This document shows, in pieces, positions 1 through 64,000 of a DNA stretch of 64,000 nt. Source of the DNA: Aliarcobacter trophiarum LMG 25534 (lineage in GTDB: Bacteria; Campylobacterota; Campylobacteria; Campylobacterales; Arcobacteraceae); contig NZ_CP031367.1 of assembly GCF_003355515.1 (NCBI RefSeq), forward strand, positions 1,550,001 through 1,614,000. The letters are read 5' to 3'. Position 1 is the stretch's first letter; each line of letters opens with the position of its first letter. The position numbers and the translations under genes are program-made. The notes beneath the pieces were generated by a model. The model was not told the origin of the DNA. It searched no databases and saw only the letters and a program-made list of their open reading frames with translations.

Positions 1-317
1 CTGCAAAAGAGATAAAAGATATAGTTGAAAGAGCAACAGTAAAAGCACATGATGGAAAAGATGTTGCACATGAGATGATAAATGGATATAGCGAACTAAA
101 TAGTGATATTAAAAATACTATAGATTTAATCAAAGATTTTGAAAGTTCAAGTAAAGAGCAACTATCTGGTATTGAGCATATAAATAGTGCTATTAGTTTA
201 ATTGATCAAAAAACTCAACACAATACGGATGTAACCTTTGCTACAAAAGAGATAGCTATCTCTACTAACAATATAGCAAAGTTAATAATAGAAGATGTTA
301 ATAAAAAAGTATTTTAA
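1..317 (+). CDS. Methyl-accepting chemotaxis protein, C-terminal fragment (5' end outside window)
   Basis: The reading frame is open from base 3 and starts with [12 protein letters not shown], which matches the descending arm of the cytoplasmic signalling hairpin of chemoreceptors; the same stretch occurs in the other two receptors of this window. About 104 residues are visible, and the rest lies upstream of the window. No CZB domain or WxxF tail follows the signalling helices: the protein ends in NKKVF shortly after the coiled coil, unlike the two other receptors here. It would dock CheA/CheW at the inner membrane. It converges on trpS and shares a terminator hairpin with it. The ligand-binding part is not visible, so no stimulus can be suggested. 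Confidence 0.85.
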   Translation, partial: AKEIKDIVERATVKAHDGKDVAHEMINGYSELNSDIKNTIDLIKDFESSSKEQLSGIEHINSAISLIDQKTQHNTDVTFATKEIAISTNNIAKLIIEDVNKKVF

Positions 318-319
318 TA

Positions 320-342
320 AGTAGGTTTAAATTAAACCTACT
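320..342. terminator. Bidirectional terminator between the receptor gene and trpS
   Basis: AGTAGGTTT and AAACCTACT form a perfect 9-bp stem around the loop AAATT, lying between two convergent genes and overlapping the trpS stop codon. Confidence 0.7.
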
Positions 343-1292
343 ATATCTCTTATTTCTCTCATTTTTTCAGCAGCAATTTTTCTAGCTTTAGAAGCTCCAA
401 ACTCCAATATCTCTCTTACTTTTTTTGGATTTTCTAAAAGTTCTACTCTTTTCTCTTCGTAAGGTTTAAAGTACTCTTCAATCTTTTCAAGAAGTGTAAG
501 CTTAAAGTGACCATATCCCTCACCAGCAGTTTCATATCTTTTTTGTAAATCTTTCAATTCATCTTCATTCATAAATAGTTTTGAAATAGCATAGATATTA
601 CAATTTTTCCACTCTTTTGGTTCATCTAGCTCTTTTGAATCTGTTACTATTTTCATAACTTGTTTTTTTCGCTCTTTTTTGCTTGTAAACATATCAATTG
701 TGTTGTTATATGATTTACTCATTTTTGCTCCATCAGTTCCAAGAACAGTTGCCACATTATCATCTACTTTTGCAAGAGGAAGAGTAAAAATCTCTTGATT
801 ATAAGCATGATTAAATGATATTGCTATATCTCTTGTCATCTCTACGTGTTGAATCTGGTCGCGTCCTACTGGAACAATATTTGAATCAAATAGTAAAATA
901 TCAGCAGCCATCAAAACTGGGTATGAGAATAGTCCATGGTTTGCACTTATTCCTTTTGAAGTCTTATCTTTGTATGAATGAGCTCGTTCTAATAAACCCA
1001 TAGAAGTATGATTTGATAGTATCCAATAAAGTTCCAAAACCTCTTTTACATCATGTTGTATCCAAAAAGTTGATTTCTCAATATCCATTCCTAAAGCCAA
1101 AAAATTTATAGCTGCTTCATAAGAGTTTTTTTCTAAAAACTCTTTATCTTTTACACTTGTCAAGGCATGGTATGAAGCTATAAAGGCAAATAATTCTCCA
1201 TCATTTTGCGACTCTATCATCTTTTTTACCATACCAAAATAGTTTCCTATGTGAATTGTTCCTGATGGTTGAATACCTGATAAAATTCTCAA
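327..1292 (-). CDS. trpS: Tryptophan--tRNA ligase
   Basis: Class I aminoacyl-tRNA synthetase that charges tRNA-Trp in the cytoplasm. The HIGH-type motif TIHIGN lies within SGIQPSGTIHIGN near the N-terminus and the KMSKS loop (GAKMSKS) near residue 190. The length of about 321 residues is normal for bacterial TrpS. Two TTG codons, at 1298 and 1292, could start it. The second lies 9 bases after AGGAG and gives MRILSGIQPSG, which agrees with the family, while the first leaves only about 3 bases of spacing, so 1292 is preferred. mntP lies upstream in the same direction. The hairpin over its stop codon probably ends transcription. Confidence 0.96.
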   Translation of the reverse strand: MRILSGIQPSGTIHIGNYFGMVKKMIESQNDGELFAFIASYHALTSVKDKEFLEKNSYEAAINFLALGMDIEKSTFWIQHDVKEVLELYWILSNHTSMGLLERAHSYKDKTSKGISANHGLFSYPVLMAADILLFDSNIVPVGRDQIQHVEMTRDIAISFNHAYNQEIFTLPLAKVDDNVATVLGTDGAKMSKSYNNTIDMFTSKKERKKQVMKIVTDSKELDEPKEWKNCNIYAISKLFMNEDELKDLQKRYETAGEGYGHFKLTLLEKIEEYFKPYEEKRVELLENPKKVREILEFGASKARKIAAEKMREIRDIVGLI

Positions 1293-1356
1293 AACCAAAT
1301 TCTCCTATCTTTTTTTGTTTGGATTATATCAAAACTAGCTAAAACTTATAAATTAT

Positions 1357-1896
1357 TTAATAAAGTAAAATTTTAAATCCAATTAAAATTAAAACCACTC
1401 CACCTAAAATTTCAGCTTTACTCTCATACTTTTCACCACCACGACTTCCTACATAAACTCCAATATAGCTAATAATAAAAGTAATAAATCCAATGATAAA
1501 TAAAGAGAGATAGATATTTATAGGAAACAGATGTAAACTATACCCAGCAGCCATAGCATCTAAGCTTGTAGCAATAGCAAGAGTTAATAATATTTTATTT
1601 GTTACTTGAGTTATCTCTTCTTCTACATTTTCATTAAAAGCTTCATATAACATCTTTCCACCTATAAGTAAAAGTAAAATAAATGCTACAACTTTATCAT
1701 ATCCTTGAATATACTCTCTTAAACCAATTCCACCTAAAAAACCTAAAAAAGGCATTAAAGCTTGAAATATACCAAAAAATAATCCAGCTTTTAAAGCCAT
1801 AGTTTTTACCTCTAGCTTATTTTTTATTCCAAGCCCAATAGAAACTGCAAATGCATCCATACTTAAAGCAAATGCCAACACAAAAACTTCTAACAT
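1357..1896 (-). CDS. mntP: Manganese efflux pump MntP
   Basis: Small inner-membrane Mn(II) exporter with six predicted helices over 179 residues, the usual size. The two half-repeats each carry the family's conserved Asp motif: SMDAF at residues 12-16 and SLDAMAAG at 111-118, in helices 1 and 4. The glycine-rich helix segments are also typical. A start at ATG 1896 follows GGGAG with a short spacer. It is divergent from the aldehyde dehydrogenase gene and has its own TATAAT-like element at 1927-1932. I saw no obvious manganese riboswitch in the leader, which would be only about 25 to 30 bases long. Confidence 0.93.
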   Translation of the reverse strand: MLEVFVLAFALSMDAFAVSIGLGIKNKLEVKTMALKAGLFFGIFQALMPFLGFLGGIGLREYIQGYDKVVAFILLLLIGGKMLYEAFNENVEEEITQVTNKILLTLAIATSLDAMAAGYSLHLFPINIYLSLFIIGFITFIISYIGVYVGSRGGEKYESKAEILGGVVLILIGFKILLY

Positions 1897-1926
1897 ATAC
1901 TCCCTTTTTTAAAATATAAAGCCAAA

Positions 1927-1932
1927 ATTATA
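1927..1932 (-). promoter_or_regulatory. Putative -10 element for mntP
   Basis: The minus strand reads TATAAT here, about 30 bases before the mntP start. The flanks are AT-rich and I see no clear -35 box, which is common for housekeeping promoters in Campylobacterota. It is called on sequence match alone. Confidence 0.4.
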
Positions 1933-2027
1933 ACTAAAATAGTAAAAATAAAGCTTTTTTACTACTGTAACTTTAATGCTATTTCTATATGTTAATGTTT
2001 TAATACAAATATAAAAAAGGAGTTATT

Positions 2028-3524
2028 ATGATTTATGAAAGACCGAAATACAAAGATCAGTATGAGAACTTTATAGGTGGAGAGTGGGTTGCTCCAACAA
2101 GCGGTGAGTATTTTGAAAATATATCTCCAGTAGATGGCAAATTTCTTACAAAAATACCTAGATCAAATGAGAAAGATATTGATTTAGCAATTGCTACTGC
2201 TAAAAAGGGTTTTGAAGAATATAGACACTTTAGTGTTGCACAAAAAAGTGCTTTGCTAAATAAAATTGCCAATATTGTCGAAGCAAATTTAGAGACTTTA
2301 GCAGTTGCTGAAACACTAGATAATGGAAAAGCTGTAAGAGAGACTTTAAATGCTGATTTACCTCTATTTATAGACCATTTTAGATACTTTGCTTCAGTTA
2401 TAAGAGCAGAAGCTGGAACTGTTGCTGATTTGGATGAAAATACAATCTCCCAAGAAATTTTTGAACCTTATGGAGTTGTTGCACAAATTATTCCTTGGAA
2501 TTTTCCACTTCTAATGGCTGCTTGGAAACTAGCTCCTGCAATAGCTGCTGGAAATTGTGTGATTTTAAAACCAGCTAGTTCAACTCCACTATCAATTTTA
2601 CTATTTTTGGATTTAATTAAAGATGTGCTTCCAAAAGGTGTGATAAATGTAATAAATGGTGCTGGTGGTAAAATAGGAAAATATCTTGTAACTCACCCTG
2701 ATATTAAAAAAGTAGCATTTACAGGAGAGACAAGCACAGGTCAAGAGATTATGAGATATGCAACAGAAAATATCATTCCCTCAACACTAGAGCTTGGCGG
2801 AAAATCACCAAATGTTTTCTTTAAATCGATTATGGATACAGATGATGAGTTTTTTGATAAAGCAATAGAGGGGCTTGTACTATTTGCATTTAATAGTGGA
2901 GAAGTTTGTACTTGCCCATCAAGAGCTCTTATTGAAGAGTCAATTTATGAACCATTTATGAAAAGGGTTATACAAAGAGTAAAAGCTATAAAATTAGGTA
3001 ACCCTCTTGATACAGAAAATACAATGGGTGCTCAAAACTCTTTTAATCAAAAAGAGAAAATTGCAAAATATTTAAAAATTGCAAAAGAAGAAGCAGCTGA
3101 ATGTTTAATTGGTGGAGAAATTTATCAATCAACTATAAACCCAGATGGATTTTATATAGAGCCAACAATTTTCAAAGGTCATAATAAGATGAGAATCTTC
3201 CAAGAGGAGATTTTTGGACCAGTGTTATCTGTAACAACATTTAAAGATGAAAAAGAGGCTATACAAATAGCAAATGATACTATTTATGGATTGGGTGCTG
3301 GAGTTTGGTCAAGAGATGCTCACCAAATTCATAGAGTTAGTCGTGCTATCCAAGCTGGAAGAATTTGGGTGAATTGTTATCACCTCTATCCAGCTCATGC
3401 CTCTTTTGGTGGATATAAAAAATCTGGAATAGGAAGAGAGACTCATATGATGATGTTAAATAATTATAGACATACAAAAAATATTTTAACTTCATTTAAT
3501 ACAAAAGCTTTAGGATTTTTTTAA
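2028..3524 (+). CDS. NAD(P)-dependent aldehyde dehydrogenase
   Basis: Oxidises an aldehyde to the carboxylic acid. It has the full ALDH fold at 498 residues: PWNFP at 156-160, the FTGET nucleotide-binding loop near 231-235, LELGGKSPN with general-base Glu255, and the catalytic Cys294 in FNSGEVCTCPSR. A second cysteine sits two residues later (Cys296), a pattern found in the AldB/ExaC-type acetaldehyde and chloroacetaldehyde dehydrogenases. That resemblance makes oxidation of small aliphatic aldehydes likely, but the substrate is not proved. AAAAAAGGAG precedes the ATG. The gene appears monocistronic and ends in a strong hairpin shared with exbD. Confidence 0.93.
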   Translation: MIYERPKYKDQYENFIGGEWVAPTSGEYFENISPVDGKFLTKIPRSNEKDIDLAIATAKKGFEEYRHFSVAQKSALLNKIANIVEANLETLAVAETLDNGKAVRETLNADLPLFIDHFRYFASVIRAEAGTVADLDENTISQEIFEPYGVVAQIIPWNFPLLMAAWKLAPAIAAGNCVILKPASSTPLSILLFLDLIKDVLPKGVINVINGAGGKIGKYLVTHPDIKKVAFTGETSTGQEIMRYATENIIPSTLELGGKSPNVFFKSIMDTDDEFFDKAIEGLVLFAFNSGEVCTCPSRALIEESIYEPFMKRVIQRVKAIKLGNPLDTENTMGAQNSFNQKEKIAKYLKIAKEEAAECLIGGEIYQSTINPDGFYIEPTIFKGHNKMRIFQEEIFGPVLSVTTFKDEKEAIQIANDTIYGLGAGVWSRDAHQIHRVSRAIQAGRIWVNCYHLYPAHASFGGYKKSGIGRETHMMMLNNYRHTKNILTSFNTKALGFF

Positions 3525-3531
3525 ATTAAAA

Positions 3532-3555
3532 AAGTAGAGCCTAATAGCTCTACTT
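3532..3555. terminator. Bidirectional terminator, aldehyde dehydrogenase / exbD
   Basis: AAGTAGAGC and GCTCTACTT form a perfect 9-bp stem with the loop CTAATA, preceded by an A-run and followed by an AT-rich stretch, between convergent genes. Confidence 0.75.
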
Positions 3556-3582
3556 CTAATAAAAATATTCAAATAATTTAAA

Positions 3583-3975
3583 CTAATTTTTCTTCTCTTC
3601 ATTTGTAACAAGTGCCAAATTATTCAAACTATATTTTTGAAGCAAATCAAGAACTTTTACAACTTTTTCATAAGGAACTTTTTTATCAATTCGTACAATT
3701 ACAGGCTCATCTTTATTCTTAATCTCTTTTAGATTATCTTCCAAAGATGAAAAAGAGACTTCAATACCTCTAATAGCTAGTTTATCTACACTTAACTCTA
3801 TAAAAACTTGCTCTTGTTTTACTTGCATACTTTTTGCATTTGAGCTTGGAAGATCTAGCATTAAAGCTAATTCTTCTTTTTTAAAAACACTTGTAACTAT
3901 AAAAAAAATTAATAGGATAAAAACAACATCTATTATAGGAGTTAAATCAAGTCCTAAATGCTCTCTTCTTTTCAT
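3583..3975 (-). CDS. exbD: ExbD/TolR-family biopolymer transport protein
   Basis: Partner of the ExbB-type proton channel; it converts proton-motive force into work on a periplasm-spanning protein such as TonB or TolA. There is one N-terminal membrane helix at about residues 12-32, with Asp16 in LTPIIDVVFILL at the position of the essential ExbD/TolR aspartate. A periplasmic domain of about 95 residues follows. The length of 130 is typical. The start codon overlaps the exbB stop (ATGA), so the two are translationally coupled. No tonB or tolA lies next to the pair, so it cannot be assigned to the Ton or Tol system from the sequence alone. Confidence 0.88.
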   Translation of the reverse strand: MKRREHLGLDLTPIIDVVFILLIFFIVTSVFKKEELALMLDLPSSNAKSMQVKQEQVFIELSVDKLAIRGIEVSFSSLEDNLKEIKNKDEPVIVRIDKKVPYEKVVKVLDLLQKYSLNNLALVTNEEKKN

Positions 3976-4451
3976 CTACACTCTTCTCTTACTAGCTCTT
4001 TTTTTGCTTTTATCTCAATTTTATCAACAAGGCTTATAAAATGATTATAAGCTATTTGATGTGGAATTGATACAATAATTCCAGCAATTGTTGTAATAAG
4101 AGCAACTGCAATTCCACCTGAGAATATTGTTGGATCTCCTAAGCCTTTTATAGTTATCTCTTCAAAAGAGCTATAAATTCCAACAACAGTTCCCAAAAGT
4201 CCCAGAAGTGGAGAGATTATTGCAATATTTTTAATAATCACAAGACCAGTTTCTAGTTTTTTTATCTCATACTCAATTTGTGCATTTATAGAGTGATTAT
4301 AATCTAATCTCGTAGCTATTTTTGCTATTGTTTTGTTTACTTGAGGAAGAGTTGTAAATTTCCAAATAATTATTGTAAATCCAATAATATTTAAGAAAAT
4401 CAAAATATAGACAATAATTCCACCCTTGTCTATAAATTCTAATAAGTTCAT
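3972..4451 (-). CDS. exbB: ExbB/TolQ/MotA-family proton channel protein
   Basis: Inner-membrane channel subunit of an ExbBD-type motor. The 159 residues hold an N-terminal helix (about 12-30) and two C-terminal helices with the family pattern SPLLGLLGTVVGIYSSF and GGIAVALITTIAGIIVSIP. It is short, as in the three-helix ExbB forms common in Campylobacterota. It is the first gene of an exbB-exbD pair, divergent from the PLP-enzyme gene across 60 bases. ExbB is preferred over TolQ because of the small size and the two-gene arrangement, but TolQ remains possible. Confidence 0.85.
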   Translation of the reverse strand: MNLLEFIDKGGIIVYILIFLNIIGFTIIIWKFTTLPQVNKTIAKIATRLDYNHSINAQIEYEIKKLETGLVIIKNIAIISPLLGLLGTVVGIYSSFEEITIKGLGDPTIFSGGIAVALITTIAGIIVSIPHQIAYNHFISLVDKIEIKAKKELVREECR

Positions 4452-4477
4452 ATAAAGCCTTTTTGAAATTTTTAGAT

Positions 4478-4483
4478 ATTATA
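4478..4483 (-). promoter_or_regulatory. Putative -10 element for exbBD
   Basis: The minus strand reads TATAAT 27 bases before the exbB start, in the 60-base gap between divergent genes. No -35 box is evident. Confidence 0.4.
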
Positions 4484-4511
4484 TTGAAAAATTATTTACA
4501 AATAGGTATTT

Positions 4512-5381
4512 ATGCAATTTTTAAACTCAAAAACATCTGAAATTTTTTTAAATAACCAAAAATATTTTATAAAAAGAGATGACTTACTTCATAGTGATTT
4601 TAGTGGAAATAAAGCTAGAAAATTTTACTACTTTTTACAAAATGAGTTAAAAGGTGTAAAAAAAATTATCTCTTATGGCTCAAACCAATCAAATGCAATG
4701 TACTCTTTATCTGTTTTATGTAAACTAAAAAAGCTAAAATTTGATTATTATGTATCACATCTTCCATCTTTTCTAAAAGAAAATCCAAATGGAAACTACA
4801 AAGAAGCCATTAAAAATGGAATGAATTTAATTATAGGAGAAGTACCAAATAGTTTTAAAGAAGATGAGCTTTTTATAAGTGAAGGTGGAGCTGTAAAAGA
4901 GGCAAAATATGGAATAGAGATTTTAGCTAATGAGATAAAATCTTGGGCAAAAGAGCAAAATATTGAAAATAGTAAACTAAAAATTTTTCTTCCAAGTGGT
5001 ACAGGAACAACAGCTTTATATTTGAAACACTATTTACCTTTTGAAGTTCTTACTTGCTCTTGTGTCGGAGATGATGAGTATTTAAAAAAGCAATTTATGG
5101 CTTTAGAAAAGGAAAATCATCCAAAAATCTTAAAAAAAGAGAAAAAATATCACTTTGGAAAACTATACAAAGAGTTTTACACTAAACATTTGGAGTTAAA
5201 AGAGCAAACAAAGATAGAGTTTGATTTGCTTTATGATAGTCTAGGCTGGATTATTTTTGAGAATTTTGTAAAAAATTTAGAAAACAAAGATGACTATATT
5301 TTTTTATACATTCATCAAGGCGGAGTTTTGGGAAATATATCTATGATTGAAAGATATAGATTTAAGTTCCCAAATTCATAG
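4512..5381 (+). CDS. PLP-dependent enzyme, D-cysteine desulfhydrase / ACC deaminase family
   Basis: Fold-type II PLP enzyme of 289 residues. The motif FIKRDDLLHSDFSGNKARK near the N-terminus carries the presumed PLP lysine (Lys34 in GNKARK). GSNQSN at about 56-61 matches the substrate and cofactor loop, and LPSGTGTTA is the phosphate-binding loop. It is shorter than typical DcyD or ACC deaminase (about 330 residues) and lacks part of their central region, so the reaction is uncertain; a D-amino acid or sulfur amino acid lyase is the best family-level guess. Its stop codon lies one base from the stop of the convergent gene downstream. Confidence 0.8.
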   Translation: MQFLNSKTSEIFLNNQKYFIKRDDLLHSDFSGNKARKFYYFLQNELKGVKKIISYGSNQSNAMYSLSVLCKLKKLKFDYYVSHLPSFLKENPNGNYKEAIKNGMNLIIGEVPNSFKEDELFISEGGAVKEAKYGIEILANEIKSWAKEQNIENSKLKIFLPSGTGTTALYLKHYLPFEVLTCSCVGDDEYLKKQFMALEKENHPKILKKEKKYHFGKLYKEFYTKHLELKEQTKIEFDLLYDSLGWIIFENFVKNLENKDDYIFLYIHQGGVLGNISMIERYRFKFPNS

Positions 5382-5382
5382 A

Positions 5383-5718
5383 TTAAAGCTTTTTTTGCTC
5401 TACTATAGTCCAGTTACTATCTTTTAAATATTGTTTTGTTTTGCTACAAATCTCACTTTGTATAAATAGTGTTTTTACTTTAAAATTATGTCCTTGATGA
5501 TTTACCAAAAGATTATAGAGATTTTCTAACTCTTCAAAGCTTTTTTTTATAAATCTACTTTTACTCGATAATACAAATATTGCATAAAATTTCAAATCAA
5601 TACTTGAACCAACAAATATTTTTATCTTTTTTTTACTATTTAACTCTTTTGGTAAAATCTCTTTTAACTCTTTAAAAAGAATACCTTTTCTTGCGAAATA
5701 TTCACTAGTTTCTCTCAT
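5383..5718 (-). CDS. Hypothetical protein, 111 residues
   Basis: I do not recognise this protein. It is small, basic and soluble-looking, with alternating hydrophobic strands (KKIKIFVGSS, YAIFVLSS, KVKTLFIQSE) and a central helix rich in Glu and Leu, suggesting a compact alpha/beta fold. It starts 8 bases after the ridA stop and is likely cotranscribed with ridA. No signal peptide, membrane helix or metal motif is visible. Codon use resembles its neighbours. It could be a lineage-specific conserved protein; the coding call rests on frame, spacing and composition. Confidence 0.65.
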   Translation of the reverse strand: MRETSEYFARKGILFKELKEILPKELNSKKKIKIFVGSSIDLKFYAIFVLSSKSRFIKKSFEELENLYNLLVNHQGHNFKVKTLFIQSEICSKTKQYLKDSNWTIVEQKKL

Positions 5719-5725
5719 TTTGATA

Positions 5726-6109
5726 TTAATTTTTAAAAGCTATTAAATCAACTTCTACTAAAACATTTTTTGGCAAAGTCTTAACTGCAACCGTGCTTCT
5801 TGCTGGTGCTACTTCACTTTTAAAATATTCTGCATAAACTTCATTGAAAGCTACAAAATCTTCCATAGAAGCTAAGTAACAAGTTGTTTTCAATACATTT
5901 TCAAAAGAAGAGTTTGCCTCTTCTAAAACAGCTTTTAAATTCTCCATAACTTGTTTTGTCTGCTCTTTTACACCTCCACTTACTACTTCCATAGTTTTTG
6001 GATCTAATGCAATTTGCCCAGAAGTAAAAATTAACTTTTCAAAGCTTGTAGCTTGGTTATATGGTCCTATTGCACTAGGAGCTTTTATTGTACTTATTAT
6101 TTTTTTCAT
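5726..6109 (-). CDS. ridA: RidA-family enamine/imine deaminase
   Basis: Hydrolyses reactive 2-aminoacrylate and related enamines released by PLP enzymes such as threonine dehydratase, protecting other PLP enzymes. At 127 residues it has the whole YjgF/RidA fold. The N-terminus contains APSAIGPYNQA, the middle FTSGQIALDP, and APARSTVAV supplies the catalytic Arg (residue 104), with Glu119 in VEVDLIAF at the other active-site position. It lies close to two PLP-enzyme genes (4512-5381 and 7927-9033), which fits the function but does not prove a specific link. AAGGATATAAA precedes the ATG. Confidence 0.94.
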   Translation of the reverse strand: MKKIISTIKAPSAIGPYNQATSFEKLIFTSGQIALDPKTMEVVSGGVKEQTKQVMENLKAVLEEANSSFENVLKTTCYLASMEDFVAFNEVYAEYFKSEVAPARSTVAVKTLPKNVLVEVDLIAFKN

Positions 6110-6144
6110 TTTATATCCTTTGATTTTTAAAAAATTTATTATAT

Positions 6145-6924
6145 TTAGTTTTTGCTTTCTTTTACAAAAAATAGCTCAAACTGATTTTTCAGATGAGATA
6201 AAATTGGAGTTTCGCTTTTAAAAAGTCCATTATCACTCATAGAAGCCTTTACAATTGTCTTTGTATATAGATGAATATCATCTCTTTTAAACATCTCATC
6301 AACATTTAACCAAATAGCCTCACTTATCTCCTCTTTATCTTTTATATCTATTTTATAACTTTTTGCTTCTGCTAAACATAATACATACAGATTTGATTTA
6401 TGAAATTGATGTGGATAAAAATGTCCAATAGATACTATTTTTTTAAAATCAGCCACAACTCCTGTCTCTTCAAAAACTTCCCTACTTAAAGCTTGTGAAA
6501 TCATCTCAGCATCATCAATATGTCCACCAGGAAGTTTATAATACTCATTTCTTATCTTCTCTTTGATTAGTAAAATCTCATTTTTACTATTTATTACAAC
6601 AGCTCCAACTCCCAAAGTGTGATTTGCTAAAGTAGGAACTATTGCATTTTCTTTTAGCACTTTTACAAGTAAAATATAATCTATATTACAAGAGTGAAAA
6701 GTAAATCCAAAACTTGTAGCAATAGGAATAAAGTGCGATTTTCTTATATCTATATAGATCCAAATTAGATTTTTATTTGATTTTGTTTCATCTATTAAAT
6801 TTTCAATATTTTGTTGAAACTCTTCAAAACTTCCTAAATCTTGACTTTTTATTGTAATCCCATTGTATGGATCAAGGCTTGTTTTAAACCCCGATATAAA
6901 TTCGATACTTGTATTAATCATCAA
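6145..6924 (-). CDS. NUDIX hydrolase with N-terminal pre-NUDIX domain
   Basis: Two domains. Residues 1-95 form a short alpha/beta region containing IWIYIDIRKSHFIPIATSFGF, which resembles the pre-NUDIX domain of the NUDT6/plant NUDT group. Residues 100-225 are the NUDIX fold, with a complete box at 134-156 (GGHIDD, then Glu140, and REVFEETGV). The box predicts Mg-dependent cleavage of a nucleoside diphosphate linked to another moiety; the substrate is unknown. Its start lies 9 bases after the AraC-family gene stop, so the two are probably cotranscribed and functionally related. The length of 259 exceeds the usual 150-180 because of the extra domain. Confidence 0.88.
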   Translation of the reverse strand: MMINTSIEFISGFKTSLDPYNGITIKSQDLGSFEEFQQNIENLIDETKSNKNLIWIYIDIRKSHFIPIATSFGFTFHSCNIDYILLVKVLKENAIVPTLANHTLGVGAVVINSKNEILLIKEKIRNEYYKLPGGHIDDAEMISQALSREVFEETGVVADFKKIVSIGHFYPHQFHKSNLYVLCLAEAKSYKIDIKDKEEISEAIWLNVDEMFKRDDIHLYTKTIVKASMSDNGLFKSETPILSHLKNQFELFFVKESKN

Positions 6925-6933
6925 AAATCCTTT

Positions 6934-7809
6934 TTAAACATATCTAATTGGCAGATAAAAATCCAAAATAAACTCTTTATCTTCACTTAAAAAATGGTTT
7001 TTATGATAAATAGTATATGATGGATTTGTGGTTGTTTCATATCCGCTATTTATTAGCCAAACATGATAAACCCACTGAATTAGTTTTATAACATCACCAT
7101 ATTTTCCGTTCAAAGAGAATTTTGCATAAATTCCCTTTGGAACATCCAAAGTTGGAAGAGATAAATCTTCCAAAACTTTTTCTTCTTCTAAAACAACTAT
7201 TGCTATATACTGACACTCTTCAAGTGGAGTAATAATAGGATTATCATGATGTAAAGCCATTTGTTTATAAGATTTAATCTCATTTGTATAAATCCAAGTT
7301 TGAAGTTTTTGCCAACTCTTTTTAATACTTTTATCATACCCTTTGTGTCTTATATAATACCCTTTTATTTCTGGCATTTTTACAATCACTGGTTCGATAC
7401 TTGAAAAATCTATTACTTGATTATTTGTTGATATCTTTTCAACAATTTTATTTGAATACTCTTTATATCCACCCTGTTTCCACTCTTTTGGTGTCATAGA
7501 AAACCTTTGTTTAAATGCTCGCAAAAAAGATGTTTGTGAACTATATCCAGTCATTTTTGAAATCTCTGTAATAGTTGAAAACTTATTTGTAATAAGTAAG
7601 TTCGCAGCTTTTTCAAGCCTTATTGATTTTATACTCTCATAGATATTTTTACCAAACTCTTCTTTAAATACTCTATGAAGATGAAATTTACTAATTTTTA
7701 GCTCCAAACTTAGCTCATCTATATTTATATTTGTATCTATATATTTATAGACATAGTTCATTACATCATTTGCAATTTTTGCTCTTTTTTCATAAGTAGA
7801 TTTTTTCAT
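6934..7809 (-). CDS. AraC-family regulator with GyrI-like effector domain
   Basis: N-terminal DNA-binding domain with two helix-turn-helix units (residues about 12-112), including SKFHLHRVFKEEFG and ITEISKMTGYSSQTSFLRAFKQRF, then a GyrI-like small-molecule-binding domain from about 140 to the end (291). This is the Rob/SoxS-with-GyrI arrangement, known from multidrug and stress regulators. It starts an operon with the NUDIX gene and is divergent, across 117 AT-rich bases, from the aminotransferase gene. It may control itself and that gene. The ligand is unknown. Confidence 0.9.
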   Translation of the reverse strand: MKKSTYEKRAKIANDVMNYVYKYIDTNINIDELSLELKISKFHLHRVFKEEFGKNIYESIKSIRLEKAANLLITNKFSTITEISKMTGYSSQTSFLRAFKQRFSMTPKEWKQGGYKEYSNKIVEKISTNNQVIDFSSIEPVIVKMPEIKGYYIRHKGYDKSIKKSWQKLQTWIYTNEIKSYKQMALHHDNPIITPLEECQYIAIVVLEEEKVLEDLSLPTLDVPKGIYAKFSLNGKYGDVIKLIQWVYHVWLINSGYETTTNPSYTIYHKNHFLSEDKEFILDFYLPIRYV

Positions 7810-7926
7810 AAATCTATTATATCAATAAATGTATATATATTTAGCAATAATTGATAATAATAAAAGCATTTTATGTAAAGTATAAGGATTTTTTTTGCTG
7901 TAAACTTTCAATAAAAAAGGCTAGAA

Positions 7927-9033
7927 ATGAAAAGGTCATTTATTAGGGAAATTCTTGAAGCAATAGATGAAAAAACAATCTCTTTTGCTGGTGGTTTACC
8001 AAATGAGAAACTATTTCCAATGGAAGAGTTAAAAATAGCGACTTTAAAAGTTATAGAAAACCCAAAAACTTATCAATACACAATTAGTAATGGAATAGAT
8101 GAATTAAGAGAGCAAATTGCTTTAAGATATACAAAAGAGGGCTTTGCTACAACAAAAGAGAATATTTTAATCACAACTGGAAGCCAACAAGCTATGTATA
8201 TTTTAGCAAAGTTTTTTGAAAACAAAAATATTACTATTGAAGAGCCATCATATTTGGGTGCTATGAATATTTTTAGATTAAATGGTCTAAAAATGGAAGG
8301 TGTAAAACTTGAAAATGATGGAGTAGATATAAATAAATTTGAAGAGAGTTTTAAAAATACAAAATTAACATACCTAATTCCTGATTTTCAAAATCCAAGT
8401 GCTACAACTTATAGTGATACTAAAAGAGAAGAAGTAGCAAATATTATAAAAAAATATGATGGAATTTTAATAGAAGATAGTCCATACAGTGAACTGTTTT
8501 TTGATAAAAAGATGCCATATATTAGTAAAAGTTTAACAAATAACTCTTTTTTATTAGGTAGTTTTAGTAAAACTTTAGTTCCAAGTTTAAGAATTGGTTG
8601 GATTAGAGCAAATGAAGATAAAATTAAATCACTTATGATTATAAAAGAGAGTATTGATTTACACTCTTGTGGTCTTTCTCAATATATTTTAAGTGAATAT
8701 TTAAAAGATGAGCAAAAGTATGAAAATCATCTGCAAAAAATAAGAGATGATTATAAAGAGAAAGCAGAGTTTTTTTCAAAATCTTTAAAAAGTATAATAC
8801 CAGAATTTATACATCAAACACCAAAAGGTGGAATGTTTTTATATGGTGGTTTTAAAAATAAGATTGACACATTTGCTCTTGTTCAAGAGTGTTTAAAGAA
8901 AAAGGTAGTTTATGTTCCTGGGAATCAGTTTTATATAGATAAAGTGCCAAATAGTGAGATAAGATTCAACTATACTCACTCAAGTTTTGAACAGATTGAA
9001 AAAGGTCTTAAAATAATAAAGAGTTGTCTATAA
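7927..9033 (+). CDS. PLP-dependent aminotransferase, class I/II (LysN/MocR-like)
   Basis: A 368-residue fold-type I aminotransferase. SFAGGLPNEKLFP at about 19-31 is the N-terminal signature of the 2-aminoadipate (LysN) and MocR C-terminal group, FQNPSATTYS at about 154-163 holds the Asn/Pro cofactor region, EDSPY at 183-187 is the PLP Asp/Tyr motif, and GSFSKTLVPSLRIGW carries the Schiff-base Lys215. There is no GntR DNA-binding domain, so it is an enzyme, not a MocR regulator. The amino donor and acceptor cannot be read from the sequence. It is divergent from the AraC/NUDIX operon and ends in a strong hairpin. Confidence 0.88.
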   Translation: MKRSFIREILEAIDEKTISFAGGLPNEKLFPMEELKIATLKVIENPKTYQYTISNGIDELREQIALRYTKEGFATTKENILITTGSQQAMYILAKFFENKNITIEEPSYLGAMNIFRLNGLKMEGVKLENDGVDINKFEESFKNTKLTYLIPDFQNPSATTYSDTKREEVANIIKKYDGILIEDSPYSELFFDKKMPYISKSLTNNSFLLGSFSKTLVPSLRIGWIRANEDKIKSLMIIKESIDLHSCGLSQYILSEYLKDEQKYENHLQKIRDDYKEKAEFFSKSLKSIIPEFIHQTPKGGMFLYGGFKNKIDTFALVQECLKKKVVYVPGNQFYIDKVPNSEIRFNYTHSSFEQIEKGLKIIKSCL

Positions 9034-9045
9034 AAATAGACAACT
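9022..9045. terminator. Bidirectional terminator, aminotransferase / dedA
   Basis: AGTTGTCTA and AGACAACT-type arms form an almost perfect 9-bp stem with an A-rich loop containing the aminotransferase stop codon. A run of T follows on the plus strand (TTTTTCTTTT). It also overlaps the end of dedA. Confidence 0.75.
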
Positions 9046-9659
9046 TAAATTTTTCTTTTATCTCTTCTTCTTTTTGTAAATTTATAATATATATAACTAA
9101 ATACTACTATTAAAACTAAAAGTAGAATAATGATTTGATGTAAATACTCTTTTATTAACTCTTCATTTCCACCTAAAAAATATCCAAGAAAGGCTAGAAT
9201 TATAACCCAAATTCCAGCACCTAAGCTTGTGAAAACTGAGAATATATAAAGATTCATTCTAGCAAGTCCAGCTGGCAAAGAGATATATTGTCTTACAACT
9301 GGAATTAATCTTCCAAATAAAGTAGAGATATGACCATGTTTATTAAAAAAATCTTCCATTTTTAATACTGTATCTTCACTAATTAAGATATATTTTCCAT
9401 ATTTCATTAAAAATCTTCTTCCAACTTTTAAAGCAAAATAGTAATTAAATATTGCTCCTGCAAGTGAACCTAAAATTCCAAAAAGAATTACTAGATACAT
9501 ATTCATCTCACCTTTATAGGCTAAATAACCTGCTGGAATTATTACAACTTCTGATGGAAATGGAAAAAAAGAACTCTCTAAAAACATCATTATAAAAATA
9601 CCAGCATATCCTAACTGACCAACAGTTTCAACTATAAAATTTATAATTTCAGAAAGCAA
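9045..9659 (-). CDS. DedA-family membrane protein
   Basis: Polytopic inner-membrane protein of 204 residues in the DedA/VTT (SNARE-associated) superfamily, now thought to flip lipids such as undecaprenyl phosphate or phosphatidylethanolamine. The family pattern is clear: [19 protein letters not shown] near residues 27-45, a re-entrant region, then [17 protein letters not shown] with the conserved Arg residues, and [17 protein letters not shown] basic tail (KRRRDKRK) ends the protein on the cytoplasmic side. It appears to stand alone. Which DedA subtype it is, and so which lipid, is not determined. Confidence 0.9.
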
Positions 9660-9740
9660 AATTTTCCTTTTTGTAGATATTTAAAAATAAAAATAGAATT
9701 TTTTTATGAAGTTTTTAGAGAGTTTTTTTAATAAAAGATA

Positions 9741-9758
9741 TTAAGGCGAGTGCCTTAA
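9741..9758 (-). terminator. Terminator after rplS
   Basis: TTAAGGC and GCCTTAA form a perfect 7-bp stem with a 4-base loop directly after the rplS stop codon. On the minus strand it is followed by TATCTTTTATT and a mixed AT tract. Confidence 0.7.
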
Positions 9759-10115
9759 TTATCTTTTTAGCTCTCTAATTTTTGCAGCTTTACCTTTTAA
9801 TGCTCTTAAGTAGTTAAGTTTAGCTCTTCTTACATCACCTCTTCTTAATACTTCAATAGCTTTTAAAGACTCACAATATAGTGGGAAAATTCTCTCAACA
9901 CCAATATTATTTGCTCCTAATTTTCTAATAGTAAATGTAGCATCAACACCGTTTCCACTTCTTCCAATTACCACACCTTCGAAAGTTTGAACTCTTTTTT
10001 TCTCACCCTCTTTAATCTCAACACCCAATCTTAGTGTATCTCCTGCTCTAAATGCTGGAACTTCTATTGAAGCTATTTGAGCTGCTTCAAAACTTGCTAT
10101 ATATCTGTTTTTCAT
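9759..10115 (-). CDS. rplS: 50S ribosomal protein L19
   Basis: Ribosomal protein of the 30S-50S interface, 118 residues, the normal length. [16 protein letters not shown]-type sequence (here [16 protein letters not shown]) and the C-terminal [14 protein letters not shown] stretch are diagnostic. Its ATG overlaps the trmD stop codon by four bases (ATGA-type coupling), the usual trmD-rplS arrangement. It is the last gene of the pair, ending in a hairpin terminator. In related genomes this pair directly follows rimM, but here rimM lies about 40 kb away. Confidence 0.97.
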
Positions 10116-10789
10116 CGTTTTTCCTTATTAGGTCTATAGTATTTCGTCCTATAAACGGACATCTGAAATTTTAAGTCGCAAATTCTACTATGGTTTCCCT
10201 TTAAATATTCTTTAACCACTAACAAATTTTCAAAATTTTCTGGTTTTGCAAAAGATGGAGCTTCTAAAAGGTTATTTTCATAACTTTCAACTTCAAGAGA
10301 AGCTTCATTTCCTAATACCTCATCAACATTTCTTGCAATTGCATCTGCCATAACCAAAGATGGTAACTCCCCACCTGTTAAAACATACTCTCCAATACTA
10401 AAAACTTCATTTGCATATTTTTCTATAACCCTCTCATCAATTCCCTCATATCTTCCACTTACAAATACAATATGTTTTTTATTAGAAAGTCTTTTTGCAT
10501 CATTTTGACGAAAAGGTTTAGCTGCGGCCAACGGAAAAACTATATAAGCTTCAGGATTTTTTATTTTTATCTCATTAAGACAATCAAAAAGTGGCTGACA
10601 AAAAAGAAGCATTCCAGCTCCTCCACCTATCATTGCACTATCAACTTTTTTATGTTTATTTAATGTAAAATCTCTAGGATTATAAAACTCATAAGAGAGA
10701 AAATTTGCTTCAACAGCCTTTTTTAAGATTGAATCTTGGAAATATGGTTCAATAAGGTTTGGAAAAAGTGTTACAAATGTAAATTTCAA
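10112..10789 (-). CDS. trmD: tRNA (guanine-N1)-methyltransferase TrmD
   Basis: Methylates G37 of tRNAs reading CNN codons using S-adenosylmethionine, preventing +1 frameshifts. SPOUT-class knot motifs are visible: [19 protein letters not shown] and [14 protein letters not shown] start it at TTG 10789, giving [13 protein letters not shown], the usual TrmD beginning; GAGGAG lies 8 to 9 bases upstream at about 10799-10804. An in-frame upstream ATG at 10828 would add 13 residues that do not match the family and would include the Shine-Dalgarno sequence in the coding region. Coupled to rplS by a four-base overlap. Confidence 0.96.
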
Positions 10790-10898
10790 AGCTTTTTTCT
10801 CCTCAATTAAAAGATAAAAGAGTAGCAAAAAACTGTTTTATATCTTATTAAGTTTAGTTTCCTTAAAGTTTCACTTATAATTTATATAAGGAAAAGTT

Positions 10899-11240
10899 TT
10901 GAAAGTTAAAGGTTTTGGGAAAAAGTATTTTACACTTGCTTCAATTCAAGCATACTCAACTAATTCAACATTGCAAAATATCTCTATAGCTTTCAAAAAC
11001 CATTTAGATAAAAAACTTAAACTCTCTAAAGAAAAAGAGGAAGATGAACCACCTAAAGAGTTGGAACTACTTCTATCTTGTTCATCTATTGTAAATAAAC
11101 CTTGTCATTGTAACTGTTTTTTTAAAAGAAAGAGTGCTCTTGCAGTAAGACTTTTTAAATATATTCCTAGATGTCCATTTTATTGTACATTTTTTGCTTT
11201 TAGAAGAACTGGCGTTCATCCTCCTTTAATATCATTTTAG
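10899..11240 (+). CDS. Hypothetical Cys-rich protein, 113 residues
   Basis: I do not recognise it. It starts at TTG, with AAGGAAAAG just upstream and a TATAAT-like element at 10876-10881. The N-terminal half is polar and Lys/Glu-rich with a LELLLSCSS segment. The C-terminal half is basic and has clustered cysteines (CHCNC around residue 70, then CPFYC) and ends in HPPLISF. The cysteine pattern could bind a metal. Its stop codon falls inside the first arm of the structured leader of metE, so it may be a leader ORF as well as a protein gene. No signal peptide. Coding status is moderately supported. Confidence 0.45.
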   Translation: MKVKGFGKKYFTLASIQAYSTNSTLQNISIAFKNHLDKKLKLSKEKEEDEPPKELELLLSCSSIVNKPCHCNCFFKRKSALAVRLFKYIPRCPFYCTFFAFRRTGVHPPLISF

Positions 11241-11335
11241 TATCAACTACTGATACCTTTATTTCTATTTTAGGCTTCATTCTCGAAGCCCTTTAGGCTT
11301 TTGATACTTTATAGTGAATTTTAATTCACACTATA
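11239..11335 (+). promoter_or_regulatory. Structured leader upstream of metE with competing hairpins
   Basis: The 157-base gap before metE holds nested inverted repeats. AGTATCA (11239-11245) can pair with TGATACC (11251-11257, six pairs) or with TGATACT (11302-11308, seven pairs). GGCTTC (11273-11278) pairs with GAAGCC (11285-11290), while AAGCC there can instead pair with GGCTT (11296-11300). A third hairpin with a 2-base bulge spans about 11310-11335. The first arm overlaps the stop codon of the upstream ORF. Mutually exclusive pairings suggest an attenuator or riboswitch-like control. It does not look like a known SAM or cobalamin riboswitch to me. Confidence 0.45.
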
Positions 11336-11397
11336 AAAAGTATTCAAATATTTATGGTTTCTTTTTTTAGAAGGAACCTTTGTAAAAAGGATTAATA

Positions 11398-13659
11398 ATG
11401 TCAAAAAAATATGTATTAGGATTTCCAAGAATTGGAGAAAAAAGAGAACTTAAAAGAGTTTTAGAAGAGTTTTGGGCAAAAAAGGTTGATTTTAATGAAG
11501 TTGAATTTATTTCAAAAAATTTAAGACAAAGGCACTGGACTTACCAAAAAGAGGCAAAAATAGATTTTATCTCATCAAATGATTTTTCACTTTATGATAA
11601 TATGCTTGATACGACAGTTCTTTTAGGAGCAATTCCTAAAAGATTTCAAGGACTAAAAGAGAGTGAATTATACTTTACAATGGCAAGAGGAGATGATACA
11701 AGAGTTGCTATGCAAATGACTAAGTGGTTTAATACAAACTACCACTATATAGTTCCTGAGCTTGAAAAAGATACAAAGTTTTCTTTAAATTCTAAAAAAG
11801 TAATAAGTGAATATAAAGAGGCAAAAGAGCTTGGAATTAAAACAAAAATAAATTTAATAGGTGCAATTACATATTTAGCGCTTTCAAATAGTGTTGATAA
11901 TAGTGATAATTTTTTACATATAAATAGAGTTACTTCTGTTTATAAAGAGTTATTAGAAGAGATTTCAAAACTAGATGATGAAGTTGTTGTGGAGTTTGCA
12001 GAACCATTTTTTGCAAAAGATGTAGAGGTGAAAGTACTATCTTTATTAAAACCACTTTATGATGAGCTTTCAAATGTCTCTTCAAATATAAAAATTGTTG
12101 TAAGTACATATTTTGAACACTCAAATGAAGCTACAAGAATATTAGTAAATACACCAATTTGGGCTTTATCTCTTGATTTCATTTATGGAGAAAAAAACAA
12201 AGAAGTTTTAGATTTAATTTCAAAATCAAATAAAATTTTAATAGCTGGAGTAATTGATGGAAGAAATATTTGGAAAAGTAATTTTGACAAAAAAGTTGCT
12301 CTACTTGAAGATATCTCAAAAACTATTTCAAAAGATAGATTAATAGTTGGAACTTCTTGCTCTTTACTTCATGTTCCATATAGTTTAAAATATGAAGAGA
12401 GTTTAGATAGTGACATAAAAAGCTCTCTCGCTTTTGCAAGTGAAAAATTAATTGAATTAAAACTTATTTCTAAGATATTTTTTAATGAAAAACTATCTTT
12501 AGATGATGAAGCAATTATAAAGAAGAATAAAGATGATATTAAAAAAAGGGAAGAATCAACAAGAGTTCATAAAAAAGAGATACAAGATGAAGTAAAAAAT
12601 CTCAAAAAATTTGAAAGAGCTGATAAGTTTGAAGATAGAATAAAAGTTCAAAGAGAGTTTTTCAAATATGATGCCCTTACAACTACAACAATTGGCTCAT
12701 TTCCGCAAACTATTGAGATAAGAGAAAATAGAAAAAACTATAAATCAAAAGCTATTTCAAAAGAGCAATATGAGAATGAGATAAAAAAATACATTAATGA
12801 TTGTATTGTATTTCAAGATGAAATTGGACTTGATGTTTTAGTTCACGGAGAACCTGAAAGAAATGATATGGTTGAGTATTTTGGAGAGCAGTTAGATGGT
12901 TTTATATTTACAAAAAATGCTTGGGTTCAATCTTATGGAAGTAGATGTGTAAAACCACCTGTAATTTTTGGTGATGTAAGCAGACCAAAAGCTATGACTG
13001 TTGATTGGATTAAATATGCACAAAGTAAAACTAAAAAGGTAGTAAAAGGGATGCTTACAGGTCCTGTTACTATTTTAAATTGGTCATTTGTTAGAGATGA
13101 TATTGCTAGAAGTGAAGTTACAAAACAGATAGCTCTTGCAATAAATAAAGAGGTAGATGATTTACAAAATGCTGGAATTAAAATGATTCAAGTTGATGAG
13201 GCTGCATTTAAAGAGGGGTATCCACTTAGAATAGAAAATATTAAAACTTATGAAAAATGGGCAGTTGATAATTTTAAATTAAGTGTTAGTAGTGCAAAAG
13301 TAGATACTCAAATTCATACTCATATGTGTTATAGTGATTTCAATGATATTATAAAAACTATTGAAGCTATGGATGCTGATGTTATATCTATTGAAACAGC
13401 AAGAAGTGGAAATAGACTTTTAAAAATTTTTAAAGAGACAAACTATAAAAATGAGATTGCTCCTGGAATTTATGATATTCATAGCCCAAGAGTTCCAAGT
13501 GTTGAAGAGATGGTAAATCAGATAAAAGCTTTAATTGAAGTTTTACCAAAAGAGCAACTATGGATAAATCCAGATTGTGGATTAAAAACAAGAAAATGGC
13601 CAGAAGTAAAAGAGAGTTTAAAAAATCTTGTTGAAGCTGTAAAAATAGTAAAACAATAA
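11398..13659 (+). CDS. metE: Cobalamin-independent methionine synthase
   Basis: Transfers a methyl group from 5-methyltetrahydropteroyl-triglutamate to homocysteine. At 753 residues it has both barrels of MetE. The zinc ligands are in place: His642 and Cys644 in HTHMC, Glu666 in ISIETAR and Cys727 in NPDCGLKTR. The N-terminal GFPRIGEKRELKR and the central TTTIGSFPQT are also typical. AAAAAGG precedes the ATG. It is preceded by a structured leader that may sense the cell's methionine state, and ends at a strong hairpin shared with the convergent chemoreceptor gene. Confidence 0.97.
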   Translation: MSKKYVLGFPRIGEKRELKRVLEEFWAKKVDFNEVEFISKNLRQRHWTYQKEAKIDFISSNDFSLYDNMLDTTVLLGAIPKRFQGLKESELYFTMARGDDTRVAMQMTKWFNTNYHYIVPELEKDTKFSLNSKKVISEYKEAKELGIKTKINLIGAITYLALSNSVDNSDNFLHINRVTSVYKELLEEISKLDDEVVVEFAEPFFAKDVEVKVLSLLKPLYDELSNVSSNIKIVVSTYFEHSNEATRILVNTPIWALSLDFIYGEKNKEVLDLISKSNKILIAGVIDGRNIWKSNFDKKVALLEDISKTISKDRLIVGTSCSLLHVPYSLKYEESLDSDIKSSLAFASEKLIELKLISKIFFNEKLSLDDEAIIKKNKDDIKKREESTRVHKKEIQDEVKNLKKFERADKFEDRIKVQREFFKYDALTTTTIGSFPQTIEIRENRKNYKSKAISKEQYENEIKKYINDCIVFQDEIGLDVLVHGEPERNDMVEYFGEQLDGFIFTKNAWVQSYGSRCVKPPVIFGDVSRPKAMTVDWIKYAQSKTKKVVKGMLTGPVTILNWSFVRDDIARSEVTKQIALAINKEVDDLQNAGIKMIQVDEAAFKEGYPLRIENIKTYEKWAVDNFKLSVSSAKVDTQIHTHMCYSDFNDIIKTIEAMDADVISIETARSGNRLLKIFKETNYKNEIAPGIYDIHSPRVPSVEEMVNQIKALIEVLPKEQLWINPDCGLKTRKWPEVKESLKNLVEAVKIVKQ

Positions 13660-13670
13660 AAATAATTAAA

Positions 13671-13697
13671 AAGAGAAGAGCAAAAAACTCTTTTCTT
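13671..13697. terminator. Bidirectional terminator, metE / chemoreceptor
   Basis: AAGAGAAGAG pairs with CTCTTTTCTT (one G-T wobble) around the loop CAAAAAA, between convergent genes, with an A-run on one side and T-rich sequence on the other. Confidence 0.75.
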
Positions 13698-13717
13698 TAT
13701 TCTTCAAAAAAGCGTTT

Positions 13718-16627
13718 CTAAAGTTTTGAGCTTAAATACAATATGTCATTTAAGTTATCAAAAATCTTTATTGTTATATCTTCTATCTCTATTGCACTAT
13801 TTTTTAAGATTTTATTCTCTACTCTTTTTGAATTTTGTGTCATATACTCTTGCATCTTTTCATGTAATTTTTGATGGTTTTCTTTTAAAACTTTCCACCT
13901 TTCATCTTTTACAAAAATCTCATTTTTGTCTTCACATAAAAGTATCCATCTCCCCATATTACAACTTTTACAATCTTCTACTTTACAATTCTCATATCTG
14001 TTTAAAAGCTTAAAGTATTGCTTTTTGAAATTTAGATGTTCATTTTTATAAGTTGATATCTCTTTTATTAAATCTACATTTTCTACCATTTCATAATATT
14101 TTTTATCTATTTTTGAAGCTGATGTAATTTGTAGTAATTTATTAGATAAAGCTGATACTTCATTTGATAATCTATCTATATTCAAAGCAGTATCTGCATT
14201 TTTTTGTGTTGTATAATCAAGTTTTGAAACTGTTTCATTTATTTTTACTATTCCCAACTCTTGCTCTTTGCTAAAAATTGTTACATTATGGATTATATCT
14301 TTTGTTTCAGAGATTTTTAAAGCTAGATTTTCATAACCTTTTATCATAGTATCAACATTATTTTTACCATCTATTGTCACAAGATTTGCACTTTCAACCA
14401 ACTCTTTTATCTCTTTTGCTGCTTTTGCACTTCTTGTTGCTAAATTTCTAACCTCATTAGCAACTACTGCAAAACCAATTCCTGCTTCTCCAGCTGTTGC
14501 TGCTTCTACTGCTGCATTTAATGAAAGAATATTTGTTTGAAATGCTATTTGGTCAATTACAGTAATTGCTTCATTTATTGCTTTTACTTTTTTGCTAATC
14601 TCATCCATTGATAAAAAGGTTTGTGATGCATATTTACTTCCTCTTATTGAATCTTGATTTAACTCATCTGATATTTGTAACATTTGATTCATATTCTCAT
14701 TATTGTGTTTAATATTTTGAGTTATTTGTTCTAAAGCAGCTGAAGATTGTTTTAAAGATTGTGCCTGATTTGATGATGAAATAGATAGTTCATTTGAAAA
14801 GTTTGTCAAGATTTTTGTATTTTGTTCAAGTTTTTCTCCAGCATTTGTAATCATAGCAATTAATTGTGAAGAAGATTGACCCAGAATAATAGTTGAATTT
14901 GATAATATCCCAAAATCTCCATACATACCTTTTATATTATTATCATCTTCTTTTAAAATATAATCACCTTGAGCATAGCTATTTAATAAGAGATTTAAGC
15001 TATCAATTTTTAATCTGGTTCTCTCTATCATTTTATTTATAATCTCTACTAATGTTTGTAACTCTTTTGTAGAGGATTTAGTTTTTATTGTATATTCAAA
15101 AAATCCATTATTTACTTTTTCCATAATGTCTGTAATTTCAAGTATAACATTTTTGTCATTCTCAATAATTTTTTCTATCTTTGAAACCTGCACATTCATA
15201 TTTTTAGTCATTAAAGCAAACTCATCTTTTCCTTCTATTTGGTTTAACTCTATCTCATCTTTCTCTTTCATAGAGTAAGAGAAAAACTGATTTAAGTTGT
15301 TTTCAAATTTTTTTATAGATTTTGTAACCTTGCTTGTCATTATTAAAATTATTAAAAATATCAAAACCATAAGTAAAACTAAAGATATTAAGAAAATTAT
15401 AATTTGGCTATCAAGTTTTTTTGTACTTATTTTTATATAAGATAGAGTATCTTCTACTATCTTATTTTTTATATCATCAAAAATCTCTATTTTACTATTT
15501 GATACCTCTTCCCAACTATCTTTATCTACTCCATAAATATTTTTAGAAAGAGTATTTAGTGCTTTTAGAATTTTATTGTCTAAATTTTGTGTATCTTCTA
15601 AATAATCATTACTAAAAGCCTTTGACATATATATATCTATTACAGTTTGAATATCTTTTAAAAAACTCTCTTCCTCTTTTGTATGGTGAAGTTTTTCATA
15701 ATCTTTTAAAGCTCTTAAAATTCTTGTATGATTTTGTTGTATCTTATTTAATATATCTTCTTCATTTGTCAAAATAAAGTCTTTATAGTTATGAATCATT
15801 CCACCATATCCTATATTATCTCTTATGCTATTTAAAATATTATCCTTTTCATTTTTCAAAAATATTGCTCTTCTAAAATCATCTATATCTAAAAATATTT
15901 TATTCTCTAATTTATTATTTAAAAAATTAAGTTGCTCAATAGTTAGGTTTTTTCTTAGTTCATTTATATTTGCGTCTTGAAAAATTATTAAGGAGATAAA
16001 GTTATTATAATTTGCATTTGATATAAAATTTCTATCAAAAATGTTTTTAATTAAATCTGCCTCTTTATATGTTTTTTCTATAATGTCTATTATTGAAATA
16101 TAAGTTTTAGATGCTGCTATTAACTCTTTACTGTTTGAATATATTAAAAGTTCGTCAAAAAAAGATATTAAATTTGATATGCTCTGATTATAAAAAACCT
16201 CTATATCCTTACTGCTTTTTGATAAATCTTCTACCTCTTTTCGTTTTTTATCTATTAGTGAAATATTAGTTTTAAAAATCTCATATTTCTCAAACAGTTT
16301 TTTATCTTTTTTTATCAAATAAAAACTATTTATAAAAATTTCTAACTTCTCTTGAGATAGCTTACTTAGCTCTATCTGATTTTTCAAATCATCTTTTCTC
16401 TTACTACCATAACTATCTATATAATTTATAGATAGCTTTCTCTCTTTTTGTAAATTTTCTAGAAGTTTAGATATTTCAATTGTAAAATTAATATAGCTTG
16501 ATGTTTTACTCATATTTAAAACTTTCTCAACTTTTTCAAAAATCAATACAGATGACAACATAAAAATTGCCATAAGTGGCAAAACCAAAATTAGAAAAAT
16601 TTTGTTTCTAAGTCTTAGCCTATTCAT
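13718..16627 (-). CDS. Methyl-accepting chemotaxis protein with NIT-like sensor and C-terminal CZB domain
   Basis: A 969-residue receptor. An N-terminal membrane helix (about 10-30) is followed by a long helical periplasmic region to about 405 whose LQKERKLSINYIDS segment matches the nitrate/nitrite-sensing (NIT) domain; a later YGGMIHNYKDF stretch is a second sensor-like motif. A second membrane helix lies at about 408-432, then HAMP-like and long coiled regions, then the signalling tip ([20 protein letters not shown]) near 700. The C-terminus is a CZB zinc-binding domain, with His864, Cys889 in CNMGRW, His918 and His922. The ligand is not proved. It lacks a WxxF tail. It is divergent from the DUF350 gene across the 11-bp repeat array. 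Confidence 0.9.
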   Translation of the reverse strand: MNRLRLRNKIFLILVLPLMAIFMLSSVLIFEKVEKVLNMSKTSSYINFTIEISKLLENLQKERKLSINYIDSYGSKRKDDLKNQIELSKLSQEKLEIFINSFYLIKKDKKLFEKYEIFKTNISLIDKKRKEVEDLSKSSKDIEVFYNQSISNLISFFDELLIYSNSKELIAASKTYISIIDIIEKTYKEADLIKNIFDRNFISNANYNNFISLIIFQDANINELRKNLTIEQLNFLNNKLENKIFLDIDDFRRAIFLKNEKDNILNSIRDNIGYGGMIHNYKDFILTNEEDILNKIQQNHTRILRALKDYEKLHHTKEEESFLKDIQTVIDIYMSKAFSNDYLEDTQNLDNKILKALNTLSKNIYGVDKDSWEEVSNSKIEIFDDIKNKIVEDTLSYIKISTKKLDSQIIIFLISLVLLMVLIFLIILIMTSKVTKSIKKFENNLNQFFSYSMKEKDEIELNQIEGKDEFALMTKNMNVQVSKIEKIIENDKNVILEITDIMEKVNNGFFEYTIKTKSSTKELQTLVEIINKMIERTRLKIDSLNLLLNSYAQGDYILKEDDNNIKGMYGDFGILSNSTIILGQSSSQLIAMITNAGEKLEQNTKILTNFSNELSISSSNQAQSLKQSSAALEQITQNIKHNNENMNQMLQISDELNQDSIRGSKYASQTFLSMDEISKKVKAINEAITVIDQIAFQTNILSLNAAVEAATAGEAGIGFAVVANEVRNLATRSAKAAKEIKELVESANLVTIDGKNNVDTMIKGYENLALKISETKDIIHNVTIFSKEQELGIVKINETVSKLDYTTQKNADTALNIDRLSNEVSALSNKLLQITSASKIDKKYYEMVENVDLIKEISTYKNEHLNFKKQYFKLLNRYENCKVEDCKSCNMGRWILLCEDKNEIFVKDERWKVLKENHQKLHEKMQEYMTQNSKRVENKILKNSAIEIEDITIKIFDNLNDILYLSSKL

Positions 16628-16701
16628 TATTTATTTCCTACTTTAATATTTTTAGTAATATATTCTTTATTATTTAAATATGAGTTTAGAGTTTTTTAGA
16701 T

Positions 16702-16745
16702 GTAATTAAGTTGTAACTAAACAGTAATTTAACTGTAACTTTAGG
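16702..16745. promoter_or_regulatory. Four tandem 11-bp direct repeats (putative operator)
   Basis: Four adjacent 11-base units begin with GTAAYT: GTAATTAAGTT (16702), GTAACTAAACA (16713), GTAATTTAACT (16724) and GTAACTTTAGG (16735). A period of 11 bp places every unit on one helix face, as in PhoB/OmpR-type boxes. A TATATT element follows at about 16748-16753, and the DUF350 start is 69 bases from the array end, so activation of that gene is the simplest reading. The array also lies 75 bases upstream of the divergent receptor gene. The regulator is unknown. Confidence 0.6.
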
Positions 16746-16813
16746 ATTATATTTTTATTATTAAAAGTTTTATCTAATAAGATTTAGATAGAATACGCAA
16801 AAAAGGATTTTTA

Positions 16814-17218
16814 ATGGAATTTAGTTTATTTTTAAACTTTTTAGGCTTTTTCTTTACGGCAACTATTTTAGTAATTGCTTTCTTGTATTTATACTCTATA
16901 GTTACACCATACGATGATTACAGTCTTATTTTTAAAGAGAGTAATATTGCAGCAGCTTTAGGTTTTTCTGGAGCAATAATTGGTGTTTCTATACCACTTT
17001 ATAGTGCACTAGAGAATTCAGTATCATATTTTGATTTTGCTATTTGGGGTGTTATTGCTATTATTATTCAATTAGCTTATGCTTTTATAGTTACAAGAAT
17101 CAGTGGAAAATACTCTTTTAATGATAAGATAAATGAAGGTGTTGTTTCTGTTGGTATTTTAATGGCATTTTTATCAATTTGTATTGGTCTTTTAAATGCT
17201 GGATCTATGAGCTACTAA
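16814..17218 (+). CDS. DUF350-family membrane protein
   Basis: A small inner-membrane protein of 134 residues with four predicted helices (about 5-27, 46-66, 73-95, 111-132). The pairs of small residues in the second and fourth helices (NIAAALGFSGAIIGVSIPL and VSVGILMAFLSICIGLLNAG) match the YjfL/DUF350 family, which has internal two-fold repetition. Function is unknown; some family members sit with phage-shock or envelope-stress genes. It appears monocistronic, follows the four-repeat operator, and ends in a very stable hairpin. AAAAAAGGA precedes the ATG. Confidence 0.85.
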   Translation: MEFSLFLNFLGFFFTATILVIAFLYLYSIVTPYDDYSLIFKESNIAAALGFSGAIIGVSIPLYSALENSVSYFDFAIWGVIAIIIQLAYAFIVTRISGKYSFNDKINEGVVSVGILMAFLSICIGLLNAGSMSY

Positions 17219-17228
17219 AACTTATAAA

Positions 17229-17265
17229 TATCTATCATTTTACTTTTATATTAAAATGATAGATA
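17229..17265. terminator. Strong bidirectional terminator after the DUF350 gene
   Basis: Two perfect 14-base arms (17229-17242 and 17252-17265, reading TATCTATCATTTTA and its reverse complement) flank a 9-base loop, followed by AAAAAAA on the plus strand. It separates convergent genes. Confidence 0.85.
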
Positions 17266-17272
17266 AAAAAAT

Positions 17273-17836
17273 CTACAAATCAACCATCGCTTTAAAAGTA
17301 ACCCCTACTCTTCCAATACTCTCAATTTTTGTATGGTTTCTCTCATTTATTCTATCATCTTCTATATATTGGAAATTTATTTTTAAAATAACAGGTGTTG
17401 TATCACCTTCAATATTGTATGTATCGTAGTATTCACAAAAAAGTGCTGTTTGCGTAGAACTTATCATTGGTGGATAATCATCCAACTCTTTTTTTACATC
17501 AATTTGAAACTTCTCTACTTCACTTTCACTTTTGCATAAAGGGGTAGCACACTTTTGCACTTGTTCAACATTATCCTTATTTGGAAAACAAATAGTTGCT
17601 TTTTTTGTCTTTAAAATATTTGCTAAACTATCTTTATCACTTCCATCTTCTTTTTTCCCAATAGCTACAATTACCAAAGCTGGATTTGTAGAGATTGGGA
17701 TAAAATATGAAAATGGCGCTGCATTTAAAACTCCATCATCTTCTGTAACTATCCAAGCAATTGGTCGTGGAACTATGCTTCCTGACATTATCTTATATCT
17801 ATCTAAATCATTTACATTTTTGTAATCTAAAATCAT
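17273..17836 (-). CDS. Flavin reductase-like (FMN-binding split-barrel) protein
   Basis: A 187-residue flavoprotein of the flavin reductase-like domain family. The segment SGSIVPRPIAWIVTEDDGVLNAAPFSYF near residues 18-46 is the FMN-contact region, with the PRPIAW motif diagnostic of the DIM6/NTAB branch. It probably binds FMN and carries out NAD(P)H-linked reduction or oxygenase partnering, but no partner oxygenase is adjacent. It lies 26 bases downstream of the MFS transporter in the same direction and may be cotranscribed with it. Transport plus oxidoreduction of one compound is possible but unproved. Confidence 0.85.
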   Translation of the reverse strand: MILDYKNVNDLDRYKIMSGSIVPRPIAWIVTEDDGVLNAAPFSYFIPISTNPALVIVAIGKKEDGSDKDSLANILKTKKATICFPNKDNVEQVQKCATPLCKSESEVEKFQIDVKKELDDYPPMISSTQTALFCEYYDTYNIEGDTTPVILKINFQYIEDDRINERNHTKIESIGRVGVTFKAMVDL

Positions 17837-17862
17837 AAATTATCCTTTATTATTTTTGCTAA

Positions 17863-19047
17863 TTATATATAGCTTTTTATTTTATTATAGTAAAAAGAGT
17901 ATATCAAAAAAGCAACTCCTAAACAAATTGTAATAATAGTTGTAGTTGTAATATTTGCCATAAAACCAATAAACAAAGTTGTTAATACATTTGCTAACAT
18001 AAAAAACATATCATTATAAGATATTACTCTTCCTAAATATCTCTTTTCACATCTATTTTGTAAAAAAGCATATGTATATGACCATAAAAAAGCTGTACTA
18101 AAACCTACAAAAAATAGAGCTCCCAAAGAGAGATAAAAATCTTTTTGAACAAATGCCCAAGCTATTATTGTAACTCCTTGAAATGCTAAAAGATATTGAA
18201 GATTTTCTCTATTTATAATCTTATTTAAAAATAGTGGTCCAATCATAAGGGCAACTGCTCTAGTTGCATTTGATAAGCCAATAGCAAGAGGAACTGCTAT
18301 TAGCTCTTTATACTCATTTTTTGCTAGAATAGTAATCAAAGCATCATAAGAAGTAAGACCAACACTTGCATGTAAAATTATTAGATGAATTATAATTTTA
18401 TTGTTTCTTATATATCTTAAACCATCAAGCATAAGCTCAAGAATTTTCTCTTCTACCTTCTTATACTCAAGATTTATTTTAATTTGTATGAAAACAAAAA
18501 AAGCTATGATAAAGATAACAACATCTATTAAAATAGCACTCTTTACTCCATATAAATTTACAATAAATCCACTAGTTGCCATTCCAACTGCATAGGTAAA
18601 TGACCAAATTATCGATTGTATCTCATTTGCAGTTTGAAGCTCTTTTCCACTTGCAATTTTTGCTAAAAGTGACATTTCACTTGAAAAAAACATAGAAGCT
18701 GCACTCATTCTAATAAATATAAATATTAAAAGTAGCCACAACTGTGAAGAGTTAGAAATTAGCAAAAAACAAGCTGTCATAGATAACTCAATAAAAAGTA
18801 AAAAGACCATAAGTGGTTTTATCTTAACTCTATCAATTATTGCTCCACTAAAAGGGGCTATTAAAATTGCTGGTAAAAAGTGCATGGCTGTAACTATTGC
18901 AATTGCTAAATTGCTCGAACCAAACTCTACAACCATAGTATAAATAGCAACTGTGGAAAACCAAGCTCCAAATGATGCTATAAAATTAACCAAAGATAAG
19001 CCTCTAATAATTTGATTATCTCTTAAAAATAGAAAATAGTGTTTCAA
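17863..19047 (-). CDS. MFS transporter (MFS_3/EntS-like)
   Basis: A 394-residue polytopic protein with about 12 predicted helices. The first cytoplasmic loop carries FSGAIIDRVKIKPLM, a form of the MFS motif A, and the large-loop and helix spacing fit the MFS_3 (enterobactin exporter and macrolide-efflux-like) group. The direction is probably export, but the substrate cannot be read. It lies downstream of flhA with 36 bases between, in the same direction, so read-through from the flagellar operon is possible although it has no obvious flagellar role. Confidence 0.85.
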   Translation of the reverse strand: MKHYFLFLRDNQIIRGLSLVNFIASFGAWFSTVAIYTMVVEFGSSNLAIAIVTAMHFLPAILIAPFSGAIIDRVKIKPLMVFLLFIELSMTACFLLISNSSQLWLLLIFIFIRMSAASMFFSSEMSLLAKIASGKELQTANEIQSIIWSFTYAVGMATSGFIVNLYGVKSAILIDVVIFIIAFFVFIQIKINLEYKKVEEKILELMLDGLRYIRNNKIIIHLIILHASVGLTSYDALITILAKNEYKELIAVPLAIGLSNATRAVALMIGPLFLNKIINRENLQYLLAFQGVTIIAWAFVQKDFYLSLGALFFVGFSTAFLWSYTYAFLQNRCEKRYLGRVISYNDMFFMLANVLTTLFIGFMANITTTTIITICLGVAFLIYSFYYNKIKSYI

Positions 19048-19083
19048 AGAAATCCTTAAAAATTGTATAAAAAGTATTTAATA

Positions 19084-21195
19084 TTAGAACTCTAATGTTC
19101 CCTCTATTGCGAAGTTAGCTTTTGAATCAAGTTCTGCATGAGATAAAACAGGAATTACTAAACCAAATTTCTCATAAATTTCTGATATTCTTTTTCGTAA
19201 AACTGGATCTACAACCATAGCAACTTTTGAGAAGCCTTTTTTCTCAATCTCATCTAAAAGCTGTTTTGTCTTTGTTACAAGGTTATTTATCTCTGAAATA
19301 CTAAGCATCAACTGACTAGCTCCATGTTGCTCTTGAAGTTTACCTATAAACTGTTGTTCTAGCTCAGGTTTTATTGTAACTATATGTAAAACTCCATCAC
19401 TATCTTTATATTTTTGAGTAATAAGTCTAAATAGTTTTGCTCTTACATGCTCTAATAGTATCTCTGGTGCTTTTGTAAACTCTGCAATATCAGCGATTGC
19501 TTCAATGATTGTAAGCATATCAACAATTGGAATTTTCTCATGAAGAAGATCTTTACAAACTTTTAATAAACTTCCATAAGAAGCCACTTTCATAGCCTCT
19601 TCTACAACAATTGGGAAATCTTTTTTAAGTCTATCTATAATATCAACTATATCTTGTCTTGTAATAATATCTTCAGCAAATTTTCTAATAATCTCAGATA
19701 TATGAGTTGAGATAATTGTAGGAGCATCTACAACTGTAAAACCTTTCATCAAAGCTTCCTCTTTTAAATCTTTTGCTATCCAAATTGCATCAAGATTAAA
19801 AACAGGCTCTTTTACTTTTATCCCATCAAGACTTTCACTTGATAATCCACCCATTGCCAAAAGTTTATCTACCTCTATTCTTCCTTTTACTATTGGAATC
19901 CTTTTTAAGTAAAACTGATACTCATTTGCTCCTAAATTTGTATCATCTGATATTCTAATTTGTGGAATAATAAACCCTAACTCTGCTGCTATATTTTTTC
20001 TTATCGCTTTTATTTTATCAAGAAGTTCAGAGTTTCCTTGGACTAATTGTAAAAGTCTAATTCCTAACTTTAACTCCAAAACTTCAAGTTTCATAACGGT
20101 CTCTATACTTTGGCTCTCATCAGGAACAGCTGCTGCTCTTTTTTTCTCTTTTAAATCTTCTGGTTTTTCAATCTTTTTAATAACTTGTGGTTTAAAGAAT
20201 CTAGTAATGATATTATCTTCACCTTTTTCCATCATAACAATAATATAACCTAAAGCTGCCATTAAAAGCCCCATAGTCATCAAAATTCCTGTTGGGAAAC
20301 CTGGAACTAGTGCAAAAAGCATTAGACCAATTCCAACCAAAATCAAAGATTTTGTATCTTTTAATAGTTGATTTACTGCTCTTGTTGCAAATCTCTCATC
20401 ATCTGTATTTGATCTTGTTATTATAATAGCAGTTGCAGTTGATGTTAAAAGAGCTGGGATTTGAGCAACTAAACCATCCCCAATAGTTAAAATTGTATAT
20501 ATATTTGCAGCTTCACTAGCTCCTAAATCATGCTGGAAAATACCAACTAAAAGTCCACCTATAATATTTACAACTGTAATAATAATTCCAGCAACCGCAT
20601 CACCTTTTACAAATTTTGAAGATCCATCCATTGCTCCATAGAAATTTGCCTCAGTTATAAGTGCTTTTCTTCTCTCTTGAGCCTCTTTATCATCTATAAA
20701 TCCAGCATTTAAATCAGCATCAATTGCCATTTGTTTCCCAGGCATTGAGTCAAGTGTAAACCTAGCTGTTACCTCAGCAACCCTTGTAGCACCCTTTGTT
20801 ACAACCATAAAGTTGATTAAAACTAAGATTATAAAAATAACAACTCCAATAACCATATTACCACCAACAACAAACTCTCCAAAGGCTGAAATAATAGTAC
20901 TTACTGCTTCTGGTCCATTGTGACCATCTGCTAGAATAGACCTTGTTGTTGCAATACTAAGGGCTAACCTAAAGATAACAAGTATCAATAAAAGTGTTGG
21001 GAAAGTGGTCAAATCTGCCGGTTTTTGAATATATAAAGAGATTAATAAAATTAAAAACGATAGTGCCAAAGAGATAGATATAAAAAAGTCAATAGCAACT
21101 TGATTTAAAGGGATTATAATAATAGCAAGCATTGATAAGAACAATGCTACTGCTATTAAATCCCTAGAGAAAAGAACCTTAAAATTAAACTTCAT
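19084..21195 (-). CDS. flhA: Flagellar export gate protein FlhA
   Basis: Largest subunit of the flagellar type III export gate. Eight membrane helices occupy about residues 10-335, with the family's conserved cytoplasmic FHIPEP-region sequence (RFTLDSMPGKQMAIDADLNAG) at about 146-166. The C-terminal domain of about 340 residues binds FliI, FliH and substrate-chaperone complexes and forms the nonameric ring. The length of 703 is typical. It lies downstream of flgL by 19 bases in the same direction and is the last flagellar gene of the leftward run. Confidence 0.97.
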   Translation of the reverse strand: MKFNFKVLFSRDLIAVALFLSMLAIIIIPLNQVAIDFFISISLALSFLILLISLYIQKPADLTTFPTLLLILVIFRLALSIATTRSILADGHNGPEAVSTIISAFGEFVVGGNMVIGVVIFIILVLINFMVVTKGATRVAEVTARFTLDSMPGKQMAIDADLNAGFIDDKEAQERRKALITEANFYGAMDGSSKFVKGDAVAGIIITVVNIIGGLLVGIFQHDLGASEAANIYTILTIGDGLVAQIPALLTSTATAIIITRSNTDDERFATRAVNQLLKDTKSLILVGIGLMLFALVPGFPTGILMTMGLLMAALGYIIVMMEKGEDNIITRFFKPQVIKKIEKPEDLKEKKRAAAVPDESQSIETVMKLEVLELKLGIRLLQLVQGNSELLDKIKAIRKNIAAELGFIIPQIRISDDTNLGANEYQFYLKRIPIVKGRIEVDKLLAMGGLSSESLDGIKVKEPVFNLDAIWIAKDLKEEALMKGFTVVDAPTIISTHISEIIRKFAEDIITRQDIVDIIDRLKKDFPIVVEEAMKVASYGSLLKVCKDLLHEKIPIVDMLTIIEAIADIAEFTKAPEILLEHVRAKLFRLITQKYKDSDGVLHIVTIKPELEQQFIGKLQEQHGASQLMLSISEINNLVTKTKQLLDEIEKKGFSKVAMVVDPVLRKRISEIYEKFGLVIPVLSHAELDSKANFAIEGTLEF

Positions 21196-21214
21196 ATAAA
21201 AAATTTTAGTTAAT

Positions 21215-22345
21215 TTATCTCATAAAATTAACTAAAGACAACTCAAATGTTCTATTAATTGTTGAATATAGTGCGGCATATGATATTTCAAGAGATTTTA
21301 ACTCTACAGCTACCTCTGATAAATTTGAATTACCTAGTTCTATATCCAATGCTTTTAACTGAGTAATCCTAGACTCTAATCTCTCTTGAGACACTTCAAA
21401 AGTTTTATTTTTTGCTCCTAAATCTGAGTGTGCGATTATTGCACTATCATAAGATTTTGTTGCATTATCTATAGCTTCTGAAATTCCAGCTCTTCTCTCC
21501 TCATAAGTTAATGTAGGATTACCTAAAGCATCTAATCCTCTTAAACTCTTAATTGCATCATCTAGCATATCAAAAGTACTTCTTTTTGCTTCAAATTTTG
21601 TTCCATCTACATTTGGTAAAGTTGTTGTATATTCAGTTGATGGAGCAACTGGTGGAGTAACTGTCAATGTTTCAGTTGAACCATCCCAATTTGTTTTTGT
21701 AAGTGTATTTGCTACGCTATCAAACATCCACTCTTTTCCATCTTGATCTATGATTTTATCGTTCTCTTTAAAACTAAGAGTATCTCCTTTTAAACCACTA
21801 TTTGCTACATAAAAAAAAGCATCTATTCCATTTATTCCTCTTTCTCTATAAGAGCCATCATCTATTGCTATTTTTCTTAAACTTGAATCTCCATTGTATG
21901 TTACTTTTCCAGAAGCATCCATTGAAAATGGTTTAATAGAAGCATCACTTCCTGCAAAAACATACTGACCTTCTGTTTGAGTATTTGCTAAATCAAATAT
22001 ATTTTGTTTGTATCCTTCTATAACCTTTGCAATGGCTTCAAGTCCTTCTATACTCGTAGTTGAAGTATTTGCCTTTATTAACTCTTCAGCTTTTATCTTC
22101 TCTAAAAGATTTTTAACCTCTTTCATAGCAGTATCAGATGTTTTATTTAAAACATCTGCTCTTTCTATTTGTGCTTTTATACCTGTTTGAGTTTTTATCT
22201 TATCATCTGTATGAACTAATCTTCCAAAAGTAACTGAATCATCACTACCAAACTGTAGCTTTCTTCCACCCATTTGGAAATTTAGCTTTGATTGGTATCT
22301 ATCCATATTCCCCAATCTATAATTTGTTGAATCTAATGAAATCAT
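21215..22345 (-). CDS. flgL: Hook-filament junction protein FlgL
   Basis: Flagellin-like protein of 376 residues that joins the hook cap protein FlgK to the filament. The N-terminus has the flagellin-like coiled segment (LNFQMGGRKLQFGSDDSVTFGRL), the centre is a variable domain with GQYVFAGSD near 127-135, and the C-terminus has SNLSEVAVELKSLEISYAALYSTINRTFELSLVNFM, the FlgL/flagellin D0-D1 helix. The start codon overlaps the fliI stop (ATGA). No flgK occurs in the window. The central region is longer and less conserved, as is usual. Confidence 0.92.
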   Translation of the reverse strand: MISLDSTNYRLGNMDRYQSKLNFQMGGRKLQFGSDDSVTFGRLVHTDDKIKTQTGIKAQIERADVLNKTSDTAMKEVKNLLEKIKAEELIKANTSTTSIEGLEAIAKVIEGYKQNIFDLANTQTEGQYVFAGSDASIKPFSMDASGKVTYNGDSSLRKIAIDDGSYRERGINGIDAFFYVANSGLKGDTLSFKENDKIIDQDGKEWMFDSVANTLTKTNWDGSTETLTVTPPVAPSTEYTTTLPNVDGTKFEAKRSTFDMLDDAIKSLRGLDALGNPTLTYEERRAGISEAIDNATKSYDSAIIAHSDLGAKNKTFEVSQERLESRITQLKALDIELGNSNLSEVAVELKSLEISYAALYSTINRTFELSLVNFMR

Positions 22346-23646
22346 TGTAAAACCTTTCTTAAGTTTGTGACAATCTCATCAAAAGAGTGTTTTTCTAATG
22401 TTCCTTGAGTAAGGAACTCTCTAGTTTTTTCTCTTTTTTCAATAGCTTTGTCAAGTTCTAAATCTGCACCTTTTTTATATGCACCAACTCTTATTAAAAC
22501 TTCGTTCTCTTTTATTAGTGATAATACTCTTTTTAACTTTAAAAAATCATTATAATGCTCTTTTGTTACAACTTTATCTATTACCCTTGAGGCTGATTTT
22601 AATATATTTATTGGTGGATAAAAACCTTGTTCAGTTAAATCTCTTGTTAGAACTATATGTCCATCAAGTATAGACCTACTTTGGTCGGCTATTGGATCAT
22701 TCAAATCATCACCATCAACCAAAACTGTAAAAAAAGCTGTAATCGAACCTTTTTTACTATTTCCTGCTCTCTCCATTAGTTGTGGTAAAAGTGCAAAAAC
22801 AGAAGGTGGATAACCACGACTTACTGGTGGTTCTCCTGTGCTAAGACCTATTTCTCTTTGTGCCATAGCAAACCTTGTAACACTATCCATCATAAGAAGT
22901 ACATCATGCCCTTTATCTCTAAAATATTCAGCTATTGCCATAGCAGTAAAGGCACCATATTTCCGCATAAGAGGGGACTCATCTGAAGTTGCCGTTACAA
23001 TTACAGTATTTGTAAGGTCATTGTCTAGATTATAGTGAATAAACTCTGGAATTTCTCTTCCTCTTTCACCTATTAGTGCAATTATTTTTATAGTTGCTTC
23101 ACAACCCTTTACTATCATTCCCATAAGTGTTGATTTTCCAACACCACTTCCAGCAAAAATACCAACTTTTTGACCTTTTCCACATGTAAGCATTGAATCT
23201 ATTGCTTTTACACCGGTTGCAAATTTTTGGTCAATAATTCCTCTATCAAGTGGTGACATACTCTCTTTATTGATTGGAGAGTTTGTATCCAAATCCCTTA
23301 TTTTTCCCAAATCATCAATAGGCTCGCCCAAAGCATTTACGACTCTTCCTAAAAGACCATCTCCACACTTAATAGTTAGTCCATCTCGCTGTAAAAAAAC
23401 CTTATCATTTATCTTAAACCCATCTACAAATGAAAAAGGAACTATTACAAAAGAGTTATCATTTAAAACTGTAACCATTCCTAAAACTGTATATAATTTT
23501 TGTACTGATTCAATTCTTACAATATCCCCAACAGCAACATCTAAACCAATAGCGCTTAATGTAACAGCTGATATATTTACGACTCTTCCAAAAGCTATAT
23601 TCAAACTATTTGAATCTATTTTTTCCAGTATATCATCTATATTCAT
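22342..23646 (-). CDS. fliI: Flagellum-specific ATPase FliI
   Basis: Hexameric ATPase that unfolds and delivers export substrates to the FlhA/FlhB gate. Walker A GSGVGKST lies at 166-173, with the downstream ALIGERGREIPEF and Walker B-type LLMMDSVTRFAMAQREIGLSTGEPP sequence of the F1-beta/T3SS ATPase family. The length of 434 is typical. It overlaps flgL by four bases downstream, and its ATG overlaps the stop of the large TPR gene upstream, so all three are probably translationally coupled. Confidence 0.97.
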   Translation of the reverse strand: MNIDDILEKIDSNSLNIAFGRVVNISAVTLSAIGLDVAVGDIVRIESVQKLYTVLGMVTVLNDNSFVIVPFSFVDGFKINDKVFLQRDGLTIKCGDGLLGRVVNALGEPIDDLGKIRDLDTNSPINKESMSPLDRGIIDQKFATGVKAIDSMLTCGKGQKVGIFAGSGVGKSTLMGMIVKGCEATIKIIALIGERGREIPEFIHYNLDNDLTNTVIVTATSDESPLMRKYGAFTAMAIAEYFRDKGHDVLLMMDSVTRFAMAQREIGLSTGEPPVSRGYPPSVFALLPQLMERAGNSKKGSITAFFTVLVDGDDLNDPIADQSRSILDGHIVLTRDLTEQGFYPPINILKSASRVIDKVVTKEHYNDFLKLKRVLSLIKENEVLIRVGAYKKGADLELDKAIEKREKTREFLTQGTLEKHSFDEIVTNLRKVLQ

Positions 23647-25643
23647 GGATCAATTCCATTACACATATTTTTATAAAAATTATCCTCTATTTTTACATTT
23701 CTACACTTTTCTAAATATATCTCTTTTTTATCTTTTTGTTCTAAGCTATCATACAAAGTCAAAATATCATAGTAAAGTTTTATCTCCTCACTAGGTTTTA
23801 TATTTTTAGAATTTTGTATAGCTTGAACAAGATAGTTTACAGCTTCCTGAAGATTATTTTGCTCTTTTGCAAATCTTGCTTCTTCACTTTCAACAAAAGG
23901 AGAATATACATAAGCCTTAAACTCATTCTGCTTATTATATAAAGCCCTTAAGATATCTCTTGCCTCTTTTATTTTATTCTCTTTAATTAAGTATAGATAA
24001 AAATCATAATAGAAATCTATTATTATTGGATTACTCCTATTTTTATCTATTAATTTACTATCTTCTAGGCTATTTCTAAAAAATCTATCCAATTTTACTG
24101 AGTTATTATTAATCTTTAAAACCTGATATTTATACAAAAACTCCTCTTGTAATATATCATTATCTTTTGATTTTTCTATTTTTGATGAGTAATATAAAGC
24201 ATCATCTATCTCTTCAAGATCTAAAGCCATAGCTTCCAATACTAAATAGATATCTAAATCTTCTGTATCTTTAAATATCTCTTTAAATTGCTTATAATTT
24301 TCAATAGAAGGAACTTCTCTAATACATCTAATAAACTCATTTTTTAAGCTATCATCATGAAGTATATCTTTAAAAATATCTGTTTTTAAATCTTTTAAAA
24401 CATGACTTAATTTAACACACTCTTGTTCTTCTATATACTCTTTTATAACTCCCAAATATGTTTTATCTAAAAGTTCATCAATATTTCCAAAACCAAATCG
24501 CTTTAATATATCTTTTGGTATATCTTTATAGATTTTTTGCATTTTAATTGCATCTTCATATTTTTTATTAAAATTATTGTTAATCAACTCTTGAAGTAGT
24601 GCTTTATTTTGCATATCTTCACTATTTTGATATTTATCTGCTACATCACTTGGTAGAATAGCTTTTTGTCTCATCTTTATCTCATCATAAAACATTGAAG
24701 CATTATCATAGTTTTCACTCTTTGGATAGTTATCTTTAATATCCTTATATAAAAATTTAGCAAGATTTAAATAGTTATCTGTTTTATCATATAACTTCAT
24801 ATATAAATTTGCCAATCTATATTTTGTTTGCTCTAAAACATCATCTTTTTTTGAACTTATAATCAGATTTTTTAAAATATTAATAGCATGTGGTGTCATA
24901 TCAAGTTTCAAAAGTGTATCAACTCTTTGATTTGCTAAAATATAATCGTTAGAATAAAAAGATGGGTTTGCAAATAATAACTGTTTCATAAGTTCATCTG
25001 CCTCTTCTTTCTTTCCTTCTAGTAAATATATATCAAAAAGTTCATTTGCTACCATTGAGGCGATAGTCTTATCTATTGTTAAACTCAAAGCTTCAAAGAG
25101 CATTTTTGAAGCTCTTTTATAATCTTTTTGATACTTAAAAATTTTTGCTAAAGATATTTTCCCTTTCGCATTTGCCTCTTTATCGTCAAAAATATCTATT
25201 ACAGTTTGAGCATAATACCTCGCATCTTCTACTTTATTTATATTTATCTTTAAATCTATCAAAATTAAATATGCTTTTAATAAATCCTCTTGGTCTATAA
25301 GTGATGTATTAATGGCATTCTCTAGCTCTTTTGCACTATCATTTATATGCTGCTTTGAGTTTGTTTTTAAAACTAATTCTGAGTAGAGTATCAAAATATC
25401 TGAATTTAAAAGTGATACTTTATTATTATCTTTTATAGGTTTTAATTTTTTAAAAGCTTCATGAAGTTTTCCATCTTGTGCTATTGATTTTATATAATCC
25501 AACTCATTTAAAGTATTTATTATTGTCTCTTTTGTTTTTGTTGGAATTTGCTTCCCATTTGAGTCTATAAAACTATAATAAAAATCTCTATCTTTTGCAT
25601 CTAAAAGAGAAATTAGAAGTATAAATATAGTTAAAAATCTCAA
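23643..25643 (-). CDS. Periplasmic TPR-repeat protein, 666 residues
   Basis: Hypothetical protein inserted between flhB and fliI. It begins with a signal-like helix (MRFLTIFILLISLLDA) and has no further membrane helix. The body is all-helical with repeated TPR/SEL1-like units, for example KISLAKIFKYQKDYKRASKMLF and a YLLEGKKEEADELMKQLLFANP segment. The start is TTG 25643 with AAAGG upstream. Its position in the export-gate operon and the overlap with fliI suggest a flagellar role. Campylobacter PflA, a periplasmic TPR protein of the motor disc, is a plausible counterpart, but the identity is unproved. Confidence 0.75.
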   Translation of the reverse strand: MRFLTIFILLISLLDAKDRDFYYSFIDSNGKQIPTKTKETIINTLNELDYIKSIAQDGKLHEAFKKLKPIKDNNKVSLLNSDILILYSELVLKTNSKQHINDSAKELENAINTSLIDQEDLLKAYLILIDLKININKVEDARYYAQTVIDIFDDKEANAKGKISLAKIFKYQKDYKRASKMLFEALSLTIDKTIASMVANELFDIYLLEGKKEEADELMKQLLFANPSFYSNDYILANQRVDTLLKLDMTPHAINILKNLIISSKKDDVLEQTKYRLANLYMKLYDKTDNYLNLAKFLYKDIKDNYPKSENYDNASMFYDEIKMRQKAILPSDVADKYQNSEDMQNKALLQELINNNFNKKYEDAIKMQKIYKDIPKDILKRFGFGNIDELLDKTYLGVIKEYIEEQECVKLSHVLKDLKTDIFKDILHDDSLKNEFIRCIREVPSIENYKQFKEIFKDTEDLDIYLVLEAMALDLEEIDDALYYSSKIEKSKDNDILQEEFLYKYQVLKINNNSVKLDRFFRNSLEDSKLIDKNRSNPIIIDFYYDFYLYLIKENKIKEARDILRALYNKQNEFKAYVYSPFVESEEARFAKEQNNLQEAVNYLVQAIQNSKNIKPSEEIKLYYDILTLYDSLEQKDKKEIYLEKCRNVKIEDNFYKNMCNGIDP

Positions 25644-25647
25644 AATT

Positions 25648-26697
25648 CTACCTTTTTTTCTTTAGTTCATAAACATAAGAGAAAATCTCTGCAATTGCTT
25701 TATAAAACTCTTGAGGAACTTCTCTTTCCAACTCTATTTGCTCATACAAAGCACGAGCTAAAGTAGGATTTTCTATTATTGTTACACCATTTTCTTTTGC
25801 TACTTCTTTTATCTTCAAAGCTATAAAATCTATCCCTTTTGCTACAAGCAAAGGAGCTTGATTTTTTGAACTTTCATACTTTAAAGCAACAGCATAGTGT
25901 GTTGGATTTGTAATAACAACATCTGCTTCAGGAACACTTCCCATCATTCTTTTTTGTGCCATTTGCATCTGAATTCTTCGTATTCTTCCCTTAACTTGAG
26001 GATCTCCCTCCATGTTTTTATATTCATCTTTAATCTCTTGCTTACTCATCTTTAAAGATTTCATATAGTAGTGTTTAGAAAAATAGAAGTCTATTATAGC
26101 AAAAATAATAATAATAAACAAAATAGTAAATACAAACACTATAATCAAGTCAATCATAGCTTCTATAGTTGCATTTAGCTCTTTATTCATCATTATTAAA
26201 AAATCTTGATATGTCAATGAAAAAAGCAAAAACATAACCCAAACTATCACAGATAACTTTAATGTTAATTTAAGGGCTTCCAACAGTTTTTTTAAGCTAA
26301 AAATGTTTTTAAACCCTTTTATTGGGTCTAGTTTTTGTAAATCAAGTTTCAAAGGGGTTGCAATAAAACCAAACTGCATCCAATTAGAAGCAAGTGCCAA
26401 TACAAATACTAATAGATAAATAGGAGATAAAGCTTTTATAAGTATTGTTGCAACTGCAATTGTAATTGTAAAATAGGTACTCTCTTCTAATTCTTGTCCA
26501 ATAAATCCATAAATATATAGCATAAGCTTTTTTATCTCTAAAAATGAGAATCCAGATAAAAATATGAGATATACAGAACCAAAGGTTAAAATTGCTGCAC
26601 CAGCTACTTCAACAGATTTACCTACATTTCCTTCTTTTCTAGCATCTTCTATCTTTTTGGATGTGGGTTCTTCAGTTTTTTCTTCATCATCAGCCAT
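25648..26697 (-). CDS. flhB: Flagellar export switch protein FlhB
   Basis: Inner-membrane export protein whose cytoplasmic domain cleaves itself to switch from rod/hook to filament substrates. The autocleavage motif NPTH is at 264-267. The N-terminus is acidic and Lys-rich (EKTEEPTSKKIEDARKEG, typical), four helices lie between about 30 and 205, and the C-terminus contains PEADVVITNPTHYAVALKYE. The length of 349 is normal. It follows fliR by 8 bases and partners FliK in length sensing; both are in this operon. Confidence 0.97.
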   Translation of the reverse strand: MADDEEKTEEPTSKKIEDARKEGNVGKSVEVAGAAILTFGSVYLIFLSGFSFLEIKKLMLYIYGFIGQELEESTYFTITIAVATILIKALSPIYLLVFVLALASNWMQFGFIATPLKLDLQKLDPIKGFKNIFSLKKLLEALKLTLKLSVIVWVMFLLFSLTYQDFLIMMNKELNATIEAMIDLIIVFVFTILFIIIIFAIIDFYFSKHYYMKSLKMSKQEIKDEYKNMEGDPQVKGRIRRIQMQMAQKRMMGSVPEADVVITNPTHYAVALKYESSKNQAPLLVAKGIDFIALKIKEVAKENGVTIIENPTLARALYEQIELEREVPQEFYKAIAEIFSYVYELKKKR

Positions 26698-26705
26698 AAA
26701 AGTTC

Positions 26706-27455
26706 CTACTCAAATTTACTTATAAAATATTCAGTGAAAGCTTCAAAAAATATCTCTAAACCAAATATTAAAAATATAAAGATTAAAGCAAATTTTAACT
26801 GAAAAGTTATTATAAATGGTGAAAATGCTGGCATAGACTTTGTACCGTAACCATAATAAACATCTAGTATAAAACCAATAAAGAATAGAGGTAAAGCAAA
26901 AGTAAATGCAAAAGCAAACATTCTATTTATCTCATCAATGGCAAGTTTTATACCATTAATAGAAAATATATCAAAAGTTCCTAGATGTATCATAGAAAAG
27001 CTTTTTGCTAATAAAACTAAAGTCATCTCATACATCCCTGTTTGAAAAAATAGCATTAAAGATACCCAAAAAAGAAGCTTTGCTATTAACCCTTCTTGTG
27101 AACCTGTTGTAGGATCAAACATCATGGCCATTGACAAAGCTGTTGAATATTCTACAAATTCACCTATAATTTTAACTGATGAAAATATGATATTTACTAG
27201 CATAGCAGCTACTAATCCCAAAGTCAATTCAGTTATTAAAGAGACTATAAAAGAAGTTTCACTTATATACTTAACCTCTTCAATAAATGGAAAAATAAAA
27301 ATTACTAAATAAAAAGCAAAAGCAACTCTAACACTAACACTAATAGCAGTATGTCCAAAAACTGGCATAAATGCGACAAAAGCTACAACTCTTGCGAAGA
27401 GAAGTAGAAACATATATACTACATCTTCATTTAAAAGTGAAAAAAACGCTTCCAT
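26706..27455 (-). CDS. fliR: Flagellar export gate protein FliR
   Basis: Six-helix membrane protein of 249 residues that forms the core of the export channel with FliP and FliQ. LFARVVAFVAFMPVFG near residues 18-33 and the SLMLFFQTGMYEMTLVLLAKSF segment at 132-153 match the family. Its ATG shares a base with the fliK stop. fliP and fliQ are not in the window. Confidence 0.95.
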   Translation of the reverse strand: MEAFFSLLNEDVVYMFLLLFARVVAFVAFMPVFGHTAISVSVRVAFAFYLVIFIFPFIEEVKYISETSFIVSLITELTLGLVAAMLVNIIFSSVKIIGEFVEYSTALSMAMMFDPTTGSQEGLIAKLLFWVSLMLFFQTGMYEMTLVLLAKSFSMIHLGTFDIFSINGIKLAIDEINRMFAFAFTFALPLFFIGFILDVYYGYGTKSMPAFSPFIITFQLKFALIFIFLIFGLEIFFEAFTEYFISKFE

Positions 27456-29308
27456 TACATATAGTCGTTTTTCTCATCATAATCTTTATTCTCTTTTTTA
27501 ACCCTTAGTATCTCTTGAGTATTTGAATCTCTTTTATCTCTTTTATCTCTTTGACTTTGATTATTTGAAGAGTTTCCTTGACCTTGACTATCTTCTCCTC
27601 TTGAAAAATCAAGATTAAAATTACTCCCATCATTAAAAGTTTTAATTAAAGAGTTTCTTAACATATTTTGATTTTCCATTAAAAGCTCCAAAGTTGCCAA
27701 ACTTGAAACACTCATATTAATAGTAAGTCCACTTGCTCTATCTTGCTTCATTAAAATAGAAATTGTTCCCATATTTTCAGGATTTATATTCATTCTAAAA
27801 ACAGTAACAGGTGGTTTGTAGTTTTCATACATCTGTCTTGCAACATCTGACATCATACTAGCTAAATGCTGTTTTGCACCCACAATCCTTGATTGAATAG
27901 AGTTTACAAAATTTGGTTCAATATTTAAAATTTTATCATCTACAATTTTTATTGTATCTTCAAAAAGAGCTTTTGAAGCCTCTATTGAGTTTGTTATCAG
28001 ATTTCTAACATCTACACTTCTAATATCTTTTTCATTTAAAATATTATTTAAAATATTTCTTCTATCTATTTGCTCTTTTTCATCCTTACTTAAATCTTGT
28101 AAATTAGTCTGTGAGATATCTTGTTCCAGCTCTAAATTAGTTGCTTCTAGGTCTAAAATAGTTGCACTTTTTTCAATAGCTTCAACACTTGAGCCATTTT
28201 TTAAAATATTTATTGCTTCGTTTTTGTTAAATAGTAGTTGATTATTTAAACTATTTTTTTGTTCAGCTAAAAATATATTTGAAGTTATCTCTTTACTATT
28301 TTTAGTTACTTGTTCAATATTTTGAGAGTTCCCTTTGATACTATCTTCTACTTTTTTTGTTACATCTTTTTGGCTATTTGCTTGAATTAATTGATCCATA
28401 AGAGATAGTTTTTGTTCTACTTTTGTACTATTTTCAATTTTCACAACTTCGTTTTTTAAACTTTTTTCTTCTATATTCTCATCTTCAATTATTAAAATAT
28501 TTTCAGAACTTACTGCATCCTCTATAAGTACAGTGTCTTTTATTCCATTCTCTAAATCTTGAACTATTTTTGGAGTTAAAACCTCAACAACCTTTGTAGC
28601 TATATTCTCTATTTTAGTAGTATTTTTATCTCCATCTATAGAAACTATCTCTTTTTCTACAACTTCAACCAACATATCATTTTCTGAGATTACAACTTTA
28701 CTTGTATCTACTTTTTCTTCTATATTATTCTCTTTTTTTATATCTTTTACAATCTCGTCTAAAGATTTTATAAAACTTTTCTCATCAGTTAAAATATCAC
28801 TGTTTTCTACATTTTTTGATGGTTCAGTCAAACTCTGTTCACTTTGATTGACTTGTTCTAAATTATTATTTTTTACTTCCAAAATCAACCTATCCAAAAA
28901 AGAGTTTTTACTAGTAGAACTATTTTGAACATTTTTTATAGGCTCTTTTGTATCATTTTTTATATCTTTGATACTATCTTTTTTTTGCTCTTTTGTAATC
29001 TTTTCATTATCTATATTTTCATCTATATTCATATCTTCTAAAGTAGAAGTTTGCTTAATTAATGTTTCATCAAGTTCTAAAACTTCATCTTCTAAATTAG
29101 TACTTGTTAAGCTTGTGCTGCTGTTTTGAGATACTATTTCTATCTTTTTAGCTTGTATTGTACTACTTTCAATCTCTTCTATTGAAGTTTTTAAAAGAGA
29201 ATCAAATAAAGATGGCTTGTCTTTTGGTAAATCTTCACTCGTGCCTAAAACCGTTGTTTCACCTTTTAAACCACTTGTTTGTGTAAAAATATCAACCAAA
29301 TTTGCCAT
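27455..29308 (-). CDS. fliK: Hook-length control protein FliK
   Basis: Molecular ruler for hook length and FlhB switching. Only the C-terminal domain (about residues 490-570) is readily recognised: VFRMNINPENMGTISILM, then NQNMLRNSLIKTF. The first 480 residues are low-complexity, rich in Lys, Glu, Ile, Asn and Ser, as in rulers. The tail is hydrophilic with DKRDKRDSNTQ. At 617 residues it is longer than enteric FliK (about 400), which fits a longer hook. Starts upstream of fliR with overlap and follows flgC. Confidence 0.85.
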   Translation of the reverse strand: MANLVDIFTQTSGLKGETTVLGTSEDLPKDKPSLFDSLLKTSIEEIESSTIQAKKIEIVSQNSSTSLTSTNLEDEVLELDETLIKQTSTLEDMNIDENIDNEKITKEQKKDSIKDIKNDTKEPIKNVQNSSTSKNSFLDRLILEVKNNNLEQVNQSEQSLTEPSKNVENSDILTDEKSFIKSLDEIVKDIKKENNIEEKVDTSKVVISENDMLVEVVEKEIVSIDGDKNTTKIENIATKVVEVLTPKIVQDLENGIKDTVLIEDAVSSENILIIEDENIEEKSLKNEVVKIENSTKVEQKLSLMDQLIQANSQKDVTKKVEDSIKGNSQNIEQVTKNSKEITSNIFLAEQKNSLNNQLLFNKNEAINILKNGSSVEAIEKSATILDLEATNLELEQDISQTNLQDLSKDEKEQIDRRNILNNILNEKDIRSVDVRNLITNSIEASKALFEDTIKIVDDKILNIEPNFVNSIQSRIVGAKQHLASMMSDVARQMYENYKPPVTVFRMNINPENMGTISILMKQDRASGLTINMSVSSLATLELLMENQNMLRNSLIKTFNDGSNFNLDFSRGEDSQGQGNSSNNQSQRDKRDKRDSNTQEILRVKKENKDYDEKNDYM

Positions 29309-29318
29309 TTTTTACCCT

Positions 29319-29786
29319 TTAGTTTCCAGCTAATATATCTAAAGTTTTTGTATCAATTCCTTTATGAGTATTAAAAGCTGTAACATTTGCTTCATAAGAC
29401 CTCATAGCTTCTATTAAATCAACCATTTCAATAACAGGATTTATATCTGGATATGCTACATAACCTTTCTCATTCGCATCTGGATGTGTTGGGTCATACC
29501 TTAAAACTGGTTTTGCATCTGTATGAATAATCTTTTTTACTCCAACTGCTCTTAGAGCTAAATCAGACTGCGGTGAATTATTTACCTCTATATCATTTGA
29601 ATTTGTTCTTCTAGTTTTATTTGCCAAAAGTACATCTTCAAATACAACTTGTTGCTTTTTATACGGCCCACCCTCTTGAGTATGAGTAGTTTTTGCATTT
29701 GCAATATTTGCACTTACTACATTTATTCTTGTTCTTTGTGCACTCATTCCTGAAGTTGATACATTATATCCATCAAAAAAACCCAT
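29319..29786 (-). CDS. flgC: Flagellar rod protein FlgC
   Basis: Proximal rod subunit of 155 residues with the bipartite rod/hook family signature. The N-terminus has the family's SGMSAQRTRINVVSANIANA (residues 13-32), and the C-terminus VDLIEAMRSYEANVTAFNTHK carries the second helix of the D0 coiled coil. It is followed by fliK and preceded by fliE; flgB, its usual partner in a flgB-flgC-fliE cluster, lies about 17 kb away at 46679-47074. Confidence 0.97.
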   Translation of the reverse strand: MGFFDGYNVSTSGMSAQRTRINVVSANIANAKTTHTQEGGPYKKQQVVFEDVLLANKTRRTNSNDIEVNNSPQSDLALRAVGVKKIIHTDAKPVLRYDPTHPDANEKGYVAYPDINPVIEMVDLIEAMRSYEANVTAFNTHKGIDTKTLDILAGN

Positions 29787-29801
29787 AAACTGCTCCTTTT
29801 A

Positions 29802-30122
29802 CTAGATTTGCATTCTCATTATTTCTCTATAAGCATTTATAGCTTTATTTTTTACTTCCAATCCTAATTTAAGACTTAGCTCAGCTTCTTCAATTTTTTG
29901 AACTGCTTCTTGAAGATTTGTAACTTTTCCTGTTGCTATATCTTTCATTGAATTATATCCCTCTATTTGTGTATCATTTACCTCATTTATAGCACCGTTT
30001 AACAACTCTTTAAAAGATTTATTTGCATATTGGCTCTCGCTTAAAGATTCAGTTTGCTTTGCATTTGCACTATCTATACCTTGTAATGGATTTAAATAGT
30101 TTATAGCTCCTATAATACTCAT
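29802..30122 (-). CDS. fliE: Flagellar hook-basal body complex protein FliE
   Basis: A 106-residue protein that joins the MS ring to the rod. SFKELLNGAINEVNDTQIEG and the C-terminal VKNKAINAYREIMRMQI are the family core (FliE ends in a conserved NPYQEIMRMQV-like stretch). It lies 15 bases before flgC. The spacing and direction fit a single operon from flhF to fliR. Confidence 0.95.
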   Translation of the reverse strand: MSIIGAINYLNPLQGIDSANAKQTESLSESQYANKSFKELLNGAINEVNDTQIEGYNSMKDIATGKVTNLQEAVQKIEEAELSLKLGLEVKNKAINAYREIMRMQI

Positions 30123-30136
30123 TTTATTCTCCTATT

Positions 30137-30514
30137 CTAACTTGCAACATCTTCATTTTTTGTCTCTTGGATTTGCTCTTGGTTTGTTTCATCATCATTA
30201 TTTACTTGATTTTCACTCATATCTTTTGTAATTAGTTGATTTAATAATAGACTTATTTTATCTTCATTATATTTATTATCAAAAGCCGCTCTTTTTTCAT
30301 CAAGGCTAAAGTTATTTACTATAAAAGAGAGCATTAAATTACTAAATCCTTTTAAAACAACTGTTACTAAAATAGCCCCAAAAAGCATTTGAAGTGGTGA
30401 GAATAGTTCTGTATTAAAAGTAAAAAATATTATTGTAGCAAAAAAACCAATTGCTATATATACTCTAAATATTCCACTATTAATTAGATTTTGAGAAAAT
30501 CTTTCTACTACCAC
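30137..30514 (-). CDS. Hypothetical membrane protein between flhG and fliE
   Basis: I do not recognise this 125-residue protein. Two membrane helices (about residues 16-33 and 40-62) are followed by an acidic, Asn/Glu/Gln-rich tail of about 60 residues (ENQVNNDDETNQEQIQETK). It lies 13 bases after flhG and 14 bases before fliE. Position in a tight flagellar operon suggests a role at the flagellar pole or export gate, but nothing in the sequence names one. Confidence 0.65.
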   Translation of the reverse strand: MVVERFSQNLINSGIFRVYIAIGFFATIIFFTFNTELFSPLQMLFGAILVTVVLKGFSNLMLSFIVNNFSLDEKRAAFDNKYNEDKISLLLNQLITKDMSENQVNNDDETNQEQIQETKNEDVAS

Positions 30515-30527
30515 TTAGACTCCAATT

Positions 30528-31349
30528 TTAAATATTTTTTAAAACACTATCTACTATATTTTGTAGCTTATGAGCTGCTTCCTCTTGTCGAAACTCATTT
30601 ACAAATATTTTTCTAGCTCTAGCTGCTCTCGTAATATTTTCGCTACTAGGCACACTTCCTATATATTTTATCACAAATTCGCTTTTTAATCTATTCTTTT
30701 TTGCCAAATTTACTAAAGAGTTTGAAATTGTCTCTCCAATAAGATCATTTTTTGTATGGTTAAAACAGAGCATTAAACTTTTTTTATCGATTGCTAACAT
30801 TTTTATTAAAGAGTAAACATCAGTTAAAGCACTAGGATCTGTTGAAGTTATTGCCAAAATATTTGTTGAAACCTTTAAAAACTCTTTTACATAATCATTT
30901 AATCCAGCTCCTGTATCAACAATCAAAATGTCATAATAATTTAATTCCAAGATATCTTCTACTAATCTTGAAAAAATAAAACTATTACTATTCGATCCAT
31001 ATTGATAGCCACTTTTCCCAGCAATTAAAGATAGATTTTGATATTTTGTCTCTACAATAACCTCTTTTAGTTTTTTATGCCCATTTATATAATCAAAAAG
31101 TGTAACTACTGGTTTCACATCAAATAGGACTTGCATATTTGCTAAACCAATATCTGCATCTAAAACCAAAACTTTTAGACCTTTTTGAGATAAAATATAT
31201 GCAAAATTTGCAGTAAATGTAGATTTTCCAACTCCACCTTTTCCTGATGTTATTGTCAAAAGTTTCGTTTTTGAGATAGTCAAATTATCATTTGCTTTGG
31301 AAGTAAGGTTAATTAATTTTTCGGCTTGTGAAAGTTTAACATCAAGCAT
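30528..31349 (-). CDS. flhG: FlhG/MinD-like ATPase controlling flagellar number
   Basis: ParA/MinD-family ATPase of 273 residues. Deviant Walker A GKGGVGKST lies at 36-44, followed by VLVLDADIGLANMQVLF and a Walker B-like ILIVDTGAGLND. The protein partners FlhF to set flagellar number and polar position, and in Campylobacterota also influences division. The downstream membrane protein starts 13 bases after its stop. Its first codon shares a base with the flhF stop. Confidence 0.95.
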   Translation of the reverse strand: MLDVKLSQAEKLINLTSKANDNLTISKTKLLTITSGKGGVGKSTFTANFAYILSQKGLKVLVLDADIGLANMQVLFDVKPVVTLFDYINGHKKLKEVIVETKYQNLSLIAGKSGYQYGSNSNSFIFSRLVEDILELNYYDILIVDTGAGLNDYVKEFLKVSTNILAITSTDPSALTDVYSLIKMLAIDKKSLMLCFNHTKNDLIGETISNSLVNLAKKNRLKSEFVIKYIGSVPSSENITRAARARKIFVNEFRQEEAAHKLQNIVDSVLKNI

Positions 31350-32518
31350 TATATCTCCTTGCTACACTCATTATTCATAAAGCAATCTATTAAAAAAGAG
31401 GCATCTGCTGCTATTAAATCATCAGGTACATTTTGTCCAATAGAGAAATATGTAATAGATTTTTTTGTTTTATGTGAAAAAGATATAACATTTCCAAAAC
31501 TTTTTGTCTCATCTAATTTTGTAAAAATAAGATTATCAATATCAAGTATTGAATAGTTTTTGTAAATCTCCATCAAATCACTATGCTTCACATTTGAAGG
31601 TAACACTAATGTCTTTTCAATAGGAAGCTCCTCTACATGTTTTCTATACTCATTTATAAGCTCTATTTTATCAATATCATATTGACTAGAACCTGCTGTA
31701 TCTATAAAAATATAACTACAATTTTTAAGCCTTAAAAGTGCTTCTGTTAAATCTTCAGGTTTTTTAACTATCTCCAAAGGGAGCCTCATAATATTTGTAT
31801 AAGCTTGAAGTTGTTCTATAGCTCCCACTCTAAAGGAATCTAAAGTAATTACTCCTACTTTATGATTTTGCTCCATTTTATAAGCAAATCTAGCAGCCAA
31901 CTTAGAAATAGTTGTAGTTTTACCAACTCCTGTAGGCCCTACCATCATCATAATCTTTCTCTGCTCTTTTCTTAAAGGTTGCTCCATTTTAATAGGAATA
32001 ACTCTTCTTAAGACTAATTTAAAAAAATCATTTACCTTTTTTTGATTTGATTTTAATGAAACAGGAAGCTCTTTTATTGTCTTTTTCATAATAGTATATG
32101 TCATTTCACTATCAAATTCATTTTTCTCAAAAATAGTATATATATCTATAAATTCTGGTGGAATTAACAAATCATATAGTTGGCTTTTTGGTTTCCAAAG
32201 AGTTTTTTGCACTTGTTCAAGAAGAGATTGCATCTTTAAAATCTCCTCTTTATAATCGTAAACTTGTGCTTTTATAGGCTCTGCTTTTATTTGTTCTACT
32301 TCAATTGTTGCTTTTGCAATTGCTGTTTTTGTAAGCTCTAAATTTTTTTGAACCTCTTCATCTTCAATGGCAACAACTATCTCATACATATCTTTATTGT
32401 AACCATTAGCATTCACAATTTTCTTTGTAGAGATAACAATTGCATCTTCTCCACACTCTATTTGTGCATTCCTTAAAGCTTCTGTTGGTGTTTCTCCTAA
32501 AAATGAGAGTCTATTCAT
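31349..32518 (-). CDS. flhF: SRP-family GTPase FlhF
   Basis: Flagellar placement GTPase, a paralogue of Ffh and FtsY. The N-terminal segment (about 1-110) is polar, the GTPase domain carries VGPTGVGKTTT (193-203), the DSFRVGAIEQLQAY stretch, FIDTAGSS and FTKLDETKSFG. The length of 389 is within the family range. It recruits early flagellar components to the pole. Its ATG overlaps the upstream flgA-like stop by four bases. Confidence 0.96.
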   Translation of the reverse strand: MNRLSFLGETPTEALRNAQIECGEDAIVISTKKIVNANGYNKDMYEIVVAIEDEEVQKNLELTKTAIAKATIEVEQIKAEPIKAQVYDYKEEILKMQSLLEQVQKTLWKPKSQLYDLLIPPEFIDIYTIFEKNEFDSEMTYTIMKKTIKELPVSLKSNQKKVNDFFKLVLRRVIPIKMEQPLRKEQRKIMMMVGPTGVGKTTTISKLAARFAYKMEQNHKVGVITLDSFRVGAIEQLQAYTNIMRLPLEIVKKPEDLTEALLRLKNCSYIFIDTAGSSQYDIDKIELINEYRKHVEELPIEKTLVLPSNVKHSDLMEIYKNYSILDIDNLIFTKLDETKSFGNVISFSHKTKKSITYFSIGQNVPDDLIAADASFLIDCFMNNECSKEI

Positions 32519-32910
32519 CTTTCTCTCCCATCTTTATATATTTGTTCAATTGTTCCATCAAGATTTTTAAACCTTATAAACTCTTCATTTTCATATATAA
32601 TCTTCCCTTTTTTTACAATTTCTAATCCACCAAAATTGAAAACTATCTCATTATTTTCAGTAGATTTTATATCTTTTTGGCACACTATACTATTTTTATT
32701 TATGTGGTGTGTTGTTACAAAATCACCATTTTGTAAATCTTCTAAAGAGATAGGAATACAAGTTCTAGGAACTGTCTCAAAGTCTTTTTCTATAAGTTTA
32801 GAAGCATCTATCTTCTCCTCATATTTTATAGCATCTTTTGTTACAAAAACAGAAATCGCAAATAGGTGTGAAGATAAAAATAGAGATAAAAAACTAAGCT
32901 TTAATATCAA
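32515..32910 (-). CDS. FlgA-like P-ring assembly protein (short)
   Basis: Looks like a shortened FlgA, the periplasmic chaperone for P-ring protein FlgI. It has a signal peptide (ILKLSFLSLFLSSHLFA), an SAF-like region, and a C-terminal beta-rich segment (FRFKNLDGTIEQIYKDG-like, here FIRFKNLDGTIEQIYK). GGAGG at 32919-32923 lies 8 bases before TTG 32910, so I start there (131 residues); the upstream ATG 32934 would place this Shine-Dalgarno sequence in the gene and add eight residues. At about 130 residues it is much shorter than typical FlgA (about 220), so an N-terminal domain is missing. The first 17 bases overlap the end of the flgN-like gene. FlgA is the best family call, with moderate confidence. 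Confidence 0.6.
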   Translation of the reverse strand: MILKLSFLSLFLSSHLFAISVFVTKDAIKYEEKIDASKLIEKDFETVPRTCIPISLEDLQNGDFVTTHHINKNSIVCQKDIKSTENNEIVFNFGGLEIVKKGKIIYENEEFIRFKNLDGTIEQIYKDGRER

Positions 32911-33271
32911 AAATCTGTCCTCCAGATTGTTCACTTACCTCATCTAAAAGTTCTTTATACATCTGTTTTATAGGTAAAACTATATTTGCTAATTTTTTAT
33001 TTAGTTCATATAAACTTCTTAAACCATCTTCTAGTTCATTTACTTTATCTCTATAAATATTTACATCAAAGTTATTTTGAATCAATGTGGCTAACTCTCT
33101 ATTTAATTCAACTTTTTCTTTCATAATATCATTTATAATTGAATTCTTTTTATCATTTCTTGCAAAAAGCTCTTCATGTTTTGAAGTTTTGATATCTTCT
33201 ATATCCTGATTTATCGCATTTTTCAACTCTAAGATTAATTGTTGCATATTATCCACTATTTTATCAACCAT
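32894..33271 (-). CDS. FlgN-like flagellar chaperone (putative)
   Basis: A 125-residue helical protein with long amphipathic helices and no membrane segment (LILELKNAINQDIEDIKTS, KVNELEDGLRSLYELNKKLANI). FlgN chaperones for FlgK and FlgL have this size, helical content and place beside flgJ. Sequence similarity is weak, so the call rests on length, fold and context. It starts 9 bases after the flgJ-domain gene stop and overlaps the flgA-like gene. Confidence 0.55.
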   Translation of the reverse strand: MVDKIVDNMQQLILELKNAINQDIEDIKTSKHEELFARNDKKNSIINDIMKEKVELNRELATLIQNNFDVNIYRDKVNELEDGLRSLYELNKKLANIVLPIKQMYKELLDEVSEQSGGQIFDIKA

Positions 33272-33280
33272 ATCTTAACC

Positions 33281-33592
33281 TTACTCTTTTTTATTATTTT
33301 GTGATAAAAAATTATATAACATATCACTGATTCCAAAGCTACCACTAGAGCTATCCGCAACTGATTGTAAATACATACCTTTTATAATATCACTACCAGC
33401 TTCTTCTCCTGCTACACTAGTTGTTTTTAGAGAAGTTTCTAAAATTTGGTTAAGAAAAAAGGCTTCAAAACTATTGCTTACTTCTCTTAACTCTTTATCT
33501 TCTACTTTTTCAAGATTACTACTATTTAGATTTTCAAATTTATTTGTTTGTAGAATATCTTTATTATATAAATTGTTACTACTTATTTCCAT
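33281..33592 (-). CDS. flgJ: FlgJ-type rod-binding protein (no muramidase domain)
   Basis: A 103-residue protein equal to the N-terminal rod-binding half of FlgJ: NSFEAFFLNQILETSLKTT near 43-61, then SDIIKGMYLQSVADSSSGSFGI. It acts as a rod cap or scaffold. The C-terminal glucosaminidase domain of enteric FlgJ is absent, as is usual in Campylobacterota, so another enzyme must cut peptidoglycan. It follows the fliY gene by one base. Confidence 0.85.
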   Translation of the reverse strand: MEISSNNLYNKDILQTNKFENLNSSNLEKVEDKELREVSNSFEAFFLNQILETSLKTTSVAGEEAGSDIIKGMYLQSVADSSSGSFGISDMLYNFLSQNNKKE

Positions 33593-33593
33593 T

Positions 33594-34469
33594 TTATAAT
33601 CCTATTTTATCTAATTTTAAATCTTCATTTATAATTTTTTTAATCTTTAAACCAAATTTTCCCTCTACAATTACAGCTTCACCCTCTCCTATCTTTACGC
33701 CATTTATCAAAATTTCAAGTGGTTCATTTACCATCTGCTCAAGCTCAATAATCTCTCCCACATCCCATCTTAATATATCTTTTAGAAGTACTATTTTTGT
33801 TCCTAATCTTACACTTAGTTTTAATCGTACATTATATAGAAGTTCAAGATTTTTTGAAGGATTCGCAACTCCAACCATAGCTGTAGAGGCTGGTGCAACT
33901 GGAGTTGGTACCGCTGGTTTACTAATAGCTGGTGAAGTTACTACCGTGTCATTTTTCGTTCCTGTTATAGTAGAAAAAAATAGAGCAAACCCTTTATCAA
34001 AATAGATCAAAATAGGAGTTTCCTCTTCATCTAAAAAAGTACTAAAAAGATAAATCTCTTTTTCATCTAATATATTTTTATCTACTTTTTTAGTACCTTT
34101 AACTTCTGATTTCATACCTATAACATCTGGCATACCTTGGGCATTTGAAGCAGTACAAAAACTTCCACAAATATTTGAAACTATCTCATTTACAGCATCT
34201 ATTGTCTCATCATCAATATCATTTTTTAAATCGCCCATTCCTCCTAGCATTAAATACTCAAACTTTGTAGCACTAACACTAGGGATATAAAAAGTTATAC
34301 CAGAACTCAAACCTTTTATATCAAACTTTACATCTGCTTCTATAAAACTTGAAGCTTCAAAGCCATCTTCTAATTTTTTTGTTTCAGATATTTTTGCCTT
34401 TTTACCCAGTAGTTGTTCTAGTGTATTTGACAATTCATTTTTAAATACTTGTGATAAATCAGATGCCAA
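33594..34469 (-). CDS. fliY: Flagellar motor switch phosphatase-like protein FliY
   Basis: A switch protein of 291 residues. Residues about 1-170 carry a CheC-like region with DDETIDAVNEIVSNICGSFC, comparable to the CheC/FliY phosphatase helix. Residues about 215-285 form a SpoA (FliMN C-terminal) domain (LRWDVGEIIELEQMVNEPLEI, then GEGEAVIVEGKFG). It would form part of the C ring and may dephosphorylate CheY-P, but the catalytic pair is not certain. fliN is encoded separately here, and no fliM occurs in the window. Confidence 0.88.
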   Translation of the reverse strand: MASDLSQVFKNELSNTLEQLLGKKAKISETKKLEDGFEASSFIEADVKFDIKGLSSGITFYIPSVSATKFEYLMLGGMGDLKNDIDDETIDAVNEIVSNICGSFCTASNAQGMPDVIGMKSEVKGTKKVDKNILDEKEIYLFSTFLDEEETPILIYFDKGFALFFSTITGTKNDTVVTSPAISKPAVPTPVAPASTAMVGVANPSKNLELLYNVRLKLSVRLGTKIVLLKDILRWDVGEIIELEQMVNEPLEILINGVKIGEGEAVIVEGKFGLKIKKIINEDLKLDKIGL

Positions 34470-34480
34470 AATTATACCTT

Positions 34481-34795
34481 TTATTGATTTTCAAACGTTT
34501 TTTCTAGCTCTTCAAGTAAAAAAGCTTTTATTTTCATCATATCTTCTGTTGGATATTTTCTCTCAATATCTCCTCTAGTTACCTTCACAAAAAAATCTCT
34601 AGAGTTTTTATTGTAGCCAAATTGAATATTATCTAACATAACCTCATTTAGCTCTTTTGTATCTTTTGAAATATTTTTTTTATACTCTTCATCATCTATT
34701 ACTTTTATTTTTTCATCTACATTGCTTATCTGTTTTGTTTTAATTTCGTAGTTCTCTTTTGCATTATCAATTTGAGATACCCTTCCAATTTCCAT
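34481..34795 (-). CDS. FlaG-like protein
   Basis: A 104-residue protein whose C-terminal half resembles FlaG, the flagellar filament-length or filament-assembly protein: FGYNKNSRDFFVKVTRGDIERKYP matches the FSYHEELNRFVVKV-like core and the Pro-Thr-Glu-Asp segment follows. The N-terminal half is polar and disordered. It opens the flaG-fliY-flgJ group with its own TATAAT element at 34825-34830. The assignment is moderate because FlaG is weakly conserved. Confidence 0.7.
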   Translation of the reverse strand: MEIGRVSQIDNAKENYEIKTKQISNVDEKIKVIDDEEYKKNISKDTKELNEVMLDNIQFGYNKNSRDFFVKVTRGDIERKYPTEDMMKIKAFLLEELEKTFENQ

Positions 34796-34824
34796 AATAG
34801 ACCCCTTTGCAAGAATTTTAAAAC

Positions 34825-34830
34825 ATTATA
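34825..34830 (-). promoter_or_regulatory. Putative -10 element for the flaG-fliY operon
   Basis: The minus strand reads TATAAT 30 bases before the flaG-like start, with a T-run of nine bases upstream, the kind of AT-rich pattern seen at Campylobacterota sigma-70 promoters. Confidence 0.45.
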
Positions 34831-34851
34831 ACAAAAAAAAATTAAATAGTA

Positions 34852-36879
34852 TTATAAAGAGAGCATAAACTCTTCAAATCCAACAATTCTAAAATCTATA
34901 TATGGATTATTATACTTATTTACTAAAAACTGTTTCGCACTTGAAATGTTCATATTTTGTAAAAGCTGAATTGCTGTTAAAAAATCTGTATCTTTATCCT
35001 TATAAAATGCTTTGATTAAAGATATTTGGATAGAAGCCTCTTCTAATCTTAATGACTCTAAAAATGCTGCTGTTGATAAGTACATTGTAAATCTATTTTC
35101 GTAGTCAAATTCATCTTTTAATCTTTTTAAAGTATCAATAGTATCAAATGGTTTATTTATATACAAATTACTATATGCCTTTGTTACTAAATAGCTAGGA
35201 TTTTTATTTCCATCTATGTTAAAATCAACTCTTGTAAAAACTCCAAATGCCTTTAAAATATCAATATAATATCTTGAAGTAATAAGAGAACTATCTAGAA
35301 AATTATTGTTATATTTCAAAGTTATAGCATCTTGTACTCTCGCTGCATATCTATATTCGTCCTCATTTTTATCTTTTTGTACTAATTTTAAAAGATAAAT
35401 AAATGGGTCTTTTTCATACTCTTCTAATAATTTATGCTTACTAATATCTTCATTGTTATTCATTTTAGTTAAAAAATCTATAGCTTTATAAAAAACTGTC
35501 TTTTCATAAGATTGTGCTTGTTCTACTACATTGTAACTACTATTTACAAAAAGTTTATATAGCTCTTTTGCAAAATAACTATATAAACCTCCATTACCCT
35601 TTATATTTTTCTCCAAAATAGATCTTTGTTTTTCTGGAATATTTGCAAATGTTTTATTTGCAGTAATTAGATACATAACTGAATATAGTTTATTTCCTGG
35701 ACTTAATTTATATGATTTTTCAAAATATTTAAGTGCATTTGTGAAATCATTTATTTGAGCATAAGATAGTGCTAAGTTATAGTAAATATATGCTTTGGAA
35801 TCTGTTTTTATAATATTTTTTAACTCATTTACCCTTTTTATTGGGTCTTGTTTTACCAAATGAATAAATTTCGAGTTATATTCGACCATATTTTCAAGAT
35901 TTTCTACACTCTGTACTTTTCCATATATAAAACCTTTTACAGAGTCATAAATTATCTCTTTTGAATCAGAAAAAATAAAAGGAGCAAAGTAGTATATAAA
36001 ATCATACATTCTCTCTTCATCAAATTTCATAACTTGTTTATAATAATCTTTATATGTATATAAATTTCTATTAAAAAATATCTCTATTGGCATTTTAGTA
36101 TTTACATTAAAATCTTTTTTTCTATCATTTATTAAATCTAATATCTCTCTGGCATCCTCAAAATTGTTTTGTTTTAAACTAGAATATGCTGAAATCCACA
36201 ATATCTTATTTAATGTATCACTGTTTTTCTCTTCTTCCCTTAACTTTTTTAAAATTGTTGAAGCTTTTTGGAAGTTATTTAGTTTTACCAAAATCATAGC
36301 TTTTTTCAAATCCAATGAGTAACTCATTGCATTTAGAGCTCCTAGTGCATTTTCATAATCTTCTATAAGCAAATATCTGTTTGCTAGCTCTTTCAAAATA
36401 GCATCTTTTATATCTGTTATTAGTTCATTATATTCACCTAATTTTTTACTATTTTGGAAAATTGTTACTAAATCTAACATATATTTATCATCTTTAGTTA
36501 TTTCAAAAAGGTAGTAGCAAGAGGATATAAAAGAGTATGGTTGGTTTAGAAGATTTGTCTTTTTTGAGTATATTTTCAAAAAAAGCTCTTTTGCTTTTTC
36601 TTCCTCTTTTTGCTTATAATGAATTATTCCTATATTCAACAGTGATGGTGCTTCAAAAACTTTTGAAGTCTTTTCAAAAAGCCTTAAAGCCTCTTTATAT
36701 TCACCTTTTCTAAAATGCAAAACTGCTTTATTAAAATCAACTTGTATCTCCAAATTTTCACTTGAAGCTCCTAGCTTTTCTAGTTCAAAGATTACTTGTG
36801 GTTGTGATTCTATAATATTTGCATATAAAATAGTGTTTAGCATAAAAAAAATAGCTATTTTATATACAAAATTTTTCAA
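34852..36879 (-). CDS. TPR-repeat protein with N-terminal signal/anchor, 675 residues
   Basis: Hypothetical. It has an N-terminal hydrophobic helix (about 8-22, KIAIFFMLNTILYA) and tandem TPR units, including FNKAVLHFRKGEYKEALRLFEK, FNDFTNALKYFEKSYKLSP-like and SLLNIGIIHYKQKEEEKAKELF. Its C-terminus ends DFRIVGFEEFMLSL. It lies immediately downstream of a coiled-coil membrane protein and upstream of flaG-like. Campylobacter PflB, a TPR protein of the motor periplasmic scaffold, is a plausible counterpart but I cannot verify it. It does not resemble the 666-residue TPR protein closely. Confidence 0.75.
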   Translation of the reverse strand: MKNFVYKIAIFFMLNTILYANIIESQPQVIFELEKLGASSENLEIQVDFNKAVLHFRKGEYKEALRLFEKTSKVFEAPSLLNIGIIHYKQKEEEKAKELFLKIYSKKTNLLNQPYSFISSCYYLFEITKDDKYMLDLVTIFQNSKKLGEYNELITDIKDAILKELANRYLLIEDYENALGALNAMSYSLDLKKAMILVKLNNFQKASTILKKLREEEKNSDTLNKILWISAYSSLKQNNFEDAREILDLINDRKKDFNVNTKMPIEIFFNRNLYTYKDYYKQVMKFDEERMYDFIYYFAPFIFSDSKEIIYDSVKGFIYGKVQSVENLENMVEYNSKFIHLVKQDPIKRVNELKNIIKTDSKAYIYYNLALSYAQINDFTNALKYFEKSYKLSPGNKLYSVMYLITANKTFANIPEKQRSILEKNIKGNGGLYSYFAKELYKLFVNSSYNVVEQAQSYEKTVFYKAIDFLTKMNNNEDISKHKLLEEYEKDPFIYLLKLVQKDKNEDEYRYAARVQDAITLKYNNNFLDSSLITSRYYIDILKAFGVFTRVDFNIDGNKNPSYLVTKAYSNLYINKPFDTIDTLKRLKDEFDYENRFTMYLSTAAFLESLRLEEASIQISLIKAFYKDKDTDFLTAIQLLQNMNISSAKQFLVNKYNNPYIDFRIVGFEEFMLSL

Positions 36880-36887
36880 ATATTATC

Positions 36888-37214
36888 CTAAATAATAGCA
36901 TTTACTTGAGCAAATAGCTCTTCATTTCTTCTTTGTAAATCATTGATTTTATTTTTTAAAGTAATGTTTTCAAGTCTTAAAGATTGTAAATCATCCCTTG
37001 CTACTTGAAGATTTTCTTGATTATTTTTAAGACTACTAGTACCTATTTTAACCTGTTTTTCATATCTTTGTATCAAAGCTTCAAGCTTTGTAACCTCTTC
37101 ATCAATGATCTCTTTTTCCTCTTTTATCTTTTTGTACATTGATTTGTAGGCATTTGTACTTGAGATAAAGTATAGCAAAATGATAGCTAAAACTGTTGAT
37201 ATTAAAAAATCCAA
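36888..37214 (-). CDS. Hypothetical membrane-anchored coiled-coil protein, 108 residues
   Basis: An N-terminal membrane helix (about residues 3-18, FLISTVLAIILLYFI) is followed by one coiled coil of about 85 residues with Lys/Glu heptads (KEEKEIIDEEVTKLEALIQRYEKQV). It starts at TTG 37214 with AGGAAG six bases upstream. It precedes the 675-residue TPR gene by 8 bases, so the two are probably a functional pair. I do not recognise a family; membrane scaffold or septum-like coiled-coil roles are possible. Confidence 0.65.
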   Translation of the reverse strand: MDFLISTVLAIILLYFISSTNAYKSMYKKIKEEKEIIDEEVTKLEALIQRYEKQVKIGTSSLKNNQENLQVARDDLQSLRLENITLKNKINDLQRRNEELFAQVNAII

Positions 37215-37243
37215 TTTTCTTCCTATAATTTAATATATTTTAA

Positions 37244-37268
37244 TAGAGCAAGAAAAAATCTCGCTCTA
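37244..37268 (-). terminator. Terminator after flgE
   Basis: TAGAGC and GCTCTA arms with an additional AGA/TCT extension after one mismatch surround an A-rich loop, immediately downstream of flgE on the minus strand. Confidence 0.55.
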
Positions 37269-37277
37269 CTTATAATA

Positions 37278-40200
37278 TTATCTTTTTAAGTTAATAAGTG
37301 TACTTAAAAGTTCATCTGATGTTGTGATAGATTTTGCATTCGCTTCAAAGGCTCTTTGAAATACCATTAAGTTTACTAAGCTTTCACTTAAATCTGCTTT
37401 ACTAAGCTCTAGTGCTTGTCCTTTTACACCTGAAGTGTTATTGTTGTTTGTACTATATATTGCATTTCCTGACTCTTGAGTTCTTTGGAAGTTATTATTT
37501 CCAACTGCTTCAAGTCCTCTATTATTTGTAAATCTTGCAATTGATACTTGTCCAACAGCATATTCAACTCCACCCTCTTTTATTGTCACAAGTCCAGTGT
37601 CATCTATTTTAAATTGACCAAATTTGCTATCAGAGATATTTAAAACATCTAGTCTTAATTGTAAACTTGCTTGTGTTGAAGTTTGGTCAACTCTAGTTGT
37701 TATCTCCATAAACTCTCCACCAGCACCTCTTCTTCCAGAGTAATCACCATTTACCTCAATAAATCCATCTTGCAAATCCCAAACTGGAACAGAAAGATCT
37801 GTAAAGCTAATAGTTGGTTTAGTAGCTCCAAATCCAGTAAATCCAGTTGCACCTGCTTTTTCTCTTACAACAATATTACCAGCATTTTCAACAATCTCGT
37901 ATCTATCTCTTAAATTAGGGTTTTTATCAAGTTCAGCTTGAAGTTTAGCTGCTGCTCCTGCTGCTGTTTCTTGTTCTGCTGTTTGTATAGTAAGATTTGT
38001 CCCTAAAATATTTAAAGATAAATTAGATTTTGATCTATTTAGAAAATCTACTACAAATTCTTGTTCTTCTGCACCACCTGCTACATAAGCTGTTGTTGGA
38101 TTATAAGCTCCACCCGTAGCACCTGTTATACCTAATGTAGTTGCTGTATTATTTTTATCTACAACTTTTATTTGTGAAATATTAATACTATCTCCACCAT
38201 TAGCAGTTACATTTATTAAATCTTTCAATGTTGTATCATTTGAAATTTGACTTAATAGTTGATTTCTAATATCAGATGTTGTTCCTGTAAATGTAGGAGG
38301 TGTTGTATAGCTAACAGTTACTCCAGCTATTGTTAATCCATATGTTGTACTAGGTGTTGCACTTGTTACTTGAAATGTCCCTTTTTCCAGAGCAGTATTT
38401 GTTCCTGGACTGTTTGTTGGTGTTGATGTAGGTGGTGTGGGAGGAGTAGTTAATCTTAAATTTCCTTCTATTCTCTCTTTATTTGCAGATGTTACTGTAA
38501 AAATTCCACTACTCATAGGGCTAATACTCAACTCTTTTCCTGGGTTTGCTGCATTATATGTAGCAATATTTGTTGCAATTGCATTATAAATTGCATTTTG
38601 ATCTATTGGAGTTGCTGTTGGAAAAACTGTTGAAATTGTTTGATTTCCTACAGTTATATCATAAGTATATCCTGCTTGATTTACCAAAGCATTTAAATCA
38701 ACCGTTGGATCTGTCTCTAATTTTGCATCAAATTCTACATCATAGTTAGAATCATTTGTCTCAATAACCAAATTACCATTTATATTTTTTGCTACTATAT
38801 AATCTCCTAATTGTGGTCCAGAAGCTGTTCTTAGACTATTTATCGCGTCTACTATACTATCGATATCACCTGATTGTACATTACCAATAGTAATAGGAAC
38901 TGCTTTTGGAGGAACTGCACCATCATTTGGTACTGGAATTGTATACCCCAAATCTTTATCAAAAACATTTATACTAAAAGTAAATGTTTTATTATCAGCT
39001 GCTCCATATAAATCTTGAGTTGTATAAACACTTCTTTGGTTCCCAGTTACTAGTCTTGATAGAGCATCTCTTGCATCTTCAAGTGCTTGTTTTCCACTTC
39101 CCTCAACTGCTACAGAAGTCGTTTGAAATGTACCTTTTACAGAAAAATTAGTATTTTCACCAGAGTATTCAGCTACTTGAGTTACTTTAAATTCTTGACC
39201 TGGAACTAAAGATTTTACTTGAATAACTCCTCTTAACATATCTGCTAAATTAGTACTCTCTTCATACATTCCATCTGGATTTAAAACATCACTTGTAGGA
39301 TTTGTTCTATCTTTTGCCATATAAGCTACAATACCAACTTCTTTATTTGATATTTGGTCAGCCATTGCTTTATATGTATTTATTTTTCCTGCTAATTTAT
39401 CATACTTTGCTATTTGCATATCTTTTGCTGATCTATCTGCTTCAGTTACTGTTGGCATAAGTTCAATTTGAGCAGGATCCATTAAATCATATAAAGCTCT
39501 CTCATTTAAAGGACTAGTAGGTAAAGAATTCCACAGTTTTTCTCTAAAATCTGGAGTTGTTTTTGTAACTACAAACTTTTGAGTATAGCTATTCCCATTT
39601 ATAACAGCTTCTATCATATCTCCTTCTTTTCCTATAATTGAAGTAGGTGGAACTCCTGTTTTAAAATTTAATTGAGAAATTTGTGCTGTTGAACCTTTTG
39701 AGGGAAGAGTTGGATCATCTTTGTATTTTTTTAGCCATTCATTATAATTTAATGTTGCTAAATCAATATCTTTTAGTTTTGCAGCCTTTGTTTTTCCACC
39801 AGCTCCGCTAAATACAGATGTAGGATCTGATTTTGCAGTCTCATCAAAATTTGTAGCCTTTGCTGCAATAGTTTCAATAAAATCAGCATGTCTAATAATA
39901 CTATTTCCCATATTTTTTACATAATCATCTGTAAATCTTGTAGCATTCTGATTTGTACTTTTTACATCATTTTTTTGATCAATTGAACTCATCGCCCAAC
40001 CTTGTACCTCATATCCATCTGGGTTTTGTAAAGTTCCACTTTGACCCATACGGAAATTCCCAGCTCTTGTATAAAAAGTCTCTGCTGTTCCTAGTGTATT
40101 TTTATTTATTACAGTGAAAAATCCATCACCTTGTAAAGCTACATCATACTCAACTCCAGTGATTTTTGAACCACCTGTTACAAAGATTTTTTCTGCATCT

Positions 40201-40370
40201 TGCACAAAAGATCCTTTACCAATTTGTCCTTGGTAAATTTGATCTGCAAATGAGATTCTTCCTGCTTTGTATCCAACAGTATTTACATTGGCAATATTAT
40301 TTGACTCATTATCCAATGCTGTTTGATGTGCTGCTAATCCTGATATTCCAGTCCATAATGCACCTATCAT
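37278..40370 (-). CDS. flgE: Flagellar hook protein FlgE (unusually long)
   Basis: Main hook subunit. The N-terminal 90 residues (ALWTGISGLAAHQTALDNESNNIANVNTVGYK) and the C-terminal 45 (LVNLMVFQRAFEANAKSITTSDELL) are the D0 helices of the rod/hook family. The length is 1030, against roughly 400 in enterics and about 840 in Campylobacter. The extra length lies in the middle (about 460-850), in four successive beta-rich modules separated by a Pro/Thr-rich linker (642-660). Preceded by its own palindrome and promoter region, it ends in a terminator. It is the likely main hook protein, since the paralogue is only 559 residues. Confidence 0.92.
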   Translation of the reverse strand: MIGALWTGISGLAAHQTALDNESNNIANVNTVGYKAGRISFADQIYQGQIGKGSFVQDAEKIFVTGGSKITGVEYDVALQGDGFFTVINKNTLGTAETFYTRAGNFRMGQSGTLQNPDGYEVQGWAMSSIDQKNDVKSTNQNATRFTDDYVKNMGNSIIRHADFIETIAAKATNFDETAKSDPTSVFSGAGGKTKAAKLKDIDLATLNYNEWLKKYKDDPTLPSKGSTAQISQLNFKTGVPPTSIIGKEGDMIEAVINGNSYTQKFVVTKTTPDFREKLWNSLPTSPLNERALYDLMDPAQIELMPTVTEADRSAKDMQIAKYDKLAGKINTYKAMADQISNKEVGIVAYMAKDRTNPTSDVLNPDGMYEESTNLADMLRGVIQVKSLVPGQEFKVTQVAEYSGENTNFSVKGTFQTTSVAVEGSGKQALEDARDALSRLVTGNQRSVYTTQDLYGAADNKTFTFSINVFDKDLGYTIPVPNDGAVPPKAVPITIGNVQSGDIDSIVDAINSLRTASGPQLGDYIVAKNINGNLVIETNDSNYDVEFDAKLETDPTVDLNALVNQAGYTYDITVGNQTISTVFPTATPIDQNAIYNAIATNIATYNAANPGKELSISPMSSGIFTVTSANKERIEGNLRLTTPPTPPTSTPTNSPGTNTALEKGTFQVTSATPSTTYGLTIAGVTVSYTTPPTFTGTTSDIRNQLLSQISNDTTLKDLINVTANGGDSINISQIKVVDKNNTATTLGITGATGGAYNPTTAYVAGGAEEQEFVVDFLNRSKSNLSLNILGTNLTIQTAEQETAAGAAAKLQAELDKNPNLRDRYEIVENAGNIVVREKAGATGFTGFGATKPTISFTDLSVPVWDLQDGFIEVNGDYSGRRGAGGEFMEITTRVDQTSTQASLQLRLDVLNISDSKFGQFKIDDTGLVTIKEGGVEYAVGQVSIARFTNNRGLEAVGNNNFQRTQESGNAIYSTNNNNTSGVKGQALELSKADLSESLVNLMVFQRAFEANAKSITTSDELLSTLINLKR

Positions 40371-40394
40371 GACTAATCCTTTTTGTTAAGGTAA

Positions 40395-40412
40395 ATGAAC
40401 ATAAATGTTCAT
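40395..40412. promoter_or_regulatory. Perfect palindrome upstream of flgE
   Basis: ATGAACAT and ATGTTCAT form a perfect 8-bp inverted repeat around AA, located 25 bases before the flgE start and next to its AAGGA Shine-Dalgarno sequence. It could be an operator or a stable hairpin in the leader. Confidence 0.45.
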
Positions 40413-40436
40413 ACTTTTATATAAACTTTATACAAA

Positions 40437-40459
40437 AGTATAAACACTAAGTTTATACT
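40437..40459 (-). terminator. Terminator after flgE-like paralogue
   Basis: AGTATAAAC and GTTTATACT form a perfect 9-bp stem with the loop ACTAA, 7 bases after the end of the upstream flgE-like gene, before the flgE promoter region. Confidence 0.6.
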
Positions 40460-40466
40460 AAAGAGT

Positions 40467-42146
40467 TTATCTCTTCATCTCTATTGCTGTTTGCAAAAAC
40501 TCATCTGAAGTGGTAATAGATTTTGAACTAGCCTCAAAAGCTTTTTGATAAACCATAAGTTGAGTTAAAGTTGTACCATAATCTACATTTGCACGCTCTA
40601 GCGAGCCACCTATAATTTTATTCATAGTATCAGCATTAAAAGGCTCTCCACTATATTTTGATTTTTGATATAAATTCCCACCCATAGGCTCTAAACCTTG
40701 CTCATTCCTAAATCCAGCAGTACTAAGTCTTCCAACCAAAAAACTATGACCTTCGCTTTTTACAAATACAAAACCATCATTAGATATACTAACTTCAGCT
40801 GTACTTTTATCAGAAATTCCCAATGCATCAAGTCTTACATTTATATCATTTTCTCCAATCACTCCTAAATTCCCATACTCTAAAACATTTGTTATTTGTA
40901 AAAATTTAGCATCTGCTCTTTCAACTGCATTTTTTAAAGCATCTCTTGCACTATCAATCATAGCAAGACCAGAACCTTTAACTGCATCTTGTAAATTTGT
41001 AGAGTTAAAATTCGTATCATTTAATTTTATATCACTTAATTTAAAGCTACTTCCTGCAAATAAAGTATCAATTACAAGAGTACCATCTTTTACACTTGCA
41101 CTCATCCCCTCTTTTGAAGATATTTTATCAGATAAGTCTTTCATAGCATTTATCATACTATTTGAGTTTATATAATTATTTATTTGATTATCTCTTAAAG
41201 CTTGAGCTTCAGCTTTATCTAAAATCTCTTGAGGAGTATTTATAGGCATATTATCAATATCGGCTTGGCTTTTTATAGAATTAGGATCTACTAAATTATA
41301 CTTTGCCTTTCCATTTGCATCTAAAGAATCATATAGCTTTTGCATTTCCTCTTCGTTTATTGATGAATTTACATCAAATTTTACACTATATGTTTTATTA
41401 TCTATTGTTATACTTAGAATATTATCCGTTGCTTGAAGAGAAGATAAATTTGAAGAGAAATCTATTTGTGACTTTTGGCTAACAGACGGTATATTTGCAC
41501 CATTTTGATCCATCAAAAACTTATTTAACTTCTCTATATAGTCATTTTGCAATGCCTCTATATCATTTATCTTACTTTGAGATGTTTTATATCCATCGCC
41601 TTTTCGCAAAAAATCATCATCTTTTGAAGATTTAATGTAATCTGTAGTTTTAGCATTTATATTATAAATTGTACCATTTGAATTATTTATATTACTAGAT
41701 ATCATACTCTTTGTATACTCATCTGTAAACATCATATCAGCTGGATTTGTAGAAGTTGTAAGTTTACTTTGAGGAACCAAACCTTGTATTTTATAATCAT
41801 CTTGAGTTACTAAAAAGCCATCTTTTGCTTGAACCAAATTTCCAGCTCTTGTATAGTATATAGAGTCATCTTGCCTATTTTTTACTATAAAAAAACCTTT
41901 TCCTTCCATAGCAACATCAATTCCAACTCCCGTTCCTACAATTTGTCCTTGTGTAAATGTTTTTGATATGGTGTGAGTTTGAACACCTTTTCCAAATCCA
42001 GCTTGAGTATATAAAACATCTGAAAAGCTTATCTGATCTTTTTTATGTCCAACAGTACTAGAGTTTGATAAATTATTTGATTCAACATTTATTCCTTTCT
42101 CTTGTTGCCAAATTCCAGCAACACCATTCCAGATAGCTCCAATCAT
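40467..42146 (-). CDS. FlgE-like hook protein paralogue
   Basis: A second FlgE-family protein of 559 residues. The N-terminal family signature is present in a divergent form (NVESNNLSNSSTVGHKK, instead of NIANVNTVGYK), and the C-terminus LTQLMVYQKAFEASSKSITTSDEFLQTAIEMKR closely resembles that of the 1030-residue FlgE. It lacks the four inserted modules. It probably makes a proximal hook or hook-rod junction segment, but the role is not established. It is cotranscribed with flgD (13 bases upstream). Confidence 0.85.
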   Translation of the reverse strand: MIGAIWNGVAGIWQQEKGINVESNNLSNSSTVGHKKDQISFSDVLYTQAGFGKGVQTHTISKTFTQGQIVGTGVGIDVAMEGKGFFIVKNRQDDSIYYTRAGNLVQAKDGFLVTQDDYKIQGLVPQSKLTTSTNPADMMFTDEYTKSMISSNINNSNGTIYNINAKTTDYIKSSKDDDFLRKGDGYKTSQSKINDIEALQNDYIEKLNKFLMDQNGANIPSVSQKSQIDFSSNLSSLQATDNILSITIDNKTYSVKFDVNSSINEEEMQKLYDSLDANGKAKYNLVDPNSIKSQADIDNMPINTPQEILDKAEAQALRDNQINNYINSNSMINAMKDLSDKISSKEGMSASVKDGTLVIDTLFAGSSFKLSDIKLNDTNFNSTNLQDAVKGSGLAMIDSARDALKNAVERADAKFLQITNVLEYGNLGVIGENDINVRLDALGISDKSTAEVSISNDGFVFVKSEGHSFLVGRLSTAGFRNEQGLEPMGGNLYQKSKYSGEPFNADTMNKIIGGSLERANVDYGTTLTQLMVYQKAFEASSKSITTSDEFLQTAIEMKR

Positions 42147-42158
42147 TTCATACTCCTC

Positions 42159-42839
42159 TTAGAAGATTCTTGTTATTGATGAAAATGGAATAGTATGTGT
42201 ATCATCAGAAACAACAACTGTATTTTGTCCACTTGCAACATATTTATGATCTGTTACTTCATTTCCATCGGCATCTTTAATTATAAGTTTTCCATCTTTA
42301 ATAGCTGGTTTTCCTAAACCTTCTAAAACTATAGTTTGTCCTGTTTTTTCACCATTTTCATCATAAAGATTCCCAGCTTCATCATAGTTTGCACCCTTTA
42401 TATCATCGCCATCTTTAAATGCAATTCCATTATGCATATATAACCACTCTCTTGCAACAACCATAACTTCACCATCTATAACTTCAATTGACTCAACAGT
42501 AAATGCTTTTAATGCACCTTCAGCATTTGTACTCCCATTTTCAATATTTTTACCCATTACTCCTGTTGCAGTAGATAATGCATTTTGTGAAAAGGCTGTT
42601 TGGATATTTTGTAAAGCTTTAATCATCTCCATATTTGCATTTAATGTACTCATTTGCATTTGAGTTGATAACATTTTTGCTGAATCCATTGGTTTTGTTG
42701 GATCTTGAAGCTTTAACTCTTCAATCATTAACTTTAAAAAATCATTTGTTGTCAAAGAGTCATTAGTTATACTTTCAGTATATTTATTTCCATAACCATC
42801 AGTACCTGTTATACCATTAAGACTATTTACATCTGCCAT
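42159..42839 (-). CDS. flgD: Hook cap / scaffolding protein FlgD
   Basis: The hook-capping scaffold, 226 residues. The diagnostic N-terminal region (LTTNDFLKLMIEELKLQDPTKPMDSAKMLSTQMQMSTL) is fully present, with an immunoglobulin-like C-terminal half (VVAREWLYMHNGIAF). It starts 21 bases after fliN and is followed by the shorter FlgE paralogue. Confidence 0.96.
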   Translation of the reverse strand: MADVNSLNGITGTDGYGNKYTESITNDSLTTNDFLKLMIEELKLQDPTKPMDSAKMLSTQMQMSTLNANMEMIKALQNIQTAFSQNALSTATGVMGKNIENGSTNAEGALKAFTVESIEVIDGEVMVVAREWLYMHNGIAFKDGDDIKGANYDEAGNLYDENGEKTGQTIVLEGLGKPAIKDGKLIIKDADGNEVTDHKYVASGQNTVVVSDDTHTIPFSSITRIF

Positions 42840-42860
42840 TTTAAACTCCTTAGTTTAAGA

Positions 42861-43148
42861 TTAAATCATATGCTCTTCAAAGAAATATTGAACAACATTA
42901 TCTGAATCCATAGCATCTTGAACTCTAACTGCTAATTTTTCATCCATAACAATTATATCACCTGTTCCAATTATTCTTGAGTTTACATATATCTCACCAC
43001 CACTTCCTGCTGGTTTATGTAAAGATATTATATCGCCTTCTGTTAGTTTTAGAAACTCACCAATAGATATATTTGTACTGCCAAGCATAACATCAACAAC
43101 AATCTCTGTATCTACTAATAAATCGTAAATTCTTTCACTTATTTCCAT
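42861..43148 (-). CDS. fliN: Flagellar motor switch protein FliN
   Basis: A SpoA-domain protein of 95 residues, the C-ring component that binds FliH and the export cargo. GSTNISIGEFLKLTEGDIISLHKPAGSGGEIYVNSRIIGTGDIIV matches the FliMN C-terminal core. It stands separately from fliY, which also has a SpoA domain; both are present in Campylobacter. Confidence 0.92.
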   Translation of the reverse strand: MEISERIYDLLVDTEIVVDVMLGSTNISIGEFLKLTEGDIISLHKPAGSGGEIYVNSRIIGTGDIIVMDEKLAVRVQDAMDSDNVVQYFFEEHMI

Positions 43149-43196
43149 TTTTAATACTTTTTAGTGTTATCTTATGATTGTATCATAATTTCGATT

Positions 43197-43931
43197 TCAT
43201 ATAACTAAATCTAAAGATTCAAGCATTGAAGACACTTTTGCCTCAATACTTCCATCAAAATTTCCCAAATCACTAGCAATTACAACCCCACCAACTACCA
43301 CATTTGCATCTTCATATAAATCTATAAATGGCTCTAGCTCCAACTCTTTTTTTAAAATATAGTAATCTTTTGGATTTAAATGAATTTTTACTTTAGAAGC
43401 ATTTTTTAACTTTAAAAGTAGCTGACTTATCGTCTGTTTAGCTATTTTAGAAGAGTTTTCTCCAACTTCAATATTTATAATTTTTTGAGCTATTGCAATA
43501 GATGTTTTTAATAGTTTATTTTCAAGTTGAAAAGAAGCTTGTTCAAAAAATGTTGCATACTGTTTTAAATCTTTTATAGCTTTTACCACTTGAGCATCTA
43601 AATCTTTTCCCTTTGTAATAGCATCTTGTTCAATAGATGTAACCTTTAAAGATACCTCTTCAATTTTTTTTGTTAATTTCTCAAATTCACTAAAGATTGG
43701 CTCAATCTTCTCTAAAACTGTCGTGTTATCTACTATATTTTGTATAGGAACTATTTGTGAAATCTTATTTTCATCTTCTCCATTTTTTTGTTCATCTAGA
43801 AGTTTTGTCTCAGTAAAATGTTCAGGCTCTAGTTCTTTTTTTTTCGATTTTCCAAAGCTTGACAACTCAAACTTTTGAACACTTTTATCATCTTTTATAA
43901 CTTTTGCACTTGAGTAAACATTTTCAGCCAT
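43197..43931 (-). CDS. fliH: Flagellar assembly protein FliH
   Basis: Negative regulator of FliI and export-apparatus linker, 244 residues. The N-terminal half is polar and acidic, a coiled-coil region lies around residues 80-135, and the C-terminal half contains LLLKLKNASKVKIHLNPKDYYILKKEL and VVGGVVIASDLGNFDGSIEAKVSSML, which match the FliH/YscL fold. Its ATG overlaps the fliG stop. Confidence 0.9.
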   Translation of the reverse strand: MAENVYSSAKVIKDDKSVQKFELSSFGKSKKKELEPEHFTETKLLDEQKNGEDENKISQIVPIQNIVDNTTVLEKIEPIFSEFEKLTKKIEEVSLKVTSIEQDAITKGKDLDAQVVKAIKDLKQYATFFEQASFQLENKLLKTSIAIAQKIINIEVGENSSKIAKQTISQLLLKLKNASKVKIHLNPKDYYILKKELELEPFIDLYEDANVVVGGVVIASDLGNFDGSIEAKVSSMLESLDLVI

Positions 43932-44941
43932 TATGTATTCTCTCTTTCAATAATACCATCATCCATCATCTTTTGAGCAATTGCCAACATTCTTCTTTGG
44001 GCAGCTTCAATATCTTTGATTTTAACTTTTGTAAGCATTTCACTCTCTTCATAAAATCTATCTTTAACTCTTTGTGACATTGCTCCTGTTACTTTCTCTA
44101 TCTGTTCTTCAGTTGCATTTTTCATAGCAACTACAACATCAGCAGACTCTACACCTTGAATAATCTTCATAATATATTCACTATCAAGGTTAAGTAAATC
44201 TTCAAATACAAACATATTATCTTTTATTCTTGTTGCAAGTGAAGTATCAATACCATTTATGTTTTTTAGAATATCAACAGCCTTTGGTCCCATCTTATTT
44301 AACATATCAGCAACAACTTTAACTCCACCAACATCTACAATAGAAGATAGTAATGACTCTAGTTTTCTTTCTAAAACAGCTGAAATAGTTCTTACAACAT
44401 CTGGTGAAACATCTTTTATGGTTGCTATTTGAATACTTACTTTTACACGAATTTCTTCATCAAGTTCCATTAATACATCTGCTGATTTAGATGGATCCAT
44501 ATGTGCCAAAATAACTGCTATTGTATGTGGGGATTCATCTTTAATAAAATCACTTAACTGTTTTGGATTAACTCCATCAAGATAAGAGAAAGCTTGGTTT
44601 GCTAATTTCATTCTTGAAAGTTTTTCTAAAACTTCATCAGCAGCTTCTTGACCAATAGATTTATATAAAATCTCTTTTGCAAAGTCATATCCACCAGAAC
44701 TAATAAACCCTTTAGTTCTAGTATATAGATGAAACTCCTCTAAAATAGCCAAAGATACCTCTTTGTTTATAGATTGAATTTGAGTAATAGCAGTTGATAT
44801 TTGTTCAACATATTGTTTATCTAAGAATTGAAATATTTTAACAGTTGAATCTTCTCCTATTAGGACAAAAAATCTTGCGATTTTTTCTATCATTGACATT
44901 CCTTTTAAAATATCAATATCACTGTAAACATCTACTGCCAT
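43931..44941 (-). CDS. fliG: Flagellar motor switch protein FliG
   Basis: Torque-generating switch protein, 336 residues. N-terminal ARMM-like domain, a middle SPHTIAVILAHMDPSKSADVLMELDEEIRVKVSIQIA region (EHPQ-type motif, here ESPHTIA), and the C-terminal domain with the charged torque helix (residues 275-330; KNATEEQIEKVTGAMSQRVKDRFYEE). Conserved Lys and Glu residues for stator contact lie here. It follows fliF by 9 bases. Confidence 0.96.
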   Translation of the reverse strand: MAVDVYSDIDILKGMSMIEKIARFFVLIGEDSTVKIFQFLDKQYVEQISTAITQIQSINKEVSLAILEEFHLYTRTKGFISSGGYDFAKEILYKSIGQEAADEVLEKLSRMKLANQAFSYLDGVNPKQLSDFIKDESPHTIAVILAHMDPSKSADVLMELDEEIRVKVSIQIATIKDVSPDVVRTISAVLERKLESLLSSIVDVGGVKVVADMLNKMGPKAVDILKNINGIDTSLATRIKDNMFVFEDLLNLDSEYIMKIIQGVESADVVVAMKNATEEQIEKVTGAMSQRVKDRFYEESEMLTKVKIKDIEAAQRRMLAIAQKMMDDGIIERENT

Positions 44942-44950
44942 TTATTTTTC

Positions 44951-46663
44951 CTATTTAAAATTAACATTACCTTCACTTAAAAGTAACTCTATCATTCGAG
45001 CTATATCAGCTGGGTTGTTATTTATTTCTCTATCAAGCTCTTCAATAAACACCTCATATTTTGCTGCAGACTCTTCATCTAAACCATCAATATTATTTAT
45101 AATTTGGCTTTTCACTTTAGATTTTAATCTTCCGTGAGCTGTGTTTTGATCTAAAACATCATCAAGACCTGCTAACATATCTTTCACTAAATCTTCATCA
45201 TCAACACCAAGTTCTTTTTTCTTAGGGTCACCTAAAACTACCATATCACTACTTGCTATAAATTTTCTATAAAAAATAAATAGTAAAAGTCCAACTATAA
45301 GATATTGAATATAATCTTTGTATTCATCAAGGATACCTTTAACACTCATACTACTTAAATATCCACTTCCTCCAATTACATTTCCATTCTCGTCTATTAA
45401 TTCACCTTTTTCATTGTACGATTTAACTCCTACAAATTTAAAATCTTTAACAGTAATTGTATCGCCTCTTCCTTTATCATAGCCTATAGCATCTGCCGAT
45501 AACGACTCTAAAGATGCCAAAAACTCTGCTTTATCTGGATGATCTTTTAAAACACCTGAATCAAATGTAACTGAAGCTGTAATTCTTCTAATATTTGTAA
45601 AATTACTATCTTTTTGTGATATCAATTTTCTTGAAATCTCATAGTTTGTAACAGTATTTGAACTTTCACTATTTGATGATAATTTACTGCTATCATTTAA
45701 TTGTTGTGGTGGTTGAATATTATTATCAACTCCTGCAATTCCACCTGTATTATTACCTAATCCTTGAGCATTTGCTGTATTTTCAATAACTTGTTGAGAC
45801 CTTATACTTCCTTCTGGGCTATAAATTTCCTCTTCAATATCTTTTTTAGTAAAATCTAAAATTACATTTACTTTTGCCATAACTCTTCCAGCTCCAACAA
45901 CTGGCTCTAAAAGAGATATAATTTTTTGCTCATAATCCTCTTCAATCTTATCTTTAAACTTTGTTTGAACCGTAGATCTTTGAGTATTCATATCCTCAGC
46001 TGATACCTCAAGTAAATTCCCATCTTGGTCAATTAATTGTATATTTGATTGTTTTAAATCAGGAACAGCTGATGCTATAAAATTTTTAATCCCATCTAAC
46101 TGCTTTTGAGTTAAAAATATTCCTTGCTTTAGTGTTAAAACAGCAGAAGCAGTCGTATCACTCTTTTTTTCTGTAAAAATTGTCTCTTTTGGAATTGCTA
46201 TTTTTACATTTGCCTTTAAAACTCCGCTTAAAGACTCTAAACTTTTACTAAGCTCTCCCTCTAAAGCTCTTAAATATTTTACTTTATTTTCAAAATTTGT
46301 TGTACCAATTGATGATTTTTCAAAAATTTCCCAACCAACATGTTTATTTGTTGAGGCTTCACTTGTTACCAATTTTATTTTGGCAATATTTATAAACTCT
46401 TTAGAAGTTTTTAAAGTGAGATTATTTCCAGTTCCTGTTACAATAAATGTAATACCGGCACTTTCAAGCTCTTCACTAGCTCTCATAACATCAGCTTGAG
46501 TGAGATTTGAAGCTATTGTATAGCTTAATTTTTTATCTTCAGCCTTTACATTTGAATATACTAAAAATCCAACAAGCAGAAGTACTAGAAATGCAAAACC
46601 ACCAACAATCGCTATTCTTTGGGCTTTATTTAAGTTATTTATAAACTTTAATAGTTGATTCAT
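44951..46663 (-). CDS. fliF: Flagellar MS-ring protein FliF
   Basis: MS-ring subunit of 570 residues. Two membrane helices, at about 18-38 and 455-475, bracket a long periplasmic region; ring-building motifs and a Ser/Asn-rich segment (SKLSSNSESSNTVTNYEISRK) lie between. The C-terminus (LVKDMLAGLDDVLD, then AKYEVFIEELDREINNNPADIARMIELLL) binds FliG. It follows flgB and precedes fliG closely. Confidence 0.96.
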   Translation of the reverse strand: MNQLLKFINNLNKAQRIAIVGGFAFLVLLLVGFLVYSNVKAEDKKLSYTIASNLTQADVMRASEELESAGITFIVTGTGNNLTLKTSKEFINIAKIKLVTSEASTNKHVGWEIFEKSSIGTTNFENKVKYLRALEGELSKSLESLSGVLKANVKIAIPKETIFTEKKSDTTASAVLTLKQGIFLTQKQLDGIKNFIASAVPDLKQSNIQLIDQDGNLLEVSAEDMNTQRSTVQTKFKDKIEEDYEQKIISLLEPVVGAGRVMAKVNVILDFTKKDIEEEIYSPEGSIRSQQVIENTANAQGLGNNTGGIAGVDNNIQPPQQLNDSSKLSSNSESSNTVTNYEISRKLISQKDSNFTNIRRITASVTFDSGVLKDHPDKAEFLASLESLSADAIGYDKGRGDTITVKDFKFVGVKSYNEKGELIDENGNVIGGSGYLSSMSVKGILDEYKDYIQYLIVGLLLFIFYRKFIASSDMVVLGDPKKKELGVDDEDLVKDMLAGLDDVLDQNTAHGRLKSKVKSQIINNIDGLDEESAAKYEVFIEELDREINNNPADIARMIELLLSEGNVNFK

Positions 46664-46678
46664 TAAAAAATCATCCTA

Positions 46679-47074
46679 TTAGCTCTTACCTGAAGCATCA
46701 ATCACTGATCTAAAAAGCCTTGAATCTTTTTTAATAGATGATTGTATTGCATCAAAAATTACTTTATTTTTTGATTGTTCACTCATTTGACTATCCAAAT
46801 TTACATTATTCCCATCATTTTGTTCTATTAAATCTGGAACTTGAACCAATCTTGGATTACTACTTCCTCTATAATCAAGATTGTGCATATGATTTGATGA
46901 TGTTCTTTTTAATTTTAAAATATTTTGTGCTTTTAGCTCTTCATCAAAAACTAAATCTTTTGTTTTATAATCTGGTGTATTTACATTTGCAATATTACTA
47001 GATATTACTTTTTGTCTTTCACCTCTAAAATTTAGTTGTTCAAAAAGTTTGCCTGATACTTCACTTGCATGCAT
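46679..47074 (-). CDS. flgB: Flagellar rod protein FlgB
   Basis: Proximal rod protein, 131 residues. The rod-family N-terminal helix is visible (FRGERQKVISSNIANVNTPDYK at about 17-38). Shares its start base with the flgF stop. It is unusually far from flgC and fliE (29319-30122), which it normally joins in one cluster. Confidence 0.93.
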   Translation of the reverse strand: MHASEVSGKLFEQLNFRGERQKVISSNIANVNTPDYKTKDLVFDEELKAQNILKLKRTSSNHMHNLDYRGSSNPRLVQVPDLIEQNDGNNVNLDSQMSEQSKNKVIFDAIQSSIKKDSRLFRSVIDASGKS

Positions 47075-47793
47075 TATCTAGTATTTCCTCCAATTTTTTC
47101 TATTAAACCAGCATTTAGCTCATCTATTGTTTTAATCGCTCTTTGAGATTGATCAAATCTTCTGTGAGCGTCTATTAGCTCAACCATAGTACTTACCCTA
47201 TTTACATTTGATTGTTCAACTGTTCCATTTAAAATCTTGTTATCGTTGTTTTCAAAATTTTCAACATCCTCAGCTACTAAAGCTATATATGTATTATCTC
47301 CTACTTTTTCAAGATTTTTAAAAGATGCTTGAACAACCCCAATTTGTAACTCAAAGCCATCTTCAACAACAATAGCTTCATTATCTGCATTTAAGACATT
47401 ATTTCCATTTCCATCTACTAAGAACCCATCTAAATTTTTAAAAGCTCCATCTCTTGTATATACTATATCACCATTTTCATTTTGAATTTTAAAAAAAGTA
47501 TCTGGAGCATTGAGTGCAAAATCAAGAGGATTTCCAGTCATTTTCATTGGTCCCATCAAAGGATCTGTATATCTTGTATCAATTTTAGGAATATTATTTA
47601 TCGTAATTGATTCAACAAATGGATTTTTTCCTTCATCTTGAGCTCTTTTTAAATACCAATTAAAAGTAGTCTCAGCAGTCCCCTCTTGTTTAAATCCAAA
47701 GGTATCTGCATTTGCTAGGTTATTACTTATTTGATCTAATCTATTGATCTGATTTACCATTGATGCTGCTAATGGATAAACACCTTGGTTCAT
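47074..47793 (-). CDS. flgF: Flagellar rod protein FlgF
   Basis: Proximal rod protein of 239 residues. It has the rod/hook N-terminal signature with LDQISNNLANADTFGFKQ, a central beta domain, and the C-terminal QSNVNRVSTMVELIDAHRRFDQSQRAIKTIDELN. It is closer to FlgF than to FlgG by length and the shorter loop; FlgG is encoded at 49231. It follows cheZ by 10 bases. Confidence 0.88.
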   Translation of the reverse strand: MNQGVYPLAASMVNQINRLDQISNNLANADTFGFKQEGTAETTFNWYLKRAQDEGKNPFVESITINNIPKIDTRYTDPLMGPMKMTGNPLDFALNAPDTFFKIQNENGDIVYTRDGAFKNLDGFLVDGNGNNVLNADNEAIVVEDGFELQIGVVQASFKNLEKVGDNTYIALVAEDVENFENNDNKILNGTVEQSNVNRVSTMVELIDAHRRFDQSQRAIKTIDELNAGLIEKIGGNTR

Positions 47794-47803
47794 TTATATT
47801 TCC

Positions 47804-48688
47804 TTATTTATTAAATTCAGCTATTAGCTTATCTAAATCATCACCCACAAGATCTTCAGTATCCTTATCTCCATGGATATGCCTAGCCATTGGCAAATCT
47901 TTTGGATTTTCATCTTCAAAAAGGTTATTTAGATATATAGATAGTTTTCTAATAACTGACATAACTCTTTCAATTTTTTGTCTATTTATATCGTTGAACT
48001 GCATAAGTTCCATACCTTGAAAAATATGCATATCTTCATCATCTAAAAGGGTTTTTAAACCCTTAATTGAGCTTTCAAAACTCTTTACTTTATCTAATTG
48101 CTCTTGAAAAACGCCAATTTTTGGAAACTTATTTGATAAAGAGTTTAAAAGTTTATTTTGAGACAGAATAAACTCTTCATACTCTTTTATCTTTTTTCTC
48201 ACCTCTGTATTATTATCCAATGTGAGACTTAAGACATCAAATATCTGAGAAACTTTCTCTTCTGAGTCATTTGCTACTTGGCTTAATTGGCTTACAACTT
48301 TTGTATCATTTTCAGCAGGAAAAGGGAAAACTCCTTCACTTATTTTTGAAGAAGACCACTCTTTTACAATGTCATCATCTGTCTTAGATTTATTTATTAC
48401 CTCTTCTTTTTCTAAAGAGTCTTTAGCGTCCAAAACATTATCTTCTGTTAAAATACCATCTTCAATATCATTTAAAAGTTCACCTATCTCACTTATCTTT
48501 TTTTCAGTAGCTGGTACAACACTCTCTTTTTCTTCACTTTTTTCTACTTGTAATAAAAGCTCTTCTATCTCTTTTGTGTTTACCTTCTCTTCTTCTACAG
48601 CTTCTTCCTTGGTAACTTCAGCACTATCTTGAGCTGGTATATCTAAACCATTCATTAAGGCTTCAATATCTTCTTGACTCATACTCAT
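47804..48688 (-). CDS. cheZ: CheZ-like CheY-P phosphatase with repeated EI-x-x-LL motifs
   Basis: A 294-residue protein adjacent to cheY. The catalytic pair of CheZ, Asp and Gln four apart, is recognisable as Asp233 and Gln237 in LMQFNDINRQKIERVMSVI, comparable to the enteric Asp143/Gln147. The C-terminus DDLDKLIAEFNK resembles the CheY-binding tail. In addition, the N-terminal SQEDIEALMNG resembles the FliM peptide that binds CheY-P (SQ-x-EIDALLNG), and two further EI-x-x-LL repeats occur near residues 39-46 and 67-72. The function is likely dephosphorylation of CheY-P at the motor. The remote CheZ type is known in Helicobacter and Campylobacter. Confidence 0.82.
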   Translation of the reverse strand: MSMSQEDIEALMNGLDIPAQDSAEVTKEEAVEEEKVNTKEIEELLLQVEKSEEKESVVPATEKKISEIGELLNDIEDGILTEDNVLDAKDSLEKEEVINKSKTDDDIVKEWSSSKISEGVFPFPAENDTKVVSQLSQVANDSEEKVSQIFDVLSLTLDNNTEVRKKIKEYEEFILSQNKLLNSLSNKFPKIGVFQEQLDKVKSFESSIKGLKTLLDDEDMHIFQGMELMQFNDINRQKIERVMSVIRKLSIYLNNLFEDENPKDLPMARHIHGDKDTEDLVGDDLDKLIAEFNK

Positions 48689-48700
48689 AATAAACCTTTT

Positions 48701-49072
48701 TTATTTTTTAATAACCCCATCTAATTTCTCTTTTAAAACTTCCGCATTAAATGGTTTTACAATATAGTTATTTACACCAGCTTTTAAAGCTGCAATAACC
48801 TCTCCTTTTCCACCTTCGGTTGTAATCATAATAATTGGTGTTTTTTGATGTGTTCCTTCACTTCTGACTTTTTTAACAAGCTCAAGGCCGTTCATATTTG
48901 GCATATTCCAATCTGTTAAAATAATATCATAATGCCCTTCAGTAAGAAGTTTCCAAGCTTTCAATCCATCTTCAGCTTCATCAAAACTCTCTTTGCTAAA
49001 ACCTAGTTGCATTACAACGTTTCCAATAATTCTTCTCATTGTTGAACTATCATCAACTATTAGAATTCTCAT
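48701..49072 (-). CDS. cheY: Chemotaxis response regulator CheY
   Basis: Single-domain receiver of 123 residues. The acidic pocket is Asp7/Asp8, the phosphoryl acceptor Asp54 is in DWNMP, Thr84 or Thr85 is in MITTEG, and Lys106 is in VKPF. All functional residues of the family are present. The CheZ-like gene is 12 bases downstream, giving a CheY/CheZ pair. It opens the leftward flagellar run and has its own promoter-like region. Confidence 0.95.
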   Translation of the reverse strand: MRILIVDDSSTMRRIIGNVVMQLGFSKESFDEAEDGLKAWKLLTEGHYDIILTDWNMPNMNGLELVKKVRSEGTHQKTPIIMITTEGGKGEVIAALKAGVNNYIVKPFNAEVLKEKLDGVIKK

Positions 49073-49112
49073 TTTTCCCTCTTTATATTAAAATTATTCC
49101 AATAAAGTATGC

Positions 49113-49118
49113 ATTATA
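49113..49118 (-). promoter_or_regulatory. Putative -10 element for cheY operon
   Basis: The minus strand reads TATAAT about 40 bases before the cheY start, in AT-rich sequence with no clear -35 box. The gap between it and the dyad at 49159-49189 is about 40 bases. Confidence 0.45.
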
Positions 49119-49158
49119 TTTAATTTGTTTTAAAATTTTACTTAAAAATAGTTTTTTT

Positions 49159-49189
49159 AAGGATTTAGATTTATCTAAAATTAATCCTT
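49159..49189. promoter_or_regulatory. Inverted repeat in the cheY/flgG divergent gap
   Basis: AAGGATT (49159-49165) and AATCCTT (49183-49189) are perfect outer arms, and TAGAT/ATCTA form inner arms, with a 5-base AAATT insertion on one side. TATAAT-like elements at 49197-49202 and 49204-49209 lie just downstream toward flgG, so the dyad sits where an operator shared by both divergent promoters would be. It could also be a leader hairpin. Confidence 0.4.
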
Positions 49190-49230
49190 CTTAAAATATA
49201 ATATATAATCATTAATAAAGGAGATTTCCT

Positions 49231-50019
49231 ATGATAAGAGGACTTTATACAGCAGCAACTGGAATGAATGCTATGCAGAGCCAAATTGATGTAACTTCAC
49301 ACAATATTGCAAATGTAAATACAACTGGTTTTAAACAAGATAGAGCAGAGTTTCAAGATTTAATTTATGAATCTTTAAACTATACAGCTGGTCAAACAAC
49401 TCAAGACACTTTAAACCCGACAGGAATTGATGTTGGTCTTGGTGTTAGATTGGCAAATATTCAAAAAAACTTCACAGAAGGTGACTTAAAACCAACTGGA
49501 AATCCACTTGATATTGCTATTGTTGGAAAAGGTTTTTTCCAAATTACACTTCCTAGTGGTGAAATAGCATATAGCAGAAATGGTAACTTCAAACTTGATG
49601 CTGATGGAACAATAGTAAATGGAAATGGTTATGCTCTTGAACCTGAAATAGTTGTTCCTCAAAATGCAAAAGATATAAGCATTGGAAATGATGGAATTGT
49701 AACAGCTAGAGATCCTCAGACTGGAGATACAATAGATTTAGGACAAATTATTTTAGCTGATTTTATAAATCCTGCTGGTTTAGCACCTTTGGGAGATTCT
49801 CTTTTCTTACAAACAGATGCTAGCGGAGATGTTGTTGAAGGAAATCCTACAACAGATCAATTTGGTGGATTAAGACAAGCTATGGTTGAAAGTTCAAATG
49901 TTAAACTTGTAAATGAAATGGTTGATTTAATTACAGCACAAAGAGCTTATGAGGCAAACTCAAAGGCTATCACAACTGCTGATAGTATGCTTGATACTGT
50001 AAATAGGTTGAAAAATTAA
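49231..50019 (+). CDS. flgG: Flagellar distal rod protein FlgG
   Basis: Distal rod protein of 262 residues, the usual length. The N-terminus AATGMNAMQSQIDVTSHNIANVNTTGFKQ and the C-terminus SNVKLVNEMVDLITAQRAYEANSKAITTADSML are textbook. TAAAGGAG lies before the ATG. It is the only rightward flagellar gene in the block, divergent from cheY, and heads a short unit with two unrecognised genes. The second rod gene flgF is at 47074-47793. Confidence 0.97.
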   Translation: MIRGLYTAATGMNAMQSQIDVTSHNIANVNTTGFKQDRAEFQDLIYESLNYTAGQTTQDTLNPTGIDVGLGVRLANIQKNFTEGDLKPTGNPLDIAIVGKGFFQITLPSGEIAYSRNGNFKLDADGTIVNGNGYALEPEIVVPQNAKDISIGNDGIVTARDPQTGDTIDLGQIILADFINPAGLAPLGDSLFLQTDASGDVVEGNPTTDQFGGLRQAMVESSNVKLVNEMVDLITAQRAYEANSKAITTADSMLDTVNRLKN

Positions 50020-50038
50020 CTATAGCTTTTAAGTAATT

Positions 50039-50425
50039 ATGAATTTAGAAGAGTTAAAAAAAAGAAGAGAGAGAAATTTCTCAAAGCATAAAGAGAAGAA
50101 AAGAGCTTATTACCTAAAAAGTAAGCTCAAAAAAGAGATAGATTACGAAAATGAACTAAAAGATGATGGCTTTTTGCAAAAAATGAAAGAAATTGTAAAA
50201 AGTCAAAAGTTATATATGGATAGCAGACAAGAGACTATCAAAAAGAAGATAGAAGAGTATAAAACTTCAAAGAAAGATTACTACGAGCAAAATAAAGAGA
50301 AGAGACTTGAGTACGATAAAGAGTATAGAGAGAGAAAAAAAGAACAACTAAAAGAGTATAGGCAAAGATATTACGAAAAACAAAAAGAGAAAAAATTAGA
50401 AGAAGTAAAAAATGGAAACAACTAA
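50039..50425 (+). CDS. Hypothetical highly charged coiled-coil protein, 128 residues
   Basis: I do not recognise it. More than half of its residues are Lys, Glu, Arg or Tyr (for example LKEYRQRYYEKQKEKK), giving a long charged helix with no membrane segment. It starts 19 bases after flgG and overlaps the next gene by 14 bases, so it is likely part of a flgG unit. Codon use fits the neighbourhood. It could be a cytoplasmic linker or an export chaperone, but nothing in the sequence decides this. Confidence 0.6.
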   Translation: MNLEELKKRRERNFSKHKEKKRAYYLKSKLKKEIDYENELKDDGFLQKMKEIVKSQKLYMDSRQETIKKKIEEYKTSKKDYYEQNKEKRLEYDKEYRERKKEQLKEYRQRYYEKQKEKKLEEVKNGNN

Positions 50426-51284
50426 TAAAGATAGTGAAGAGCAAGTAATACAAAATAGTGAGGAACAAGAAGAGGCGAAGAGAGATAAAACTCTTCTTAT
50501 AAAAAAAATACTATTTGCTGTAATTGGTATTTTAATCATATTTTTAATAATCTTAATTCTCTTGTTTATTTTTAAAGACGATAAAGATGATAAAGTTCAA
50601 AATGAGGTTTTATCTTCTATAGAGAAAACTGAAAATATTGTTGAAAACATAACACAAGAAGAAGAAATTTCTGAAAAGAAATTTGATTTTAATAATCTTG
50701 AGCCAGAAAAATTAAATGAACAACTAGAACTACTTACAAATAAAAATTTAGAGTACCAAAAAGAGAAAGAACAAAAACTTCTTGAAGAGGAGAAAAAGTT
50801 ATCTCCTGTTTTTAATCTTGTAAATAATTTAAAAGATAAAAATGAGGGAAAAGAAGAACTTCCTTTACCTTTAAATGAAGCTAATAGTATAGAAGAATCT
50901 AAAAAGAATGATATTAACAATAAAGAAAATTTAACTATCCTAAATAAAGATGAAGATAAAAAGCAAGTAGAATCAATAAAAGATGAGATACAAATAATTA
51001 GTCAAAATTCTACACAAACAGACTCATTAGAATTTCTAAAACTTATAAATGTTGCTAAAATAAAAGGTAATCTAAACAAAAAATATTTAGATAAAATAGT
51101 TATAGTAAATGCAGATATACTTCTTTGTAGAGATGATGAAAATATAATAGAATTATACTATGGTCCGTTTTTGGAAGATAGTATAAGAGACAATTTGCTC
51201 TCTAGTCTTCTTAAGAATGGGTTTAAAGAGGCTTACTCTTTAGAGATGACAAAAGAAGAGTTTGATAAAAGATGTAACTATTAA
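50412..51284 (+). CDS. Membrane-anchored protein with SPOR-like C-terminus, 290 residues
   Basis: Not recognised as a named family. A cytoplasmic acidic segment (1-26) precedes one membrane helix at about residues 27-50, then a long Glu/Lys-rich coil-like linker (about 75-190), and a C-terminal globular region (about 205-290) with INVAKIKGNLNKKYLDKIVIVN and YYGPFLEDSIRDNLLSSLLKNGFKEAYSL. That end has the beta-alpha pattern of SPOR-like peptidoglycan-binding domains, but this is only a resemblance. It overlaps the upstream gene by 14 bases and converges on rimM. Confidence 0.65.
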   Translation: METTNKDSEEQVIQNSEEQEEAKRDKTLLIKKILFAVIGILIIFLIILILLFIFKDDKDDKVQNEVLSSIEKTENIVENITQEEEISEKKFDFNNLEPEKLNEQLELLTNKNLEYQKEKEQKLLEEEKKLSPVFNLVNNLKDKNEGKEELPLPLNEANSIEESKKNDINNKENLTILNKDEDKKQVESIKDEIQIISQNSTQTDSLEFLKLINVAKIKGNLNKKYLDKIVIVNADILLCRDDENIIELYYGPFLEDSIRDNLLSSLLKNGFKEAYSLEMTKEEFDKRCNY

Positions 51285-51293
51285 AAAAAGAGT

Positions 51294-51821
51294 TTAAGAG
51301 TTTTCTAAAATATCAAAAGCATTTTTTACAAAAATTCTTTTGTTCTCTATATCTACTTTTTCTATAAACTTATCAAAAATATGTGGTATCAAAAATACTT
51401 TTGGGAGCTCTTTTGAAATAAGCTCTCTAGAAGTCTCTATCTCTAAATAATCATTGAGTGGATATCTATGAATATCCTTTACTTTTCCTAGCAGTAAATC
51501 ATTTTCAAAAATCTCACAAGAAATTAAATCAAACCAAAAGAACTCATTCTCTTTTAATTTACAAAACTCTTTTGTAGCTTCTTGAGTGGTAAATAGTTCA
51601 CTATTTGTAAGTTTTTTAGCTACTTCTACATCTAAATAGTTTTCAAATCTAACTAGCTCTCTCTCTTTATTATAATCAAGAACTTTAATCTCTAAATTCC
51701 TATTTGTTGTAAAAACAGCACCCTTTTTAAACTGTTCTGGAAAATCAGAGTCTATAAAAAGTCGTAAATGACCTTGAAGACCAACTGCTTTCCCAAGTTT
51801 TGCAACATAAACTTTACTCAT
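51294..51821 (-). CDS. rimM: 16S rRNA processing protein RimM
   Basis: Ribosome maturation factor that helps assemble the 30S head near S19. At 175 residues it has the two-domain structure: N-terminal barrel (VYVAKLGKAVGLQGHLRLF) and PRC-barrel-like C-terminal half with ENEFFWFDLISCEI, LLGKVKDIHRYPLNDYLEI and KVFLIPHIFDKFIEKVDIENKRIFV. It follows khpA by one base and is the last gene of the ffh-rpsP-khpA-rimM run. trmD, its usual downstream neighbour, is displaced to 10112-10789. Confidence 0.95.
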   Translation of the reverse strand: MSKVYVAKLGKAVGLQGHLRLFIDSDFPEQFKKGAVFTTNRNLEIKVLDYNKERELVRFENYLDVEVAKKLTNSELFTTQEATKEFCKLKENEFFWFDLISCEIFENDLLLGKVKDIHRYPLNDYLEIETSRELISKELPKVFLIPHIFDKFIEKVDIENKRIFVKNAFDILENS

Positions 51822-51822
51822 T

Positions 51823-52062
51823 CTATTTTGTAACTACTTGTATTTTATAAGATATTCCATCTTTTGCTTTACAACCATTTGCAATTGTTTTTAAAGCATT
51901 TATCATATTTCCATTCTTTCCAATAAGCTTTCCTATATCAACACTATTTACACTTACTGTAATTTCAATAAAATTATCATCAATCTGCTCTTTTGTTACA
52001 ACAACATCTTCTGGGACTGCAACAACTAGTTTTGCATAGTTTTCTATAAAATTTATTATCAT
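51823..52062 (-). CDS. khpA: KH-domain RNA-binding protein KhpA
   Basis: Small KH-domain protein of 79 residues. The GKNG loop (VDIGKLIGKNGNMINALKTIA at about 42-62) is the RNA-binding signature. It probably acts with a KhpB-type partner on sRNA or mRNA. Its position between rpsP and rimM is conserved in the phylum. Confidence 0.93.
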   Translation of the reverse strand: MIINFIENYAKLVVAVPEDVVVTKEQIDDNFIEITVSVNSVDIGKLIGKNGNMINALKTIANGCKAKDGISYKIQVVTK

Positions 52063-52076
52063 TTTAGCTTAAACTA

Positions 52077-52304
52077 TTATCTTGAAGCTAATTTTTTAAC
52101 TTTTTCAGATGGTTTTGCACCAACACTTATCCAATAGTTATATCTCTCTTCATCAATTTTAAGAACTTGAGGCTCTACAACTGGGTTAAAATAACCAATT
52201 GATTCAATCCATCCTGAATCTCTTCTTTTTCTTGAGTCTGTTACAACTATTCTGTAAAATGGTTTTTTATTTCTTCCCATTCTTGTTAATCTAATCACTG
52301 TCAT
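52077..52304 (-). CDS. rpsP: 30S ribosomal protein S16
   Basis: A 75-residue ribosomal protein of the lower 30S body. [37 protein letters not shown] is diagnostic. Its Shine-Dalgarno sequence (AAAAAAGGA) abuts the base of the long 20-bp stem at 52325-52371, so the stem could influence translation initiation. Confidence 0.98.
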
Positions 52305-52324
52305 GTTTTATCCTTTTTTTATTT

Positions 52325-52371
52325 ATAGTATTGAGCTTTAAACTCCCAAAAAGTTTATAGCTCAACACTAT
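52325..52371 (-). promoter_or_regulatory. Long imperfect stem-loop between ffh and rpsP
   Basis: Two 20-base arms (52325-52344 and 52352-52371) are complementary at 18 positions around the 7-base loop CCCAAAA, ending about 21 bases before the rpsP start. On the minus strand the next bases are AAATAAAAAA, not a U-run, so a simple intrinsic terminator is unlikely. RNA processing or ribosomal-protein feedback are the better options. Confidence 0.65.
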
Positions 52372-52379
52372 TTATTTTA

Positions 52380-53732
52380 TTATCTTGGAATTTTTGGCAT
52401 TCCATTTGCTCCTACTTGAGAAAGCATATTATGTAAACCTTTCATTCCACCTTTACTTGAAAGCTGTTTCGCCATCTTTGAAGCACTCTTAAACTGTTTT
52501 AAAATCTTATTTACTTGAACTTCACTAAGTCCTGCTCCACTTGAGATTCTCTTTTTTCGACTAGGATTTAGTAAATCAGGATTTTCTCTCTCTTTTGGTG
52601 TCATAGATGAAATAAGTGCTTTAATTCTTTTTATCTCAACAGAGTTTTCAAAATCCATATCTTTTAAAGCTGGCATTGCACTACTTAATCCTGGTATCAT
52701 TCCAATAATTGATTTTAAACTACCTAATTTACTCATCATAGATAGTTGCTCTAAAAAATCATTAAAGTTAAACTCACCTTTTTTGATTTTTTTGCTAACT
52801 TCTTTTGCTTTTTTCTCATCAAAAATTGTTGATGTTTTCTCAGCTAAACCAGCGATATCCCCAAGCCCCAAAAGTCTTGAAACAATTCTATCTGGAATAA
52901 AAACTTCTAAGTCTGGCATTTTTTCACCAATACCAATAAATCTTAAAGGAACTTCAACTTGAGAAGCAATACTTAGGGCCACTCCACCTTTTGTATCTCC
53001 GTCATATTTTGATAAAACTACCCCATCAATTCCAATTTTTTCTTTGAATGTGATAGCAGTTTTTGTAGCATCATGGCCTGTCATTGAGTCTGCAACATAA
53101 AATATCTCATTTGGGTTTATACCATTTTTAATATCTTTTAGCTCATCCATAAGCTCTTCATCAATAGCAAGTCGTCCAGCAGTATCTACTAAGACTACAT
53201 CAAAATGCTCTTTTTTTGCCTTTTCAACTGCAGCTTTAGCAATTTTTATAGGATTTTTTTCATTCTCATCAAAATATATCTCAACATCAATTTGATTTGC
53301 AATTTGTCTTAACTGTTCAACTGCCGCTAATCTTTGTAAGTCACAAGCAACTACCATAACTTTTTTATTTCTTACTTTCAAATAGTTTGCTAATTTTCCA
53401 GTCGTTGTTGTCTTTCCACTTCCTTGAAGTCCTGTCATTAAAATAACAGTTGGAGGTGTTGAAGCAAATACAAAACCTTGATTTCCATTTGCTGTTAAAA
53501 CTCTCTCTAGCTCTTGTTTTAATACCTTTATGAAGTTATTTTGTCCAATTCCTAACTTTTTTGTCTCAATTTCAATAGAGTTTAGTAAATCTTTTGTAGT
53601 TTTATGATGAACATCAGCTTTTAGAAAAGCTTTTTTCAGCTCAGATGTAGCACGATTTAACGATGCTACATCATCTTGATGTCTAATCTTTCCTATTATT
53701 CCTTTTAACGAACCTGTTATTGAATCAAACAA
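52380..53732 (-). CDS. ffh: Signal recognition particle protein Ffh
   Basis: SRP54 homologue that targets membrane proteins through FtsY. P-loop GLQGSGKTT lies at 101-109, VLVDTAGRL and VVLSKYDGDTKGGVALSI complete the GTPase motifs, and the Met-rich M domain (about 320-450) ends in MLSQVGANGMPKIPR. The length of 450 is typical. It heads the ffh-rpsP-khpA-rimM run and is followed by a long stem. Confidence 0.98.
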   Translation of the reverse strand: MFDSITGSLKGIIGKIRHQDDVASLNRATSELKKAFLKADVHHKTTKDLLNSIEIETKKLGIGQNNFIKVLKQELERVLTANGNQGFVFASTPPTVILMTGLQGSGKTTTTGKLANYLKVRNKKVMVVACDLQRLAAVEQLRQIANQIDVEIYFDENEKNPIKIAKAAVEKAKKEHFDVVLVDTAGRLAIDEELMDELKDIKNGINPNEIFYVADSMTGHDATKTAITFKEKIGIDGVVLSKYDGDTKGGVALSIASQVEVPLRFIGIGEKMPDLEVFIPDRIVSRLLGLGDIAGLAEKTSTIFDEKKAKEVSKKIKKGEFNFNDFLEQLSMMSKLGSLKSIIGMIPGLSSAMPALKDMDFENSVEIKRIKALISSMTPKERENPDLLNPSRKKRISSGAGLSEVQVNKILKQFKSASKMAKQLSSKGGMKGLHNMLSQVGANGMPKIPR

Positions 53733-53838
53733 AATGCTTCTCCATATTTTTTATTTTTGGATTTTATTTAATTTTTACTTTAATATAGTTTAAAATAAAA
53801 ATAAAATTTTAAGTATTTCTTTAGTTTATATTTTTAAA

Positions 53839-53861
53839 AAAAGCCTATTTATAAGGCTTTT
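53839..53861 (-). terminator. Terminator after rluA
   Basis: AAAAGCCT and AGGCTTTT form a perfect 8-bp stem with a 7-base loop, just downstream of the rluA stop; on the minus strand a run of T follows. Confidence 0.75.
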
Positions 53862-53881
53862 GTATTTTATATAACTTAAAA

Positions 53882-54634
53882 CTAGCTAAAGTCATACACT
53901 TTAAACTCTTTTGGTTCCTTTGCTTCAAATGTGTAATCGAAAATTTTTGTAATTTTTGAGTGAAGTAATACTCTATTTACATTTGAAGCCACTCTTCCAT
54001 AAATAGCATCTCCAATTATTGGTAAACCAGCAAAATTCAGGTGAACTCTTATTTGATGAGTTCTTCCACTTTCAATTACTAATTTTATTTTTGACTTATT
54101 TCCTTCAACTAAAAGCGGATAAACAGTTGTTTTCGCACTTTTTCCATTTTTATCAACTTTTGATTTAGCAACCCCTCTATCTTTTGTTGTTAAAATTGGT
54201 TTATCTATTACTATCTCTTCAATTACTTTACCTTCAACAATAGCTACATACTCTTTATAAACCCTATTTTGTGCAAACTCTTTTATAGCTTTTTTTTGAA
54301 ACTCTTCATTTTTTGCAAACATCATAACACCACTTGTCTCTTTATCAAGTCTATTTAGAAGTATTGCATTTTTAAAACTCTTTGCAACTTCATCTGCTGT
54401 TACAAATGCTGGTTTATCAACTACTAAGATATTATCATCTTCAAAAATAATCTTTGTTTTTGCTAACTCTTTTACACTAAATTTTGTATCAGTTTTAATC
54501 TCTCCTCTAGCAATCATTACTTTTTTATCACCAACTTTTACCAAACCTCTATCAATTAAATCTTTTGCTTTTGCATTTGATATTTTCTCTTGTATTGCTA
54601 AAAGTTTGTATGCTTTATCATATCCTACTGCCAT
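53882..54634 (-). CDS. RluA-family RNA pseudouridine synthase
   Basis: Pseudouridine synthase of 250 residues with an N-terminal S4-like region (about 1-45) and the RluA catalytic core. The catalytic Asp97 sits in RLDKETSG (95-102), and VEGNKSKIKLVIESGRTHQIRVHL carries the second conserved motif. The specific target (23S or tRNA) is not read from the sequence. It overlaps the waaA stop and may be cotranscribed with it. Confidence 0.93.
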   Translation of the reverse strand: MAVGYDKAYKLLAIQEKISNAKAKDLIDRGLVKVGDKKVMIARGEIKTDTKFSVKELAKTKIIFEDDNILVVDKPAFVTADEVAKSFKNAILLNRLDKETSGVMMFAKNEEFQKKAIKEFAQNRVYKEYVAIVEGKVIEEIVIDKPILTTKDRGVAKSKVDKNGKSAKTTVYPLLVEGNKSKIKLVIESGRTHQIRVHLNFAGLPIIGDAIYGRVASNVNRVLLHSKITKIFDYTFEAKEPKEFKVYDFS

Positions 54635-55773
54635 CTTTTTATCTCCTTTATTATAGGCTCAAAAGAGCCCTCTTTTGTTAATTCTGGTTTTAAAAGAGTA
54701 TTTGCTTTTTCTAAATACTCTTTTAACTCACTATTTTCTATTAAATAGTAGTTTTTTATACACTCAAAAAGTGATTTTTGATTAAAAATATTTTTTCCAC
54801 TAATAATCACATTTTTGAAAAAAGCAGGTTCTATAGGATTGTGTCCACCAACCTTAGCAAATGCTCCACCTAAAATTGTGATATCTCCTATTTCATAAAT
54901 ATCATTTAGAATTCCTAATTTATCTACCAAAACTATATCACTAGAGAAATCCTCTTTAACACTAAACTTATGAAACTCAAGGTTTTTATCTTTTATAAAA
55001 TCTTTTATTATCTCTTCAACTTTTATAAATCTCTCTGGATGTCTAGGAACTATAATTAATTTCCCAAACTCCTTCTTATAAGCATTTAAAATTAGCTCTT
55101 CTTCACCTTCATGCGTGCTTGCTGCAACTATTGTTGTAATATTTGGTTTTTTAAAAAGAGCTTTTCTTTGTGGTAGTTGGGCTAGTTTTATATTTCCCAC
55201 TACTTCCACATTTAAAGCTCCAAGCTCTTCTAATCTTCTCTTGTCAATTTCGCTTTGTGCAAAAACTTTATCTATATTTTCAAAAACTTTCTTATAAAAG
55301 AATCTAAATCTAAGATATGATTTATATGATTTATCTGAAATTCTAGCATTAATAAGTAAAGTTTTTGCACCTTTTTTTTTGGCAAATAAAAAAAGCATAT
55401 ACCAAAGCTCAGCTTCCATAACCACCAAAACCTTCTGTTTATTTATCCAAAATGGTAAAAATATCTCAAAGGGTAAAAATCTAACATTTTTACAAATAGC
55501 CTTTGCTTCATTAAATCCTGTATTTGTAATAACACTAATGTTTGCTTTATCTTCAAACTCTTTGATAATTGGCTTAATAGCCCTTACTTCACCCATAGAA
55601 CAAGAGTGGAACCAAACACCAGATTTTTCAAATTTTGGGTTATTTTTTAAGAAAAATTTTGCAGGAATTGCATCTTTATATTTTTGATTTTTTGATTTAT
55701 AAAGTAGATATGGTATTAATACTATATATACTGAAAATAATATAAAATTATAAAAAATGGCAAAAAGGCTCAA
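54625..55773 (-). CDS. waaA: 3-deoxy-D-manno-octulosonic-acid transferase
   Basis: Membrane-bound KDO transferase for lipid A-core, 382 residues. It has an N-terminal anchor helix (FNFILFSVYIVLIPYLLY-type, here FAIFYNFILFSVYIVLIP) followed by the two GT-B halves: SGVWFHSCSMGEVRA, then VAASTHEGEEEL and GAFAKVGGHNPIEPAFF. TTG 55773 follows AGAGG with a spacer of about 6 bases and sits directly after the upstream stop, so it is preferred to ATG 55827, which would overlap the zinc-ribbon gene by 53 bases. Its end overlaps rluA by 10 bases. Confidence 0.93.
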   Translation of the reverse strand: MSLFAIFYNFILFSVYIVLIPYLLYKSKNQKYKDAIPAKFFLKNNPKFEKSGVWFHSCSMGEVRAIKPIIKEFEDKANISVITNTGFNEAKAICKNVRFLPFEIFLPFWINKQKVLVVMEAELWYMLFLFAKKKGAKTLLINARISDKSYKSYLRFRFFYKKVFENIDKVFAQSEIDKRRLEELGALNVEVVGNIKLAQLPQRKALFKKPNITTIVAASTHEGEEELILNAYKKEFGKLIIVPRHPERFIKVEEIIKDFIKDKNLEFHKFSVKEDFSSDIVLVDKLGILNDIYEIGDITILGGAFAKVGGHNPIEPAFFKNVIISGKNIFNQKSLFECIKNYYLIENSELKEYLEKANTLLKPELTKEGSFEPIIKEIKRWQ

Positions 55774-55774
55774 A

Positions 55775-56503
55775 TTAAGCCTCTGTTGCAGTTGTTTCTT
55801 CTTCGCCTTTATAAAGAATTCTTCCACAGTGAAGACAGTTTACTATCTCTTCGCCTTTGATTACTTCAGAATAAGTTTTGTCATTTATTTTCATAAAGCA
55901 TCCATAACAAGCTTGTTGTTTTACAGGAACTACAGCTGTGTCTTTTGCCCATCTTTTTATTTTTTCATAAAAAGTTAAAATTTTCTTATCAAATTGACCT
56001 AAAAGCTCATTTCTTTTATCATAAACAATATTTCTATCTTTATTTATTGCCTCAATCTCATTATCAACGGCAACTTTAACCTCTTTTATATCCTCTTCTT
56101 CCGTTTTTAACTTCTCTTGAAGTTCTTTGAGTTTATCCTCTTTTGCAACTGTTAATTTATCAAATCTTTCAATCTCTTCATTTGCAAAGCTAACTTGTTC
56201 TTTTGCTATCTCTTCTTCAAGTTGTAAAGCTTTTAGCTCTTTCTCATTTGTCACTTCTTTGTTCTTTTTAGCGATTTGATCTAGCTTTGTTTTTAGCTCT
56301 GCTAAATGAATATTGTTTTTTGTTCTTTTAGATTTTAACTCATCAATCTCTAAATAAACACTGTTTATTGAAACTTTTAGTGCTTCTGCTGTTTCTACAA
56401 AAACAGCTAATTTTGCTCTTTGATTCTCTATTTTTGGGTCAAATTGACTAATACTTGTATCATACTTTGATAAAGCAATTAAATCTTGTAAATATTTATT
56501 CAA
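55775..56503 (-). CDS. C4-type zinc ribbon protein with coiled coil
   Basis: A 242-residue protein with a long Lys/Glu coiled coil (about 30-180) and a C-terminal zinc ribbon, CYGCFMKI near 210 and CLHCGRIL near 228. The family (CT398-like) is conserved in Campylobacterota between waaA and nif3 but poorly characterised; nucleic-acid or flagellar/secretion contacts have been suggested for CT398. TTG 56503 lies 6 bases after AAGGAG (56510-56515), so it is a better start than ATG 56527, whose first codons contain that Shine-Dalgarno sequence. Confidence 0.85.
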   Translation of the reverse strand: MNKYLQDLIALSKYDTSISQFDPKIENQRAKLAVFVETAEALKVSINSVYLEIDELKSKRTKNNIHLAELKTKLDQIAKKNKEVTNEKELKALQLEEEIAKEQVSFANEEIERFDKLTVAKEDKLKELQEKLKTEEEDIKEVKVAVDNEIEAINKDRNIVYDKRNELLGQFDKKILTFYEKIKRWAKDTAVVPVKQQACYGCFMKINDKTYSEVIKGEEIVNCLHCGRILYKGEEETTATEA

Positions 56504-56513
56504 TGTTTTCTCC

Positions 56514-57257
56514 TTAAAAAAACTCAAATGGATTTTTTGAAGCTGTTATTATAGCTTTTAATTTATTTTTTTTCAAATACTCTTCTAATAGCTTTTCCAA
56601 AAGTATATTAAAATGATTTTCACTTTCATAGTGTCTTATATCAATTAAAGACAAACCTCTAGCTCTTGCCTCCATAGCATCGTGATATTTTATATCTCCT
56701 GTTATAAAGCAATCTGCTTCTACCTCATCTATTAAGCTCATAGCTGAACCTGTACAAATTGCCAAAGTTTTAATATCTTCCTTAGTTTTTACATACTTTA
56801 TATTTTTTAAATTTAATTTTTTGCTCAAATAGTTTAAAAGCTCTTCAAAACTAAAATCTACTTCAACATTTGCAATAAATTCATTTTGATTTTTTATTTT
56901 AAAATTCAAAATCTCCTCAACAACAAATCTATTTAGGTGTGTTTTATCTATATTTGTGTGCATTGATATAAGGCTTATATCTTTTTTTATTAACTCTTTT
57001 AGTATTTTTGATGAGTATGTATCATAATTTAATCTTTTTAAACCAGTAAAAATAAGCGGATGATGTGTAATTACAAGAGAGTTTGGTTTTAAAACTTGTA
57101 CTAATTCCAAATCTAAATCCATACTCAAATATAAGTTTTCAAAACTATCTTCCATATTTCCTACAAGAAGTCCTGAGTTATCCCACTTCTCCTGTAATTC
57201 AAATGGACTAATAGTGTTTAAATAATCATATATCTCACTTATCTTTAAATTTGCCAA
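56514..57257 (-). CDS. Nif3/GCH1-type dinuclear metal protein
   Basis: Nif3-like protein of 247 residues forming a hexamer with two metal ions per subunit. Metal ligands appear in SLVITHHPLIFTG and LISMHTNIDKTH near the N-terminal half and in DIRHYESE near the end. The general role is unknown; it may act as a metal-dependent hydrolase or metal handler. It lies between glyQ and the zinc-ribbon gene, close to both. Confidence 0.93.
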   Translation of the reverse strand: MANLKISEIYDYLNTISPFELQEKWDNSGLLVGNMEDSFENLYLSMDLDLELVQVLKPNSLVITHHPLIFTGLKRLNYDTYSSKILKELIKKDISLISMHTNIDKTHLNRFVVEEILNFKIKNQNEFIANVEVDFSFEELLNYLSKKLNLKNIKYVKTKEDIKTLAICTGSAMSLIDEVEADCFITGDIKYHDAMEARARGLSLIDIRHYESENHFNILLEKLLEEYLKKNKLKAIITASKNPFEFF

Positions 57258-57259
57258 AA

Positions 57260-58141
57260 CTATTTACCAACTCTTTTTAGACGCTCTTTTTCTTGGTTTT
57301 TATACATAACAGCACAACTTTGAGCTAGTTCTCGCACCTTTAAAATATAGTTTTGTCTCTCAGTTACACTTATTGCTTTTCTAGCATCTAGTGTATTAAA
57401 AGCATGACTTGCTATCATACATTGATCATATGCAGGAAGTGGAAGCTCTGCTTCTAAACAAGATTTACATTCAAGAAAAGCATCTTCAAAATGTCTAAAA
57501 AGCATAGTTGTATTTGCTACTTCAAAGTTATATTTTGAAAATTGGTACTCACCCTCTTTATGAACATCTGCATAAGTTGTTTTACCAAATTTATTCTCAT
57601 TCCAAACAATATCAAAAACAGTATCAACTCCTTGCAAATACATAGCAAGTCTCTCTGTACCATAAGTGATCTCAACAGCAACAGGTTCACAAGCTATACC
57701 TCCTACTTGTTGAAAATATGTAAATTGAGTAACTTCCATACCATCAAGCCAAACTTCCCAACCTAAGCCCCAAGCTCCCAATGTTGGCGATTCCCAGTTG
57801 TCTTCTACAAATCTAATATCGTGTCTGCTCAAATCAAGCCCTAGATACTCCAAAGATTTAAGATACAAATCTTGAATATTTTCAAGACTAGGCTTTATTA
57901 AAACTTGAAACTGGTAATAACTTCCTAGCCTATTTGGGTTTTCACCATATCTTCCATCTGTTGGTCTTCTTGATGGTGCCACATATGCAACACTCCATGG
58001 AGTACTATCTAAACTTCTTAAAAGTGTTGCTGGATGAAATGTTCCTGCACCCGATGGTATATCATAAGGCTGTACAATATTACAACCCTCATTTGCCCAA
58101 AACTCTTGAAGCTTTAATAACATTTGTGAAAAGGTAATCAT
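57260..58141 (-). CDS. glyQ: Glycine--tRNA ligase alpha subunit
   Basis: Class II synthetase alpha chain of 293 residues, which needs the beta chain GlyS (not in this window). [53 protein letters not shown] and [32 protein letters not shown]-type sequence make the identity certain. It follows the glutaredoxin gene by one base. Confidence 0.98.
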
Positions 58142-58142
58142 C

Positions 58143-58373
58143 TTATTTTATTCCTAACTCTTTATTTAATTTATCTTTATCGAAGCCACATATCCAAACA
58201 TCTCCAACTAAAAAAACTGGTGCACCAGAACATCTTTTTTGGCAATCATTTAAGGCTTTCTTATTTTTTGTTAAGTCTATTTGATTAAATTTTAGCTTTT
58301 TACTTTTTAAGTAGATAATAGCCTCTTTGCACCATTTACAATTTGGTAAAGTAAATAGTGCAATAGGTTTCAA
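58143..58373 (-). CDS. Glutaredoxin-like protein
   Basis: A 76-residue thioredoxin-fold protein with a CKWC redox motif (residues 12-15). The [15 protein letters not shown] segment near 51-65 is the cis-Pro and GF-type loop. It starts with TTG directly adjacent to the purE stop codon. Two further cysteines (CQKRC) are unusual for a glutaredoxin. Thiol-disulfide exchange is likely; the partner is unknown. Confidence 0.85.
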
Positions 58374-58868
58374 TTATAAAATCACTTCAATATCTTTTGA
58401 ATCACTCTCTACAGCTTTTGCTTTTACTATTCTATCTTCTTTTAGTTTTATCGCTAAATCTTTATCGCTAATTGCTAAAATTTGCATTGCCAAATATGCC
58501 GCATTAATAGCCCCTGCACGTCCTAGAGCTACTGTAGCAACAGGCATACCTGCTGGCATTTGAACAGTTGAAAGCATAGCATCCATACCATCCATTGCTC
58601 CACCTTTCATAGGAACTCCAATAATTGGTTTAGTTGTAGTTGCTGCTAATGCCCCTGCTAAGTGAGCTGCCATTCCAGCAGCAGCTATAAATGCAACTGC
58701 TCCTTTTTCTTCTGCATCTTTTACATACTCTTTTGTTCTTTCTGGACTTCTGTGAGCCGAAGATATTATTAATTCATACTTTACATTAAACTGTTCAAAA
58801 GTATCTGCACAGTTTTTCATAATTTCATAATCTGATTTACTACCCATAATTATTGATACAAATTTCAT
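58374..58868 (-). CDS. purE: N5-carboxyaminoimidazole ribonucleotide mutase
   Basis: PurE class I, converting N5-CAIR to CAIR in purine synthesis; 164 residues is standard. MGSKSDYEIMKNCADTFEQF and ISSAHRSPERT carry the active-site Ser, His and Arg region, and GVPMKGGAMDGMDAMLSTVQMPAG is the second signature. It lies immediately before the glutaredoxin gene. Confidence 0.98.
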   Translation of the reverse strand: MKFVSIIMGSKSDYEIMKNCADTFEQFNVKYELIISSAHRSPERTKEYVKDAEEKGAVAFIAAAGMAAHLAGALAATTTKPIIGVPMKGGAMDGMDAMLSTVQMPAGMPVATVALGRAGAINAAYLAMQILAISDKDLAIKLKEDRIVKAKAVESDSKDIEVIL

Positions 58869-58908
58869 TTTTTTTCCTATTTATTTATTTTTAAAAGTCT
58901 CTATTATA

Positions 58909-60165
58909 TCAAAAACTTTCTAAGAGTTCTACAATCTTTTCTAGCTTTAGTTTTTTCCACTCTTCAAATTTATTTATAGTTAAAATATCATTTTCATAGA
59001 TAAACTTTGATAGATTTTTTGAACTATCTTTTACAAAAATAGTCTTTGTATAGTTATAATATTTTAGCTGCTCTTCGTACTCTTTAAAAGTTGCTATACA
59101 TACTGTTGGTATCATAAAACAATCTGCAATATGTAAAGCAGATGTATAAGCAGTAATTAACTTATCTGATGATGATACAATATAGATAAAATCTTCAATT
59201 GTTTTTGAATAAGCTGATAAATCTAAGAAATTGTCTGCTTTTATTTTACTATCAATAAAAAGAGTTGAAACTATCATATAATCATCTAATTTTTCTATTA
59301 AACCTTTTAAAATCTCTATAGCAAAGTTTTGAGGAATAGATTTATTTATATTTGCACTATATGGATGAAATAGAAGAAGTTTTCCTCTTTTTTTACTCTC
59401 TTGTATTCTCTCTTTCAAACCTTTAGTAAGCTCAAAGTGTTCTGTTTTAAGTTGTGAAAATTTTTCTAAATTTGGTATTTTTTTATAATCTATTCCAAAT
59501 TTAAAAAGCCAAGCATCTACAGGATTTATATCCAAAATCTTTGTAATATCAATACTATTATCAACAAAATAGTCATATTCACAAATAGTTTTACTATTTA
59601 TTGCTAGTGGTAAAATATCATTTATATACTCCTGAGTTGAATATATACTTTTATCCCTATTATAGTAACTGTTATTTGAAGCTTTTATATAAATATCTAG
59701 TTTTACAACTTTATATATCTCTTTTAACTTATCATAAAAAATTCTAAGAGCAGCCATTCCACTTATCATTTGGCTAATACTACTTCCTAAACTTCCAATA
59801 ATAGCAACTTTTATACTACTTTTATGAAAACTTTTTAATTGATTTAAAAGATTTTGCTCTTTTAACTCTAAAAATTTTAGATCTTCAAATTCAACTCTTT
59901 GTATATTCTCATTTTCTACAATTACTCCCAATTGTGTTGGGAATGATTGATTCTTTAATACACTTTGCTCATTTATACTTTTTGCACTATATTTATTTTT
60001 ATCAACTTTTGAAAAAATATCTTTTAAATCATTGAAGTCATCATAAGTTGTAAGATATATAGTCTCATTTTCTATTCCAATAGGAGCTTTAAATCTATTA
60101 TACTTAAGAATAGTTCCATCTGTAATTTTAATATTTATACTATTTGTAACTCTAAAAAATATCAT
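58909..60165 (-). CDS. Glycosyltransferase family 9-like protein
   Basis: A 418-residue protein. Its C-terminal half (about 260-400) resembles the GT9/heptosyltransferase fold: LLLFHPYSANINKSIPQ, then DLSAYSKTIEDFIYIVSSSDKLITAYTSALHIADCF, the donor-binding block with the typical LIxxxTSxxHIA-like pattern. The N-terminal half is less conserved. The acceptor is unknown; surface polysaccharide or flagellin glycosylation are possible. It follows the U32 peptidase gene by 5 bases. Confidence 0.65.
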   Translation of the reverse strand: MIFFRVTNSINIKITDGTILKYNRFKAPIGIENETIYLTTYDDFNDLKDIFSKVDKNKYSAKSINEQSVLKNQSFPTQLGVIVENENIQRVEFEDLKFLELKEQNLLNQLKSFHKSSIKVAIIGSLGSSISQMISGMAALRIFYDKLKEIYKVVKLDIYIKASNNSYYNRDKSIYSTQEYINDILPLAINSKTICEYDYFVDNSIDITKILDINPVDAWLFKFGIDYKKIPNLEKFSQLKTEHFELTKGLKERIQESKKRGKLLLFHPYSANINKSIPQNFAIEILKGLIEKLDDYMIVSTLFIDSKIKADNFLDLSAYSKTIEDFIYIVSSSDKLITAYTSALHIADCFMIPTVCIATFKEYEEQLKYYNYTKTIFVKDSSKNLSKFIYENDILTINKFEEWKKLKLEKIVELLESF

Positions 60166-60170
60166 TTTTC

Positions 60171-61460
60171 TTAATCTATATTATCTTCAATATTTTCTAC
60201 TCTAAACATTGTAAGATAAGGCAAAGAACAAGGAAGTTGTATCTTATTTATATTTCCACTATGAACACTATCTAACTCTTTTCCACTCTCTGTTAAGATC
60301 TTTTTGAAATTTATATAATATAGTCCATCATCTTTTTTAAAGACTTTCCCTATCTCATTATCACACTCTTGTAGAACTGTATTATGTGGAGTAAAAATCT
60401 CTATATCTTCCTTTGGATATACTTTATATTTACATAAAAAGTGGTTTTCATCTTCAGTCACAAGCCCAGTTACTTCATAACTTCCTTTACTTAGAGCATA
60501 CTTATGATTTTGTGAATCAGTTTTCTCAAATGGTTTATGAATTAAATAAGCATCTGTAAAACCTCTATTTTTTGTAGTATAAAGCTCTTTTTGATACTTT
60601 TGTGCATCAAATTTTTCAAGATAATAATCATCAATTGCACTTCTATATGCTTTTGCTGTAACAGCAGCATAGTATGGTGATTTTGTTCTTCCTTCTATTT
60701 TTAAACTATCAACAGCTCCGCTATCAAGTATCTCTTTAATATGAGATGCTAAATTCATATCTTTTGAGTTAAAAATATAAGTTCCAACACCCTCTTCTTC
60801 TTCAAGTCTAAATAGACTTCCATGCTCATCATTTCCAGCATATAAAGTATATTCAAACCTACAATCATTTGCACAACTTCCTCTATTTGGAACTCTTCCC
60901 ATTTGAACAGCACTTATTAGACATCTTCCGCTATAAGCAAAACACATAGAACCATGAACAAAAATCTCAATCTCCATATCTGGAAGATGTTTTTTTATCT
61001 CAACTACATCTTTCAAAGATATCTCTCTAGCAACAACTATTCTTCTTACACCCATATCCCAAAAAACTTGGGCATCAAGATAGTTTAAAACATTTGCTTG
61101 AGTTGATAGATGAATATCTATCTCTGGAGCTATTTCTCTACAAAGTCTTACAACTCCAGGAGCTGCAACTATAAATCCATCTGGTTTTAACTCTGCCATA
61201 GATTTAATATGTTTTTTTAATAACTCTATTTGTGAATTAAAAGGAAAACCATTGATTGTGGCATATACTTTTTTTCCTCTTTCATGAGCATATTTAATTC
61301 CCTCTTTAAAAGTTTCAAATGTAAACTCTTTACTAGCTCGTATTCTTAAACTAAAGTGACTAACTCCACCATATACAGCATCTGCACCATAATTTATTGC
61401 AATTTTTAATTTTTCTAAATTTCCAGCGGGGCTAAGCAACTCTACTTTTTGCTTATTCAT
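60171..61460 (-). CDS. U32-family peptidase (TrhP/YegQ-like)
   Basis: A 429-residue protein with the U32 signature EIFVHGSMCFAYSGRCLIS near residues 165-183, followed by NRGSCANDCR, and the LLSPAGNLEKLKIAINYGADAVYGG start. These point to the TrhP (YegQ) group, which acts in tRNA wobble-uridine hydroxylation, rather than a real peptidase. The C-terminal domain includes beta strands of a U32-specific region. It is the first gene before the glycosyltransferase-like gene. Confidence 0.9.
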   Translation of the reverse strand: MNKQKVELLSPAGNLEKLKIAINYGADAVYGGVSHFSLRIRASKEFTFETFKEGIKYAHERGKKVYATINGFPFNSQIELLKKHIKSMAELKPDGFIVAAPGVVRLCREIAPEIDIHLSTQANVLNYLDAQVFWDMGVRRIVVAREISLKDVVEIKKHLPDMEIEIFVHGSMCFAYSGRCLISAVQMGRVPNRGSCANDCRFEYTLYAGNDEHGSLFRLEEEEGVGTYIFNSKDMNLASHIKEILDSGAVDSLKIEGRTKSPYYAAVTAKAYRSAIDDYYLEKFDAQKYQKELYTTKNRGFTDAYLIHKPFEKTDSQNHKYALSKGSYEVTGLVTEDENHFLCKYKVYPKEDIEIFTPHNTVLQECDNEIGKVFKKDDGLYYINFKKILTESGKELDSVHSGNINKIQLPCSLPYLTMFRVENIEDNID

Positions 61461-61562
61461 AAAATTCCTTTGATTATTTTTAATAAATTTTTGATTAAAA
61501 TTAAGTGAAGATTATATCTATTTTTTAATAAATATTCAGTTTTAAGTATCTAGTAAAAAGAA

Positions 61563-61580
61563 GAGAGCTTAAAAGCTCTC
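61563..61580 (-). terminator. Terminator after the CZB chemoreceptor
   Basis: GAGAGC and GCTCTC form a perfect stem around the loop containing the receptor stop codon; the minus strand continues with TTCTTTTT. Confidence 0.7.
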
Positions 61581-64000
61581 CCATTCATCATCTTTAGAGT
61601 TTGATTTAAACTCTTTTGCTTCTATTTTTTTATTACTCTCCTTAGGAGTTGTTGTTATACTTACTTCTTTTTCAAGCTCTTTAGTACTTTGTTCACTTAC
61701 AAGCACTATATTATCAACTTTTACTTGGTCTAAAGATTTAAATACTTCAATAGTTGAAATATCAAGTTGTTCAGATAATTTTTTTAATAAATCTCTATTT
61801 GGTTCATCTTTACAATCTTCATTTATATAGTTTTGTACACTATTATGAACTAGCTCATGATGCTCTTTTAAATGCTTCCAACTTTGATTTTTTGTAAAAT
61901 TCATACCTTTTTGTTCTTGTTCACTAATCCATTTCCCTAAATCACAATCAGTTGGTTTTGTAACACTCCAAGGTGTTTTAGTTTGCCCTATTTTGTCAAA
62001 GTTTACAAGTTTAAATTTGATATGGTCATTTTTAAGTTTTGAAACTTTAAATACCAATTCTATATCTTCTATAGTATTTGGGTCTATTTGTTTAAACTTA
62101 GCTCTATCTGCAATTTTTAGAAGATTATTTGATAAATCAGAAGCTTCATGAGCTAAATTACTTATTACTCTTGAAGATTGAGCATTTACTTGTGTTACTC
62201 TATCTAGGACATTTATTGTATCATTTATTTGAAGTATTCCTATTTCTTCTTCTTTACTCCCTTTTGATACATCTTCTATTAGAACTATTGTCTCATTTAT
62301 CCTTTTATTAAGCTCTGTATAGCCATCTTTCATGCTATTTGCTATACCTTTTCCTTCATTTGCTTTTGAAGTTGCTTTCTCTACTATATCTTTTATCTCT
62401 TTTGCAGCTTCTGCACTTCTATTTGCCAAATTTCTTACCTCTTGTGCAACAACCGCAAATCCTTTTCCTGCTTCTCCTGCTGTTGCTGCTTCTACTGCTG
62501 CATTTAGTGAAAGAATATTCGTTTGAAATGCTATTTGGTCAATTACCTCAATAGCTTCATTTATAGAGCTTACCTCTTTATTTATCTCATCCATTGCAGT
62601 ATTTGTTTGAGAGGCTAAACTCTCACCCTGTTTTGAAGATTTTTGAAGCTCATTTGCCAAAATAGACATTTGAGAAGTTTTTTGAACACTTTGTTTTATA
62701 ATAGCTGTAATCTCTTCAACTGCAGCTGCCGTTTGCTCCAAAGAAGCAGCTTGTTCATTGGCAGAAGTTGATAATTCTCTTGCTGATTTTGATAGGACTC
62801 CTGTATCATTATTTAACTTTGTTCCAGTTGCAACTATCATTGATAAAAATTCAGAAACTGTATGACCTATTAATTGAGTACTAGTTGCTAATGAACTCAT
62901 AACGCCATTTACTTTTCCAGTATCAATTTTTGAATCAATTCCTTTGAAGTTTGAGTTTCCATACTCTATTAGTATGTTATTTAGATTTGTTAAATTATCA
63001 TTTGTTCTTTCAATCATATGATTAATAGAATCTCTTAATCTCTGAATTTGTGGATTTGAAGATGTTTTTTCTATCTTATATACATAGAAACCTTGTGAAA
63101 TCTTATCAATTACCTTATCTACATTTTCAATAACTTTTCCATCTTCAATATATCCATCTTTTAATTTTGATATATATGCATTAAAACTATCAACAATTTT
63201 ACCTATCTCATCATCTGATTTTTTAGCTATAGTGCTTGTTTGCTCATTTCCACTTGCAATATCATTTATAGCCCTATCTAACTCATCTAGTGGTTTTATA
63301 ATTCCTCTATTTACAAAGAAATTATAAATAGCAATAGCAATAATTGCTGAAATTAAAGAGAATATAAAAATACTAACTATAATATTTTTTATTTGGTTAT
63401 TTGTATTTTTCTCCATTAAAGCAACTTCTGCTTCAATATCATCTACATAAGCTCCTGTTCCAATTATCCAATCCCATGGAGCAAATCTTTGTACATAAGA
63501 GAATTTAGCCTTTGGATCATTTTTTTTGTCTGGCTTATCCCAATAATATTTTACAAGTCCACCATCTTTTTTCTCATTTGTAATTTTTGACATTTCAACA
63601 AAAAGCTTAGTTCCATAAGGGTCTGCATAAGTGCTTAAATCTGTCCCATTTAATTTAGTATTTGGATGATGTATCATCTTTGGATGGGAATCATTTATCC
63701 AAAAATAGTCCCCATTTGCATATCTCATATCTCCTATTGTTTTCAAAGCTTCTGCTTGTATCTTTGCAGTTGCATTTTCAACATATTCACCAGTTCCAAT
63801 AACCCAATTATAAGGAGTAAATAGCTTTACAAAAGATACTTTAAGTTGTGGAGAATCAAAGCCTGGTTTTGGCCAAACATAATCAATAAATCCCTCTTTG
63901 TCTTTTTTCGCAATATCTGCAAACTCTTTAAAGATTTGTTTACCATTTGGATCTTTATAATCATACATATCTTTATTATTTAATTTTGGATTAATTGGAT
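61569..64000 (-). CDS. Chemoreceptor with dCache, HAMP, MCP and CZB domains and WxxF tail (5' end outside window)
   Basis: The frame is open to the window edge and continues upstream ([17 protein letters not shown] is a Cache segment), so the N-terminus is missing. The visible part holds a tandem Cache_2 sensor (two YVWP/YYWD units, with [10 protein letters not shown] and [11 protein letters not shown]), a membrane helix near 196-218, HAMP, the signalling tip [20 protein letters not shown], and a CZB domain (His649, Cys675 in CDLGKW, His704, His708 of the visible part). The protein ends DDEWESF, a WxxF pentapeptide like the CheR/CheB tether of enteric receptors. The stop overlaps a terminator hairpin. 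Confidence 0.9.

Follow-up and report, generated by a model that had tools for sequence, protein, structure and literature searches.

What does an array of four short direct repeats control when it lies between two divergent genes, and which regulator would bind it? The array in question occupies positions 16702-16745 (forward strand) of the window, the 64-kb stretch of DNA analyzed here, and reads GTAATTAAGTT GTAACTAAACA GTAATTTAACT GTAACTTTAGG, each 11-bp unit being a GTAAYT hexamer followed by 5 bp, at exact 11-bp spacing. On one side, at 16814-17218 on the forward strand, is a gene for a 134-residue membrane protein of the DUF350 (YjfL) family (PF03994, E 1.8e-33), whose members are uncharacterized and are present in some PspA-type operons (PMC11237479). 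On the other, at 13718-16627 on the reverse strand, is a chemoreceptor gene with NIT and MCPsignal domains above cut-off and a weak CZB domain whose 27.2 bits fall a little short of its 29.4-bit cut-off. The preliminary description, made from the sequence, had recognized the in-phase units and the divergent DUF350 and NIT/CZB receptor genes correctly, save for the marginal score of CZB. It had also proposed that the repeats have the architecture of a PhoB/OmpR-type operator. The reading that we consider probable is that the array is a PhoB/PhosR-type operator, which would make the NIT chemoreceptor, and perhaps in this case DUF350 as well, part of a phosphate-starvation regulon.

The intergenic region is 83% A+T, and repeats of this kind might be thought to arise by chance in A+T-rich DNA. 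However, the frequency of GTAAYT in the window predicts, if independence is assumed, about 2e-6 arrays of four units in a genome. A scan of the 1,915,613-bp (1.92-Mb) genome for two strict units 11 bp apart returned three matches, which are the three overlapping pairs of this one array; it occurs once in the genome, and the absence of a second array from the 64 kb, claimed earlier, was confirmed. Among the matches listed when the whole collection was scanned for the four-unit pattern, those found were in scattered, unrelated genomes. The three nearest genomes preserve all four hexamers exactly although the spacer that separates units 3 and 4 has diverged, which points to selection on the hexamers. 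This conservation, with orthologous boxes in several genera, contradicts a chance origin, to which we give virtually no credence.

The pst genes suggest what the array is. The pstS promoters of several Arcobacteraceae genera share GTAAYC-N5-GTAAYY and a TANNNT -10 that begins exactly 15 bp past the last G; within the genus, GTAAYC-N5-GTAAYC is present at pstS in 24 genomes out of 24 compared, and the same or nearly the same motif in 20 genomes of other genera. Summed over the genus, GTAAYCNNNNNGTAAYY is found 140 times, and the reversed control 25 times. Its intergenic matches lie at phosphate genes (pstS, a second pstS, pstC, PHO4/Pit and a Sulfatase-type transferase), with further ones at an EptA/DagK pair and at UTRA-type regulators; many genus-wide matches fall in coding sequence, among them RND-type transporter, purM-like and lipoate-ligase-like genes, and were set aside. 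When the A. trophiarum genome was scanned with a loosened pattern, five full matches besides the array came to light: three upstream of pstS, of pstC and of a gene with a Sulfatase domain and kinship to phosphoglycerol transferase, a fourth ahead of a pyruvate-kinase-like gene and a fifth within coding sequence. A site in the kinase gene (C1:143325), entertained as autoregulation, was dropped because it is coding.

To judge from these positions, the motif looks like the Pho box of Arcobacteraceae. The Pho box of Campylobacter jejuni, for comparison, is GTTTC-based. PHO boxes of the PhoB/PhoR regulon are defined by 11-nt direct repeats with some 6-7 conserved bases, stand at pst genes with a -10 at fixed distance and need no -35, and their consensus varies between species (PMC4415409), so that a sequence unlike the CTGTCAT of E. 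coli is to be expected here, where the units read GTAAYC or GTAAYT. The array shares the direct 11-bp repeats with a conserved core, in four units of exact phase, but differs from the PHO box of that regulon in having four units and in lying between a chemoreceptor and DUF350. The earlier statement that it differs from the known Pho box holds for E. coli but needs correcting for Arcobacteraceae, whose box at pstS, pstC and the second pstS it resembles. The match is imperfect, in that the boxes at pstS and pstC of the same genome are GTAAYC-N5-GTAAYC whereas the units of the window, which have GTAAY and the phase in common with them, have T as the last base; the best pair scores 11.6 with a matrix of pst boxes, a value that random 64-kb sequence often reaches, so that for the window by itself the score is not significant. 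The copy in the window is the weakest link in the case. Assignment of the array to the Pho system rests on its common phase and on orthology, since the relatives' sites at the same place match pst boxes fully.

Which of its neighbors does the operator serve? Upstream regions were scored with a matrix built from pst boxes alone. In a set of 28 DUF350 homologue loci, the array is upstream in four (G000, G015, G022, and G024), all of one clade and all scoring at least 11.2, and the other 24 have nothing like it upstream (best score 2.9). The operator is not conserved with DUF350 homologues, an outcome that the preliminary description had itself named as refuting, and the suggestion that it is a feature of the DUF350 gene has to be abandoned, as does DUF350 as the conserved target. 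By the same matrix, 26 of 27 receptor orthologues with a readable start have a box upstream that scores at least 11.2 (null median -1.3, 99% point 11.5); some of these boxes face the receptor and others are on the opposite strand. In other genera the box is present both at pstS and at the receptor orthologues, and two paralogues, 37-38% identical to the receptor, are without it. The usual divergent neighbor is mscL, which was not found in the four genomes that have DUF350 in this position; mscL was rejected as the conserved target because all three mscL genes located away from the receptor (G005, G012, and G028) have no box. The box stays with the receptor whether the other side holds DUF350, mscL or a co-directional gene, and in G009, G019, and G023 the upstream gene seems to read toward the receptor, leaving the receptor alone downstream of the box. 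On this comparison of DUF350, receptor and mscL loci the operator follows the receptor, its conserved partner, and DUF350 is a clade-specific addition that became its neighbor in four related genomes without mscL. As a separate observation, the mscL upstream regions of many relatives (for example L309, L312, and L316) contain AT-rich ATTATTT stretches past the last GTAAY in 11-bp phase, perhaps degenerate further units.

The geometry of the promoters agrees with a Pho operator. All 43 pstS boxes located have TANNNT at +15, counted from the G of their final unit, and so do the pstS, pstC and Sulfatase-type boxes of A. trophiarum itself. The -10 of E. coli phoA has the same spacing. Boxes that face the receptor have TANNNT at +15 in 21 of 21 genomes, and no other offset between 8 and 25 shows it in more than one of the 21; these genomes (14 of genus g33 and seven of A. 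trophiarum's own genus) are related, not independent, and represent two genera. Boxes facing mscL have no TANNNT at +15. In genus g6, as in the clade of the window, the box points away from the receptor. Here a candidate -10 for DUF350, TATTTT at 16750-16755 on the forward strand, lies at +15 as at pstS; the TATATT that had been noted after the array is indeed present (16748-16753) but at +13, overlapping TATTTT. Since TANNNT has a frequency of 3.8% in the window, the coincidence at a single site has a probability of about 4% by chance, and the spacing toward DUF350 is only suggestive. For the receptor gene, the candidate -10 in this clade is TATATT at 16660-16665 on the reverse strand; it is conserved in sequence in relatives (AATATATTAC) and is placed unlike a Pho-box -10.

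A suitable regulator is encoded in the pst operon, which runs pstS, an EAL-GGDEF-CBS gene, pstC, pstA, pstB, phoU, a PsiE-family gene, an OmpR-family regulator and a kinase. Regulator and kinase have PhoB and PhoR as their best NCBIfam matches, both below the equivalog cut-offs, and form a PhoB/PhoR-type pair. In the whole genome 13 OmpR-family domains pass the cut-off, none of them in the window, and the array could instead serve another regulator of this family, for example an osmotic or envelope-stress one, with a Pho-box-like recognition sequence. That mscL is the commonest divergent neighbor would suit such a regulator, as would the T-ended units and their imperfect fit to the pst boxes. 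We nevertheless regard this as rather improbable, because in relatives this position is occupied by full pst-type boxes with the -10 spacing of pstS, mscL genes apart from the receptor are without the box, and the other intergenic matches sit at phosphate genes. The proposed PhoB/OmpR-type operator is supported by the exact phase and by these orthologous boxes, and the most likely regulator of the array can be named, with fair confidence, as the Pho regulator.

How might such an operator work? Under phosphate starvation, the PhoB/PhosR-type response regulator encoded in the same genome's pst operon would be phosphorylated, bind the 11-bp units head-to-tail and recruit RNA polymerase. As across Arcobacteraceae the operator belongs to the NIT chemoreceptor gene, the receptor would be a Pho-regulon gene, and the persistence of the box beside this gene, and not beside DUF350, suggests that Arcobacter-type bacteria make this receptor when phosphate is short. 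In the window's clade the four units point at the divergent gene, now DUF350, which would probably be activated as well, through a promoter spaced as at pstS; control of the receptor would then be exerted from the array at a distance. Because the array faces DUF350 with TATTTT at +15, both genes may respond, and in this measure the suggestion that one response regulator could tie them together holds as a possibility; we infer either activation of the receptor from a distance or a response of the divergent gene alone. The second alternative, a Pho operator that in this species drives DUF350 and no longer the receptor, accords with the orientation of the array and with TATTTT at +15 in 4/4 genomes of the clade and in none of the mscL-bearing relatives. 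The four related genomes amount to one event, however, and the box is kept with the receptor where there is no divergent gene (G009, G019, and G023), although the receptors there are truncated or broken; loss of control over the receptor in this species seems to us possible but doubtful. In those three genomes (L059-L061) the receptor orthologues are truncated or contain stops and are missing the CZB end, and the upstream box is retained.

What would the receptor sense? A search of PDB sequences with its sensor domain gave chance matches only. The predicted structure of this domain (mean pLDDT 88) has one clear match in the PDB, NasR 4AKK (Foldseek E 1.2e-5, TM 0.52), so that in the model it is a NIT domain by fold. 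The name does not fix the ligand, since the NIT domain of the Pseudomonas aeruginosa chemoreceptor PA4520 bound neither nitrate nor nitrite (PMC6381276). The Arcobacter receptor has the NIT domain in common with NasR and PA4520, and its gene stands in a Pho-type context.

Phosphate-linked chemoreceptors are known elsewhere. P. aeruginosa CtpL and CtpH are phosphate chemoreceptors made under phosphate limitation, and CtpL senses phosphate through PstS (PMC4926252; PMC9864684); the parallel with CtpL lies in control of a chemoreceptor by phosphate limitation, for which in the Arcobacter receptor the evidence is that of its promoter. Within Campylobacterota, the chemoreceptor Tlp2 of C. jejuni affects phosphate taxis and is co-transcribed with phoX; its control by PhosR was stated as not investigated (PMC6250842). 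The OmpR-family regulator of the C. jejuni PhosS/PhosR system, which belongs to a bacterium of the same order, controls pst genes under phosphate limitation (Wosten 2006, cited in PMC9449129). Its regulon is not known to include a NIT chemoreceptor. By analogy, that the Arcobacter protein is a phosphate-taxis receptor is a natural hypothesis. A fuller version, which we advance tentatively and think has somewhat less than an even chance, is that the Arcobacteraceae NIT subfamily is a phosphate-starvation receptor guiding cells to phosphate, directly or via PstS, rather than a nitrate sensor, and that DUF350 was drawn into the Pho regulon in one clade after loss of mscL.

In the literature searched, no Pho regulon described for Arcobacteraceae was found, and the motif offers a usable Pho-box definition for the family. 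It also supplies phosphate scarcity as a candidate stimulus for a chemoreceptor that, going by the name of its domain, one would connect with nitrate. As the NIT chemoreceptor tested in P. aeruginosa did not bind nitrate (PMC6381276), a phosphate-linked NIT subgroup makes the question of the ligand directly testable. Phosphate scarcity is also a first growth condition in which to seek a role for DUF350 in this clade.

Several other loci bear on the wider Pho system. In the A. trophiarum pst operon (L220; C1:139000-155000), the EAL-GGDEF-CBS gene between pstS and pstC (10044-11774 of that locus) might connect phosphate with cyclic di-GMP, and the PsiE-family gene (5979-6386) has phoU on one side and the gene of the PhoB-like regulator on the other. 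A full Pho-type box is found upstream of a gene for a DUF475/TerC-like membrane protein in two genomes (L253 and L276, of G006 and G001, respectively). In four genomes (L277, L300, L251, and L272) a Pho-type box stands about 13 bp before the start of PHO4 (Pit) in reverse orientation, as if arranged for repression.
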